Positions 1 to 45,812 of a DNA stretch of 45,812 nt are shown here, piece after piece. A program made the translations under genes and the position numbers. The stretch spans positions 1-45,812 of the forward strand of contig JAAYXB010000048.1 in NCBI GenBank assembly GCA_012516125.1, in the 5' to 3' direction. This stretch comes from Bacillota bacterium (GTDB lineage Bacteria > Bacillota > SHA-98 > UBA4971). The notes beneath the pieces are model-generated. The model was not told the origin of the DNA. It saw only the letters and a program-made list of their open reading frames with translations, and did not search any database. Each line of letters starts with the position of its first letter. Position 1 is the stretch's first letter.

Positions 1-525
1 ACGCAGGGGCCGGAGAGCACGCCCACCCCGGACGAATACAGACCCGGAAAAGCCCTGCGCCCCGCTGGCGGATAGGGACAGCCTCGAGGAATCGAGGAGG
101 CCATACGGCCAGATGCGCCCGTCAGGCGCGCGCCCTGCCCTCGCCACAGGCTCCACCAGTGTTACGGAGGTGACGGTCTCGGCCACGGGCTTGCGCCGGA
201 AGACGATGTCCAGCAGCGAGTAGTTGACGATGACCTGCCTTACCGCAAGCACTGGGGCGCCGGCGCCCTCGCCTGGCCCCGCCGGCACGACCACGTCGGC
301 GAGGACGATGGAGTCGAGACCTCCGCTGGTGATAGCACCCACCGTCACTTTTCGCCCGAGGCCTTCCTCGAGCGCCGACTGGATCAGGTCATGCGCCTTC
401 GCGAGCGCCGCGACCTGGATCTCATGAAGTTGGGTGTAGACGAAGAATGACAGGGCCACGACGAGCGCGAGCGCGACCGCGCTCGCGGCGATCATGACCC
501 TGGGGTTTCTCGGGGATAGATACAT
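1..525 (-). CDS. TamB/AsmA-like envelope protein, N-terminal fragment (runs off the left edge)
   Basis: An open frame of 175 codons starts at ATG 525 behind a GGGAGGGC Shine-Dalgarno and continues without a stop past base 1. The product starts with a short basic stretch and one membrane segment (about residues 10-32, rich in A, V and L). A helical stretch and a beta-rich region follow, with the layout seen at the N-terminus of TamB (DUF490)/AsmA-type proteins: LGRKVTVGAI, then GLDSIVLADV, then VNYSLLDIVFRRKP, then VTLVEPVARA. In TamB-type proteins this precedes a very long beta-helical body that moves lipid or protein between two membranes. The gene lies 175 bp downstream of the S55 peptidase gene on the same strand. 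The family call rests on pattern recognition of the N-terminus only. An unrelated membrane-anchored beta-rich protein is possible. Confidence 0.55.
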   Translation of the reverse strand, partial: MYLSPRNPRVMIAASAVALALVVALSFFVYTQLHEIQVAALAKAHDLIQSALEEGLGRKVTVGAITSGGLDSIVLADVVVPAGPGEGAGAPVLAVRQVIVNYSLLDIVFRRKPVAETVTSVTLVEPVARAGRAPDGRIWPYGLLDSSRLSLSASGAQGFSGSVFVRGGRALRPLR

Positions 526-586
526 GGCTTGCCCTCCCAGCCAGGAGATAGTTCGACACAAAACCAGCTATTCCTTTATAACGTAA

Positions 587-609
587 GTCCCCGCTCGTCA
601 CGCGGGGAC
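587..609 (-). terminator. Hairpin after the S55 peptidase gene, possible weak terminator
   Basis: GTCCCCGC (587-594) and GCGGGGAC (602-609) form a perfect 8-bp stem with a 7-base loop, about 90 bases after the S55 gene stop. No T-run follows on the minus strand, so intrinsic termination is uncertain. Confidence 0.35.
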
Positions 610-699
610 CGCCAAATCATGGTTCGTCTGGAACTTCCTTGTCTCCCGGCAAGGCCCCGGGGTCGCCGTGACGCCCGCCCGTGAGGCACAACGAACAGG

Positions 700-2700
700 T
701 CAACCCTCGGGCGGCGAGTCGTCGCTCTCGTCCGCCTCGTCCGCGGCGCCAGACTCTATGTCTTCCACCTCCACCTCCACTGTGGTCTCGCCCTCGATCA
801 CGTAGCCGGTGGTGAGTGTCGCCTTGACCAGCCCGGCATCCCCCGCGCCGGCCGCTGCGGCCGGCGCCCTCTCGGGCTTTTCCTCCCCGCGCGGAAGATC
901 CTCGTCCAGCTTCCGCCCGAGGCCCCGGCCTCCGACAGGCTCTCCGCGGGCAGCCTGGCTGTTCACGGGAATCGCATCCCCGCCGGAGGACGCCTCACCT
1001 GGATAGAACTCGACCACGATGTCACAGTTCCGCTCTCGTGACATGAACTCCTGGACGAGGTTTTCAAGGCTCTCCGCGACGGTGGGCTGGGACGGCTTGG
1101 TCGTCGCCCCCGTGTCCTTTTCCTCGTCGGCCGGCAGGACCCCTCCCCCTCGCACCGTGAGGTACAGAGTGCCGGGAGGCGTGCCCTCAGGTATCTTGAC
1201 CTCGACCACCTTGGTCTCGGCGATGCCCCTGAAGGGCAGGAGTCGCACCTTCACCTCGATGGTGTCCCCAGGCTTTGCTACCTTCGTCGTCACCTCAGCG
1301 TGGTGGATCCTGGCGGTCCGCCTCGCCTCCTCCACATCGAAGTCCGCCTTAACGCCTGTGACCTCTACCTCGGCGAACTCGTTGTCGATGACGGTCGCAA
1401 CGGCGTCGATGAGTTCCCCAATGGAGTCGGCAGCGATGTCCGACGGGCTATAGAACATGTTGTCCCTGACTATGGGCCTGGGCAGGCCCTTCCCGTCGAC
1501 CTGAAAGCTCACGCGACTCGTGCCCCGCCCGATCCTGTCCACCGTCGCGTCGAGGCACGACAGGGCGAAAGCCCCCGCGAGGTCTGTGGAAAGCATCTCG
1601 TCGCGCACGATGTCCGCCCGGAGCATCCGGGTCACCCCGGTATCGCGGTCGCGTACGGTGACGGTCACCGGAATGCTCGGCGGCTTCCTGCCCACATCCA
1701 CAAGGACCCCATGGGTCCTGTCCTGGACGATCGTGCCCGCCAGGCCGAGCGGGCTTGCGACCTTGAACGGCATGATGTCTCCGGGCACGACAAGGTGAAC
1801 CTCGGCCCCGGCGGCGAAGTAGTTTGCGTTCCCCCTGCCGAGGAGCGGGTGGCCGAAGGCGAGCACCTCGTTGCCCTGCCTGTATGTGACAGTGCCTATG
1901 GCAGTTACTGACACGTCGCCCCTCACGAGCTGGACGCCGATGCAGCTCCCGGGCTCGAGATCCGCCGTGCTTGGGGCATCACGGGACCCAGCTCCGCCTC
2001 CGCCGCCCTGGACGGGCATTAGGCCGAAGGCTTTGAGCCTCCGCGACAGCCGGTCAAACGCCCGCTTGCTCGCACCGCTCACCATCACAGGCGTTGCGAC
2101 GGGGACCATCACGAGCGTGCCGTCGGACGCCTCTTGCGCGAGGCGCGCCGCATCATCCTCGGACCTCGCGAACACGACCCGCTTCGCGAGGCGGTCGCCG
2201 ACCCTCACCGGACTCGAAAGATACGCCACCTTCGGGGCTGGCCTCTTTGCCGCCGCGAATACCTTTAGCATCTCCTCGATGGGGGTCACGAGCCCGACGA
2301 AGTGGTCGGCGCTCTCGAAGCCGAAGGCGATGGCCCCCACGAGGCGGCCGTTCACGTACACGGGGCTTCCGCTCATGCCTGCGGCTATGCCGCCCGCCGC
2401 CTCGACAGGCTTGCCGCTCACGCGGACCAGAACGAGGTCGCCGGTGGCGGTCTCCCCTTTGAGGACCCCGAGGATCTCCACGTTGAACGTGTCTATCCGG
2501 GTGCCCTCCACCACCGTCTTCCCGATGCCCTTCATGCCCGGCTGGAGTTCCGCAAGGGGCATGAATGCCTGGTTTTGAGAGGCGCGGGCGGGAACATGGG
2601 CTACCATGCCCGCGAGCACCATGATGACGGAAAGAACGGCCGCAAACGCGAGCGCCCTCGCCGCCCGACGCAGGTCCCGAGAGGTTGAAGTCTGGACCAT
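700..2700 (-). CDS. SpoIVB-type S55 serine peptidase domain protein, permuted motif order
   Basis: The protein has a signal peptide or membrane anchor (about residues 12-42) and then a domain of the SpoIVB/S55 serine peptidase family. Just after the signal region is PGMKGIGKTVVEGTRI, followed by GMSGSP near residue 110, which carries the presumed nucleophile serine. A second conserved block, GTVTYRQGNEVLAFGHP near residue 271-287, holds the presumed catalytic histidine. In SpoIVB itself the GH block comes before GMSGSP, so the order here is reversed. No PDZ domain is evident, and the C-terminal 70 residues are acidic and low-complexity. GTG 2706, TTG 2703 and ATG 2700 are all in frame. ATG 2700 is preferred because GGGAG sits 9 bases upstream. 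Whether it cleaves a sporulation factor like SpoIVFA is unknown. It sits between the glycosidase and TamB-like genes. Confidence 0.8.
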   Translation of the reverse strand: MVQTSTSRDLRRAARALAFAAVLSVIMVLAGMVAHVPARASQNQAFMPLAELQPGMKGIGKTVVEGTRIDTFNVEILGVLKGETATGDLVLVRVSGKPVEAAGGIAAGMSGSPVYVNGRLVGAIAFGFESADHFVGLVTPIEEMLKVFAAAKRPAPKVAYLSSPVRVGDRLAKRVVFARSEDDAARLAQEASDGTLVMVPVATPVMVSGASKRAFDRLSRRLKAFGLMPVQGGGGGAGSRDAPSTADLEPGSCIGVQLVRGDVSVTAIGTVTYRQGNEVLAFGHPLLGRGNANYFAAGAEVHLVVPGDIMPFKVASPLGLAGTIVQDRTHGVLVDVGRKPPSIPVTVTVRDRDTGVTRMLRADIVRDEMLSTDLAGAFALSCLDATVDRIGRGTSRVSFQVDGKGLPRPIVRDNMFYSPSDIAADSIGELIDAVATVIDNEFAEVEVTGVKADFDVEEARRTARIHHAEVTTKVAKPGDTIEVKVRLLPFRGIAETKVVEVKIPEGTPPGTLYLTVRGGGVLPADEEKDTGATTKPSQPTVAESLENLVQEFMSRERNCDIVVEFYPGEASSGGDAIPVNSQAARGEPVGGRGLGRKLDEDLPRGEEKPERAPAAAAGAGDAGLVKATLTTGYVIEGETTVEVEVEDIESGAADEADESDDSPPEG

Positions 2701-2811
2701 CAACACGCTCTCCCTTCACGGTCCGGCCTTACGCACCGGCCCCGTCTGTATCTATCACCCCGCCCGCGCTTTCAGCGGGTTTCGCGACACGAATTCATAA
2801 GTCCCTCTTGT

Positions 2812-4530
2812 TCACGGCAGGCCGCCGCCTCCCACGCTCGACCCTGACCCCGGCACCAAGTCCAAGTTCGATGGGATCGGCCCCACCGGAGTAGGCTGCG
2901 GAAGGCTCGAGAAGACCAGGATGGCATCGGCGACCTTCCTCTCGCGCCCGTCCGATGGAGTATTCATCACATAGTCGCGGACCACGAGCGTGGACGAGCC
3001 ACCGCCGTCAAGGTTCATGGCGTCCTTCGCCCCAAGCTCGATCATGAGGTTCGCAAGCTCCTCCAGGGTAACCCCGATGCTGTGGTAGGCCTGCCGGCCC
3101 GTCACGGCCACGAGCAGCAGCTTGCCATCCGAGGTGACCCCTGCGGCGGTGCGCGGCGCGCGCCCGACGGCAACGTCGGCCTTGAATCTCTCCTCACCCG
3201 ATGTGATGTGCACCTTTCCGTCCTTTACGAGCCTCGGGCCGCCTCCGATGGCGTGGACCACTCCGAGGGTCCTCCAGTCGGGGACGAGATTGCCCCTCTC
3301 GTCCATGGAAACGTTATCTATGAGAACCGTGCCGTCAGAGGTGATCCCGAGAGCTGTGCGGTTCAGAACGGGCGGTGCTTTCATCTGGCCGTCGGTGATC
3401 ACGAGCCCGAGGGGTGTGCCGTCAGCCGCATAGAACACACCGTTTACCCCGGCAATCGCGCCTTCCCTCGCCACAAGCTCGCTGACCCTGGCAAGGCCGG
3501 GCGCCCCCTCTTTCCCGGCGAGCACGGGTCGCACCGAGATGGCCGGGTCCTTCAGATCGACCTCAAGGACGTCCACGGTGAGTGGTCCTGCCGGGGTGCC
3601 CTTGTTGAGGACGATGTAGCGCACACCCCGGGTGACGGTGAGCGCCGCCCTGGTGTCGTATAGCTTGGGCACGTCCACGACGAACCTCGCGGGGTCTTTG
3701 AGCCAGAAGGTTTTCACGTCGGGCAGGGCGTAGTTGAAGTCCAGGACAGCCCTTGCCCTGCCGCCCTCCGGCGGGGCGACCCTTACCTGGTTCACCGCCA
3801 CATCGCCGATGACACGGTCTATGGTGCCCCACACGTATGTGCTGTCGAAGCTCACCACGACCCTGGCCGGGTTCTTCATCTGGGTAACCTGGCACTCGGT
3901 CTCGCCTGTGAAGTCGAACACCACACGCACTTTGTCAGGATAGGTGTTGAACCTGACGCCCGTCATGACCGTCTTCGGGTCGCCCGGGCCACGCAGGTAG
4001 ACAATCTTCGACTGGGGATCCCAGCTCACCTCGTACTCGCCGGTTATCCGGAGGAGGTCCGCAGGCACAAACGGTATGCCCGCAGCCACGGTCGGAGCCT
4101 CGGGGAACTCCCGCACCTCGCCCGATGATAGCCGCCATTTCCGCTGGTGCATGATGATCTCCAGAGCCCCGGTGGAAGTGCTGTATGTGAGGCGTTGCGA
4201 GGCAGGATCGTACCTCATGGGGATCTTGAGCGTCTCAGACACGAATGTCGCAGGCAGCAACACGCACTGCCCCTTGAAGACCGCGGGAATCGGAAGCGGC
4301 AGCTCCACGCCCCCCACGAGGAGCCCCGCCTGGCCCAAAACGCCTTCGCCCGCTGCCAGCAACGGGCCGCCGCCCGCCGGGGGGGCCGCCTGCGACAAGG
4401 CAACGCCACACGCAAGAGCCACAATAGCCGCAGCCATGACGGCCCCGGCGGTGATGCGCCCGAGCGTGCTTCTCGCCGCGCCTCCCCCGGAGCTCTTTCC
4501 AGCACTTATCGCAAAACGGGAACGTGCCAT
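2812..4530 (-). CDS. Secreted phosphodiester glycosidase with stalk and AMIN-like domains
   Basis: A 572-residue secreted protein. After an N-terminal hydrophobic signal (about residues 25-48) comes a copper-amine-oxidase-N-like stalk domain (about 70-180, with LLPATFVSETLKIP and IPFVPADLLRITG). Next is an AMIN-like beta domain (about 190-295, with DKVRVVFDFTGET and PARFVVDVPK). The C-terminal half is a NAGPA/phosphodiester glycosidase domain, recognised from IAGVNGVFYAADGTPLGLV, TALGITSDG, IGGGPRLVKDGK and the hallmark AMNLDGGGSSTLV. The family removes sugar from phosphodiester-linked glycans. In Bacillota such exported proteins are thought to act on wall polymers. AMIN domains usually target proteins to the envelope. 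Start ATG 4530 follows GGGGGAGGAGG. The next gene (S55 peptidase) follows after 111 bp. Confidence 0.85.
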   Translation of the reverse strand: MARSRFAISAGKSSGGGAARSTLGRITAGAVMAAAIVALACGVALSQAAPPAGGGPLLAAGEGVLGQAGLLVGGVELPLPIPAVFKGQCVLLPATFVSETLKIPMRYDPASQRLTYSTSTGALEIIMHQRKWRLSSGEVREFPEAPTVAAGIPFVPADLLRITGEYEVSWDPQSKIVYLRGPGDPKTVMTGVRFNTYPDKVRVVFDFTGETECQVTQMKNPARVVVSFDSTYVWGTIDRVIGDVAVNQVRVAPPEGGRARAVLDFNYALPDVKTFWLKDPARFVVDVPKLYDTRAALTVTRGVRYIVLNKGTPAGPLTVDVLEVDLKDPAISVRPVLAGKEGAPGLARVSELVAREGAIAGVNGVFYAADGTPLGLVITDGQMKAPPVLNRTALGITSDGTVLIDNVSMDERGNLVPDWRTLGVVHAIGGGPRLVKDGKVHITSGEERFKADVAVGRAPRTAAGVTSDGKLLLVAVTGRQAYHSIGVTLEELANLMIELGAKDAMNLDGGGSSTLVVRDYVMNTPSDGRERKVADAILVFSSLPQPTPVGPIPSNLDLVPGSGSSVGGGGLP

Positions 4531-4818
4531 GATTATTCCGCCTCCTCCCCCTCTTTCATGCTTCTACTCAGGTCTGAGTTCAGAGATGACTGCCGCTTTT
4601 CCAGGCCTTACTTAGTCTTCGGTACGGGACGGCCCTATCCTCTCCTGCCATCAATAAACGTGCATGCCAAATTGTGGGCGGGGGCGCCGCCGGTCGCGCT
4701 TCGGCGCGTCACCCAACCGTCTACCTGCGCCCGGCCCAAGCACGCCAGCTCATCGGCCCGTCGACCTGTCCGCCCGCCCGGCTATGCACCCGCCCGCCTA
4801 TCTGCCCATCCGCCTAAC
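4531..4818. other. Gene-free interval upstream of the glycosidase gene
   Basis: No convincing gene is seen here. A small palindrome ACTCAG-GT-CTGAGT (4566-4579) lies 36-49 bases before the glycosidase start codon and could be an operator. No clear -35/-10 pair was found on the minus strand. Confidence 0.3.
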
Positions 4819-4840
4819 AAAAAAGCGGGACGAATCCCGC
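4819..4840 (-). terminator. Rho-independent terminator after mbl
   Basis: On the minus strand GCGGGA-TTCG-TCCCGC (4840-4825) is followed directly by six T residues (4824-4819). A stable UUCG-type tetraloop plus a U-tract, 100 bases after the mbl stop, makes a clear intrinsic terminator. Confidence 0.9.
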
Positions 4841-4939
4841 GTCAGGGCGGGCTCCCACCCACTGTTGACCGGAGAGACCCTATGCAGGCTGCCATCCTTC
4901 GTTCACGGATCGCGCCCACTCGCGCGCCACGCACAGGGC

Positions 4940-5962
4940 TTACACCGATCTCGTCGCCACGACCACGCTCTCCCGGAACCGGTCCAGGGCATCCAGGATC
5001 TTGCCCGTGCCCAGGACGACGCAGCTCATGGGGTCCTCGGCGACCTGCACGGGAATGCCCGTCTCGTCGGCGAGGAGGTTCGTGAGACCTGTGAGCAGTG
5101 ATCCGCCACCGGTGCACACGATGCCCTTGTCGACTATATCAGCGGCAAGCTCCGGAGGCGTGCGCTCGAGCACCCCCCTGACGCCGTCGATTATCTCGGC
5201 AATTGGCTCCGCAAGCGCCTGGAAAGTCTCAGCGGACGTGAATTTGATGGTCCTCGGAAGGCCGGTGACCAGGTCGCGCCCCCGGATCTCGGCGCACAGC
5301 CCCTCGCCCTGGGGATACGCCGACCCGATCTGGATCTTGATATCCTCGGCGGTTCTCTCCCCGATCATCAGGTTGTACACCTTCTTGATATACCTGATGA
5401 TGGCCTCGTCGAATTTGTCCCCGCCCACGCGGCGCGATTCAGTCACGACGATGCCAGAAAGGGAGATCACTGCGATGTCGGTGGTGCCACCGCCGATGTC
5501 CACCACCATGTTCCCCGAAGGCTCGGAGATGTCGATGCCAGCGCCGAGGGCCGCAGCCATCGGCTCTTCGATGAGGTATGTCTGCCGGGCGCCAGCCTGC
5601 GTCGCTGCCTCCAGCACCGCGCGTCGCTCGACCCCCGTCACGCCCGACGGGACACATATGACCACGCGCGGGCGAATGAAAGTGTGCCTGCCGCACGCCT
5701 TTGCGAGGAAATGGCGCAGCATCGTCTCGGTGATGTCGTAATCGGCGATCACCCCGTCCTTCAAGGGGCGCACAGCGGTGATGTTCCCGGGTGTCCTGCC
5801 GATCATCCGGCGGGCGTCCTCCCCCACAGCGAGCACCTTGCGGGTCTCGCTGTCCAGGGCCACGACGGACGGCTCGCGGATGACCACGCCCTTGCCCTTG
5901 ACGTACACCTTTGTGTTGGCAGTGCCCAGATCTATCCCGACGTCCACCGAAAGCCCGAACAT
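4940..5962 (-). CDS. mbl: MreB-family actin-like cell-shape protein (Mbl)
   Basis: A 340-residue actin-like ATPase of the MreB/Mbl/MreBH family. These form membrane-bound filaments that guide elongation-phase peptidoglycan synthesis. Visible family blocks are the phosphate-1 motif [15 protein letters not shown] near the N-terminus, [26 protein letters not shown], the phosphate-2 motif [13 protein letters not shown], and the adenosine motif [14 protein letters not shown]. The length matches the family (about 330-345). It lies immediately downstream of spoIIID, as mbl does in B. subtilis, which favours Mbl over MreB. Start ATG 5962 follows GGGAGGAA. A terminator between spoIIID and this gene and another after it suggest it is often transcribed alone, or by readthrough from the sporulation genes. 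Sequence alone cannot separate Mbl from MreB paralogues. Confidence 0.92.
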
Positions 5963-6045
5963 GGCTCAATTCCTCCCGAGCCCGCGCCGTGCAGGACAAA
6001 CTCGCCCCCGGCGACACCAGGGGGCTTATCCACCGCTTCTACACG

Positions 6046-6064
6046 AAAAAATCCCTCGAAGGGA
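6046..6064 (-). terminator. Rho-independent terminator between spoIIID and mbl
   Basis: On the minus strand TCCCT-TCG-AGGGA (6064-6052) is followed by six T residues (6051-6046). It lies 43 bases after the spoIIID stop codon and probably limits sigma-E-driven readthrough into mbl. Confidence 0.85.
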
Positions 6065-6106
6065 CATTCTACAGACCGATAAGGATCTCCTCCCCAGAGT
6101 TGGAAC

Positions 6107-6361
6107 CTAGCTCTTCTTTTCACGGTACTTCTTCCGCGTGGCCTCTCCACCGCGAATGTGCCGCTCGGCCTTGTTCTGCTCGAGAATGCGCTTGACCTTT
6201 CGCGAGAGCTGCTTGCTGATGAGCGGCAGCCTTTCCGTGACGTCCTTGTGGACCGTGCTCTTGCTTACATTGTATAGCTTGGCTGCTTGTCTGACCGTGG
6301 ACTTGGTCTCGATGATGTGACCAGCCACGTCCAGCACCCGACGCCGGATGTACTCTCTCAT
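6107..6361 (-). CDS. spoIIID: Sporulation transcriptional regulator SpoIIID
   Basis: An 84-residue helix-turn-helix protein, the usual size for SpoIIID. In the mother cell SpoIIID represses many sigma-E genes and activates others, including sigK in B. subtilis. Family features seen are the N-terminal MREYIRRRVLDVAGHI, the HTH stretch STVRQAAKLYNVSKSTVHKD (about residues 21-40), and the basic C-terminal tail that contacts DNA (KKYREKKS). It lies between the spoIIQ-like gene and mbl, as in B. subtilis. A sigma-E-type promoter match lies 32-61 bases upstream of the start codon, fitting mother-cell expression. Start ATG 6361. The spacing from the upstream GC-rich stretch gives only a weak Shine-Dalgarno. 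Confidence 0.96.
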   Translation of the reverse strand: MREYIRRRVLDVAGHIIETKSTVRQAAKLYNVSKSTVHKDVTERLPLISKQLSRKVKRILEQNKAERHIRGGEATRKKYREKKS

Positions 6362-6392
6362 CTCGACTGCCCCCCTGCCCCCGGTTTAATAC

Positions 6393-6422
6393 AATGTATA
6401 TTCGGGGAGCAGCGAGATATGT
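6393..6422 (-). promoter_or_regulatory. Sigma-E-type promoter for spoIIID
   Basis: On the minus strand ACATATCT (6422-6415), a spacer of 14 bases, then TATACATT (6400-6393). Compared with the B. subtilis sigma-E consensus (KMATATT, 14-15 bases, CATACAnT) each box has a single clear mismatch. SpoIIID is a sigma-E-dependent gene in known spore formers, which supports the reading. Confidence 0.65.
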
Positions 6423-6423
6423 C

Positions 6424-6445
6424 AGGCCCTGCCGGGGCAGGGCCT
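6424..6445 (-). terminator. Perfect GC-rich palindrome after the spoIIQ-like gene
   Basis: AGGCCCTGCC (6424-6433) and GGCAGGGCCT (6436-6445) are perfect inverted arms with two bases between them. The palindrome sits 31 bases after the spoIIQ-like stop and directly abuts the spoIIID -35 element. It could be a T-less terminator or an operator overlapping the promoter. Confidence 0.45.
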
Positions 6446-6476
6446 TAAGCCTCATCTTAACCCCTACTTCCAGGTC

Positions 6477-7652
6477 TCACAGGAAGTCCCTGGGGTCCTG
6501 GGCCTTGCCCTCGTGTATCACCTCGAAATGCAGGTAACACCCTGATGTAACTCCGGACGACCCAGCCCTGCCGATGGACTGGCCCTGGATGAGCTGGTCG
6601 CCGGGAAATACGGAGCTTGACTCGAGGTGCCCGTACTTCGTGCGAAGGCCGCCCTCGTGCTCCAGGACCACATACAGTCCGAGTTGCCGGTCGTTCTTCA
6701 CCTCGACGACCTTGCCCGACAGCGCGGCCCTCACCGGGATGCCCTCCGCGGCGGCGATATCGATTCCCGTATGATAGCGCCAGTCAGCGAAAACGGGGTG
6801 CCTCCTCCACCCGAACTCCGAGATTATCCGCCCCTGGACCGGCATGAGCATGTTCTCATGCCTGGGCGCCGGCGCCGTTGCCTTCCTCGGAGCCTGAGGG
6901 GAAGAAGCGGCGGGTCTTGGTGCAGGGGCAGCGGCCGAGGGCCCGGACGCAGCAGGCGTAGCAGGCGCACCACCAGACGGTGCCGCCTTCGGCGAAGGAG
7001 TGCTCGCCTTCGCTACCTCAGCGCCCGCCTGTGGCGGCGTAGCGGCCGCACCGGCCCCCGACCCCGCAGCGGGACGCGAACCTTCTGGCAAGGGCGAGGG
7101 CGACGGCGTTACCGCTGGCGACGGTGATGGGGAGGCCGACGCCGCGCCTCGCGTCGGCACTGGCCCAACCACACCTGCGCCTTCATCCTCCCCCGCGGAC
7201 TCCGTCTCGCTGTCTGCTACTTCCGGCCAATCCGCGGCCTGCTCTTCACCCGGAGCGGCTCTGCCGTCCACAGGTAGGCCTCCGCCGGTGGGCGGAGTAG
7301 CAGGCGGCGCCCCAGGTCGGCCGGCCGCAAGTCGTGCGTCCCAGGCGGTAGCGGGGGCACCGGTTTCAGCTTCGTGCAAGTTTACCCGCTCAATGGTGAC
7401 GTAGTCTCGGTCGAGCGGCGTCGCCGGTGGCATGGTGATCCGGCCCAGAGCTACCCCGAGCCCGAAGGCAACACCCCCGGCCACCACCACGATCACGGCG
7501 TCACGCGGCGGCATCGCCCTCAGGATGCCACGCCACGCGGTCGTCGTCCCCCGCCCCACCCCCTGAAACGCCCGGCGAAGCAGAGCGGCAAGGCGCGCCC
7601 AAGCCCCGGCCATGGCGAGTTGCTTCTTCCTTCTCTTCGTCCTTCCCTCCAT
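6477..7652 (-). CDS. spoIIQ: SpoIIQ-like M23/LytM-domain membrane protein
   Basis: A 391-residue protein with one membrane segment (AVIVVVAGGVAFGLGVALG, about residues 52-70), a long Pro/Ala/Ser-rich linker of roughly 200 residues, and a C-terminal LytM (M23) domain of about 120 residues. SpoIIQ lies in the forespore membrane and pairs with mother-cell SpoIIIAH across the septum during engulfment. The zinc motif HTGID (HxxxD) is intact, but the usual HxH is YLH, so the first (catalytic) histidine is replaced by Tyr. That predicts zinc binding without normal endopeptidase activity. Position between spoIID and spoIIID matches B. subtilis spoIIQ. Start ATG 7652 is chosen because GGGGTGAT precedes it and a sigma-F-type promoter lies just upstream. 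The open frame extends further, but those codons would precede that promoter. Confidence 0.82.
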   Translation of the reverse strand: MEGRTKRRKKQLAMAGAWARLAALLRRAFQGVGRGTTTAWRGILRAMPPRDAVIVVVAGGVAFGLGVALGRITMPPATPLDRDYVTIERVNLHEAETGAPATAWDARLAAGRPGAPPATPPTGGGLPVDGRAAPGEEQAADWPEVADSETESAGEDEGAGVVGPVPTRGAASASPSPSPAVTPSPSPLPEGSRPAAGSGAGAAATPPQAGAEVAKASTPSPKAAPSGGAPATPAASGPSAAAPAPRPAASSPQAPRKATAPAPRHENMLMPVQGRIISEFGWRRHPVFADWRYHTGIDIAAAEGIPVRAALSGKVVEVKNDRQLGLYVVLEHEGGLRTKYGHLESSSVFPGDQLIQGQSIGRAGSSGVTSGCYLHFEVIHEGKAQDPRDFL

Positions 7653-7669
7653 ACCATCACCCCGGCGTA

Positions 7670-7698
7670 TATTCTCCCCACTTGTTTCCTGCCTATGC
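7670..7698 (-). promoter_or_regulatory. Sigma-F-type promoter for the spoIIQ-like gene
   Basis: On the minus strand GCATA (7698-7694), 15 bases, then GGGAGAATA (7678-7670). This fits the forespore sigma-F pattern (GYATA, about 15 bases, GGnnAnAnT). B. subtilis spoIIQ is sigma-F dependent. The -35 lies in one copy of a 10-bp tandem repeat, GCCTATGCAG (7691-7710), so a second GCATA lies 10 bases further upstream. Confidence 0.6.
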
Positions 7699-7872
7699 AG
7701 GCCTATGCAGACCCTGAAGGGATCGACAAGAGCCTGATGCGTGATGTGCATCATCCTTGCCTCTGGGCGCGCGGCACAGGAAATCGATAAGGCATGCCCC
7801 AAAGCGCGCACCAGTGATGTGAGTCACCGGTTAACGTTCAATGATGGCGTGCGGAGCTGGGCAGGTTCGTGG

Positions 7873-8904
7873 TTACTGCCTGGGCGCGAGTCCCGCAAGT
7901 GCCGTAACCTCGGTGCCCTTGTAGTAATGCTTGAGGATGTCCACGTAGGTCTTCCCGGCCTGGGCCATGGCCTGCGCCCCGTACTGGGACATGCCAACAC
8001 CATGGCCGTAGCCGGTGGTTATGAAGTACACTTTGTCTCCAACGACCTGGTAGGTTAGCTTCGTTGAGCGTAGTCCGAGGATCTCGCGAAGGGAGTAGCC
8101 GGAGAAGATCTTGTCGCCGATGCGTATGTCCTTGACCCTCCCGGCCCGCGAGGCGCTCAGCACTTCAATTGGCCGGTCCATCCTCTCCTCGGCGACCACT
8201 TGCACATCTTTTCCGGCAACCTTGTATGTTCTCACCTTCCTCTGCGTCAGCTTCACGCCGAGCTTCTTTTCAAGCTCGTCTATGGTGAACTCCACGCGCT
8301 GCTGGAAGCTGGGCTCCCTTGCCTCAAACTCCGTGGACACGGCCCGCAGGTAAGGGACGGCATCTCGCCACACGTCCTCGGAGTTATCGGTTGACCCGCC
8401 CGAGGCTGCGTGGTAGTATGCCTCGATGGGTTTGCCCTGATATGTGACGATCTTCCCCGAGGTTGACTCCACCGCGCTCGCTATCTTACGCGCATACGCG
8501 TAGTACTCGAGGTAGCTGAGCCTCCTTCGCAACTCGTCATCGGATATCCACGCCTGGCAGTGCAGGTGATCTGTGCACACGTCGGCGCCTGGATGGGCTG
8601 CGCATCCGGGACCGCCGAACTGCCTCATCCTCTTGACCGCGAACGTACGTGCCGCGACCGCCTGGGCCTTCAGCGCCTCCGTGCCGAACGACGCGGGCAT
8701 CTCCGCGGCCACCACGCCCCTGACATACTCGTCCAGGGGCATCTCCACCATCTTCCCGGTGGCGACGACGAACACCTTGACGCCTGGCCCTGCGGCCTGC
8801 TCCCGCGGCTCGATCTTGAAGTCGCAACCGCGCACAAGCACAGACGGCACCACAAGGACCACCAGAATGCAAAACCCGACGGAGAAGATCACCGCCCTGT
8901 CCAT
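7873..8904 (-). CDS. spoIID: Stage II sporulation protein D, peptidoglycan lytic transglycosylase
   Basis: A 343-residue membrane-anchored SpoIID. SpoIID cleaves glycan strands denuded of stem peptides and, with SpoIIM/SpoIIP, drives septal thinning and engulfment. There is one N-terminal membrane helix (about residues 4-24). Family blocks are MPLDEYVRGVVAAEMPASF, with the catalytic-region glutamate, then EALKAQAVAARTFA, the cysteine-rich insert with DVCTDHLHCQAW, YYHAASGGSTDNSEDVW, and the C-terminal GYGHGVGMSQYGAQ. ATG 8904 is preferred over the upstream in-frame GTG 8928 because AGGGGG sits 8 bases before it. It is between murA and the spoIIQ-like gene, as in B. subtilis. I could not find a convincing sigma-E promoter in front of it. 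Confidence 0.95.
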   Translation of the reverse strand: MDRAVIFSVGFCILVVLVVPSVLVRGCDFKIEPREQAAGPGVKVFVVATGKMVEMPLDEYVRGVVAAEMPASFGTEALKAQAVAARTFAVKRMRQFGGPGCAAHPGADVCTDHLHCQAWISDDELRRRLSYLEYYAYARKIASAVESTSGKIVTYQGKPIEAYYHAASGGSTDNSEDVWRDAVPYLRAVSTEFEAREPSFQQRVEFTIDELEKKLGVKLTQRKVRTYKVAGKDVQVVAEERMDRPIEVLSASRAGRVKDIRIGDKIFSGYSLREILGLRSTKLTYQVVGDKVYFITTGYGHGVGMSQYGAQAMAQAGKTYVDILKHYYKGTEVTALAGLAPRQ

Positions 8905-9005
8905 CCAGCCTGCCCCCTGATGAAACACAACCGCTTGTCTATCGCCGGCTCCAGGCTATCCTTACGCGGTTGGGGAGCAGAATAGAACATGTGGCAGAAT
9001 AGAGC

Positions 9006-9034
9006 ACCCGGCCGCCTTCCCGTCGCGGCCGGGT
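9006..9034 (-). terminator. Strong GC hairpin after murA
   Basis: ACCCGGCCGC (9006-9015) and GCGGCCGGGT (9025-9034) form a perfect 10-bp stem with a 9-base loop, about 100 bases after the murA stop. The following minus-strand bases are only mildly T-rich, so termination efficiency is uncertain. Confidence 0.55.
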
Positions 9035-9042
9035 GTACTTCT

Positions 9043-9087
9043 CCATGCCCTGCAGTTCCATGCCCTGCAGTTCCGTGCCCTGCGGCG
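9043..9087. repeat. 15-bp tandem repeat, about three copies
   Basis: The unit CCATGCCCTGCAGTT occurs at 9043-9057 and 9058-9072, followed by a degenerate third copy from 9073. It lies between the murA stop and the hairpin. No function is evident. Confidence 0.8.
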
Positions 9088-9130
9088 CTCTGTAGTTGCT
9101 CTTTTGCCCGCTGCCGTCGCGCCTGCGCGC

Positions 9131-10426
9131 TTACGACGCGCCAGCGCCAGCGGCGAGGGATTTGGCGGCGTGCGTGCGTCTCTCGATGATCGCCCCGAGC
9201 GCGCCAAGCTTGCGCTCGATGGCCTCGTACCCACGGTCGATGTGCCCTACGCCGAAGATCTCCGTCTCGCCCCGAGACGCAAGCGCCGCCACAACGAGCG
9301 CCGCCCCAGCCCGCAGGTCGGTCGCCCTTACCGGAGCGCCGGAAAGCGCCTCAACACCCTCCACCACGGCAGACCGGCCGTCGATCTTGATCTTCGCGCC
9401 CATCCGGGTAAGCTCATCCACGTGCATGAACCTGTTCTCGAACACCGTCTCCGTGATAATGCTCGTGCCGCGCGCTATGGACAGGAGGGCCATGAATTGC
9501 GCCTGGAGGTCCGTGGGGAAGCCTGGGTACGGCATGGTCTTGATGTCGAGGGGCTGGATGTCCCCGGATGAGCTCACGCGGAGGCTCGACCCCTGCGTCT
9601 CGATGACGGCGCCCGCCTCACGCAATTTGGATATGGTCGCCGCAAGATGCTCGGGGACCACGTTGTCGATGACCACTTCCCCACCGGTGATCGCCGCCGC
9701 GGCCATGTAGGTGCCGGCCTCGATGCGGTCGGGGATGATGGCGTGGGACGCCCCGTGAAGCTCGGCTACGCCCTCGATCTTGATCACTCCGGTGCCCGCA
9801 CCCCTGACCCTGGCTCCCATGGCCGAGAGCAGGTTTGCCAGGTCAACCACCTCAGGCTCCTGCGCGGCGTTCTCGATGATGGTGGTCCCATCGGCCAGGA
9901 CCGCCGCCATCATGGCGTTCTCGGTCGCGCCCACACTGGGATAGTCCAGGTACACACGGGCGCCTCGCAGCCCGGCGGCCGGCGCCACAGCTTCGATATA
10001 ACCGTTCCCGGTCGCAAGGTCGGCGCCCATAGCGGCAAATGCCTTGAGGTGAAGGTTGATCGGCCTGGAGCCGATGGCGCAGCCGCCAGGCATGGGCATG
10101 CGTGCCGCGCCGAACCGCGCAAGAAGCGGGCCCGCAACGAGAAACGAGGCCCTCATCCGCCTGACGAGGTCGTAGGGAGCTTGCTTCGCCGCCGCGCGGG
10201 GCGCGCGAAGCCTCACACGCCCCGGGGTCGTGCTCACAGACACACCGAGGCTGTCAAGCAGTTCACACATTGTATCCACGTCATCCAGGGCCGGCACCCC
10301 GGAGATCGTAACCTCGTCGTCAGTGAGAAGTGCCGCTGCTATGGCGGGCAGGGCCGCGTTCTTCGCGCCGCTTACAACGACCCGCCCTGAAAGCCTCACC
10401 CCTCCCCGGATGAGGATGCTGTCCAA
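9131..10426 (-). CDS. murA: UDP-N-acetylglucosamine 1-carboxyvinyltransferase MurA
   Basis: A 431-residue MurA of normal length. It transfers enolpyruvate from PEP to UDP-GlcNAc, the first committed step of peptidoglycan synthesis, in the cytosol. Evidence includes the N-terminal [15 protein letters not shown] with the conserved Lys22-Asn23, the catalytic loop [11 protein letters not shown] with Cys116 (the fosfomycin target), [33 protein letters not shown], and [15 protein letters not shown]. The start is TTG 10426, with GGGGAGGAA 5-6 bases upstream. Gene order murA-spoIID-spoIIQ is as in B. subtilis. In relatives the atp operon usually lies upstream, but here there is a 445-bp repeat-containing gap. 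Confidence 0.97.
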
Positions 10427-10508
10427 GCGGTTTCCTCCCCTCCGAACGGCCCGGTGGTCACCCGGGCACCCGGCCTCTCACCTGGCCGCAACGGCCGGCA
10501 ATCCAGCC

Positions 10509-10658
10509 TCTAAGCTCATTTTCCGCAGTAGAAACGTCTTCCCAGCTAAAGGGCGCAATGGTCGCGTGCCGCAAAACAGTTGGAGAACCCCGGCAACAGG
10601 CCTTTTAGCAGGTCTTTTCTCAATTTGGCCGCGCTCCTAATGCGGAAAATGGGCTAAG
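10509..10658. repeat. 114-bp interval bounded by 18-bp inverted repeats (MITE-like)
   Basis: TGCGGAAAATGGGCTAAG at 10641-10658 has an inverted partner, TGCGGAAAATGAGCTTAG read on the minus strand, at 10509-10526 (16 of 18 bases match). The bases between have no convincing ORF. No clear target-site duplication was found. The right arm overlaps the edge of the hairpin repeat that follows. Confidence 0.5.
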
Positions 10659-10745
10659 TGAGAGTGCAGAAACGCTCCCGACTCTTGGGAGGGGTTGCCG
10701 GTGACTCAGGTGACTCAAAGGAAGAGTGCAACACCGGCAACCCAC
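10651..10745 (-). repeat. Intergenic hairpin repeat, copy A
   Basis: One of four related elements in this window. The core inverted repeat is GGGTTGCCGGTG (10692-10703) and CACCGGCAACCC (10732-10743), a perfect 12-bp stem. Flanking similarity to the copies near 19.1 and 25.0 kb extends through the GAGTCGGGAG, TTTCTGCA and CTTAGCCC blocks. Orientation is opposite to copies B and C. It lies between the wecB stop and the murA start. A degenerate partial match (AGAGTGTATCACCGGCA) follows near 10791-10807. Confidence 0.8.
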
Positions 10746-10871
10746 CAGATGCTGCGAGGAACTAACGAACCCCCACTTAGCAGCCACGTAGAGAGTGTAT
10801 CACCGGCAGCGCAGGGCTTCAACTGGAAACTCGACCCCGGCCACCCAGTTCGTGGTATATTGTGCCCCTGT

Positions 10872-12023
10872 TCACCCGCGGAAATCCTCCGGGCGTTCGG
10901 AGGAAATGCCGAACCTCCATAGGATGGCTGCAAGGATACGCTCTGCGGCGCGGCCGTCGCCGTATGGGTTGCGGGCGCTTGCCATCCTCGCGTAGGCCTC
11001 AGGGTCCTCCAGAAGCTCCCGCGCCCGGCCCACGATGCGCCTGCGGTCCGTCCCCGCGAGGACGAGCGTGCCCGCCTCGAGCCCCTCGGGCCGCTCGGTC
11101 ACATCGCGCAGGACCACGACGGGCTTGTCCAGGGACGGCGCTTCCTCCTGCAGGCCGCCGGAGTCCGTCAGCACCATGTAGCACCGTTTCATCAGCGCGA
11201 CCATGACCTGGTAGTCCACGGGGTCCATGAGATGAACGCGGGGGACGCCCTGAAGGATGCCCATGACGTCCGCCCTTACGAGCGGGTTCATGTGGACCGG
11301 AAAGACGATCTCGACGTCGGGATAGGCGTCCACGATATCCTTGAGGGCATGGCAGATCTCGCGCATGGGCTCGCCCAGGTTCTCGCGGCGATGCGCCGTG
11401 ACAAGAAGCACCTTCCTGCGGTCGAAGTCGATGGAGGCAAGGACCGGGTCCCGAAACTCGTAGGGCCGCCCCGCCACATCAATGAGGGCGTCGATCACAG
11501 TGTTGCCAGTCACGTGGATGGCTTCGGCCCTCACCCCTTCAGCGAGCAAATTCCTCTTGTGGTCCTCCACCGGCGCGAAGTGGATGTCAGCGAGGCACCC
11601 CGCAAGCCGCCTGTTCATCTCCTCCGGGAACGGGAAGTATTTGTCGTGGGTCCGAAGCCCCGCCTCGACGTGGCCCACCTGCACGTGATGGTAGAAAGCG
11701 ACGAGGCTCGCCACGAACGTGGTGGACGTGTCCCCGTGGACCAGCACCAGGTCAGGCCTCTCTTTCACTACAGGCGCCTCGAGGCCCGCGAGCGCCCGCA
11801 CCGCGATGTCGGTGAGGGACTGCCCCTCGCGCATGATGTCGAGGTCGTAGTCAGGCACGATATCGAACAGGTCCAGCACCTGGTCGAGCATCTCCCGGTG
11901 CTGGGCCGTCACCACCACGACGCACTCGATGTCGTCGCACTCCCGCATGGCGCGCACCACAGGCGCCATCTTTATGGCCTCCGGGCGCGTTCCGAAGACT
12001 GCCATGACCTTCCTTCTGGGCAC
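10872..12023 (-). CDS. wecB: UDP-N-acetylglucosamine 2-epimerase (non-hydrolysing)
   Basis: A 383-residue cytosolic enzyme (WecB/MnaA) that interconverts UDP-GlcNAc and UDP-ManNAc for wall teichoic acid or other surface polymers. Conserved blocks are MAVFGTRPEAIKMAPVV at the N-terminus, VVTAQHREMLDQVL, VHGDTSTTFVASL, VGHVEAGLRT, FPEEMNRRL, HVTGNTVIDAL, VTAHRRENLG, FPVHMNP and LTDSGGLQEEAPSL. Length is typical. Start ATG/GTG region at 12023 has AAGGGGG nearby upstream. The neighbouring wecA/tagO-like gene makes the lipid-linked GlcNAc that precedes ManNAc addition, so the two probably act in one pathway. In B. subtilis mnaA lies between upp and the atp operon, and this is the corresponding position. 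Confidence 0.95.
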   Translation of the reverse strand: MPRRKVMAVFGTRPEAIKMAPVVRAMRECDDIECVVVVTAQHREMLDQVLDLFDIVPDYDLDIMREGQSLTDIAVRALAGLEAPVVKERPDLVLVHGDTSTTFVASLVAFYHHVQVGHVEAGLRTHDKYFPFPEEMNRRLAGCLADIHFAPVEDHKRNLLAEGVRAEAIHVTGNTVIDALIDVAGRPYEFRDPVLASIDFDRRKVLLVTAHRRENLGEPMREICHALKDIVDAYPDVEIVFPVHMNPLVRADVMGILQGVPRVHLMDPVDYQVMVALMKRCYMVLTDSGGLQEEAPSLDKPVVVLRDVTERPEGLEAGTLVLAGTDRRRIVGRARELLEDPEAYARMASARNPYGDGRAAERILAAILWRFGISSERPEDFRG

Positions 12024-12130
12024 GGGAAACCCCCTTCCAGCCGCGGACGTCCCTTCCCCGGCGCAGGTTTGCGGCCGGCCGCGGTCGCGCCGGGCCGTGT
12101 CAATCCCGCCAGCCGCACCTGGAAGTCGCG

Positions 12131-13183
12131 CTACCGGTGATGGACTTGCGTGCGGCTGTTGCCGGTGGCGCGCGGGTGGACTCGGCCGGAACGCCTCACG
12201 CCGACCACGAAAGCGCCAATAGCTACCACGACGGCCAGGTACAGGGCGGCCGCCGCGTGAACGCGGGCCATCAGGACGGCGAGTGAAGCCAGCACGCCGC
12301 TGACGAGGTATATCAGCACCACCGCGCCCCTGTGCGAGAACCCCCTGGCGAGCAGACGATGATGGATGTGGTCCCTGTCAGCTTGATAGAACGGCGTGCC
12401 GTTGTGAACCCTGCGCGCGATGGCGAAGGCAGTATCGATGATGGGCACCCCAAGAGCGAACATGGGGATGGCGAGGGCGATGGTGGCCGCGCCCTTGAGA
12501 GCTCCTCCTACCGAGATCACCGCGATGGCGAACCCCAGGAACATGGCGCCAGCATCACCCATAAATATCTTGGCAGGGTTGAAGTTGAACGGGAGGAACC
12601 CGACGGCGCTCCCGGCAAGCGCGATGGCGAGGGTGGCCGCAAACGCTTGGCCGCGCGAGGCGGCGACTGAGAAGATCGCAAACGCCGCGATCGACGAGAC
12701 GCCCGCCGCGAGACCGTCAAGCCCGTCGAGGAAATTGACGACGTTCGTGAGGGCCAGGATCCAGAAGAACGTTACCGGGATGCCCCACCAGCCAAGGTAT
12801 ATCATCCCCGGGCCGAACGGGTTCGTCACGAACTCGATGCGCACGCCCAGGTAGACGGCGACAAGCGCGGCCATGATCTGCCCGACGAACTTCGGCAGAG
12901 GCCGCAGCTCACGTATGTCATCGCGGACCCCGACGGCGAATACCACGGCAGATCCCGCGAGAAGCCCGAGGATATCGCGCCCGAGACCTACCCGATGCAG
13001 GACCGCCACCATGAACCCAATGAAAATGGCAACTCCACCCAGGACGGGCATGGGCTGCCTGTGAACCGTCCTCGCGTTTGGCATGTATACCAGCCCGGCA
13101 CGGAAGGCGCCAGCGCGCACGATCGGTGTCAGGACAAGGGTAACCGCAAGGGCTTCGGCGAAGGCTTGAGCATAGGTGGACAT
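12131..13183 (-). CDS. tagO: Undecaprenyl-phosphate GlcNAc-1-phosphate transferase (WecA/TagO family)
   Basis: A 350-residue integral membrane enzyme with about ten hydrophobic segments. The family moves GlcNAc-1-phosphate (or a related sugar phosphate) from its UDP form onto undecaprenyl phosphate, starting teichoic acid or polysaccharide synthesis. Visible motifs are RTVHRQPMPVLGG, VGVRDDIRELRP (the DD motif), NFLDGLDGLAAG (the catalytic Asp motif), FMGDAGAMFLGF, and the cytoplasmic loop DRDHIHHRLLARGFSH. ATG 13183 is preferred. The in-frame extension to 13267 is Arg/Pro-rich and unlike the family. Length is then normal. It pairs with the adjacent wecB. MraY is excluded by the loop histidine pattern and by context, but the exact acceptor polymer cannot be told. 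Confidence 0.9.
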   Translation of the reverse strand: MSTYAQAFAEALAVTLVLTPIVRAGAFRAGLVYMPNARTVHRQPMPVLGGVAIFIGFMVAVLHRVGLGRDILGLLAGSAVVFAVGVRDDIRELRPLPKFVGQIMAALVAVYLGVRIEFVTNPFGPGMIYLGWWGIPVTFFWILALTNVVNFLDGLDGLAAGVSSIAAFAIFSVAASRGQAFAATLAIALAGSAVGFLPFNFNPAKIFMGDAGAMFLGFAIAVISVGGALKGAATIALAIPMFALGVPIIDTAFAIARRVHNGTPFYQADRDHIHHRLLARGFSHRGAVVLIYLVSGVLASLAVLMARVHAAAALYLAVVVAIGAFVVGVRRSGRVHPRATGNSRTQVHHR

Positions 13184-13358
13184 GTCAGGTTCGCACTTCC
13201 TCTCCAACGGGAGCCGGGGACTTGCGTCCGCACGAGGACAAGACGCCCGGCGCGCGCCCCGCAGCACATAAAACGGCCAGCTTGAGGCCGCGCCAACCCC
13301 ATTCTAACCCTGCGGAGAAAACCGCGTCAAGAAGGCCGGACACGAAATCGGCCGCACT

Positions 13359-13970
13359 TCAAGGGGCCCCGGCGTGGCGCGCGGCGCCGGCCCCGAACGG
13401 CGGCACCGAGAACCGCCTGACCTTGATTCCGGCCTCGTCCAGGATGCTTGCAGCAAGCTCATCCGGGTAATCCCCGGCGTACACGATCTCAACAACGCCC
13501 GCGTTTACCAACATCTTCGCACACAGCACGCACGGCTGGTTTGTACAGTATATGGTCGCTCCTCTGATGCTTATGCCGTGCAGGGCCGCCTGGATGATGA
13601 CGTTCTGTTCCGCGTGCAGACCCCTGCAAAGCTCGTGTCTCTCGCCCGAGGGCACATCCCGCTGCGTGCGAAGGCACCCCACCTCGCCACAGTGGGCAAG
13701 TCCCGCGGGCGCGCCGTTGTAGCCGGTTGCGAGGATGCGCCTGTCCCTCACGGCAATGGCCCCGACCTGCCGGCGCAGGCACGTAGAGCGGCTCGCCACG
13801 ATCTTCGCGATCTCCATGAAGTATTCGTCCCACGAAGGCCGCTCTGGCACCTCGACCCCAGGCCCGCCGTCCTCGGATTTGCGTTTCAAACCCTGTCGCC
13901 TCGCCCTCTCTCGCGCTCGCGTCGCTCTTCTGCGCCATCCGCAGGCCTCGCCGCCAGACGTTCCCGTCAC
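13359..13970 (-). CDS. comEB: Deoxycytidylate (dCMP) deaminase family protein, ComEB-like
   Basis: A zinc-dependent cytidine/deoxycytidylate deaminase, which converts dCMP to dUMP for thymidylate synthesis. The core shows [39 protein letters not shown], the catalytic HAEQN, and the zinc cysteines in [12 protein letters not shown], ending with [15 protein letters not shown] 13970 overlaps the upp TGA by four bases (GTGA), which favours translational coupling, but it gives a basic, non-conserved extension of about 44 residues. An in-frame GTG at 13850 just before the family core is the alternative. In clostridia this gene is commonly found between upp and wecA, as here. Homologues are named ComEB in B. 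subtilis although no competence role follows from that. Confidence 0.93.
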
Positions 13971-14602
13971 TTCGTCCCGAACAGCCTGTCCCCGGCATCG
14001 CCCAGGCCGGGCACTATATACCCATGGGAGTTCAGGCGCTCGTCTATGGCCGCAGTAAAGATGTCCACGTCGGGGTGGTGCTCCTGCACCATCTTGATGC
14101 CCTCGGGCGCGGCGATGAGCACCATCAGCTTGATGTTGACGGCGCCCCGCTCCTTGAGAAACCTTATCGCTGCAGTGGCCGACCCACCCGTCGCCAACAT
14201 CGGGTCAACGACTATGAGATCGCGCTCGGACACGTCCGGCGGAAGCTTGCAGTAGTAATCGACGGGTTTCAGGGTCTCCGGGTCACGGTAGATGCCGATG
14301 TGCCCGACCTTCGCAGCGGGTATCAGTCTCAGCATGCCGTCGACCATGCCAAGGCCGGCTCTGAGGATCGCGATGATGCCGACCTTCTTCCCGGCGATCA
14401 CCTTGGTCCTGGCCCGGCCTATCGGCGTTTCGACCTCGGCGTCCTCGAGCGGAAAGTCGCGTGTAACCTCGTAGGCCATGAGGGTCGCAACCTCGCTCAC
14501 GAGGTCCCGGAAGTCTTTGGAGCCGGTGTTCTTGTCCCTGATGAACGTGAGCTTGTGCTGAATGAGAGGATGGTCGATGAGGTGGACCCTGGACAATTTC
14601 AC
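13967..14602 (-). CDS. upp: Uracil phosphoribosyltransferase
   Basis: A 211-residue cytosolic enzyme that makes UMP from uracil and PRPP (pyrimidine salvage). It has the N-terminal [22 protein letters not shown] (shortened here to the core [11 protein letters not shown]), [24 protein letters not shown], the PRPP-binding loop [12 protein letters not shown], and the C-terminal uracil-binding region [16 protein letters not shown]. Length equals the bacterial norm (about 209). The GTG start at 14602 overlaps the rpiB stop in a GTGA arrangement, so translation is probably coupled. It is followed by the dCMP deaminase gene, another four-base overlap. Confidence 0.97.
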
Positions 14603-15048
14603 TTCCCCCTTCCCGCTTCTCCCAGCGCGATCTTCTCCAGGCGTCGGGCATGCCGCCCGCCCGCGAAGCCTGTTTCCAGGAATACTCTGACGATCTCACG
14701 TGCGAGCTCAAGCCGGATGATCCTTGCCCCAAGGGTGAGCACGTTCGCGTCGTTGTGCTCGCGGGCAAGCCTCGCGGTCGCGACGTCTCCCACAAGCGCC
14801 GCGCGCACGCCCGGCACCTTGTTCGCCACGATGGACATGCCTATACCTGTCCCACATATGAGGACGCCCCTGTCGAACCGCCCGGACGCGACGTCCCTCG
14901 CCACCCGGTAACCTATGTCAGGGTAATCCACGGGGTCGCAAGACGGCGCTCCGAAGTCCTCTACCTCGTGCCCGAGGGATTTCACGTACTCCTTGAGGCT
15001 CTCTTTCATCTCGAAGCCGGCATGGTCGCTGCCGATGGCAACTCTCAC
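14599..15048 (-). CDS. rpiB: Ribose-5-phosphate isomerase B
   Basis: A 149-residue RpiB that interconverts ribose-5-phosphate and ribulose-5-phosphate in the pentose phosphate pathway. Conserved features are [15 protein letters not shown] at the N-terminus, [12 protein letters not shown], the active-site cysteine in [22 protein letters not shown], and [14 protein letters not shown]. Start ATG 15048 is preceded by AAGGAGGTGC. The upp gene overlaps its stop by four bases. The neighbourhood (sua5-ywlE-rpiB-upp) matches the B. subtilis ywlC-ywlE-ywlF-upp region, but ywlD, ywlG and glyA are missing here. Confidence 0.96.
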
Positions 15049-15183
15049 TGGCGCAGCACCTCCTTATCGTCTCTGTGTCGCCTGTTCTTCCTGATTTCTT
15101 GCTCCATTCTTAAGGACACAGGGACCCAGGCGCGTCTTCGCCCCCACATGGCACCGCCGGGGCTGGTCCACTACACAGTGGTT

Positions 15184-15711
15184 CTACTCTGTCGTGGGAG
15201 GTTCCTCCGACCCTGTGCAATTTTCCATAGACATCTCCCTGATTCGCCTTATCGCACCATCGATAGCCCTTTTGATGTTGTCGGCGGTAGCGCGGTACAC
15301 CTCGATGGACCCTCCAAACGGGTCGTGCGTGTCGGGGCCAAGCTCGGCCGCAAGGCCCGCGAACTCGTTGAGCGTGAAGACCTTGCCCTCCAGGGATGGG
15401 TGCCGGGCCAGCAAAACCTGTTTGTGAGCAGACGTCATCACGAGGACGAGGTCGGCGCCCTCGACCACATCCTCCCTCAGGAGGCGCGCGCGGTGGGACG
15501 AGATGTCGAGGCCACGCTCCATCATGACGGCCCTGGCATTCTCGGAGGCCGGGTCGCCCTCGCGCGCGAAAAGCCCGGCGGACTCAACGACAACACCGTC
15601 GGCCCGCCCACCGAACTCGTCAACAAGGGCCTTACGCAGCATCGCCTCGGCCATGGCGCTCCTGCACGTATTCCCGCTGCACACCACCACAATTCGCCTC
15701 GGCAGAGCCAC
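15184..15711 (-). CDS. ywlE: Low-molecular-weight phosphatase, probable protein-arginine phosphatase YwlE
   Basis: A 175-residue low-molecular-weight phosphatase. The P-loop near the N-terminus is VCSGNTCRSAMAE (Cx5RS), and the general acid Asp is in DTHDPFG near the C-terminal third. The Thr four residues after the nucleophile Cys is the feature that gives B. subtilis YwlE its preference for phospho-arginine over phospho-tyrosine. That, with its position beside sua5 and rpiB, supports YwlE, which opposes the McsB arginine kinase. GTG 15711 is chosen because GGAGGTG lies 8 bases upstream. A longer in-frame start exists at 15768 but would put the Shine-Dalgarno inside the gene. The C-terminal tail is longer than in YwlE of B. 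subtilis. Confidence 0.88.
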   Translation of the reverse strand: MALPRRIVVVCSGNTCRSAMAEAMLRKALVDEFGGRADGVVVESAGLFAREGDPASENARAVMMERGLDISSHRARLLREDVVEGADLVLVMTSAHKQVLLARHPSLEGKVFTLNEFAGLAAELGPDTHDPFGGSIEVYRATADNIKRAIDGAIRRIREMSMENCTGSEEPPTTE

Positions 15712-15773
15712 CACCTGCCACCTCCAGGGATATATCGTTACCGTCGTACCCCAATGCGGATACAACACGCGCG

Positions 15774-16865
15774 CTATATCGGGTCAACGTCTGATCCCGC
15801 GTGAGCATGGATGATGCGACCGCCCGAGGCGCGGCGCAGCCGGTTCATGATGGCGAAGCCCAGGCCCGCCTGGTCGAACCCCTCCGCGAACACCACGTCT
15901 ACCCCGTCGGTGTCGAACAGGCGCAGCGTGGCGAAAAGAGCGGCCGCCACGGTCGATAGATCCTGCCTGGACCCCGCAACGCGCACCACGTCGGCATGGC
16001 CTGCGTAAAGCTCTTCCGTCTCACGCGAGCACATCACCCCGGCTCTCTCGCCCACGGCATGACGGGCCTGAATCTCGCGGAGTATACGGCTGGCGACCGC
16101 ACTCGTCTCGCCCTCCACGAGGACGACGGGCGTCTTCGGAGCATAATGGGTGTATTTCATCCCCGGCGACGGAACCGGGCCGATAGGCCCCGCGCTGACA
16201 GAATCCGCGGAAGCCACCGCCACATCGCCCAGCACCTCCTCGAGTTCCTCGACGGTAACGCCGCCGGGCCGCAGGACCCTCGGGGGGCTTGAGGTCATGT
16301 CGAGCACGGTGGATTCCACGCCCACGGTCGTTGGCCCTCCATCGAGGACCATCTCGATCTTGCCAGCCAGGTCTGCGATCACGTGATCCGCCGATGTGGG
16401 GCTTGGCCGCCCTGACACGTTCGCGCTGGGAGCGGCGATCGGGACGCCAGACTCAGCTATGAGGGTAAGGGCGATGGTGTTGTCTGGCATCCGGACGCCA
16501 ACGGTGGCAAGGCCGGCCGAGACCTCGTCCGGCACCTCGGGCCTTTTCGGGAGCACCAGTGTGAGGGGCCCGGGCCAGAACCTCTCCATGAGCCTTTGCG
16601 CAAGCGGCGGGACGCCCAGCACAACGCGGTGAGCGTCTTCGGGCGTGGCGAGGTGGAGTATGAGAGGATTATCCTGCGGCCGCCCCTTGGCGGCGAATAT
16701 CCTCCCCACGGCAGAGGCCGAAAGCCCGTCTGCGCCGAGGCCGTACACCGTCTCCGTGGGAAACGCGACGAGGCCGCCCGAGCGAATCACCTCGGCAGCC
16801 CGCCGGATCGCAGCGACATCCGGGCGCCCCGGGTCCAGACGTATCACTTCCGTCCTTTTGACCAT
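15774..16865 (-). CDS. sua5: L-threonylcarbamoyladenylate synthase (Sua5/YwlC)
   Basis: A 363-residue two-domain Sua5. It makes threonylcarbamoyl-AMP from threonine, bicarbonate and ATP for the t6A37 modification of ANN-decoding tRNAs. The YrdC-type domain has GGLVAFPTETVYGLGADG, KGRPQDNPLILHL, GPLTLVL, VGVRMPDN, PIAAPSANVSGRPSPT and VESTVLDM. A linker with PGMKYTHYAPKTPVVLVEG leads to the C-terminal Sua5 domain. ATG 16865 is preferred (AAGGGTG upstream). An in-frame GTG at 16886 lacks a Shine-Dalgarno. The gene is followed by ywlE and preceded by prmC, matching B. subtilis order except for spoIIR/ywlA/ywlB, which are absent. Confidence 0.95.
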   Translation of the reverse strand: MVKRTEVIRLDPGRPDVAAIRRAAEVIRSGGLVAFPTETVYGLGADGLSASAVGRIFAAKGRPQDNPLILHLATPEDAHRVVLGVPPLAQRLMERFWPGPLTLVLPKRPEVPDEVSAGLATVGVRMPDNTIALTLIAESGVPIAAPSANVSGRPSPTSADHVIADLAGKIEMVLDGGPTTVGVESTVLDMTSSPPRVLRPGGVTVEELEEVLGDVAVASADSVSAGPIGPVPSPGMKYTHYAPKTPVVLVEGETSAVASRILREIQARHAVGERAGVMCSRETEELYAGHADVVRVAGSRQDLSTVAAALFATLRLFDTDGVDVVFAEGFDQAGLGFAIMNRLRRASGGRIIHAHAGSDVDPI

Positions 16866-17010
16866 CCGGGAGCCACACCCTTCCACCTCAGCTGGCAGCC
16901 GTGTAAATGCGTCGGCCGACCGCCTCGCCCCCTTTCAGCAACCTGCTTTACAGATGACAGGTTCAACCAGCCGACCGCCGGCCGAACTGCCGCTACTTCG
17001 CAAGACCGGC

Positions 17011-17934
17011 CTACCGTTCGTCTCGTCCCCGGGCTGTGTGCGCTATGACCACGCGTTCGACCCCGGCATAGTCTCGAATGACATCGACGTCCCCATAGCC
17101 GAACTCGCCCACTGCAAGCCGCCTTACGGCTTCAGCCTGGTCGTGGCCCACCTCGAGCGCCACGAACCCGTCCGCCGCAAGATAGGCCCGCGCACCATTG
17201 AGGATCGCATGCGCGAAGTCGAGCCCAGCCTCCCCGCCCGTGAGGGCCCCGCACGGCTCTTTCGTCACCTCCGGCGGGAGGCTTGTCATCATTCTGCGGG
17301 AGAGGTAGGGCGGGTTGCTCACCACCGCGTGTATCCTGCCCTCGAGGCCCCGCCCCGCGAGTGGAGACAGGAGATCCCCCTCCAGGAACTCGATCTTGTC
17401 TTCGACCCCGTGACGCCTTGCGTTCTCGCGCGCCACGCGAAGCGCCCCGGGGGAGATGTCCACGGCGATGAGACACGCATGCCCCACGAACCAGGCAATG
17501 CTCACCGCGATCGCACCGCTGCCCGTGCCAATGTCCGCAACAATGACGGGCACCCTCGCGCCGTCACGGGCCTCGGCCTCGCGCGCACGAAGCCGCTCTA
17601 TCACCGCCTCGACCAGCGTCTCCGTCTCAGGCCTTGGGATGAGCACGTTCTCGTCTACCAGGAATTCGAGGCACATGAACTCTTTCCTGCCCGTTATGTA
17701 CGCGACAGGCAGCCTCGTAAGCCGCCGCTCCAGGGCTGTCTGGTATGCCGCATACTCGCCCGCGTCCAGGCGCCGCTCCGGATGGGCGTAAAGGTGTTCG
17801 CGCCGCGTCCCCAGCACGTGCGCCAGCAGCACCTCGGCGTCGAGGCGCGGCGTCGGGATCCCGGCCTCGCCCAGGCGCTTCGTGGCCACCCGGAGCGCGT
17901 CGCGCACCGTGACGATCCCCACAGGTTCAGCCAA
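17011..17934 (-). CDS. prmC: Peptide chain release factor N5-glutamine methyltransferase
   Basis: A 307-residue SAM-dependent methyltransferase (PrmC/HemK) that methylates the glutamine of the GGQ motif in RF1/RF2. It has an N-terminal helical domain (about 1-85, with [15 protein letters not shown] and [12 protein letters not shown]), [12 protein letters not shown], the SAM-binding [15 protein letters not shown], and the substrate Gln-binding VSNPPYLSR. Its first codons overlap the 3' end of prfA, the gene for its substrate, by 8 bases, so the two are co-translated. The frame is open to ATG/GTG 17934, and length is slightly above the norm of about 280 because of a C-terminal tail. Confidence 0.96.
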
Positions 17935-18994
17935 TTTTCTTCAACCTCTCGCTCTGGTCAACCGTGATGAGCCCGGTGATTATCTCGTCAAGATCACCCT
18001 CGAGGACCTGGCCCAGCTTGTAGAGGGTGAGGTTAATCCTGTGGTCCGTCACGCGGTTCTGCGGGAAATTGTACGTGCGAATCCGCTCGCTCCGCTCGCC
18101 TGTGCCGACTTGCATCCGCCGGGCCTCGTCGACCTCGGCCTTCTGCTCCTGCTGGAGCTTGTCGAGAAGCCGGGCGCGCAGCACCCGCAGGGCCTTCTCC
18201 TTGTTCTTGAGCTGCGATTTCTCATCCTGGCACGTAACGACCATCCCGGTCGGGAGGTGGGTTATCCTCACGGCGGAGTCAGTAGTGTTGACGCTCTGCC
18301 CGCCGTGCCCTGTGGACCGGTACACGTCGATACGAAGGTCCTCGGGCCGTATCTCCACCTCGACCTCCTCGGCCTCCGGCAGGACGGCCACGGTCGCGGT
18401 GGACGTGTGGATACGCCCGCCCGCCTCGGTGGTGGGCACGCGCTGGACCCTGTGAACGCCGCTTTCGTACTTGAGCTTGCTGTACGCGCCGCGCCCCTGC
18501 ACCGCGAATATCACTTCTTTGAATCCGCCGAGGTCGGTCGGGTTCGAGCTCATGATCTCGATCTGCCAGCCCTGCTGCTCGGCATATCGCGCGTACATCC
18601 TGAAAAGGTCGGCGGCAAAAAGCGCGGCCTCCTCACCGCCTGTGCCGGCCCTGATCTCCATGATGACGTCCTTTTCATCGTTGGGGTCTTTGGGAAGCAG
18701 CAGGATCTTGAGCTCCCTCTCGAGTCGGGCCTCCTCACCCTTGAGCCTGTCAAGCTCGGACTGGAGAAAGTCTTCAAGTTCCGGCTCCACGCCGGATTTC
18801 AGCATCTCCCTGGCCTCGCTGATCTCAGCGCGAGTTTTCTTATACTGCCTGTATTTTGTGACGATTTCTTCGAGGCTTGCGTGAGCCTTCGCCGACCTCT
18901 GGAACCTCTCCTGGTCGGCCACGACCTGAGGGTCGGCAAGCATGGCCTCGAGGTCCTCGTACCTCTGTTCGAGCGCGTCTAGCCTGTCCAGCAT
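17927..18994 (-). CDS. prfA: Peptide chain release factor 1
   Basis: A 355-residue RF1 that recognises UAA and UAG stops and releases the finished peptide. Key features are the N-terminal coiled domain ([19 protein letters not shown]), [18 protein letters not shown], the stop-codon region [18 protein letters not shown], the catalytic GGQ in [12 protein letters not shown], and the C-terminal [21 protein letters not shown]1 rather than RF2 is supported by length, absence of a programmed frameshift and the prmC neighbour. Start ATG 18994 follows GGGGGGTGA. Upstream lies hairpin repeat copy B. Confidence 0.98.
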
Positions 18995-19033
18995 CTATCT
19001 CACCCCCCTAGCGGCGACAGAACGCGGTTTTTT

Positions 19034-19121
19034 CCAGTAGTTACCGGGTTGCCGGTGTTGCACTCTTTCTTTGAGTCACCAGCAACCCCTTCCAAAGTCG
19101 GGAGCATTTCCGCACCATCAC
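19034..19121 (+). repeat. Intergenic hairpin repeat, copy B
   Basis: Same family as copies A, C and D. It starts with CCAGTAG, and the core stem is GGGTTGCCGGTG (19046-19057) with CACCAGCAACCC (19077-19088), one mismatch. The loop keeps TTGCACTC and GAGT. The GTCGGGAGCATTTCCGCACC block follows. It ends directly against the stop codon of the DUF1385 gene. Confidence 0.85.
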
Positions 19122-19997
19122 CTAGACGCCGTCTACCTCGAGCACGTCCTTAAGCGCAGCGATGGCCACCTCGAGCTGGGCATCGTCAGGCTCGCGGGTT
19201 GTGAGCCTCTGAAGCCAGAGCCCAGGCGCGATGGCAAGCTCGACGATCTTCGGCGGATTGCGCCTGCCCGCAAGCCTCACCACCTCATAGGATACCCCGG
19301 TGACCAGCGGCAAAAGTGCAAGCCGTGTGGCTATCCGCAACACCAGGGACGTCCTCCCGAGCAAAGAGAACATGAGCACCATGATGACCATCACGATGAG
19401 CAGAAAGGCCGTGCCGCACCTCGGATGAAGCGTGCTGTGGCGCCTGGCGTTTTCGACCACAAGGTCCTCGCCCGCCTCGAAGCTGTGGATGACCTTGTGC
19501 TCGGCGCCGTGGTACTGGAACACCCGCTGAATGTCTCGCAGTCGCGACACGACGATGATGTAGCCAAGGAATACAAGGAGGCGAAACACCCCCTCGGCAA
19601 GGTTCACAGCAACGGGAGACGCAAGCCACCTCTGAAGGATGACGGCCACAAGGTTGGGCAGCACTATGAACAGCGCCACAAACACGGCAAGCGACATAAG
19701 GAGAGTGAGAGTAAGCTCCCACGGCTTCAACTTCTCGTCCTCACCCTCGCCCGCCGCCTGATCCGCCGAGAACATGAGCGCGCGAACGCCTACGACCAGC
19801 GTCTCGATGAACGCCACCACCCCGCGCACGAAGGCAAGGCGCAGCGCGGGATACTTCGCTGTGAGCGTTCCGATTGGCTGCCTGTTTACGACGACCGTCC
19901 GGTCCGGCCGCCTCACGGCTATGGCGATGCTCCGCCTGCCCCGCATCATCACGCCCTCGATGACCGCCTGACCACCGTAAGAGAACTCCTCGCTCAA
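19122..19997 (-). CDS. DUF1385 family membrane protein (YqhQ-like)
   Basis: About 291 residues, with an N-terminal conserved segment YGGQAVIEGVMMRG, several membrane helices (around residues 80-150 and 195-240), and two conserved motifs between them, QYHGAEHKVIHSFE and HPRCGTAFLLIV. These His, Glu and Cys residues could bind a metal. The family is widespread in Bacillota with no firmly established function. It commonly sits next to prfA and rpmE, as here. TTG 19997 is the probable start. It overlaps the tdk stop (TTGA) and AGGAGG lies 10 bases upstream, inside tdk. A longer in-frame GTG start at 20042 lacks such a site. The stop codon abuts repeat copy B. Confidence 0.88.
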   Translation of the reverse strand: MSEEFSYGGQAVIEGVMMRGRRSIAIAVRRPDRTVVVNRQPIGTLTAKYPALRLAFVRGVVAFIETLVVGVRALMFSADQAAGEGEDEKLKPWELTLTLLMSLAVFVALFIVLPNLVAVILQRWLASPVAVNLAEGVFRLLVFLGYIIVVSRLRDIQRVFQYHGAEHKVIHSFEAGEDLVVENARRHSTLHPRCGTAFLLIVMVIMVLMFSLLGRTSLVLRIATRLALLPLVTGVSYEVVRLAGRRNPPKIVELAIAPGLWLQRLTTREPDDAQLEVAIAALKDVLEVDGV

Positions 19998-20587
19998 ACC
20001 GAAAGCGCCTCCTTGCCAGGCACCACATGGCATCTGCGGCACCTGGCCTGATAAGACTCCTTCGCCCCAACAAGCACGATGGGGTCGTCGAACCTCGCAG
20101 GCACCCCGTTGATGATTCTCTGGCTACGCGTGGCAGGCGCTCCGCACACCTCGCACACAGCGTCGAGCTTGGTGACGTGGTCGGCGATGGCCATGACCTT
20201 CGCCACCTGGATAAAGGGCTCTCCTCGAAAATCTGTGTCGAGTCCGGCCACGATCACGCGCACGCCGTTCTCTGCAAGGGTGTCGCACACCCTGACTATG
20301 GCCTCGTCAAAGAACTGGGCCTCATCTATGGCGACCACATCCGCGGCTCCGGCGCTCGTCCGCAGCACCTCCACCGCCCTCGTGACAAGGATCGCGTCGA
20401 TCCTTCCCCCGGCGTGGGAGCTGACCTGCCGCACGCTGTACCTGTCATCAATGGCCGGCTTGAAAACCTGCACTTCCAGCCCGGCGATCCTCGCCCGCCT
20501 GACCCTGCGGATGAGCTCCTCGGTCTTACCGCTATACATGGGGCCCACTATCGCCTCGATCCGCCCGGGCGCCTCTGGCTTTGCCAA
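19994..20587 (-). CDS. tdk: Thymidine kinase, type II
   Basis: A 197-residue type II thymidine kinase that salvages thymidine to dTMP. It has the P-loop GPMYSGKTEELIRR, VFKPAIDDRYS, the DEAQFF block (VVAIDEAQFFDEA), AGLDTDFRGEPF, and the zinc pairs CEVCGA and CRRCH. TTG 20587 has AGAGGGG 7 bases upstream. An in-frame ATG at 20605 directly follows the T-run of a terminator and has no Shine-Dalgarno. It lies 3' of rpmE, the same order as in B. subtilis. The DUF1385 gene is translationally coupled to its stop. Confidence 0.95.
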   Translation of the reverse strand: MAKPEAPGRIEAIVGPMYSGKTEELIRRVRRARIAGLEVQVFKPAIDDRYSVRQVSSHAGGRIDAILVTRAVEVLRTSAGAADVVAIDEAQFFDEAIVRVCDTLAENGVRVIVAGLDTDFRGEPFIQVAKVMAIADHVTKLDAVCEVCGAPATRSQRIINGVPARFDDPIVLVGAKESYQARCRRCHVVPGKEALSV

Positions 20588-20605
20588 CGCGTTTCCCCTC
20601 TTCAT

Positions 20606-20630
20606 AAAAACAGAGCCGCCTGGGGCTCTG
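20606..20630 (-). terminator. Rho-independent terminator after rpmE
   Basis: On the minus strand CAGAGCC-CCAGGC-GGCTCTG (20630-20611) is followed by TTTTT (20610-20606). It lies 30 bases after the rpmE stop, and the T-run abuts the upstream ATG of tdk. It may act as an attenuator between rpmE and tdk. Confidence 0.85.
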
Positions 20631-20659
20631 CTTTCGCCTCAAATAGATTGGGTCCGCTA

Positions 20660-20866
20660 CTATAGACCGTGCCTCTTCTTGAACCTTTCCACCCGACCGC
20701 CGGTGTCAACTATCCTCTGCTTGCCCGTGAACATCGGGTGGCACTTCGAGCATATCTCGACCCTGAGATCCTTGCGGGTCGAGCCGACCTCGAACTTCTC
20801 GCCACACGCGCAAGTTACGGTGGTCATGAAGTACTCCGGATGTATTCCCTTCTTCAACTGGCTCAC
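20660..20866 (-). CDS. rpmE: 50S ribosomal protein L31, zinc-binding form
   Basis: A 68-residue L31 with the zinc ligands of the C+ form: CAC near residue 19-21 and CSKC near 39-42. It also has the family ends KKGIHPEY and [14 protein letters not shown]31 bridges the large and small subunits in the ribosome. In many bacteria the C+ form is replaced by a zinc-free paralogue under zinc limitation. Start ATG 20866 follows a good AGGAGGTGAGCC. It has its own sigma-A promoter about 40 bases upstream and its own terminator. In B. subtilis rpmE precedes tdk too, and rho lies upstream, but here an ABC transporter is found on that side. Confidence 0.97.
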
Positions 20867-20907
20867 CTCCTGGACACGCTGGCTCTACGTCAACAGTCAA
20901 CGCCGTC

Positions 20908-20936
20908 ATTATAGCACAAAGGATCTGCCTCATCAA
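20908..20936 (-). promoter_or_regulatory. Sigma-A promoter for rpmE
   Basis: On the minus strand TTGATG (20936-20931), a 17-base spacer, then TATAAT (20913-20908). Two mismatches in the -35, a perfect -10 and optimal spacing give a strong promoter about 42 bases before the rpmE start codon. Confidence 0.88.
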
Positions 20937-21006
20937 TGGGAAAGCGGCCTGCTGGAGCGGCTTACATGGGAGAGCGGCCGGGGCTCAATCGGCCCGGCCG
21001 CCCCCT

Positions 21007-21822
21007 TCAGCCGCTCCTCTTGAGTTTCCCTGTGCGCATCGCGTGAAGCTCACCCCAGTTAAACACCTTCAGCCCCAGGGGGATCAGCACAACCCCGATG
21101 GCAAGCAGCAGCGCAAGGTCGCTCCCGATGTCGCGGACGGAGGCATTCTGAAGCAGCGCTGCGCGCGCCGCCCTGAGGGTGTAGGTGGCCGGCGACAGCC
21201 GCGAAAGCGGCTGAAGCCATGCCGGCAACACGTCCACCTCGTAGTAGACGCCTGAGACGAGCAGAATCGCCGCCTCCAGGATGTGCGCCGCCTGCGAGCC
21301 CTTCTCCGGAGACAATAGCGGCAGCACCGCAGCCATCAGCCCGACCCCGATGAAGGACAGGCTCGATAGCAGGAGCACCACGAACGCTGCCCCGAGGTTG
21401 GCGCTGCCGAGGTCCAGCTTGAACAGGGACACGACCGCAAGCATGACCACGACGGTCCTCACGGCCCCGTAGGTCGCAGCGTAGAGGCACACCCCGCCGA
21501 GGTATGACAGTCGCTTCATGGGCGCCATGAACGAGTACTCGATGGTTCCCTCCCAGCGCTCCCACTGCACCGACTCAGCCACTTCATGGAAGAGCACCGA
21601 CAGGAATCCCCAGAGCAGCGCCCCAACGACAAGGTAGAGCACCCTGTCGCCGCCCCCGCCCCCGCCCCCGGCGGGGTTCACGCCGATGAACGCTATCGTG
21701 AGCGTGTTCACCACCGTGTACACGAGGAACACGATCTCCCAGCCTATGTATCTCTTGATGAGGTTGAAGTTCCGCTCGACCAGAGCGTAGCTTCTACGCA
21801 CCTCTCTCACGAGCTCAATCAC
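21007..21822 (-). CDS. ABC-2 type transporter permease
   Basis: A 271-residue membrane protein with about six hydrophobic segments, and the ABC-2 (exporter) permease layout: an N-terminal cytosolic helix, paired helices, then a conserved cytosolic element (EGTIEYSFMAPMKRLSYLGG) and the C-terminal core LLLVSGVYYEVDVLPAWLQPL (shortened to SGVYYEVDVLPAWLQPLSRL). This last is close to the LSG.F.P...LP..L motif of the family. Substrate is unknown. Candidates are drugs, lipids or polysaccharides. It overlaps the 3' end of the ATPase gene by 8 bases, so the two subunits are co-translated. Expression probably depends on the upstream attenuator-like leader. Confidence 0.88.
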   Translation of the reverse strand: MIELVREVRRSYALVERNFNLIKRYIGWEIVFLVYTVVNTLTIAFIGVNPAGGGGGGGDRVLYLVVGALLWGFLSVLFHEVAESVQWERWEGTIEYSFMAPMKRLSYLGGVCLYAATYGAVRTVVVMLAVVSLFKLDLGSANLGAAFVVLLLSSLSFIGVGLMAAVLPLLSPEKGSQAAHILEAAILLVSGVYYEVDVLPAWLQPLSRLSPATYTLRAARAALLQNASVRDIGSDLALLLAIGVVLIPLGLKVFNWGELHAMRTGKLKRSG

Positions 21823-22936
21823 TGTAATCCTCCTCCTCCAGACGGGACTCCTTGAGCGCCTTCCCGGTGAGCGTGAAGAACACGTCCTCCAGGGTCACCG
21901 TCTCGCCGTTCTTCGCAAGGCCTGCCTTGAGGCGGGCCGGCGTGTCGAGCGCTACGAATCTGCCCTGGTCGATGATGGCCACCCTGTCGCACAGCCGGTC
22001 GGCCTCCTGCATGTCGTGGGTGGTCAGGATCACCGTGGTGTCGTGCGAGCCCCTTACCTCGAGGACATAGTCCTGAACCTCACGCTTTGACACCGGGTCG
22101 AGGCCCGTGGTCGGCTCGTCGAGGAGGAGCAACACCGGGGACGTGAGGAGCGCTCTCGCGACCGCGACCTTCTGCTGCATCCCCCGGGACAGGTCCTCGA
22201 GCGGCTCGTACGCCTTGCTCTCGCTGAAGCCCAGACGCTTCAGGATGTCGATGGCTCTCTCGCGCGCCCAGCGGATGTCCACGTCGTAAAGCCGCGCGGC
22301 GTAGCTCAGGTTCTCCATTGCCGACAGCTTCTTGAAGAAGGCCGCCTCCACGGAGACGCGGTTTATCAGGCGTCGTACCGCAAACCTCTCTCGCACCACG
22401 TCATGGCCGAACACCCTGATCTCGCCCTCGTCGGGCAAGAGCAGCGTGGATATCAGCCTGATTAGCGTGGACTTGCCTGAGCCGTTGGGCCCCAGGATGC
22501 CGAATATCTCGCCGCGCTTCACACTGAACGTCACGCCCGACACGGCCTCCACCCTCACGCTCTTTGGGAACAGCGTGGCGACTGCCCGCGAGACGGCAAG
22601 CCGCCCCCGGTGCCTGCCGTTCGTGCCGGTGCCGCGGGAAGCACGGCTGTCCGGTCCGCCATTGCAGGCACTGCGGATGTCCAGGCAGCCGTTGCTATTG
22701 CAGCGCACGCCCGCACACGCACTCCCCACGCCGGCACCACGCTCGCGCTCGCCCGCGCCGGCATGCGCGTCGGGCTCGGCTCTCCCAGCGCCCGCGTGTG
22801 CAACAGCCTGCCCGCCGACATCGCGCTCACCTGGCGACGCGTACCATTCGGTAGAAGGCTTTGCCGTTGGCCTCGTTTCCTTCCTTATGTAGAACACTTT
22901 CCGCGCGCTGATGCACTCGAGTGCCATTTCTTGCAT
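21815..22936 (-). CDS. ABC transporter ATPase with a long low-complexity insertion
   Basis: A 373-residue nucleotide-binding subunit. Walker A is GPNGSGKST (149-157), the signature is the variant LSRGMQQ, Walker B is LLLLDEPTTGLDP and the H-loop is LTTHDM. The Q-loop position reads SVEAAFF, with Glu where Gln is usual. The first beta strand (MALECISARKVFYIRK) is separated from the rest of the domain (VEAVSGVTFSVKRGEIFGIL) by about 90 residues rich in Gly, Ala, Arg and Cys (about 21-112), which the family normally lacks. Excluding that insert, the protein matches exporters of the drug/polysaccharide class. ATG 22936 follows GCGAGG. It is the first gene of a two-gene operon with the permease and is preceded by a leader ORF and hairpins. 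Confidence 0.9.
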   Translation of the reverse strand: MQEMALECISARKVFYIRKETRPTAKPSTEWYASPGERDVGGQAVAHAGAGRAEPDAHAGAGERERGAGVGSACAGVRCNSNGCLDIRSACNGGPDSRASRGTGTNGRHRGRLAVSRAVATLFPKSVRVEAVSGVTFSVKRGEIFGILGPNGSGKSTLIRLISTLLLPDEGEIRVFGHDVVRERFAVRRLINRVSVEAAFFKKLSAMENLSYAARLYDVDIRWARERAIDILKRLGFSESKAYEPLEDLSRGMQQKVAVARALLTSPVLLLLDEPTTGLDPVSKREVQDYVLEVRGSHDTTVILTTHDMQEADRLCDRVAIIDQGRFVALDTPARLKAGLAKNGETVTLEDVFFTLTGKALKESRLEEEDYSD

Positions 22937-22997
22937 TTCATCCAGACCTCGCCTTCAGGCCCCGGCGCCGCAAAGCCAGAGCAGGAAATCAATAGGA

Positions 22998-23035
22998 AAT
23001 CAAAAGGAGAGCCGGGTCTTGCCCACGACTCTCCT
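22998..23035 (-). terminator. Attenuator terminator before the ABC transporter operon
   Basis: On the minus strand AGGAGAG (23035-23029) pairs with CTCTCCT (23011-23005), with a partly paired interior including GTGGG and CCCGG. It is followed by TTTTGATTT. It lies 62 bases before the ATPase start. Its interior segment GTCGTGGGC (23029-23021) is complementary to GCCCACGAC in the 3' arm of the upstream hairpin, so the two structures compete. Confidence 0.7.
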
Positions 23036-23073
23036 GAAGATGGCGTGACGGGATCTTCAACGCCAAACAGAAA

Positions 23074-23104
23074 GGGTCGTGGGCTTTCGTGCGGCCCACG
23101 ACCC
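23074..23104 (-). promoter_or_regulatory. Anti-antiterminator hairpin of the leader region
   Basis: On the minus strand GGGTCGTGGGC (23104-23094), a 9-base loop, and GCCCACGACCC (23084-23074) form a perfect 11-bp stem 16 bases after the leader ORF stop. A following TTTCTGTTT means it could also terminate by itself. Its 3' arm can alternatively pair with 23029-23021 in the downstream terminator, giving the 1:2, 2:3, 3:4 logic of a classical attenuator. Confidence 0.65.
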
Positions 23105-23120
23105 TACCAATATCTACCAG

Positions 23121-23240
23121 CTAAAGGGCAGGGTCAGGCCGCGCATGGACGGAAACACCCTCCGAGCGCCCGGCAACGAGCGCGCAGGACGCAGCGCCAG
23201 CGGCAAGCCAAACCTTGATGATGAGCATCGTCCTGATCAC
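23121..23240 (-). CDS. Short leader peptide of the ABC transporter attenuator
   Basis: A 39-codon ORF with GTG start at 23240, seven bases after GGGAGGT. An alternative in-frame ATG at 23261 gives 46 residues. The peptide has one hydrophobic helix (MLIIKVWLAAGAASCALVAG) and a tail ending HARPDPAL before TAG. It lies between a strong promoter (23316-23344) and two competing hairpins, the first beginning 16 bases after the stop codon, within reach of a paused ribosome. This resembles leader ORFs that control drug exporters by ribosome-mediated transcription attenuation, such as bmrB before B. subtilis bmrCD. It may also be a real small membrane protein. No homologue is recognised by sequence. 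Confidence 0.5.
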   Translation of the reverse strand: MIRTMLIIKVWLAAGAASCALVAGRSEGVSVHARPDPAL

Positions 23241-23315
23241 TTGCGCGACCTCCCTTCTCATGTCACAGAATTCTCCCCCCGAATTGCATGAGGGGTTCCA
23301 CTCTTGCCAAGTTCC

Positions 23316-23344
23316 AGTATAAGCTGTGCACGCTCCGGCGTCAA
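23316..23344 (-). promoter_or_regulatory. Sigma-A promoter of the ABC transporter leader
   Basis: On the minus strand TTGACG (23344-23339), 17 bases, TATACT (23321-23316). Only one mismatch to the -35 consensus and one to the -10, with ideal spacing. Transcription would begin near 23309, 48-70 bases before the possible leader starts. Confidence 0.85.
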
Positions 23345-23473
23345 GCATAACCTGGCAGGATTCCCCGGAATTTTCGGCCCTGGGTTCTCCCGCCTTGCCG
23401 CGAGGTGCCTGAGTTTCATATTTCGCAGCACGAAACTGCCACTCTTGCGTAGTGAGTGCGTCGCGGGGACCTA
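23345..23473. other. Short gap after the FAD-protein gene
   Basis: No gene is seen. A small stem TTTCG/CGAAA occurs near 23421-23435. No T-rich terminator for the FAD gene was recognised. Confidence 0.25.
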
Positions 23474-24883
23474 TTACCGCCTGCCGAGGCGGCTCAGAAT
23501 CTCCCTCGCGGCTACGACGCCCGAGGCGGAAGCCTGCATGAGGCCTCTTGTGATCCCCGCGCCGTCGCCGATGGCGAAGAGGTTCTTAACCTGAGTTTCA
23601 AGGGAACTCGTCACGGCTAGCCTCGACGAGTAGAACTTCACCTCGACGCCGTACAGTAGAGTGTTGCGCCCGTATACCCCGGGCGCCACGGCATCCAGCG
23701 CCTTCAGCATCTCTATGATGCTCACCAGATGCCTGTAAGGGAACACCAGGCTGAGGTCGCCGGGGGTGGCGTCTTCGAGCGTGGGCACGACGGTGCCCTT
23801 GGCCAGTCTCTCCCTCGTGGACCGGCGCCCCGTGATGAGGTCACCCAGCCTCTGGACGATGACCCCGCCGCCGAGGAGGTTCGCCAGGCCGGCCACGTAC
23901 TTGCCGTAAGCTATCGGGTCCTTGAACGGCTCGGTAAATGTCTTGCTGACGAGAAGCGCGAAGTTGGTGTTCTCGGTCTTCCTCTCGAAGTGTGTGTGCC
24001 CGTTCACGGTGATGAGCCCGTCGGAGCTCTCGGTGACCACCTCTCCGTAAGGGCACATACAGAAAGTGCGCACCTTGTCGTCGAAGGAGCGCGAGTGGTA
24101 GATGAGCTTGGACTCGTACGCCACGTCCGTGAGAGGCTCAGCCACTACCGCCGGCAGCTCGACGCGCACACCGATGTCCACCGGGTTGATGGCCATGGAG
24201 AGCCCTAGCCTGCGCGCCTCTTGCGCGAGCCACTCAGCCCCCTCCCTGCCTGGAGCCACGATGACGTAGTCGCCCAGAATCGTGCGGCCTTTCGATGTCT
24301 CGATGCCGACGACCCTGCCGTCTTCCACCAGGATCCTCGTGGCGCTCTCGCGCAGCGCGATCTCGGCGTGCTGGGCGAGATGCTTCTTCATCCCTTCCAG
24401 AACATCCTTGGTCTTACCGGTGCCAAGGTGTCGGATCTTGGCGGGGATGAACTTCAGCTCCGCAATGAGGGCCTTGCGCTCAAGTTCGTGCAGGGCTTCT
24501 TCGTCCCCGCCATACACCTTCGTCGGCGCGCCGAACCCAAGATAGATATCATCCACATAGTCGATGAGTTCCTTGAGCTTCTGGTCGCTTATGTACACAT
24601 CAAGCATGCCGCCGACCTGGGTCGATAAGGTCAGCTTCCCGTCGCTGAACGCGCCGGCCCCACCCCAGCCCGACACGATGCTGCACGGCTCGCACCTCCG
24701 GCACGCGCTTTTGCCCTCGTTCGAGGGACAAACCCTGGCATCCAAGTCGAGGCCCTTCTCGACGATGATCATCTTGATCCGGCCGTCGGTGGCTCGGGCA
24801 AGCTCGAGCGCAGAGAAAATACCGGCGGGGCCCGCGCCCACGATTATTACGTCGTAGCGACCCTTTTCTGTTCCGCCCATCAC
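23474..24883 (-). CDS. FAD-dependent dehydrogenase-like protein (COG2509 type)
   Basis: A 469-residue flavoprotein. It starts with a Rossmann FAD motif (DVIIVGAGPAGIFSALELA, about residues 10-28), then VEKGLDLDAR. A cysteine cluster follows (ARVCPSNEGKSACRRCEPC, about 50-68) that could bind a metal or Fe-S cluster, then GWGGAGAFSDGKLTL. A second adenosine-binding region occurs near VEDGRVVGIET and VIVAPGREG. It ends with NLFAIGDGAGITRGLMQASASG. This set of motifs marks the family annotated as uncharacterised FAD-dependent dehydrogenases, common in anaerobes. The redox partner and substrate are unknown. It starts at ATG/GTG 24883 with AAGGAGAGG 8 bases upstream and stands alone between the leader region and repeat copy C. 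Confidence 0.85.
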   Translation of the reverse strand: MMGGTEKGRYDVIIVGAGPAGIFSALELARATDGRIKMIIVEKGLDLDARVCPSNEGKSACRRCEPCSIVSGWGGAGAFSDGKLTLSTQVGGMLDVYISDQKLKELIDYVDDIYLGFGAPTKVYGGDEEALHELERKALIAELKFIPAKIRHLGTGKTKDVLEGMKKHLAQHAEIALRESATRILVEDGRVVGIETSKGRTILGDYVIVAPGREGAEWLAQEARRLGLSMAINPVDIGVRVELPAVVAEPLTDVAYESKLIYHSRSFDDKVRTFCMCPYGEVVTESSDGLITVNGHTHFERKTENTNFALLVSKTFTEPFKDPIAYGKYVAGLANLLGGGVIVQRLGDLITGRRSTRERLAKGTVVPTLEDATPGDLSLVFPYRHLVSIIEMLKALDAVAPGVYGRNTLLYGVEVKFYSSRLAVTSSLETQVKNLFAIGDGAGITRGLMQASASGVVAAREILSRLGRR

Positions 24884-24959
24884 GCAATGAACCTCTCCTT
24901 CTTAGTTCCTCCCGGTATACCAGCATCTAAGTGAAGGTGCATTAGTCCTCGCCCCTCTT

Positions 24960-25062
24960 CCAGTAGTTGCCGGGTTGCCGGTGTTGCACTCTCTCTTCAC
25001 CCTCTCTTCGAGTCACCGGCAACCCTCCCAAAAGTCGGAAGAACTTCTGCGCCCTCACTCAG
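24960..25062 (+). repeat. Intergenic hairpin repeat, copy C
   Basis: Begins CCAGTAG like copy B. The core is a perfect 12-bp inverted repeat, GGGTTGCCGGTG (24972-24983) and CACCGGCAACCC (25014-25025). The loop is longer than in copy B because a CTCTCTTC-like stretch is partly duplicated. The AAAGTCGGAAG and TTCTGCG blocks follow. It ends at the stop codon of the TPR/FN3 gene. Confidence 0.85.
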
Positions 25063-26663
25063 CCCTGGCTTGCTGCCTTCGTGGTAAACTCCAGCACCCG
25101 GGAACCTGCGACGTTGCCCGCCTCATCCCGAGAGAACACCCTGAACCTGTACGTCGTCGACGGCTTCAAGTCTTTCAACGTGATATGGTGAAGCATGGTC
25201 ATGTCCTCATCCCGGACTATCATCGACTTCCCGTCCGTGTCCTTCTTGGCCACGTACTCGACGGCCGAGTCGGAGTCCTCATCGGTCGCCCACACGATGT
25301 CAGCGGTCGTTGCGCCCAGCCTGGCCACATCAACCCAGAGCAGGTCCGGAGGAACCGTGTCCAGCATGATCCGGGCCGAAACGGGCGTCGATACGTTCCC
25401 CGCCCTGTCCTGGAACCGCGCGTACACCTTCTTCATGCCGTCACCGGGTGGGATCTCCCACTCCTTCGTGAACTGGTACATGGTCCACTTGCTCCAGGTT
25501 ATGCCATCGTTGCTCATCGATACGTTGAGTATGCCGCTCGTGCGGTCGTTCGCCCGCAGGTTCAGAGTGACGCGCGTGCGGTTCGTGCAGCGCGCCCCGT
25601 CGTTTATCTCGACTGAGCCCCACGGCGGTTCGCGGTCGAGCACGATGGACGCTTCCGCGGAATAGACACATCGCATGCCTCTCCCGGCGTGCCCATCCTG
25701 AGTGCCCGGCGCAGGCGCGGCCGCCACATAATACACCACCTTAACGGGTTTCTTCCCGTCGCCCTCGCCACGCAGGCTCCACTCTATCACTGGAGACCGC
25801 CAGTCGTGCCACCTGAAGGCCTCGTCACCCGCCGCGAGGAAGAACCCCTTCACCGGCACGGGCTGGTCCACGCCCAGGGTCAGCATCACCTGGGGCGTCG
25901 TGACGTAGGCGGCCCCGCTGTTGACGAAGATAACCCCGTGTATCGGCAGGAGGCCGTCGCTCGCACCGGCACCTGCGCGCGATGCGCCCGCAGCGCCAGC
26001 TGCCCCTCCGCCCCCTGCAAGCGCCTCCCTGACGCTGGCGAAGTGTATGGGCATGCCGAACGACAGTTTCCTGAGATAAGCAGCGGCAACCAGGTTCTCA
26101 GGGAAGGCTTCGAGCGCCCGCGAGAACATTTCCGCCGCCCCCGTGGAGTCCTTCGCCTCGAACTTCGCTATGCCCAGCAGCGTGTAAACGATGTCGAGGT
26201 CTTCCGGTCCCGCGACCTTAAGAGCCTCTTCAAGCTCGCGGCAAGCCTCGTCCGACCTCCCCGCATCGAGCAGGACCTGCCCCACCGCGACCCTGGCGCG
26301 AAGCCGCCCCCCAGCGTCGCCGGCGCGTTGTAGACTCTCGCGGAACGCTTTCAGGGCCTCCTCCTGCCAACTCCTGCACCAGTACAGGTAGCCGAGAAGG
26401 TCGAAGGCCTTCGCCGCCTCCGGTCCATTCGGGTCCGCAGCGACCACTCGCGAAAGCGCTGCCACGGCCTCCTCGAACATCCCCCTCTCCATGTATGCGA
26501 CGCCCGCGGCCATGTCGCCACCGGCCTTCGTATAAGCGGGCGTCTCCGTCTCACCCACCGCCAGAACGGGCGCGGCCGACCATCCGCTCGCCAGGAAGGC
26601 AAGCACAGCGAAGGCGCCCGCCGCCAGTATCCGGATACAGCGGACGCTCCTTGTGGCAATCAT
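25059..26663 (-). CDS. Secreted TPR and fibronectin-III domain protein
   Basis: A 534-residue secreted protein. It has a signal peptide (about 1-32, ILAAGAFAVLAFLASG) and then about four tetratricopeptide repeats, seen from GVAYMERGMFEEAVAALSRV, LLGYLYWCRSWQEEALKAF and LLGIAKFEAKDSTGAAEMF. A central beta domain of unknown class follows, then two Ig-like/FN3 domains (DRTSGILNVSMSNDGITWSK and ATTADIVWATDEDSDSAVEY, ending LKPSTTYRFRVFSRDEAGN). Such architectures act as extracellular adaptors or polymer-binding scaffolds, but no enzymatic site is seen. ATG 26663 is chosen because GAGGTGA lies 6 bases upstream. Its start lies just inside the 3' end of asnS, so the two overlap or abut. The stop codon abuts repeat copy C. 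Confidence 0.8.
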   Translation of the reverse strand: MIATRSVRCIRILAAGAFAVLAFLASGWSAAPVLAVGETETPAYTKAGGDMAAGVAYMERGMFEEAVAALSRVVAADPNGPEAAKAFDLLGYLYWCRSWQEEALKAFRESLQRAGDAGGRLRARVAVGQVLLDAGRSDEACRELEEALKVAGPEDLDIVYTLLGIAKFEAKDSTGAAEMFSRALEAFPENLVAAAYLRKLSFGMPIHFASVREALAGGGGAAGAAGASRAGAGASDGLLPIHGVIFVNSGAAYVTTPQVMLTLGVDQPVPVKGFFLAAGDEAFRWHDWRSPVIEWSLRGEGDGKKPVKVVYYVAAAPAPGTQDGHAGRGMRCVYSAEASIVLDREPPWGSVEINDGARCTNRTRVTLNLRANDRTSGILNVSMSNDGITWSKWTMYQFTKEWEIPPGDGMKKVYARFQDRAGNVSTPVSARIMLDTVPPDLLWVDVARLGATTADIVWATDEDSDSAVEYVAKKDTDGKSMIVRDEDMTMLHHITLKDLKPSTTYRFRVFSRDEAGNVAGSRVLEFTTKAASQG

Positions 26664-26673
26664 GCTGTTCACC

Positions 26674-27966
26674 TCACGGGTAGATCCTGTTGAGCAGCCT
26701 CGGGAAGGGTATCGTTTCCCGCACATGCTCGAGGCCGCATATCCAGGCCACCGTCCGTTCGATCCCAAGTCCAAACCCAGAGTGCGGCACGGAGCCATAC
26801 CGTCGGAGGTCCATATACCATCTGTATGCTTCGGCCGGAAGCCTATGCTCCTCTATGCGCCGCGCGAGAAGGTCCGGATCGTCTATCCTCTGTCCCCCAC
26901 CGATGATCTCGCCGTACCCCTCGGGCGCGAGGAGGTCCGCCGACAGGCACACCTCGGGCCGGTCCGGGTCGGGCTTCATGTAAAAGGCCTTGCAAGCCGT
27001 GGGATACCTGTGGACAAATACGGGCCGGTCGAACTCCTCAGCAAGGATGGTCTCATCTCCCCCGCCAAAGTCGTTGCCCCACTCGAACTCCACGCCGTGC
27101 CGGCGCAGGATATCGCAAGCCTCGTCGTAGGTGATGCGCGGGAAAGGCGGCTCCACCTTCTCCAGCTTCGAGGTGTCCCGCTCGAGTGTGGCCAGGTCCT
27201 TCGCCCTCCTCTCGAGCACGCGCCGCACCACGTAGCTCACCAAATCCTCCTGAAGCTTCATGTCGCCGTCCAGGTCAACCCAGGCCATCTCCGGCTCCAC
27301 CATCCAGAACTCCGTAAGGTGTCTACGAGTCTTGGACTTCTCGGCTCGGAAGGTCGGCCCGAAACAGTATACCTTGCCAAGGGCCATCGCCGCGGCCTCC
27401 ATGTAGAGCTGGCCGCTCTGCGTGAGATAGGCCTTCGTATCGAAGTAGTCCGTCTCGAAGAGCGTGGTCGTGCCCTCGCACGCCGACGGCGTGAGGATGG
27501 GCGCATCCACCAGGACGAACTCGCGCTCGTCGAGGAAGTCGCGGATGGCCTTCACGATCTCGTTCCTCACCCGCATGATGGCGACCTGCCTCGGAGTGCG
27601 TAGCCACAGGTGCCTGTGATCCATCAAGAAGTCGACGCCGTGCTCCTTGAGCGATATGGGATACTCCTCGGCGATGGACACAGGCTCCACGCCCGAAACC
27701 GAGATCTCATATCCGCCTGGCGCCCTCCGGTCAGCCCTCACAAGACCCCGCACCACCAGCGACGACTCCTGCGTGAGCCGGTCGGCGGCGGCGAAGTCCC
27801 CGTCGGGCACTTGACCCTTCACCACGACCGCCTGGATGAAGCCTGTCCCATCCCGGACGATAAGAAAGAGCACGGACCCGCTGGATCTCTTGTTATACAG
27901 CCAGCCGCGGATCTCCACTTCCTTCCCTTCATGCTCACCGATATGCGCTATGTGCACGCTTTCCAC
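26674..27966 (-). CDS. asnS: Asparaginyl-tRNA synthetase
   Basis: A 430-residue class II aminoacyl-tRNA synthetase. The N-terminal OB-fold (about 1-105, with [19 protein letters not shown]) binds the anticodon. The catalytic domain has [34 protein letters not shown], motif 2 ([20 protein letters not shown]), and motif 3 ([17 protein letters not shown]). AsnRS rather than AspRS is supported by the compact length without the bacterial AspRS insert, and by [11 protein letters not shown]. The start is GTG 27966. GGAGG lies 13 bases upstream, further than ideal. No T-box leader is visible. A possible sigma-A promoter lies about 50 bases upstream. Confidence 0.95.
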
Positions 27967-28013
27967 TTGACTTGACCCACCTCCGGATCGCCTTCCGTCA
28001 TGGCACCGCTCAT

Positions 28014-28043
28014 ATTATACCACCCCTGGAAGGCTGCTGCCAC
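28014..28043 (-). promoter_or_regulatory. Possible sigma-A promoter for asnS
   Basis: On the minus strand GTGGCA (28043-28038), 18 bases, TATAAT (28019-28014). The -10 is perfect and the -35 matches four of six positions. The TSS would lie near 28007, giving a leader of about 40 bases, too short for a T-box. Confidence 0.5.
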
Positions 28044-28051
28044 AGATCAAG

Positions 28052-28079
28052 AGCCCGGGCGGCCAGGACCACCCGGGCT
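28052..28079 (-). terminator. Strong hairpin between the PEGA gene and asnS
   Basis: On the minus strand AGCCCGGGTGG-TCCTGG-CCGCCCGGGCT forms an 11-bp stem with one G-T pair. No T-run follows. It lies about 80 bases after the PEGA gene stop. Confidence 0.5.
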
Positions 28080-28105
28080 TTCCAGCAGAGCGCTCCACTG
28101 GCGAG

Positions 28106-28140
28106 GCCCGCCACGCCGGCGCGCTCACGGCGCGGCGGGC
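28106..28140 (-). terminator. GC-rich hairpin directly after the PEGA-domain gene
   Basis: GCCCGCC (28106-28112) and GGCGGGC (28134-28140) pair, extended inside by CGCC/GGCG. It starts 17 bases after the stop codon. There is no T-run, so it may act as a 3' stabiliser rather than a terminator. Confidence 0.45.
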
Positions 28141-28156
28141 GGGCTACCATCCCGGC

Positions 28157-28978
28157 TCAGGGGATCCGCTGCAGGGACGCACTGACGTAGTAGGTATGCG
28201 CGTAGTTCAGCTCGAACCTCCGGGTGAACGTGTAGTACCCCGGAAGGACGAGGGTGACCTCGTGGCTCCCGAACGGCACGCTCTGCAGCAGCGTGGGCGT
28301 CCTTCCCCTCTCGACGCCGTCAAGGTACACTGTGGCGCCCGAGGGGTAGCTCGACACGTTCACCGCACCGTACTGCGGGATGGGCTGCGGCTGCGGAACC
28401 GGAGGCTGGGGCACCGGTACGGGCGGCTGCGGAACCGGCGGGAAGCCTCCTCCTACATAGAAGTATGTATACGCGCTAACCCACGACTGTTGCGGCACGA
28501 TCTTGATCTTCGCCTGAATCTTGCCGAGGACGATGTCCGCCTCGCCCTGGATATATACGCGCCCCGACCGGGCGGACTCCTCCAGGTAAGGCAGAGGCAG
28601 CTTCTGGGTGGAAGCGAATACGATCAGGTACTCAACCCCCGAAGGCGGCTCAACCGTGCCTGACAGGGTATAAGTCCTGTCAGCCCTGACCCACGTGTCG
28701 CGCACAAGCCAGCTGAGCTGCCCCGAAGGGAGAATGTCCAGGATGTAGACGTAGCTATCCCTGTTGACTCGATAGTACACGTTGATCGGGTCCCCGGGGT
28801 AGTAGGTTGACCCCTGGCCTCTGTCAACCCAGATGTCCGCCTTGAACTGAGGGTTCGGATTCGGGTTGATCAAGAGCCTCACTGGCGGTTCGTCCGCGGC
28901 CGCGCCTACCTGCGGCAGCACCGCAACTGCCAGCAACACCAGGCCGAGAATGATCCATTTGAATCGGCTCATTTGCAT
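28157..28978 (-). CDS. Secreted DUF4384-like and PEGA-domain protein
   Basis: A 273-residue exported protein. It has a signal peptide (about 1-27), and then a domain (about 30-160) of the DUF4384 kind, recognised from PGDPINVYYRVNRDSYVYIL, followed by SGQLSWLVRD and GVEYLIVFAST. A proline/glutamine-rich linker (about 180-205) follows. The C-terminal PEGA domain (about 207-270) shows YPSGATVYLDGVERGRTP and LVLPGYYTFTRRF. PEGA domains are found on surface-exposed proteins and often bind polymers of the envelope. The function in this family is unknown. It lies between guaB and asnS with hairpins after its stop, so it is probably transcribed together with guaB or from its own promoter (none recognised). 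Confidence 0.8.
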   Translation of the reverse strand: MQMSRFKWIILGLVLLAVAVLPQVGAAADEPPVRLLINPNPNPQFKADIWVDRGQGSTYYPGDPINVYYRVNRDSYVYILDILPSGQLSWLVRDTWVRADRTYTLSGTVEPPSGVEYLIVFASTQKLPLPYLEESARSGRVYIQGEADIVLGKIQAKIKIVPQQSWVSAYTYFYVGGGFPPVPQPPVPVPQPPVPQPQPIPQYGAVNVSSYPSGATVYLDGVERGRTPTLLQSVPFGSHEVTLVLPGYYTFTRRFELNYAHTYYVSASLQRIP

Positions 28979-29006
28979 TGGCTACACTCCTTCCCCTTTT
29001 CGCCTG

Positions 29007-30569
<1,563 letters not shown>

Positions 30570-30696
30570 TCACCTTATCCTGGCCAGCCTGCACTACTAT
30601 TCATAACGATGTCAATGTTCTCTGGTTCCAGGTTGCCAGGAAATCGCCGAGCGACTACAGGATTGGAGGCATCGTACACATCCAGCAGGGAGATCT

Positions 30697-30728
30697 GAGA
30701 GGCCCCGGCGGGGTTACCGGGGCCTCTC
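30697..30728 (-). terminator. Hairpin terminator of the hydrogenase operon
   Basis: GAGAGGCCCCGG (30697-30708) and CCGGGGCCTCTC (30717-30728) make a perfect 12-bp stem with an 8-base loop, 36 bases after the hydC stop. The T-run is poor, but stem stability is very high. Confidence 0.65.
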
Positions 30729-30763
30729 ACAGCGTGGGAGCGGTGATGTCTTGCGGACTCGCG

Positions 30764-31351
30764 CTAGCTCGCGGCTGCCTCGCTGGAGTGAGTCGCCGCG
30801 TAGTCCGCGAGAATCTTTGGGATGTCCTCGGGCTTTACCCTGGCGAAGACAGTCTCGCCGATCATGACTACGGGAGCGAGCGCGCACGCGCCGAGACACC
30901 TCACGGCCTGCAGCGTAAAAAGCCCGTCCCGGCTGGTGCCGCCGATGTCCACGCCAAGCTCTTTCTTGAGCGCTTCCAGGCACGCTGCCGCGCCCCTCAC
31001 GTAACAAGCGGTGCCGAGACATACGTTCACGGTCCATTTGCCCTTCGGACGGAGCGAGAACAGCGAATAGAACGTGGCGACGCCGTATACCTCGCTCTCC
31101 GGCACCCCGAGGCCTTTTGCGATTCTGGACTGCACATCCTCGGGAAGGCAGCCAAAAAGCTGCTGAGCCTCGTGGAGCACGGGGATGAGCGATCCGGGGG
31201 TGTCCCTGTGCTTGGCGATTATCTCGTCAAGGATGCCATATCTATCGTCAGGAAGCTTGCCCTGGCACTTGCACGTGCCCTTGCCAACCTCCCCGGGCTT
31301 TGGCGCGACCTCAAGACGTGCCCGTTTCTCTTTCGTCTGTGCTGCCGACAT
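30764..31351 (-). CDS. hydC: NAD-linked [FeFe] hydrogenase, NuoE-like subunit (HydC)
   Basis: A 195-residue NuoE/HydC protein with a thioredoxin-like [2Fe-2S] domain. The cluster ligands are in VNVCLGTACYVRGA (two Cys, CxxxxC) and VRCLGACALAP (CxxxC). The helical N-terminal part shows GSLIPVLHEAQQLFGCLPEDV and VYGVATFYSLFSL, typical of NuoE. It transfers electrons within the HydABC complex. ATG 31351 lies one base after the hydA stop and AAGGAGG lies 9-10 bases upstream, inside hydA, so it is co-translated with hydA. The longer open frame to 31468 overlaps hydA and is not used. It is the last gene before the terminator. Confidence 0.93.
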   Translation of the reverse strand: MSAAQTKEKRARLEVAPKPGEVGKGTCKCQGKLPDDRYGILDEIIAKHRDTPGSLIPVLHEAQQLFGCLPEDVQSRIAKGLGVPESEVYGVATFYSLFSLRPKGKWTVNVCLGTACYVRGAAACLEALKKELGVDIGGTSRDGLFTLQAVRCLGACALAPVVMIGETVFARVKPEDIPKILADYAATHSSEAAAS

Positions 31352-31352
31352 G

Positions 31353-33215
31353 TCACATGGCCTCCTTCCTGACGCCGGCTGCCGGGGCAACTTCCTCCGC
31401 ACTCCGGTACGTCGTGTGGAGGAGCCTGTGCGCGACCTCGCTTCCGGGCTTGCCGAGGAACTCCTCATAGAGCCTCCGCACAGCGAGGTTTTCGTGCGAC
31501 CTCCTGGCCTTCATGCGCCGGTCCTCGGCATACAACGCCGCGGCCCTCTTCGCCGCGATCTCCGGGTCGCACGACCTCGGCTGGCCGCCGCCCTCGACGC
31601 ACCCGCCGGGGCAGGCCATGATCTCTACGAAGTGGTATGACGCCTTGCCGTCGCGTATCCTCTGGAGCAGCCTCGCAGCGTTTCCAAGCCCGGAGGCAAC
31701 CGCAACGCGTACCTCCTGGCCCCCCAAATCAGCGGTCGCCTCACGTATCCCCTCGAGGCCTCGGACCTCCGCGAACTCCAGCTTGCCAGCGCCCGTCTTT
31801 CCCGAAGGCTTCTTCGCAGCGATCTCGGAGACCGTGCGCAGCGCGGCCTCCATCACGCCGCCGGTTGCACCGAAGATGGTGCCTGCTCCGGTTGAAATGC
31901 CGAGCGGCGCGTCGAACTCTCCGTCAGGCAGGCCGGCGAGGTCTATCCCCGCGGCCTTTATCATGCGGGCAAGCTCCCTGGTAGTGAGAGCCACGTCAAC
32001 GTCGCGCACGCCCGAGGCGTTCATCTCGGGCCGGGCCGCCTCGTACTTCTTCGCGGTGCACGGCATGACCGAAACGCTGAAGATCCTCTCCGGCGCGACC
32101 CCTGCTTTCTTAGCGTAGTAGGTCTTTATGACAGCCCCCATCATCTGCTGCGGCGACTTGCACGACGAGAGGTTCCCGAGGAAGTCCGGGAAAAACGTCT
32201 CGCAGAACCTCACCCAGCCGGGGCTACACGAGGTTATGAGCGGCAGCTTGCCTCTGGACTTGATGCGCTCCAGGAGCTCATGGCCTTCCTCCATGATCGT
32301 GAGGTCCGCCCCGAACTGAGTGTCGAACACCGCGTCGAATCCGAGCCGGTGGAGCGCCGTGGCAAGCTTCCCGGTGACGGCGGTGCCTGCAGGAATGCCG
32401 AATTCCTCGCCGATGGCGGCGCGCACGGCCGGCGCAACCTGCACGACCACGTGGAGGCCGGGATCGGCTATCGCATCCAGGACGCGCTCCCACTCCTCTT
32501 TCTCGCTTATGGCGCCCACAGGGCAGACTTTGGCGCACTGGCCGCACGACACGCACTTTGACTCCGCAAGCCCATGCTCGAACATGGGCGTCACGCAGGA
32601 ACGGGTACCCCGATAGGCGAACCCGAGCACGCCCACGGCCTGCACCTCGTTGCATACTCTCACGCAGCGACCACACAGGACGCACTTGTCGGGCTCACGA
32701 ACCAGTGCCGGGCTGGAGGCGTCCCTCTCCCTGTGTTCCTTCTCCCTTTGGAACCTTGCGGTGCGTATCCCAAGACGCATGGCAAGGTCCTGAAGCTCGC
32801 ACCGCCCGTTTCTCTCGCACTTCAGGCAATCGTGGGGGTGCGCCGCAAGCAGGAGCTCGACCACTGTGCGGCGCGCCTCGCGCACCGCCGGAGTGTTCGT
32901 GCGCACCACCATGCCATCGGCCACGGGCGTCACGCACGATGCGGGAAGATTCCTCGCTCCCTCGATCTCCACGACGCACACCCTGCACGACCCGATGCGT
33001 CCAACCGCAGGGTGGTAGCAGAGCGTGGGTATGTCGCGGCCCGCGCGCCGCGCCGCGTCGAGCACGGTCTCCCCCTCGTGAGCCTCGACCGCGCGCCCAT
33101 CTATGGTCAGCCTGACCACCTTTGCCGGCGCAGCTTCACCAGGCGGTGCCACTGGCCGGGCGGGAGCGGGGGCAGGTTGGGTTTCCGGTTGTTTTTGTGG
33201 TAAAGCGACGTTCAC
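31353..33215 (-). CDS. hydA: [FeFe] hydrogenase catalytic subunit (HydA), multi-cluster form
   Basis: A 620-residue [FeFe] hydrogenase. It has an N-terminal [2Fe-2S] domain (CYHPAVGRIGSCRVC, about 66-80), the His/Cys3 [4Fe-4S] site (HPHDCLKCERNGRCE), and a pair of [4Fe-4S] ferredoxin motifs (CVLCGRCVRVC and CVSCGQCAKVC). The H-cluster domain follows: L1 TSCSPGW, L2 MPCTAKKYE and L3 MACPGGCVEGGGQ. Unlike most catalytic enzymes (TSCCP), L1 has Ser where the proton-relay Cys is expected. With HydB and HydC it forms the trimeric, probably electron-bifurcating enzyme that couples NADH and ferredoxin to H2. GTG 33215 follows AGGAGGTGA, and the gene starts 6 bases after the hydB stop. A longer frame overlapping hydB is unlikely. 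Confidence 0.95.
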   Translation of the reverse strand: MNVALPQKQPETQPAPAPARPVAPPGEAAPAKVVRLTIDGRAVEAHEGETVLDAARRAGRDIPTLCYHPAVGRIGSCRVCVVEIEGARNLPASCVTPVADGMVVRTNTPAVREARRTVVELLLAAHPHDCLKCERNGRCELQDLAMRLGIRTARFQREKEHRERDASSPALVREPDKCVLCGRCVRVCNEVQAVGVLGFAYRGTRSCVTPMFEHGLAESKCVSCGQCAKVCPVGAISEKEEWERVLDAIADPGLHVVVQVAPAVRAAIGEEFGIPAGTAVTGKLATALHRLGFDAVFDTQFGADLTIMEEGHELLERIKSRGKLPLITSCSPGWVRFCETFFPDFLGNLSSCKSPQQMMGAVIKTYYAKKAGVAPERIFSVSVMPCTAKKYEAARPEMNASGVRDVDVALTTRELARMIKAAGIDLAGLPDGEFDAPLGISTGAGTIFGATGGVMEAALRTVSEIAAKKPSGKTGAGKLEFAEVRGLEGIREATADLGGQEVRVAVASGLGNAARLLQRIRDGKASYHFVEIMACPGGCVEGGGQPRSCDPEIAAKRAAALYAEDRRMKARRSHENLAVRRLYEEFLGKPGSEVAHRLLHTTYRSAEEVAPAAGVRKEAM

Positions 33216-33220
33216 TGCAT

Positions 33221-35077
33221 TCACCTCCTGGCCACCGCCTGGAAGCGGCAAGCGCTCGCGCACGCGCCGCATCCCTGGCACATGTCAGCGTTGATGGTGT
33301 AGACTTTGCGCCTGCGCGCGCGACCCGCGGCCCCATCGCCCGCCGCCTTTGCCACGGCCTCCTCGGTTTCCATTGCCACTTGAGTGATGGCGCCGACCGG
33401 ACACGCCTTCGCGCAGAGCCCGCACCCTCTACATTTGTCCGCGTCTATACGGTAGCGCGTGAGTGCCGCGCAGACGCCCGCCGGGCACCTCTTCTCGTAG
33501 ATGTGCGCCTCGTACTCTTCCCTGAAGTACTTGATGGTGCTGAGCACAGGGTTCGGGGCGGTCTGGCCGAGCCCGCAGAGCGCCGTATTCTTTATCGTGT
33601 TGCCAAGGGCCTCGAGGGTCTCGATGTCCCCCGGCCGGCCCTTGCCCTCGGTGATGCGGGTCAGGATGTCCAGCATCACCTTCGTTCCTTCCCTGCACGG
33701 GACGCATTTCCCGCACGACTCGTCCTGAGTAAACTGCAGGAAGAATCTGGCGATATCCACCATACAGGTGTCCTCGTCCATGATGATGAGGCCGCCCGAC
33801 CCCATCATGGCACCCAGCTTCACCAGGGTGTCGTACTCCATAGGAGTGTCGAGGAAGGCCGCGGGGATACACCCGCCTGAAGGACCGCCGGTCTGGGCGG
33901 CTTTGAACGCCTTGCCGCCTGGTATCCCGCCGCCTATGTCGTACACGATTTCCCGGAGCGTGGTGCCCATGGGCACCTCCACAAGCCCGGTGTTGCTTAT
34001 CTTGCCGGCGAGCGCGAAGACCTTCGTTCCCTTGCTCTTCTCCGTGCCGATGCTAGCAAACCACTCGGGGCCTCGCAGGATGATGGGCGGGATGTTCGCC
34101 AGGGTCTCAACGTTGTTGATGACCGTCGGCTTCCTCCAGAGGCCTTCGTTCGCGGGGAACGGCGGCTTCGGCCTTGGCATGCCGCGCTTCCCTTCAACCG
34201 AGGCCAGGAGGGCCGTCTCCTCGCCGCACACAAAAGCCCCTGCTCCTACCCTGATCTCGACATCGAAGTCGAACCCCGACCCGAAGAGGTTGTCGCCCAG
34301 CACGCCGAACTCCCGGGCCTGGCGGATTGCGTGCGAAAGGCGCGCCACGGCGAGCGGGTACTCGGCCCGCACGTACACATAGCCCTGGTTCGCTCCGATG
34401 GCGTAGCCCGCTATCGCCATGGCCTCGATCACGCTGTGCGGGTCCCCTTCGAGCACGCTTCTATCCATGAACGCGCCCGGGTCCCCTTCGTCGGCGTTGC
34501 AGACCACGTATTTCCGGTCCGCCCTGACGCGCGCGGCAAACTCCCACTTGAGCCCCGTCGGGAACCCTGCCCCGCCGCGCCCCCGAAGGCCCGACCTCTT
34601 GACGATGTCGATGACCTCTCTGGGCTCCATGTCGGTGAGCACCCGCGCAAGGGCCTCGTAACCGTCGCGCGCAACGTACTCGTTGATGTTCTCGGGGTCT
34701 ATGACCCCGCAGTTACGAAGGACTATTTTGACCTGCTTCTTGAAGAAGTCGATGGCAGCCAGGGTCGGCGCCACGGTCCCGTCGGAACCCCTGTGCAGGA
34801 GGCGCTCCACCGGCCTGCCTTTTACTATGTGCTCGCGCACGATGTCCGGGACGTCGTCCGGGCAGACCCGCTGATAGAACGTGCCCTCAGGGTAGACCAC
34901 GACGACCGGGCCGAGGTCGCACGACCCTATGCACCCGGTCTGGACCACCTTGACCTCGCCCAGGACGCCCTCGGCCTCGAGGCCGTTCATGAGGGCCTCG
35001 TAAACCGCCTGGCAGCCGGAGGACACGCACCCGGCCCCCGCACACACGAGGATATGCGCACGGCAAAACGGGCTCAT
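33221..35077 (-). CDS. hydB: NAD-linked [FeFe] hydrogenase, NuoF-like NADH-binding subunit (HydB)
   Basis: A 618-residue NuoF-like protein with three parts: an N-terminal thioredoxin-like [2Fe-2S] domain ([14 protein letters not shown] and [15 protein letters not shown]), the FMN/NADH core ([48 protein letters not shown]), the [4Fe-4S] site [13 protein letters not shown] with its distal ALCGLG, and a C-terminal pair of ferredoxin motifs ([12 protein letters not shown] and [13 protein letters not shown]). This layout is characteristic of electron-bifurcating HydB (Thermotoga type). ATG 35077 is preferred, with AGGGAG 8 bases upstream. An in-frame GTG at 35086 overlaps that site. It is the first core subunit, separated from the upstream 66-residue gene by repeat copy D. 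Confidence 0.95.
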
Positions 35078-35103
35078 CTCACTCACTCCCTACCCTGCTC
35101 ATC

Positions 35104-35250
35104 AGTTCGCAAATACCGGCCATCCTCCCAGGGCTGCCGGTGCTTGCACGACGGGGCGTTCAAGATTCGGCCACTTGCCCGCGGGCCGAATTCTGTCGAG
35201 GCGCCCCGCTTGGGGCGCCGTCCCCGGAGTGCAACACCGGCAGCCCCACA
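35104..35250 (-). repeat. Intergenic hairpin repeat, copy D with nested hairpins
   Basis: A longer member of the same family. Outer arms are GGGCTGCCGGTG (35131-35142) and CACCGGCAGCCC (35235-35246), a perfect match. Inside are two further perfect stems: ATTCGGCC/GGCCGAAT (35165-35191) and GGCGCCCC/GGGGCGCC (35200-35219). The flanking block CTGGGAGG...TATTTGCG, on the minus strand, matches the corresponding flank of copies A-C. It lies inside the hydrogenase operon, between the 66-residue gene and hydB. Confidence 0.75.
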
Positions 35251-35292
35251 CTTCGCACTTGCAAAAAGCAATACGGCTTCGCGACACCCAGC

Positions 35293-35493
35293 TCAGTTCT
35301 CGTCGAACCTTGCCTCCATGCGGGCCTCGCGCATCTGCCGTTCCAGACGTGCCGCGCGCTTGAACCACGTCCCATCCGGGTAAGGAAGCCCATACTCCTG
35401 CATGGCCCTCTCGTATTCAGCCCGAAGGTCTTCATCCATGTCATGGGCCGAATCACGCCGCGCTGCCTCCTCCTTGAGAGCCACCGCTGACAT
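35293..35493 (-). CDS. Small charged protein of unknown function, first gene of the hydrogenase operon
   Basis: A 66-residue, highly charged, mostly helical protein without Cys or membrane segments. It is rich in Arg, Glu and Met, and has the central element DEDLRAEYERAMQEYGLPYP followed by GTWFKRAARLERQMREA. ATG 35493 follows an ideal AAAGGAGGAA at 7-8 bases. A longer open frame upstream is Gly/Ala/Arg-rich and lacks a start site. It is transcribed from the sigma-54 promoter about 150 bases upstream and precedes hydB, so it probably belongs to the hydrogenase system, perhaps as an assembly or regulatory factor. No family is recognised. Confidence 0.65.
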   Translation of the reverse strand: MSAVALKEEAARRDSAHDMDEDLRAEYERAMQEYGLPYPDGTWFKRAARLERQMREARMEARFDEN

Positions 35494-35644
35494 GCTGGAT
35501 TCCTCCTTTGTGCGTTCTTTCACAATCAGCGGCCGCTTTTCGGCGCCTGCTGGCGCAGTCCCGCCGAAGCGAAGCCCCGGCGCGGTCCCCGCCGCCCTGG
35601 CGCCGCCCTGTTTCGCCACCGATCGCTCTCGACCCACGGGTGGA

Positions 35645-35661
35645 AGCAAGTTGCGTGCCAA
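35645..35661 (-). promoter_or_regulatory. Sigma-54 (-24/-12) promoter of the hydrogenase operon
   Basis: On the minus strand TTGGCAC (35661-35655), five bases, TTGCT (35649-35645). This is a full match to the sigma-54 consensus (TGGCAC-N5-TTGCW), including the invariant GG and GC 10 bases apart. It lies after the terminator of the sigma-54 activator gene and about 150 bases before the small ORF. The promoter is served by the adjacent NtrC-type activator. Confidence 0.88.
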
Positions 35662-35674
35662 CCCGCGCTCCAGG

Positions 35675-35723
35675 AAAAAGAAACCCGCCAGGACCGCCTG
35701 AAAGTGGCATCCTGAGCGGGTTT
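35675..35723 (-). terminator. Rho-independent terminator after the sigma-54 activator gene
   Basis: On the minus strand AAACCCGC, a one-base bulge and CAGGA (35723-35710) pair with TCCTG-GCGGGTTT (35693-35681), followed by TCTTTTT. It separates the activator transcript from the sigma-54 promoter. Confidence 0.88.
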
Positions 35724-35772
35724 TCAGCCTTTTCCCGGAGCTAGGCTGCGGACCTGTGCGAGCCCCGATCGT

Positions 35773-35805
35773 CCAAGAGATTGGCTTACGCGTCCAAAAT
35801 ATTGG
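35773..35805 (-). promoter_or_regulatory. Two palindromic upstream activator sites (CCAA-N4-TTGG)
   Basis: Two near-identical 16-mers of the form GCCAATnTnTTGGACG (minus strand) lie 21 bp apart, almost exactly two helical turns. The palindromes are CCAAAATATTGG (35794-35805) and CCAAGAGATTGG (35773-35784) on the plus strand. They are centred about 145 and 165 bases upstream of the predicted sigma-54 start, the usual place for enhancer sites. The distal site overlaps the last codons of the activator gene. Confidence 0.75.
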
Positions 35806-37231
35806 CGTCCGGCCGCCGCCGAGCGCCGCCCCCTGTCATCCCCAGCCTCTTCATCATCTCGTTGAGGGTGGTCCTCTTGATGCCCAGGATCTCCGCGGCT
35901 TTTGCCTGGACCCCGCCGGCCTTTTCCAGAGCCCTCGCGATAAGCTCCCGCTTGTAGGAAGCGACCGCCTCGTCGAACTTGAGGCCATCTATAGCGTCCA
36001 TCGTCACCGCCGTGCCTCCTGCGGCACCTCCCGCGCTAAGTTCTGCCACCTTTCGGGCGATCTCCTCCGGGAAATCCTCAAGCGAAAGCTCATTGCCCTC
36101 GGCCAGCACGACCGCCCGCTCCACGGCGTTCTCAAGCTCTCGCACGTTGCCCGGCCAGTCGTACGCCGTAAGCGCCGCCATGGCCTCCGGCGAGAACGTG
36201 ATGGGCCCTTTCAGAAGGCTCGCCGCGTATTTACGGGCGAAGTGCTTGGCCAGGAGGGGTATGTCCTCGCGCCGCTCCCGCAGGGGCGGGAGGTGGACTG
36301 TAATCACATTCAGGCGATAGTACAGGTCGCGCCTGAAATCCCCGCGCTCTATGGCCTCCTCGAGGTCTTTGTTGGTGGCGACGATGACCCGTACGTCCAC
36401 GCGCCTCACGGACGTCTCCCCCACCCTGATGAACTCCTTGCTTTGCAGGAACCGGAGGAGCTTGGCCTGGAGCGCAAGACTCACGTCGCCGATCTCGTCA
36501 AGGAACACCGTGCCCCCCTCCGCCTCCTCGAAGAGTCCCCGTTTCGTGGAGACCGCGCCCGTAAACGCCCCGCGCGCGTGGCCGAAAAGCTCGCTCTCGA
36601 GGAGGGTCTCGGGGAGGGCGGCGCAGTTTATGCTGACGAAGGGCTTTGCCGCCCGCAGGCTCTGGCGGTGGATCTCGCGGGCGATGAGGTCCTTGCCGGT
36701 TCCGCTTTCGCCCCGGATAAGGACGGTTGCGTCAGTCCTCGCCACCTTCTCCACCAGCCTGAAGACGGCCTGCATCTTCTCGCTTGCGCCGATGATGTCA
36801 CTGGACCTCTCCCTGATGGACTGAAGCTCGCGACGGAGCCTGCGGTTCTCAAGGGCGATCTCGCGCCGTTCCAGCGCCTTTTTCACCACGAGCCTGACCT
36901 CGTCCACCTTGAACGGCTTCGGCAGATAGTCGAAGGCGCCTGCTTTCATGGCCTCCACCGCGTTCTGCACGGTGGAGTACCCGGTGATGACCACGACCGG
37001 AGTATCGGGAAGCGACCTTTTGGCTTCCTCGAGGACCTCCATGCCGCCAATCCCAGGCATCATGAGGTCCGTCACGATGACGTCGATGTCGTCCCCTGAT
37101 CTGATCTCCTCGAGAGCCCGCTCGCCGCTTGAAGCGCACACCACCTGGTGCCCGTCCTGGGCGAGGACAAGCTGCAGGAACTCGCACATCCTCTCCTCGT
37201 CGTCAACCACCAGCACAGTGCCGCCAGCCAA
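35786..37231 (-). CDS. NtrC-family sigma-54-dependent response regulator
   Basis: A 481-residue activator with all three NtrC domains. The receiver (about 1-122) has the acidic pocket VVDDEE, phospho-acceptor Asp55 in VTDLMMPG, and KPF near 106. The AAA+ domain (about 145-385) has Walker A GESGTGKD (174-181), the sigma-54 contact loop GAFTGA (221-226), Walker B TVFLDEIGD, and the arginine-finger region FRRDLYYRLNV. The C-terminal Fis-type HTH (about 430-465) is AKAAEILGIKRTTLNEMMKRL. The start is TTG 37231, 6 bases after the kinase stop, with GGGGGAGG 12 bases upstream. It is coupled to the hydrogenase-like sensor kinase and followed by sigma-54 promoter elements, so it probably activates the hydrogenase operon. 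Confidence 0.94.
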   Translation of the reverse strand: MAGGTVLVVDDEERMCEFLQLVLAQDGHQVVCASSGERALEEIRSGDDIDVIVTDLMMPGIGGMEVLEEAKRSLPDTPVVVITGYSTVQNAVEAMKAGAFDYLPKPFKVDEVRLVVKKALERREIALENRRLRRELQSIRERSSDIIGASEKMQAVFRLVEKVARTDATVLIRGESGTGKDLIAREIHRQSLRAAKPFVSINCAALPETLLESELFGHARGAFTGAVSTKRGLFEEAEGGTVFLDEIGDVSLALQAKLLRFLQSKEFIRVGETSVRRVDVRVIVATNKDLEEAIERGDFRRDLYYRLNVITVHLPPLRERREDIPLLAKHFARKYAASLLKGPITFSPEAMAALTAYDWPGNVRELENAVERAVVLAEGNELSLEDFPEEIARKVAELSAGGAAGGTAVTMDAIDGLKFDEAVASYKRELIARALEKAGGVQAKAAEILGIKRTTLNEMMKRLGMTGGGARRRPDANILDA

Positions 37232-37237
37232 CGAATA

Positions 37238-39772
37238 TCACGCCTCCCCCGCGCAGGACGGCAGGGTGATCGTGAACGTCGTGCCCTTGCCGACCTCGCT
37301 CTCGACTTTGATGGACCCGCCGTGCTTCTCAACTATGCCGAAACTCACCGAAAGCCCAAGGCCGGTGCCTTTCCCCACTTCCTTCGTGGTGAAGAAGGGA
37401 TCGAATATCCTGTTCAGGTTTTCCTCGGGAATCCCGCAGCCCGTATCGGTGATAACGATCTCCACCGCACGTCCCGGCCCGGGCGACGCAGCGCCGCCTG
37501 CGCTCGCACCGCGCTGGCCGCCTCCCACCACGATCGCGTGGCCGTTCCCGCCGGCCCCCCGGGTGACTCTCCCGAAGTCGTCGGCGCCGGGTCGCTCGCA
37601 CACCCTGGTCGATATCGCGAGGAGTCCCCCATCAGGCATCGCCTGGATGGCGTTGAGCACCATGTTGAGGAGCACCTGCTGCAGCTCGCCCACATCAATG
37701 GCAGCCTCGGGGTCAGTGCCGTCAAGGTCCAGCCTGACCTCGACGCCCTTGTGGGCCATCTGGCCGCCGAATATCTTGAGAGTCCTCTCGACAGCCTCGT
37801 TGACCCTGCACTTGCCCGAAGGTGTTGTGCCGGGCCGCGCGAAGCTGAGAAGGCTCCGGACTATCTCGGCGATCCTGTCCGCTTCCTCCGCGATGGTCTT
37901 GAGGTAAGACGCGCCGGGGCTGTCAGCCCCGATGGTTCCCGCCAGAATCTCCGTGTACCCTGATATGAGGGTAAGCGGAGTGTTGATCTCATGCGCCACA
38001 CCTGCGGCCAGTTGCCCGAGCGCGGCCAGCCTGTCTGACTGGATGAGCTGGGTCTCGAGCCTCCGCCTTTCGGTGATGTCATCGCTGAGGAGAACGGCAC
38101 CGTACACGTCGCCGCTCGCGTTCTTCAGGGGGCTCACTTTCAGGTTGACGATGACCTTGGCCTTGGCGTCCCTGGTGTCCCCGGCGTCCCTGGCGTCCCT
38201 GGCGTCCTTGGCATCCCCGCCCCCCCTGCCGCCCCTGCCCAGCAGGTAGGTGACCTCCCCGATCTCCGTCGGGACCCCGAGCCGGATTGCCTGCTCGAAG
38301 GCACGCCTGCACGCTGGGGTGTCCAGAGCGGGGAGGACATCGAATATCTTGCGCCCGATGGCTCCCTCAGGCGCCTGGCGGCTCACCCGCCCGCCGGCGT
38401 CGTTGAAGCTGGTAACAACCATGTTGCGGTCCACCACCACGATGCCCTCGGTGATGCTCTGGATGATGTCCTCATGGTACGCCTTCAGGTCCGCAAGCTG
38501 CCTGTTGTGAACCTCGAGCTGTTTTATAAGGTATGGGAGGCACATCTTGTTCTCGGCAAGGCCCTGGAAGACGGCGACGGCCTTCTCACGGCAGGTATTG
38601 TACCCGCACGCCCCGCAGTTGAGCTCGTCCTCCGGCCTGGTCTTGTCAAGCTCCCGCAGGATGCGCCGGATGTCGTCCTCGGTAGGCGTGGGAAGCGGAA
38701 CGCTCCTCGGCCGGAAGGAGCGCCTCGCCTCGATCTCTGGAAACGACGGGTACGACGCGCTGATGGCGGCGCCCGCAGCGTTCGCAGCGGTCTTCCCGGC
38801 CTGCCCGCCCTCCGCCTTCCTCGCGAAGTCCACGGCGACGCGTCTCCGGCCGTACCCGAGAAGCGGGCTTGTGATCATCGGCCCATTTATGCATCCCTCG
38901 CAGAAGAGCATGTCTACGAACTCGGGGCATTCGCGCCCGCGCCTCAAGGCCTCGAGGAACTCGATGCAGTTGTCCTTGCCCTCCACGGTGATGATATCGT
39001 TCTCGAGGATGTCGGCCCGGAACGCAGCGCTTCGGAGAAGCCCTCCGGCCACCGGGTACAGCCTGCCGAGGTAAGCGCCGGGCTGGTCGAAGGGCGCGTC
39101 GGGAAGCGCCTCCAACTCAACAGGCAGGCTGTCGAGAAGGGACCGAAGCTCAGCGAAGGTCAGCACGGCGTCAACGGCGTCAGCGACCTCGGCATCCGCG
39201 ACTTCGCTCTTCTTGGCGACGCACGGGCCGATGAAGACCGTGCAAGCGCCGGGGCGCATTCGCTTTATCATCCGCCCCGCCGCCACCATAGGCGAGACCA
39301 CCGGAGCAAGCCTGTGCAAGAGCTCTGGGAACCTCGCCTCGACAAGGTTGACCACAGCGGGGCAGGGCGTCGAGATGACGCCACGACGGCCTTCCACTTC
39401 GATCAGTTTGATATACTCCTGAGTCACACGCTCGGCCCCCCACGCAACCTCATAGACCCCGGCAAACCCGGCTCGTCGGAGGGCCTCCACCACCTGCCCG
39501 GGGCGAAGCTCGCCCGCGAACTCCACCACGAAGGACGGTGCGAGCATGGCGTAAGCGGCCCCGGACCGGAGCGCCTCCCGCACCGTAGGCAGATCCTCCT
39601 TGATGTACTTGGCGTGCTGGGCACAAACGCGCACGCAGTAGCCACACGCGATACAGAGGTCCTCTATGACGGCCGCCTGGCCGTCCTCGACCTTGATGGC
39701 TTTCACAGGACAGTTGCGCACGCACGCATAGCAGCCTCTGCACTTGCCCTTGATAGTTGTGACGACGTTCAC
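37238..39772 (-). CDS. Sensor histidine kinase with an [FeFe]-hydrogenase-like domain, Fe-S clusters and PAS
   Basis: An 844-residue soluble kinase. It starts with two [4Fe-4S] motifs (C11/14/17/21 and C40/43/46/50). A hydrogenase large-subunit-like domain follows, with L1-like TPCPA (C137), L2-like GPCVAKKSE (C184) and L3-like FCEGC (C291/C294). The last is Cx2C where catalytic enzymes have Cx3C. A third Fe-S motif comes next (NCGACGYNTC with C411), then PAS (about 435-570), HisKA (phospho-acceptor His594 in AHEINTP) and HATPase (DTGCGIPEEN, GTGLGLSVS). The N-terminal half resembles HsfB/HydS-type sensory [FeFe] proteins. The likely role is sensing H2 or redox state and phosphorylating the adjacent sigma-54 regulator. 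An in-frame 9-bp DNA repeat lengthens the PAS domain. Start ATG/GTG at 39772. Confidence 0.92.
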   Translation of the reverse strand: MNVVTTIKGKCRGCYACVRNCPVKAIKVEDGQAAVIEDLCIACGYCVRVCAQHAKYIKEDLPTVREALRSGAAYAMLAPSFVVEFAGELRPGQVVEALRRAGFAGVYEVAWGAERVTQEYIKLIEVEGRRGVISTPCPAVVNLVEARFPELLHRLAPVVSPMVAAGRMIKRMRPGACTVFIGPCVAKKSEVADAEVADAVDAVLTFAELRSLLDSLPVELEALPDAPFDQPGAYLGRLYPVAGGLLRSAAFRADILENDIITVEGKDNCIEFLEALRRGRECPEFVDMLFCEGCINGPMITSPLLGYGRRRVAVDFARKAEGGQAGKTAANAAGAAISASYPSFPEIEARRSFRPRSVPLPTPTEDDIRRILRELDKTRPEDELNCGACGYNTCREKAVAVFQGLAENKMCLPYLIKQLEVHNRQLADLKAYHEDIIQSITEGIVVVDRNMVVTSFNDAGGRVSRQAPEGAIGRKIFDVLPALDTPACRRAFEQAIRLGVPTEIGEVTYLLGRGGRGGGDAKDARDARDAGDTRDAKAKVIVNLKVSPLKNASGDVYGAVLLSDDITERRRLETQLIQSDRLAALGQLAAGVAHEINTPLTLISGYTEILAGTIGADSPGASYLKTIAEEADRIAEIVRSLLSFARPGTTPSGKCRVNEAVERTLKIFGGQMAHKGVEVRLDLDGTDPEAAIDVGELQQVLLNMVLNAIQAMPDGGLLAISTRVCERPGADDFGRVTRGAGGNGHAIVVGGGQRGASAGGAASPGPGRAVEIVITDTGCGIPEENLNRIFDPFFTTKEVGKGTGLGLSVSFGIVEKHGGSIKVESEVGKGTTFTITLPSCAGEA
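38161..38214. repeat. In-frame 9-bp tandem repeat inside the sensor-kinase PAS region
   Basis: Six consecutive 9-bp units of the form CCCTGGCGT (with small changes) at 38161-38214. On the coding strand each unit specifies Asp-Ala-Arg or Asp-Ala-Lys. They give an acidic/basic linker (near residues 520-537) within the PAS fold. The multiple of three keeps the frame, so copy-number change would alter only linker length. Confidence 0.85.
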
Positions 39773-39827
39773 AAGTAGCGTCCTCCCGCGGCCTCTCGCT
39801 CCGCTCGCTTAAGCTCTCTTCAGCCCG

Positions 39828-39870
39828 TCAGTGCACGTACCGGTCCGCCGTTCAGTGCACGTATTGGCCC
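39828..39870. repeat. Direct repeat TCAGTGCACGTA upstream of the sensor-kinase gene
   Basis: Two 19-bp near-copies starting TCAGTGCACGTA are at 39828-39846 and 39852-39870, 24 bp apart. Each contains the palindrome GTGCAC. They lie in the 5' untranslated region of the kinase-regulator operon and could be operator sites or an RNA element. Confidence 0.6.
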
Positions 39871-39894
39871 ACCGCCAGATCCCGGACCACAGCC

Positions 39895-39903
39895 ATTATA
39901 CCA
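39895..39903 (-). promoter_or_regulatory. Extended -10 promoter of the kinase-regulator operon
   Basis: TGGTATAAT on the minus strand (39903-39895) is an extended -10 with a perfect TATAAT. No convincing -35 lies 17 bases upstream. It would drive the hydrogenase-like kinase and its regulator. Confidence 0.55.
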
Positions 39904-39932
39904 TAAAGTACCTCTCCTCTTCCCTCTTCCGC

Positions 39933-39961
39933 TGGCGCGCGAACTTGTCCAAAGTTATAAT
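39933..39961 (+). promoter_or_regulatory. Promoter of the phoPR-like operon
   Basis: TATAAT (39956-39961) with TGGCGC (39933-39938) 17 bases upstream. The -10 is perfect and the -35 weak (three of six), so activation may be needed. It lies about 50 bases before the response-regulator start codon. Confidence 0.55.
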
Positions 39962-40010
39962 GAGCATGAAGACGAGAGTGCCGCGCGCTGGACGAAGCGG
40001 AGGAGAGCCT

Positions 40011-40715
40011 ATGGCGAAGAAGATACTTGTGGTCGACGACGAAGCCCCCATCCTGGAGCTGGTCCGGTTTAACCTTGAGAAAGAGGGTTTCTCCGTAATC
40101 ACGGCATCCGACGGTGAGGACGGCCTTCGGCGGGCGCACAGCGAAGCGCCCGACCTTGTCATCCTTGACCTGATGCTGCCTGGCATCGACGGGATCGAAG
40201 TGTGCCAGCAGCTTCGCCGCGAGACGAATGTCCCGGTCCTCATGCTCACAGCGAAGTCCGAGGAGTTCGACAGGGTGCTGGGGTTGTCGGTGGGGGCTGA
40301 CGATTACGTCACCAAGCCGTTCAGTCCGCGAGAGCTTGTGGCAAGGGTGAAGGCACAGCTCCGCCGGCGCGACATGGATCTCGAGGAAACAAGAGCGCGC
40401 GACGCGTCCGGCCGCATCCACGCGGGCGACCTCGTGATCGACACCTCGCGGTTCGAGGTCGAGGTCCGGGGAGTGCGAACCGAGCTTACACCGAAGGAGT
40501 TCGAGCTCCTGCGAGTCCTCGTGGCCAACAGGGGAAAGGTGCTCACCAGGGACTTTCTCCTGGAGAAGGTCTGGGGGTACGAGTACGGGGGAGACACTCG
40601 CACAGTCGACGTGCACGTGAGGCGCCTGCGTCAGAAGATCGAGGAGGACGACTCGCGTCCCACATACATCCAGACGGTGCACGGGGTTGGCTATAGATTC
40701 AGGGAGGACATCTGA
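40011..40715 (+). CDS. phoP: PhoB/PhoP-type response regulator (OmpR family)
   Basis: A 234-residue OmpR-family regulator. The receiver domain (about 1-120) has VVDDEAPI, phospho-acceptor Asp in VILDLMLPGIDG, and VTKPFSPREL. The winged-helix output domain (about 135-232) has ELTPKEFELLRVLVANRGKV and the recognition region DTRTVDVHVRRLRQKI, and ends HGVGYRFRED. ATG 40011 follows GGAGGAGAG by 4-5 bases, and the longer frame back to 39831 is not coding-like. The partner kinase follows 67 bases later, and pstB-phoU lie downstream, so this is probably PhoP (phosphate response). The PhoP box before pstB supports that. Confidence 0.88.
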   Translation: MAKKILVVDDEAPILELVRFNLEKEGFSVITASDGEDGLRRAHSEAPDLVILDLMLPGIDGIEVCQQLRRETNVPVLMLTAKSEEFDRVLGLSVGADDYVTKPFSPRELVARVKAQLRRRDMDLEETRARDASGRIHAGDLVIDTSRFEVEVRGVRTELTPKEFELLRVLVANRGKVLTRDFLLEKVWGYEYGGDTRTVDVHVRRLRQKIEEDDSRPTYIQTVHGVGYRFREDI

Positions 40716-40782
40716 GTCTGAAAGTGCTACAGATTCATGACGGCCGACTTGGGGAAGCGTGCGAGGAGGTGCGAATCCCGCA

Positions 40783-42558
40783 ATGGTCCTGGGGTACCGG
40801 AAAAGGCTAACCCTCACATATCTCATAGTAGTGCTCTCATCGCTCCTCCTCATCGGGGTCTATCTCACCAAGGCCATCCAGGGATACTTCATCGCCAGGC
40901 TCGACGATGAAATGAAGGCCAAAACCTTCCTGGTTTCCGAGCTTGTGCGCCAGGACCTTGAAGAGGAGCGCGGCATCGATGCCATGGACCCCATGGCCGA
41001 CCGTATCGGCCGCGAGATCGGACTCCGGGTGACGGTTATGAACCCGAGCGGGGTGGTGCTCGGAGATTCCGAGGAGGATCCAAGCACCATGGAGAACCAC
41101 GCCACCAGGCCGGAGGTGCTGGCGTCGCTCAAGACCGGCACGGGTATGGCCGAGCGCTACAGCACCACCCTCGGCGTGCGGCTAAGGTACGTGGCCATGC
41201 CCGTTATGTCAGGCGGCGGCGACAGGGTTGTGGGATTCGTGAGGCTCGCGATGCCGCTTTCCCAGGTGGACATGCTGGTCAGAATCATCAGGCAGTTCAT
41301 CCTCCACGCAAGCGCCCTCGCCGCCCTGATGGCCGCGGTCCTCAGTGTGCTCCTGGCGAGAAGCATCGGCAGTCCCTTACGCGACATGGCTGAGGCAGCG
41401 CGCGAGATAGCCCGCGGCAACTTCAGGCGCAAGATCCGTGCGGCAAGCCCAGACGAACTGGGTCAACTCGGGGAAGCGTTCAATTACATGGCGGCCGAGC
41501 TTGAGCGCAACATCAGCGAGCTTGCCGAGCGCAAGAACCGAATGGAAACCATCCTTGCGGCGATGGCCGATGGCGTCATCGCAGTGGACCCGCAAGGCAA
41601 GATCCTCCTCGTGAACCGCGCCGCCTGCGAGATGCTGGGCATCTCCGAGGAGCGGGCACGCGGCAAATACGTGCTGGAGGCCGTGCGCAATCACGACCTC
41701 GCGGAGTCGCTGGAGTCCGCGAGGCGCGGCGAGGCCGACACCCGCGAGATAAGGCTGCGTAGTCCGCGGCAGGCGTACGTCGGAGTGCTCTCAGCACCGA
41801 TATTCGAGAGTGAAAAGGACGCGGTGGCAGGCGCCGTGGCCGTGCTACACGACGTGACCGAGATCCGGCGGCTCGAGCAAATCCGCACCGACTTCGTGTC
41901 CAACGTATCGCATGAGCTTCGCACGCCGGTCACGTCCATAAAGGGATTCGTGGATACCCTTCTCGACGGGGCAATGGAAGACAGGGAAACGCTGAAGCGG
42001 TTCCTGGAAATCATCAGCCACGAGACCGACAGGTTGACCCAGATAATCTCCGATCTTCTCGAGCTTTCCAGGCTCGAATCGAAAGGCACACAGGTGCGAA
42101 AGAGCCCCGTGCCGCTGCGGGCCGTGGTCGACGCCGCCCTCGGGATAGTCCAGGACAGGGCGCGGCAGCGAAACATCGACATCGCGGTGGACATCGGGCC
42201 CGACTTCCCGCCGGTGCCGGCGGACGAAGCCCTCCTTGTCCAGGTGTTCGTGAACCTCCTGGACAACGCCGTGAAGTATACCCCTGAAGGCGGGCGCGTG
42301 AGGGTCAGCGCGCGCCGCGAGGACGGCACAACGCGCGTGGACGTCAGCGATACCGGCATAGGAATCGCGCCGGAGCACCTGCCCAGGATATTCGAGCGCT
42401 TCTACAGAATAGACAAGGCCAGGTCGCGACAGCTCGGAGGCACCGGGCTCGGGCTATCCATCGTGAAGCACATCGTCGAGCGCCACGGGGGCCAGGTGTC
42501 GGTTGCAAGCACGCCCGGGGAAGGGTCGACGTTTTCGTTCACGCTGCCTGACGCCTGA
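40783..42558 (+). CDS. phoR: PhoR-type sensor histidine kinase
   Basis: A 591-residue membrane kinase. It has TM1 (about 10-30), an extracytoplasmic sensor (about 31-165), TM2 (about 170-192), HAMP (about 193-245), PAS (about 260-360, with DGVIAVDPQGKILLVN), HisKA (SNVSHELRTPVTSIKG) and HATPase (NLLDNAVKYT, DTGIGI, RQLGGTGLGLSIV). The layout equals PhoR of B. subtilis. ATG 40783 is the likely start. An in-frame GTG at 40759 has a closer GGGGA but would add eight residues. It follows the phoP gene, so the pair is one operon. The extracytoplasmic domain would detect wall-polymer or phosphate status. Confidence 0.9.
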   Translation: MVLGYRKRLTLTYLIVVLSSLLLIGVYLTKAIQGYFIARLDDEMKAKTFLVSELVRQDLEEERGIDAMDPMADRIGREIGLRVTVMNPSGVVLGDSEEDPSTMENHATRPEVLASLKTGTGMAERYSTTLGVRLRYVAMPVMSGGGDRVVGFVRLAMPLSQVDMLVRIIRQFILHASALAALMAAVLSVLLARSIGSPLRDMAEAAREIARGNFRRKIRAASPDELGQLGEAFNYMAAELERNISELAERKNRMETILAAMADGVIAVDPQGKILLVNRAACEMLGISEERARGKYVLEAVRNHDLAESLESARRGEADTREIRLRSPRQAYVGVLSAPIFESEKDAVAGAVAVLHDVTEIRRLEQIRTDFVSNVSHELRTPVTSIKGFVDTLLDGAMEDRETLKRFLEIISHETDRLTQIISDLLELSRLESKGTQVRKSPVPLRAVVDAALGIVQDRARQRNIDIAVDIGPDFPPVPADEALLVQVFVNLLDNAVKYTPEGGRVRVSARREDGTTRVDVSDTGIGIAPEHLPRIFERFYRIDKARSRQLGGTGLGLSIVKHIVERHGGQVSVASTPGEGSTFSFTLPDA

Positions 42559-42709
42559 GCCTGAGGCGACCGGCCCGTCTCACCCTGAGTCTGACCCTGA
42601 GTCGACCGGCCCGACGCCCGCCACCGCTCGGCACGGCATGGTCTGCATCGCCCCCGGGTCCGGGGTAGAGACCGAACCTGCCCCCGCGCGGGGCACGGAA
42701 TGGCCCCCG
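42559..42709. other. Gap after phoR with small palindromes
   Basis: No gene is seen. CGACCGGCCCG occurs twice near 42567 and 42603. TGCCCC/GGGGCA (42679-42695) forms a short stem. The PhoP box lies to the right. Confidence 0.35.
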
Positions 42710-42747
42710 TTAACACGGATTTAACACCGCCGCAATAACTCTTAACG
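42710..42747 (+). promoter_or_regulatory. PhoP box upstream of pstB-phoU
   Basis: TTAACA at 42710 and 42721, GCAATA at 42732 and TTAACG at 42742 repeat every 10-11 bases. This matches the B. subtilis PhoP box (TT-A/T/C-ACA repeats with 11-bp period, normally four). A weak -10 (CACAAT or AATACA) follows. It predicts PhoP activation of pstB-phoU during phosphate limitation. Confidence 0.75.
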
Positions 42748-42833
42748 AAGGCACAATACAGGGGCAACACCGCTATGTCAGAATCGGACTTGTGATGGCA
42801 AGGAAGCTCGCAGAGCGAAGGGGAGGGCATCCT

Positions 42834-43676
42834 GTGATCGCAAGGCCCGTCATGGGGATCGCGTCGCACGCGACCGAGACGAGACCAGGCGCCGAGCGCG
42901 CGCGGGAGCGCGTCGCCGCGCCGCGGTCGAAGATAGAGACATCGGGGCTGAATTTGTTCTACGGCTCATTTCATGCACTAAAGGATATATCCATCTCCAT
43001 CGAGGAGCGAAAGATAACGGCGCTTATCGGGCCGTCAGGCTGCGGCAAGTCAACGTTCCTCCGGACTTTGAACCGCATGAACGACATCATCCCCGGCGTG
43101 AGAATCGAGGGGCGTGTCGCCATCGACGGACAGGACATCTATGGGCCGGCCGTCGACCTCGTGGAACTTCGCAAGCGGGTGGGCATGGTGTTCCAGCGGC
43201 CCAACCCCTTCCCGATGTCCGTGTTCGACAACGTGGCCTACGGGCCGCGGATCCACGGGCTTGCGACCAAAGCCACGCTCCCGGACATTGTGGAGCGGAG
43301 CCTCAGGGCAGCAGCGCTCTGGGACGAGGTGAAGGACAGGCTCAAGGACTCCGCGCTGGGGCTATCAGGCGGCCAGCAGCAGAGGCTGTGTATCGCGAGG
43401 GTGCTCGCCGTGGAGCCAGAGGTGCTCCTCATGGACGAGCCGTGCTCAGCCCTTGACCCGATATCAACCGCAAAGATCGAGGACCTGATGATCGACCTCA
43501 AGCGTGACTACACGATAGTGATAGTCACCCATAACATGCAGCAGGCGGGGCGCGTATCGGATAAGACAGGGTTCTTTTTGTCCGGCGAGCTTATAGAATA
43601 TGGTGAGACAAAGGACATTTTCGAGCGGCCGCGCGACAGGCGCACCGAGGATTATATAACAGGTAGGTTCGGCTGA
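42834..43676 (+). CDS. pstB: Phosphate ABC transporter ATPase PstB
   Basis: A 280-residue ATPase that energises the PstSCAB phosphate importer. It has [20 protein letters not shown], Walker [29 protein letters not shown] (the Pst-type Q-loop), signature LSGGQQQRL, Walker [14 protein letters not shown], and [16 protein letters not shown] 42834 is preferred (GGGGAGGGC 7 bases upstream). Compared with normal PstB (about 250-255 residues) the N-terminus has an extra basic stretch of about 30. pstS, pstC and pstA are missing from this locus, so the membrane and binding components must lie elsewhere. phoU follows. Confidence 0.94.
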
Positions 43677-43889
43677 CGCGTTGCGAGTGTCCGGGGCGTT
43701 CGGGACGCGCCGCCACCTAGGCCTCTCCTGGTCACCTGCCGCCCTCTCCCGCGCCACTTCCCGCGCGTGCCGCAGCCGCGAGTGAGGGGTGGGCAGGTCG
43801 GGCTTAAGGTTAAGTTGGTAATCTGGCGGACCGCCCACGTGGCTTGCTATTCAAGCCGGAGGTCCAACACGGGGGAGGAAGTGTTAATA
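43677..43889. other. Gap between pstB and phoU
   Basis: No gene is seen. A short inverted repeat GTCC/GGGAC lies near 43690-43707, but no clear terminator or promoter was found. phoU is probably co-transcribed with pstB. Confidence 0.3.
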
Positions 43890-44546
43890 GTGACGAGACG
43901 GGCATACGAACAGGAGCTTCGTGCCCTGAACCAGGACATTCTGATGATGGGAAGCATGGTGGAGGAGGCCGTCCACCTCGCAATCGAGGCGCTTGCCCGC
44001 CAGGACGTGGACGTTGCGAAGAAGATCATAGAAAATGACAGGCGCGTAGACGATCTCGAGCTTTCCATCGAGGAGCGATGCCTGAAGCTCCTCGCGTTGC
44101 AGCAGCCCCTCGCCGGGGACCTGCGCATGATAGCCACGGCCATCTGGGTGATAACCGACCTCGAGCGAATCGGCGACCACGCTGTGAACATATCGGAGAT
44201 CGCCGTGCGGATCGGAAAACAGCCGCTCATCAAGCCCCTCATCGACATCCCGAGAATGGCCGAGATCGCCGAGGGGATGATCAAGGGGTGCCTTGACGCG
44301 TTCGTGGCGCGCGACCCAGAGCTTGCTCGCAAGACTTGCAGGACGGACGATCAGGTAGACAAGATCTACGAAGAGCTCTTCGACGAATTGATGGGCTTCA
44401 TCGTGAACAGCCCCGACACCCGAACCAGCACCCAGGCAGCGAATCTACTATTTGTGGCGAGGTTCCTGGAGCGCGTTGCGGATCACGCCACCAACATCGG
44501 TGAGCGGGTCATCTACATGGTCACGGGGTTGCGGGAAAGTTACTGA
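43890..44546 (+). CDS. phoU: Phosphate signalling complex protein PhoU
   Basis: A 218-residue PhoU with two three-helix repeats. Each has the metal-binding signature, DLERIGDHAVNISEIA in the first half and FLERVADHATNIGERV in the second. It is the negative regulator of the Pho regulon that links PstB activity to PhoR kinase. GTG 43890 follows GGGGGAGGAA by about 10 bases, and the frame upstream of it does not look coding. It follows pstB, as usual. Length is within the family range (about 210-240). Its stop lies within a palindrome that also overlaps the hicA stop. Confidence 0.95.
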   Translation: MTRRAYEQELRALNQDILMMGSMVEEAVHLAIEALARQDVDVAKKIIENDRRVDDLELSIEERCLKLLALQQPLAGDLRMIATAIWVITDLERIGDHAVNISEIAVRIGKQPLIKPLIDIPRMAEIAEGMIKGCLDAFVARDPELARKTCRTDDQVDKIYEELFDELMGFIVNSPDTRTSTQAANLLFVARFLERVADHATNIGERVIYMVTGLRESY

Positions 44547-44571
44547 CAGATTGACAGACGAGCTCTGTCAG
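44543..44571. terminator. Palindrome between phoU and hicA
   Basis: CTGACAGA (44543-44550) and TCTGTCAG (44564-44571) are perfect inverted arms spanning both convergent stop codons. A T-run is missing on both sides, so it may be a weak bidirectional terminator. Confidence 0.4.
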
Positions 44572-44807
44572 GTGCGCTCGTACGCTTTCACAAACTCGTC
44601 TCGCGGGATGCCAGCCTGGCTACATATGCTGCGCAGAGTAGAAGCCTTTATTCTCGGGTGGTTCGGCATCGTAAGTGGCGTTCTGGTCCCGTCAGGATTC
44701 TCGCGTACCATTGCGACATGCTCCCGTTCCCGTACAAGCCGGAAGCCCAGTAGCTCGAGGGCCTTGATTACTCTCGCCCTCGGGGCGTCCACAGGGAACT
44801 TCGTCAT
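44568..44807 (-). CDS. hicA: HicA-family mRNA interferase toxin
   Basis: A 79-residue HicA/YcfA toxin with a double-stranded-RNA-binding-like fold. Family features are ALELLGFRLVREREHVAMVR, with the catalytic His, and a C-terminal KASTLRSICSQAGIPRDEF. HicA toxins cleave mRNA and tmRNA and are blocked by HicB. The gene overlaps hicB by four bases (ATGA), with hicB first. It starts at ATG 44807. It converges on phoU, so it is probably an independent acquired module. Confidence 0.85.
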   Translation of the reverse strand: MTKFPVDAPRARVIKALELLGFRLVREREHVAMVRENPDGTRTPLTMPNHPRIKASTLRSICSQAGIPRDEFVKAYERT

Positions 44808-45028
44808 ATGCCGACTCCTGCCTCGGCGATGAACGCTTCAAGCAACGGAGGATCGGCCTCAAACACGTCCTGACCAAATGTCTCGATGTGGAAGCGAATC
44901 GCCGACTTGACATCCGCAAGCGCCTCATCGTATGTGTCGCCCTCTCCCACAATGACCCCCTTCAGACCAAGTGGGTAAGCTACGTACCCATCCGCGTGCT
45001 TCTCGACCACGACTTTAACATATCGCAC
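44804..45028 (-). CDS. hicB: HicB-family antitoxin, short form
   Basis: A 74-residue HicB with the partly degraded RNase-H-like fold: VVVEKHADGYVAYPLGLKGV, followed by GEGDTYDEALADVKSAIRFH. It ends near residue 74, so the C-terminal DNA-binding part (HTH or ribbon-helix-helix) of longer HicB proteins is absent. It would neutralise HicA by direct contact, and autoregulation would need another factor. ATG 45028 is preceded by GGGAGGGA. An extended -10 (TGGTAGAAT) is just upstream. hicB is coupled to hicA. Confidence 0.82.
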   Translation of the reverse strand: MRYVKVVVEKHADGYVAYPLGLKGVIVGEGDTYDEALADVKSAIRFHIETFGQDVFEADPPLLEAFIAEAGVGI

Positions 45029-45088
45029 GACGCTGTCCCTCCCTTTTTTATTCTACCACAGACGGCGTCATCGGAGCACTAATGGTCA

Positions 45089-45128
45089 CAAAGGAAAGGG
45101 ACCCGCGCATCATGCGAACGAGTCCCTT
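45089..45128 (-). terminator. Terminator after the zinc-ribbon gene
   Basis: On the minus strand AAGGGAC (45128-45122) pairs with GTCCCTT (45102-45096), followed by TCCTTTG. It lies about 25 bases after the stop codon. Confidence 0.65.
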
Positions 45129-45152
45129 GCACTCCCTCTCGAGGGTCAGTTG

Positions 45153-45455
45153 CTACCGCCTGGCTCTCATTGCCTGGAAACAGTCGGCGCAGTAGACAGG
45201 CTTGTCGTTCCGGGGCTTGAACGGAACGGTGGTCTCGGCTCCGCAGTTGGAACAGATGGCCGGGAACATCTCCCGGGCCTCCTGGCGCTCGCCGAACCGG
45301 CTCCCGCGGTTGAGCTGCTTCCTGGCAGCCCTGCAAGCTGGGCAGCGACTGGGCTCGTTCTCGAACCCCTTCGATGCGAAGAACTCCTGCTCGCTTGCGG
45401 TAAAGGAGAACTCCCGACCGCAATCCCTGCACACGAGGGTCTTATCCTGGTACAT
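45153..45455 (-). CDS. Zinc-ribbon protein with paired CxxC motifs
   Basis: A 100-residue small protein with four CxxC motifs: CRDCG near the N-terminus, CPAC (about residue 38), CSNCG (about 68) and CADC (about 87). They would bind two zinc ions. The sequence YQDKTLVCRDCGREFSFTA and EPSRCPACRAARK is the pattern of a zinc-ribbon family common in Bacillota, of unknown function, perhaps nucleic-acid or ribosome-related. ATG 45455 follows AAGGAGG by 6 bases. The in-frame GTG/ATG at 45485 lacks a Shine-Dalgarno. It has its own promoter just after the rRNA operon and a structured leader of about 126 bases. Confidence 0.85.
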   Translation of the reverse strand: MYQDKTLVCRDCGREFSFTASEQEFFASKGFENEPSRCPACRAARKQLNRGSRFGERQEAREMFPAICSNCGAETTVPFKPRNDKPVYCADCFQAMRARR

Positions 45456-45474
45456 GAAAAACCTCCTTACTGAT

Positions 45475-45516
45475 GTAGCCCTCAAGGGCTTTGATTTGCC
45501 GTATCCTTTGGGCTAC
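45475..45516 (-). promoter_or_regulatory. Possible two-state leader RNA of the zinc-ribbon gene
   Basis: GTAGCCC (45475-45481) can pair either with GGGCT (45486-45490) in a small hairpin or with GGGCTAC (45510-45516) in a longer one. The GTAGCCC segment lies a few bases before the AAGGAGG. A further stem (GGAG/CTCC, 45521-45535) sits upstream. It fits none of the riboswitch classes I could recall. Confidence 0.4.
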
Positions 45517-45587
45517 GTGTGGAGGCAAGAACTCCAAATCAGGAGCGGGTTTGCTGGTCCAGGCAACCCTCAGTTTCAGGCGCTTAG

Positions 45588-45616
45588 AGTATACCACTTG
45601 CTGGGGGCCGTTGCAA
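45588..45616 (-). promoter_or_regulatory. Sigma-A promoter of the zinc-ribbon gene
   Basis: On the minus strand TTGCAA (45616-45611), 17 bases, TATACT (45593-45588), with an upstream TG that makes it an extended -10. It lies 25 bases after the end of 5S rRNA. Confidence 0.8.
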
Positions 45617-45625
45617 TACGCGGAC

Positions 45626-45640
45626 AAAAATAAAAAAGCC
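45626..45640 (-). terminator. T-tract terminating the rRNA operon
   Basis: After the terminal helix of 5S rRNA the minus strand reads GCTTTTTTATTTTTG. The T-rich run, following the closing stem GCCGGAA, forms the rRNA terminator. Confidence 0.7.
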
Positions 45641-45758
<118 letters not shown>

Positions 45759-45812
45759 GAGCTTATAAACTTTTTCGGGTGCACCTTGAAAGCTGCACAG
45801 TTCGGGTGGGCC
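45759..45812 (-). other. 23S-5S spacer
   Basis: The remaining bases contain GTGCAGCTTTCAAGGTGCAC on the minus strand, typical of the 3' end region of rRNA operon spacers in Bacillota. No gene is seen. Confidence 0.6.

Follow-up and report, generated by a model that had tools for sequence, protein, structure and literature searches.

A candidate ribosome-mediated attenuator of six segments and two terminators upstream of an ABC exporter operon in Bacillota

Judged by analogy, the general logic of the element that we describe here is already known as ribosome-mediated attenuation, as in trp/his, bmrCD and erm(K)/mef(E). In the trp and his attenuators of enterobacteria (PMC1183508), helices in the leader exclude one another, an early stall leads to antitermination, and either no translation of the leader or its full translation leads to termination, as in the model proposed below. 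Unlike those systems, the present leader has no run of regulatory codons, its first helix holds the leader's own ribosome-binding site, its middle helix itself resembles a terminator, and the operon that it would control encodes an exporter. In bmrB-bmrCD of Bacillus subtilis (PMC4191407), a leader ORF and a terminator likewise stand before an ABC exporter operon, and slowed translation gives read-through. An earlier note on this DNA, made from the letters alone, had drawn that comparison, and it stands for the logic but fails for the anatomy: the bmrB terminator lies inside the leader coding region, whereas here both terminators are downstream of the leader stop, and one arm of the switch is the Shine-Dalgarno (SD) sequence of the leader itself. 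The peptide and the transporter class differ as well. The macrolide attenuators of erm(K) and mef(E)/mel (PMC4335068) share a short leader ORF on which an antibiotic-stalled ribosome controls termination, and two adjacent Rho-independent terminators have been reported for erm(K). Their R-X-R leader motif resembles that of many members of the present family, though not of the leader studied here; they differ in having an MRLR stall site at residues 5-8 of a leader of 8-14 codons, and in the genes that they control. Finally, the ABC-leaders of Naville and Gautheret (2010; PMC2965389) are premature terminators with potential antiterminators before ABC transporter genes, described from five examples in Gammaproteobacteria, lactobacilli, other Firmicutes and bacilli, and no leader peptide is named where those examples are shown.

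Against this background, several features of the present element would set it apart: a ribosome-binding site that serves as the first arm, a chain of six members, two terminators that both lie beyond the leader, and an attachment to one exporter family across phyla. No Rfam 15 family reached its gathering score here, a scan at relaxed thresholds gave matches at chance level only, and no description of the element was found in the open literature that was searched. The locus lies on the minus strand of the window, by which we mean the whole 45,812-nucleotide stretch that was analysed (Table 1). It consists of a chain of segments, Z-A-B-C-D-D', each of which is able to pair with either neighbour. 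In the OFF state Z pairs with A, B with C (hairpin T1) and D with D' (hairpin T2), while in the ON state A pairs with B and C with D. We consider it probable that these six segments make up a transcription attenuator which acts through two terminators in tandem, is mediated by the ribosome, and is turned ON only when a ribosome is held in the first codons of the leader.

Table 1. Positions of the element, its promoter, its operon and one distant gene in the window
Feature	Position	Strand	Remarks
Sigma-70-type promoter, TTGACG-17-TATACT	23316..23344	(-)	predicted; 10/12 matches
Segment Z, leader SD region AGGGAGGTCGCGCA	23242..23255	(-)	pairs with A in OFF
Leader ORF, 39 aa MIRTMLIIKVWLAAGAASCALVAGRSEGVSVHARPDPAL	23121..23240	(-)	GTG start, TAG stop; SD GGGAGG upstream
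Segment A, 3' end of leader ORF	23127..23145	(-)	codes for HARPDPA; pairs with Z or B
Spacer after stop CTGGTAGATATT	23109..23120	(-)	loop of A:B hairpin; CTGGTA strongly conserved (alignments A1, A2)
Segment B	23091..23108	(-)	pairs with A (ON) or C (T1, OFF)
T1, B:C hairpin of 11 bp, U-rich tail TTTCTGTTT	23065..23104	(-)	predicted intrinsic terminator
Segment C, 3' arm of T1	23074-23084	(-)	
T2, D:D' hairpin and TTTTGATTT	22998..23034	(-)	predicted intrinsic terminator
Segment D, 5' part of T2	23021..23029	(-)	pairs alternatively with C (ON)
ABC ATPase, DrrA-like	21815..22936	(-)	below curated DrrA cut-off; element found only before this gene
ABC-2-type permease	21007..21822	(-)	second gene of operon
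5S rRNA gene	45641-45757	(-)	end of window

In the proposed mechanism, RNA polymerase would start about 70 nt upstream of the leader ORF. With no ribosome on the transcript, A would fold back on Z and mask the leader's ribosome-binding site, leaving B free to form T1, which T2 would follow, so that the operon stays OFF. During free translation the ribosome itself would mask A, B would again form T1 with T2 next, and the outcome would also be OFF. Z would be covered and A left free in one case only, when a ribosome is held in the first codons, and A would then capture B directly on its synthesis; T1 would thereby be blocked, C would capture D, T2 would fail, and the exporter operon would be transcribed.

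As the earlier note had proposed, a promoter, a leader ORF with a strong SD sequence, a hairpin and a terminator each occur at the positions that it gave, in front of the ATPase gene. The near-consensus promoter was recovered on the minus strand; sites at that level number 3 in 6 kb against 0.9 expected, and most of the relatives read have similar -35 and -10 boxes in front of their leaders. The predicted transcript start region TGGCAAnAnnGGAA (about 23309-23290, minus strand) is conserved in the genus and genome G016 (relatives L013-L017 and L010) and is without an obvious pairing partner. In L053, a Chloroflexota-type member, an inverted-repeat element GCAATGAC...GTCATTGCGAGG...GAAGCAATC lies between promoter and leader (1980-2110).

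The perfect hairpin 16 nt past the leader stop is likewise present, with 11 bp between 23104-23094 and 23084-23074, as is a second hairpin, tailed by TTTT, whose interior (23029-23021) can form 9 bp with the 3' arm of the first. The first hairpin is not a plain anti-antiterminator. Its 3' arm is indeed able to pair with the interior of T2, but the hairpin also carries a U-tract of its own, TTTCTGTTT, and since a similar U-rich tail follows it in nearly all relatives, it looks like a terminator itself. That U-tract had been missed, as had the capacity of the leader's 3' end to pair with the ribosome-binding region or with B: segment A is complementary to Z over 14 pairs and to B over 15 pairs. 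The minimum-energy fold of the ribosome-free leader contains Z:A, T1 and T2, which is the OFF state. The suggested check by RNA folding bore the structure out, the region that runs from the stop codon of the leader through T2 folding 4.5 SD better than dinucleotide shuffles and the whole leader region 3.6 SD better. A simple hairpin scanner listed neither hairpin, probably owing to its loop and tail limits. The post-stop loop, CTGGTAGAT/CTGGTAAATAATG (23109-23120, minus strand), is conserved between two genera though it is unpaired in both states, and could serve as a binding site or make the polymerase pause.

The arms of the element are kept pairable by compensatory change, in a comparison of homologous loci of the kind that the earlier note had suggested. 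Across 8 sequences from the genus and G016, 99% of the cells are paired in the OFF structure and 98% in the ON structure; the 14 pairs of Z:A are paired in 99.1% of cells and T1 in 100%. Within C:D, two pairs show double compensatory changes from AU to GC in these 8 sequences, and A:B shows compensatory changes CG/AU and GC/AU between genera. When the sister genus is included, giving 13 sequences, five pairs of the ON helices have changed on both sides, their covariation score is reached by none of 500 shuffles, and sliding the partner by 1-3 columns lowers the pairing from 90% to 28-43%. The OFF helices vary within the genus on one side only, and the evidence for them there is therefore conservation rather than covariation.

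A comparison of native partners with partners swapped in from other groups extends this result beyond the genus. A strict helix score was used for it, since RNA duplex energies on wide windows allow long interior loops and are too permissive. Native partners scored higher for Z:A (29.3 vs 19.5, sd 0.86, 20 groups), for A:B (30.1 vs 22.3, sd 0.90, 19 groups) and for C:D (27.1 vs 21.3, sd 1.07, 15 groups), and for each of the three helices the native mean lay above all 2000 derangements. Most members had first been listed by ranking Z:A pairing over all ORFs, which picked spurious ORFs too, and because of this bias the leaders were re-selected without regard to pairing, by SD strength and position before T1 only; selection bias is thus reduced, not removed, and Z:A still scored 24.2 vs 19.2 (sd 0.93), above all derangements. 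A:B was no better than swapped or shuffled partners in the Chloroflexota groups chl3, chl4, chl6 and chl7 and in L084, and most members of group g2 carry an A-C mismatch in C:D. Since A:B falls short of significance in several groups from Chloroflexota, the full chain is best supported in Bacillota.

The element travels with the transporter. A DNA search found it in all five genomes of the same genus, in two copies in G016 and, as a weak match, in a single sister-genus genome. The class comprises 17 genomes here, and a covariance model of A through T2, which finds distant members only weakly, matched 13 of them, with one copy each except for the two in G016, and always at ATPase loci. Two of the genomes without a match, G013 and G014, have diverged leaders before the orthologous ATPase, and the other two, G006 and G015, are without a close homologue, their ATPases being only 38-42% identical; the element stands before every recognised orthologue of the ABC ATPase in the class. 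The upstream FAD gene adjoins the leader in the window's genome and in G004, lies about 5 kb from it in G003 (G003:C57:11037-16799), and is replaced by different upstream genes in G016; in both genomes the element stays with the transporter, from which we conclude that it belongs to the transporter. A scan of genome contigs, among whose listed records nearly all are metagenome-assembled genomes, found orthologous ATPases in many phyla, and in many members from Bacillota and Chloroflexota the gene is preceded by a leader ORF whose ends are complementary to each other and by tandem terminators after that ORF. Tandem terminators that share at least 6 bases precede 23 of 76 orthologues vs 0 of 14 other ABC ATPases. 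The best match of the ATPase itself is the daunorubicin-resistance ATPase DrrA (TIGR01188), to which it does not belong by the curated cut-off (249 bits vs 312), and a PDB search with it gave general ABC relatives only. Its N-terminal part (22870-22570, minus strand) carries a long, variable insertion rich in Ala, Gly and Arg between the first strand and the Walker A region, which is much shorter in the sister genus.

The leader is predicted to be translated, given that SD, start, stop and reading frame are conserved in the members read. Start, stop and SD are homologous in G001-G005 and G016, with length changing in frame (38-57 codons), and the sister genus has shorter homologues of 18-23 codons; counts by codon position cover too few sites to prove selection on the peptide. 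The two copies of leader and ATPase in G016, on contigs C10 and C23 (L010 and L007), have different surroundings, and one of its leaders is 57 codons long with repeated GADGAD/GVYG units. The Chloroflexota-type leaders L047, L051, L053, L059, L060, L063, L074, L082, L083 and L118 have in common the C-terminal motif PCRSAP/CRSAP; in several of these, Z overlaps the start codon (AUGCGCACUGC), whereas in Bacillota it lies before it.

Where the ribosome would have to halt is the point on which our reading departs from the earlier one, which had called a ribosome-mediated attenuator for the ABC operon, as the present evidence supports, but had placed the stall at the end of the leader, where the ribosome would block the first hairpin and let C pair with D so that T2 is not made. 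We regard this trigger as unlikely. The C:D pairing on which it relies is real and compensated, the leader end is conserved as RPDP or RP in many Bacillota members, X-Arg-Pro is one of the reported erythromycin arrest motifs (PMC8298421), and G007 keeps the Arg by way of AGA at the cost of one RNA pair. The first hairpin, however, has its own U-tract and begins 16 nt downstream of the stop codon, out of reach of a ribosome halted there, and such a halt therefore covers A and leaves the hairpin's 5' arm free. We modelled T1 formation at equilibrium by placing a ribosome footprint of 30 nt at one position after another, counting T1 as lost when it fell below half of its ribosome-free value. In these folding models a ribosome on codons 0-6 abolished T1 in 18 of 38 members, one on codons 8-14 in 1 of 26, and one at the leader end in none of the 38. 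At the stage when C has yet to be transcribed, A:B is present in nearly all members if the ribosome sits early and mostly absent if it sits late, and some members form A:B at this stage with no ribosome at all. In the window's own sequence, A:B then amounts to about 19 pairs, with or without a ribosome, and T1 holds at 0.88-0.99 at equilibrium when the ribosome is placed early. T2 persists in most of the equilibrium folding runs, and its relief, like the inducer and the exporter's substrate, is something that we infer. The models thus support an early stall over a stall at the leader end as the trigger, suggesting that T1 is lifted when the ribosome sits early and kept when it sits late. The conserved Arg-Pro codons are explained, at least partly, by the pairing of A with the SD region, and a delay of the ribosome over A at the Arg-Pro may in addition favour T1 formation.

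Three further explanations were weighed. An amino-acid attenuator of the his or trp type, which would sense the shortage of a given aminoacyl-tRNA, uses the same kind of mutually exclusive helix chain (PMC1183508), but no run of a single amino acid is common to the leader peptides compared and the gene is an exporter, which makes this reading quite improbable. The CTGGTA loop and the GGCCGTGGGC arms of the terminators are conserved beyond pairing needs, as they might be if a ligand or protein bound the same chain of helices and the ORF were incidental; this we think improbable, since the SD, start, stop and frame are kept even through in-frame changes of length, and the RNA has neither an Rfam match nor an aptamer-like junction besides the chain itself. 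Nor do we see much room for the idea that these are ordinary tandem terminators which end the transcript of the upstream FAD gene, with the ORF there by chance, an explanation that we hold to be very improbable: both hairpins do resemble intrinsic terminators, but a conserved promoter lies between the FAD gene and the leader, the element stays with the ABC gene even next to a different upstream gene, and the alternative helices covary.

Under the preferred reading, a ribosome held in the first codons, the most likely signal would be slowed early elongation caused by ribosome-targeting inhibitors, a stress that the exporter would relieve. Motifs of the form Arg/Lys-X-Arg/Lys arrest macrolide- or ketolide-bound ribosomes, and stalling on a short MRLR peptide has been described (PMC8298421). 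Such a motif occurs at codons 2-5 in 35% of 24 groups vs 6% in shuffled leaders and 4.5% among the 402 other N-termini that these loci supplied. A stall at codons 2-5 would cover Z and leave A free, as the model requires. The leader in the window (MIRTML) has one early Arg and no Arg-X-Arg, and for this reason the basic motif serves as a hint at the level of the family.

Whether the members together form an ancient, undescribed class of translation-stress sensor in Bacillota and Chloroflexota, in which the leader's ribosome-binding site would be the first arm of a six-arm chain, only a halt in the first codons would give ON, and either no translation or normal translation would give OFF through two terminators, we judge to be evenly balanced. 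The arrangement offers a search signature for more systems, namely a leader ORF whose two ends are complementary and, after it, tandem terminators that share arms. If the reading is true, it would add a widespread, uncatalogued attenuator that senses antibiotics or stress in poorly studied phyla, tie an uncharacterised family of ABC exporters to ribosome stress, and provide a compact switch that distinguishes no ribosome, a moving ribosome and a ribosome stuck at the start.
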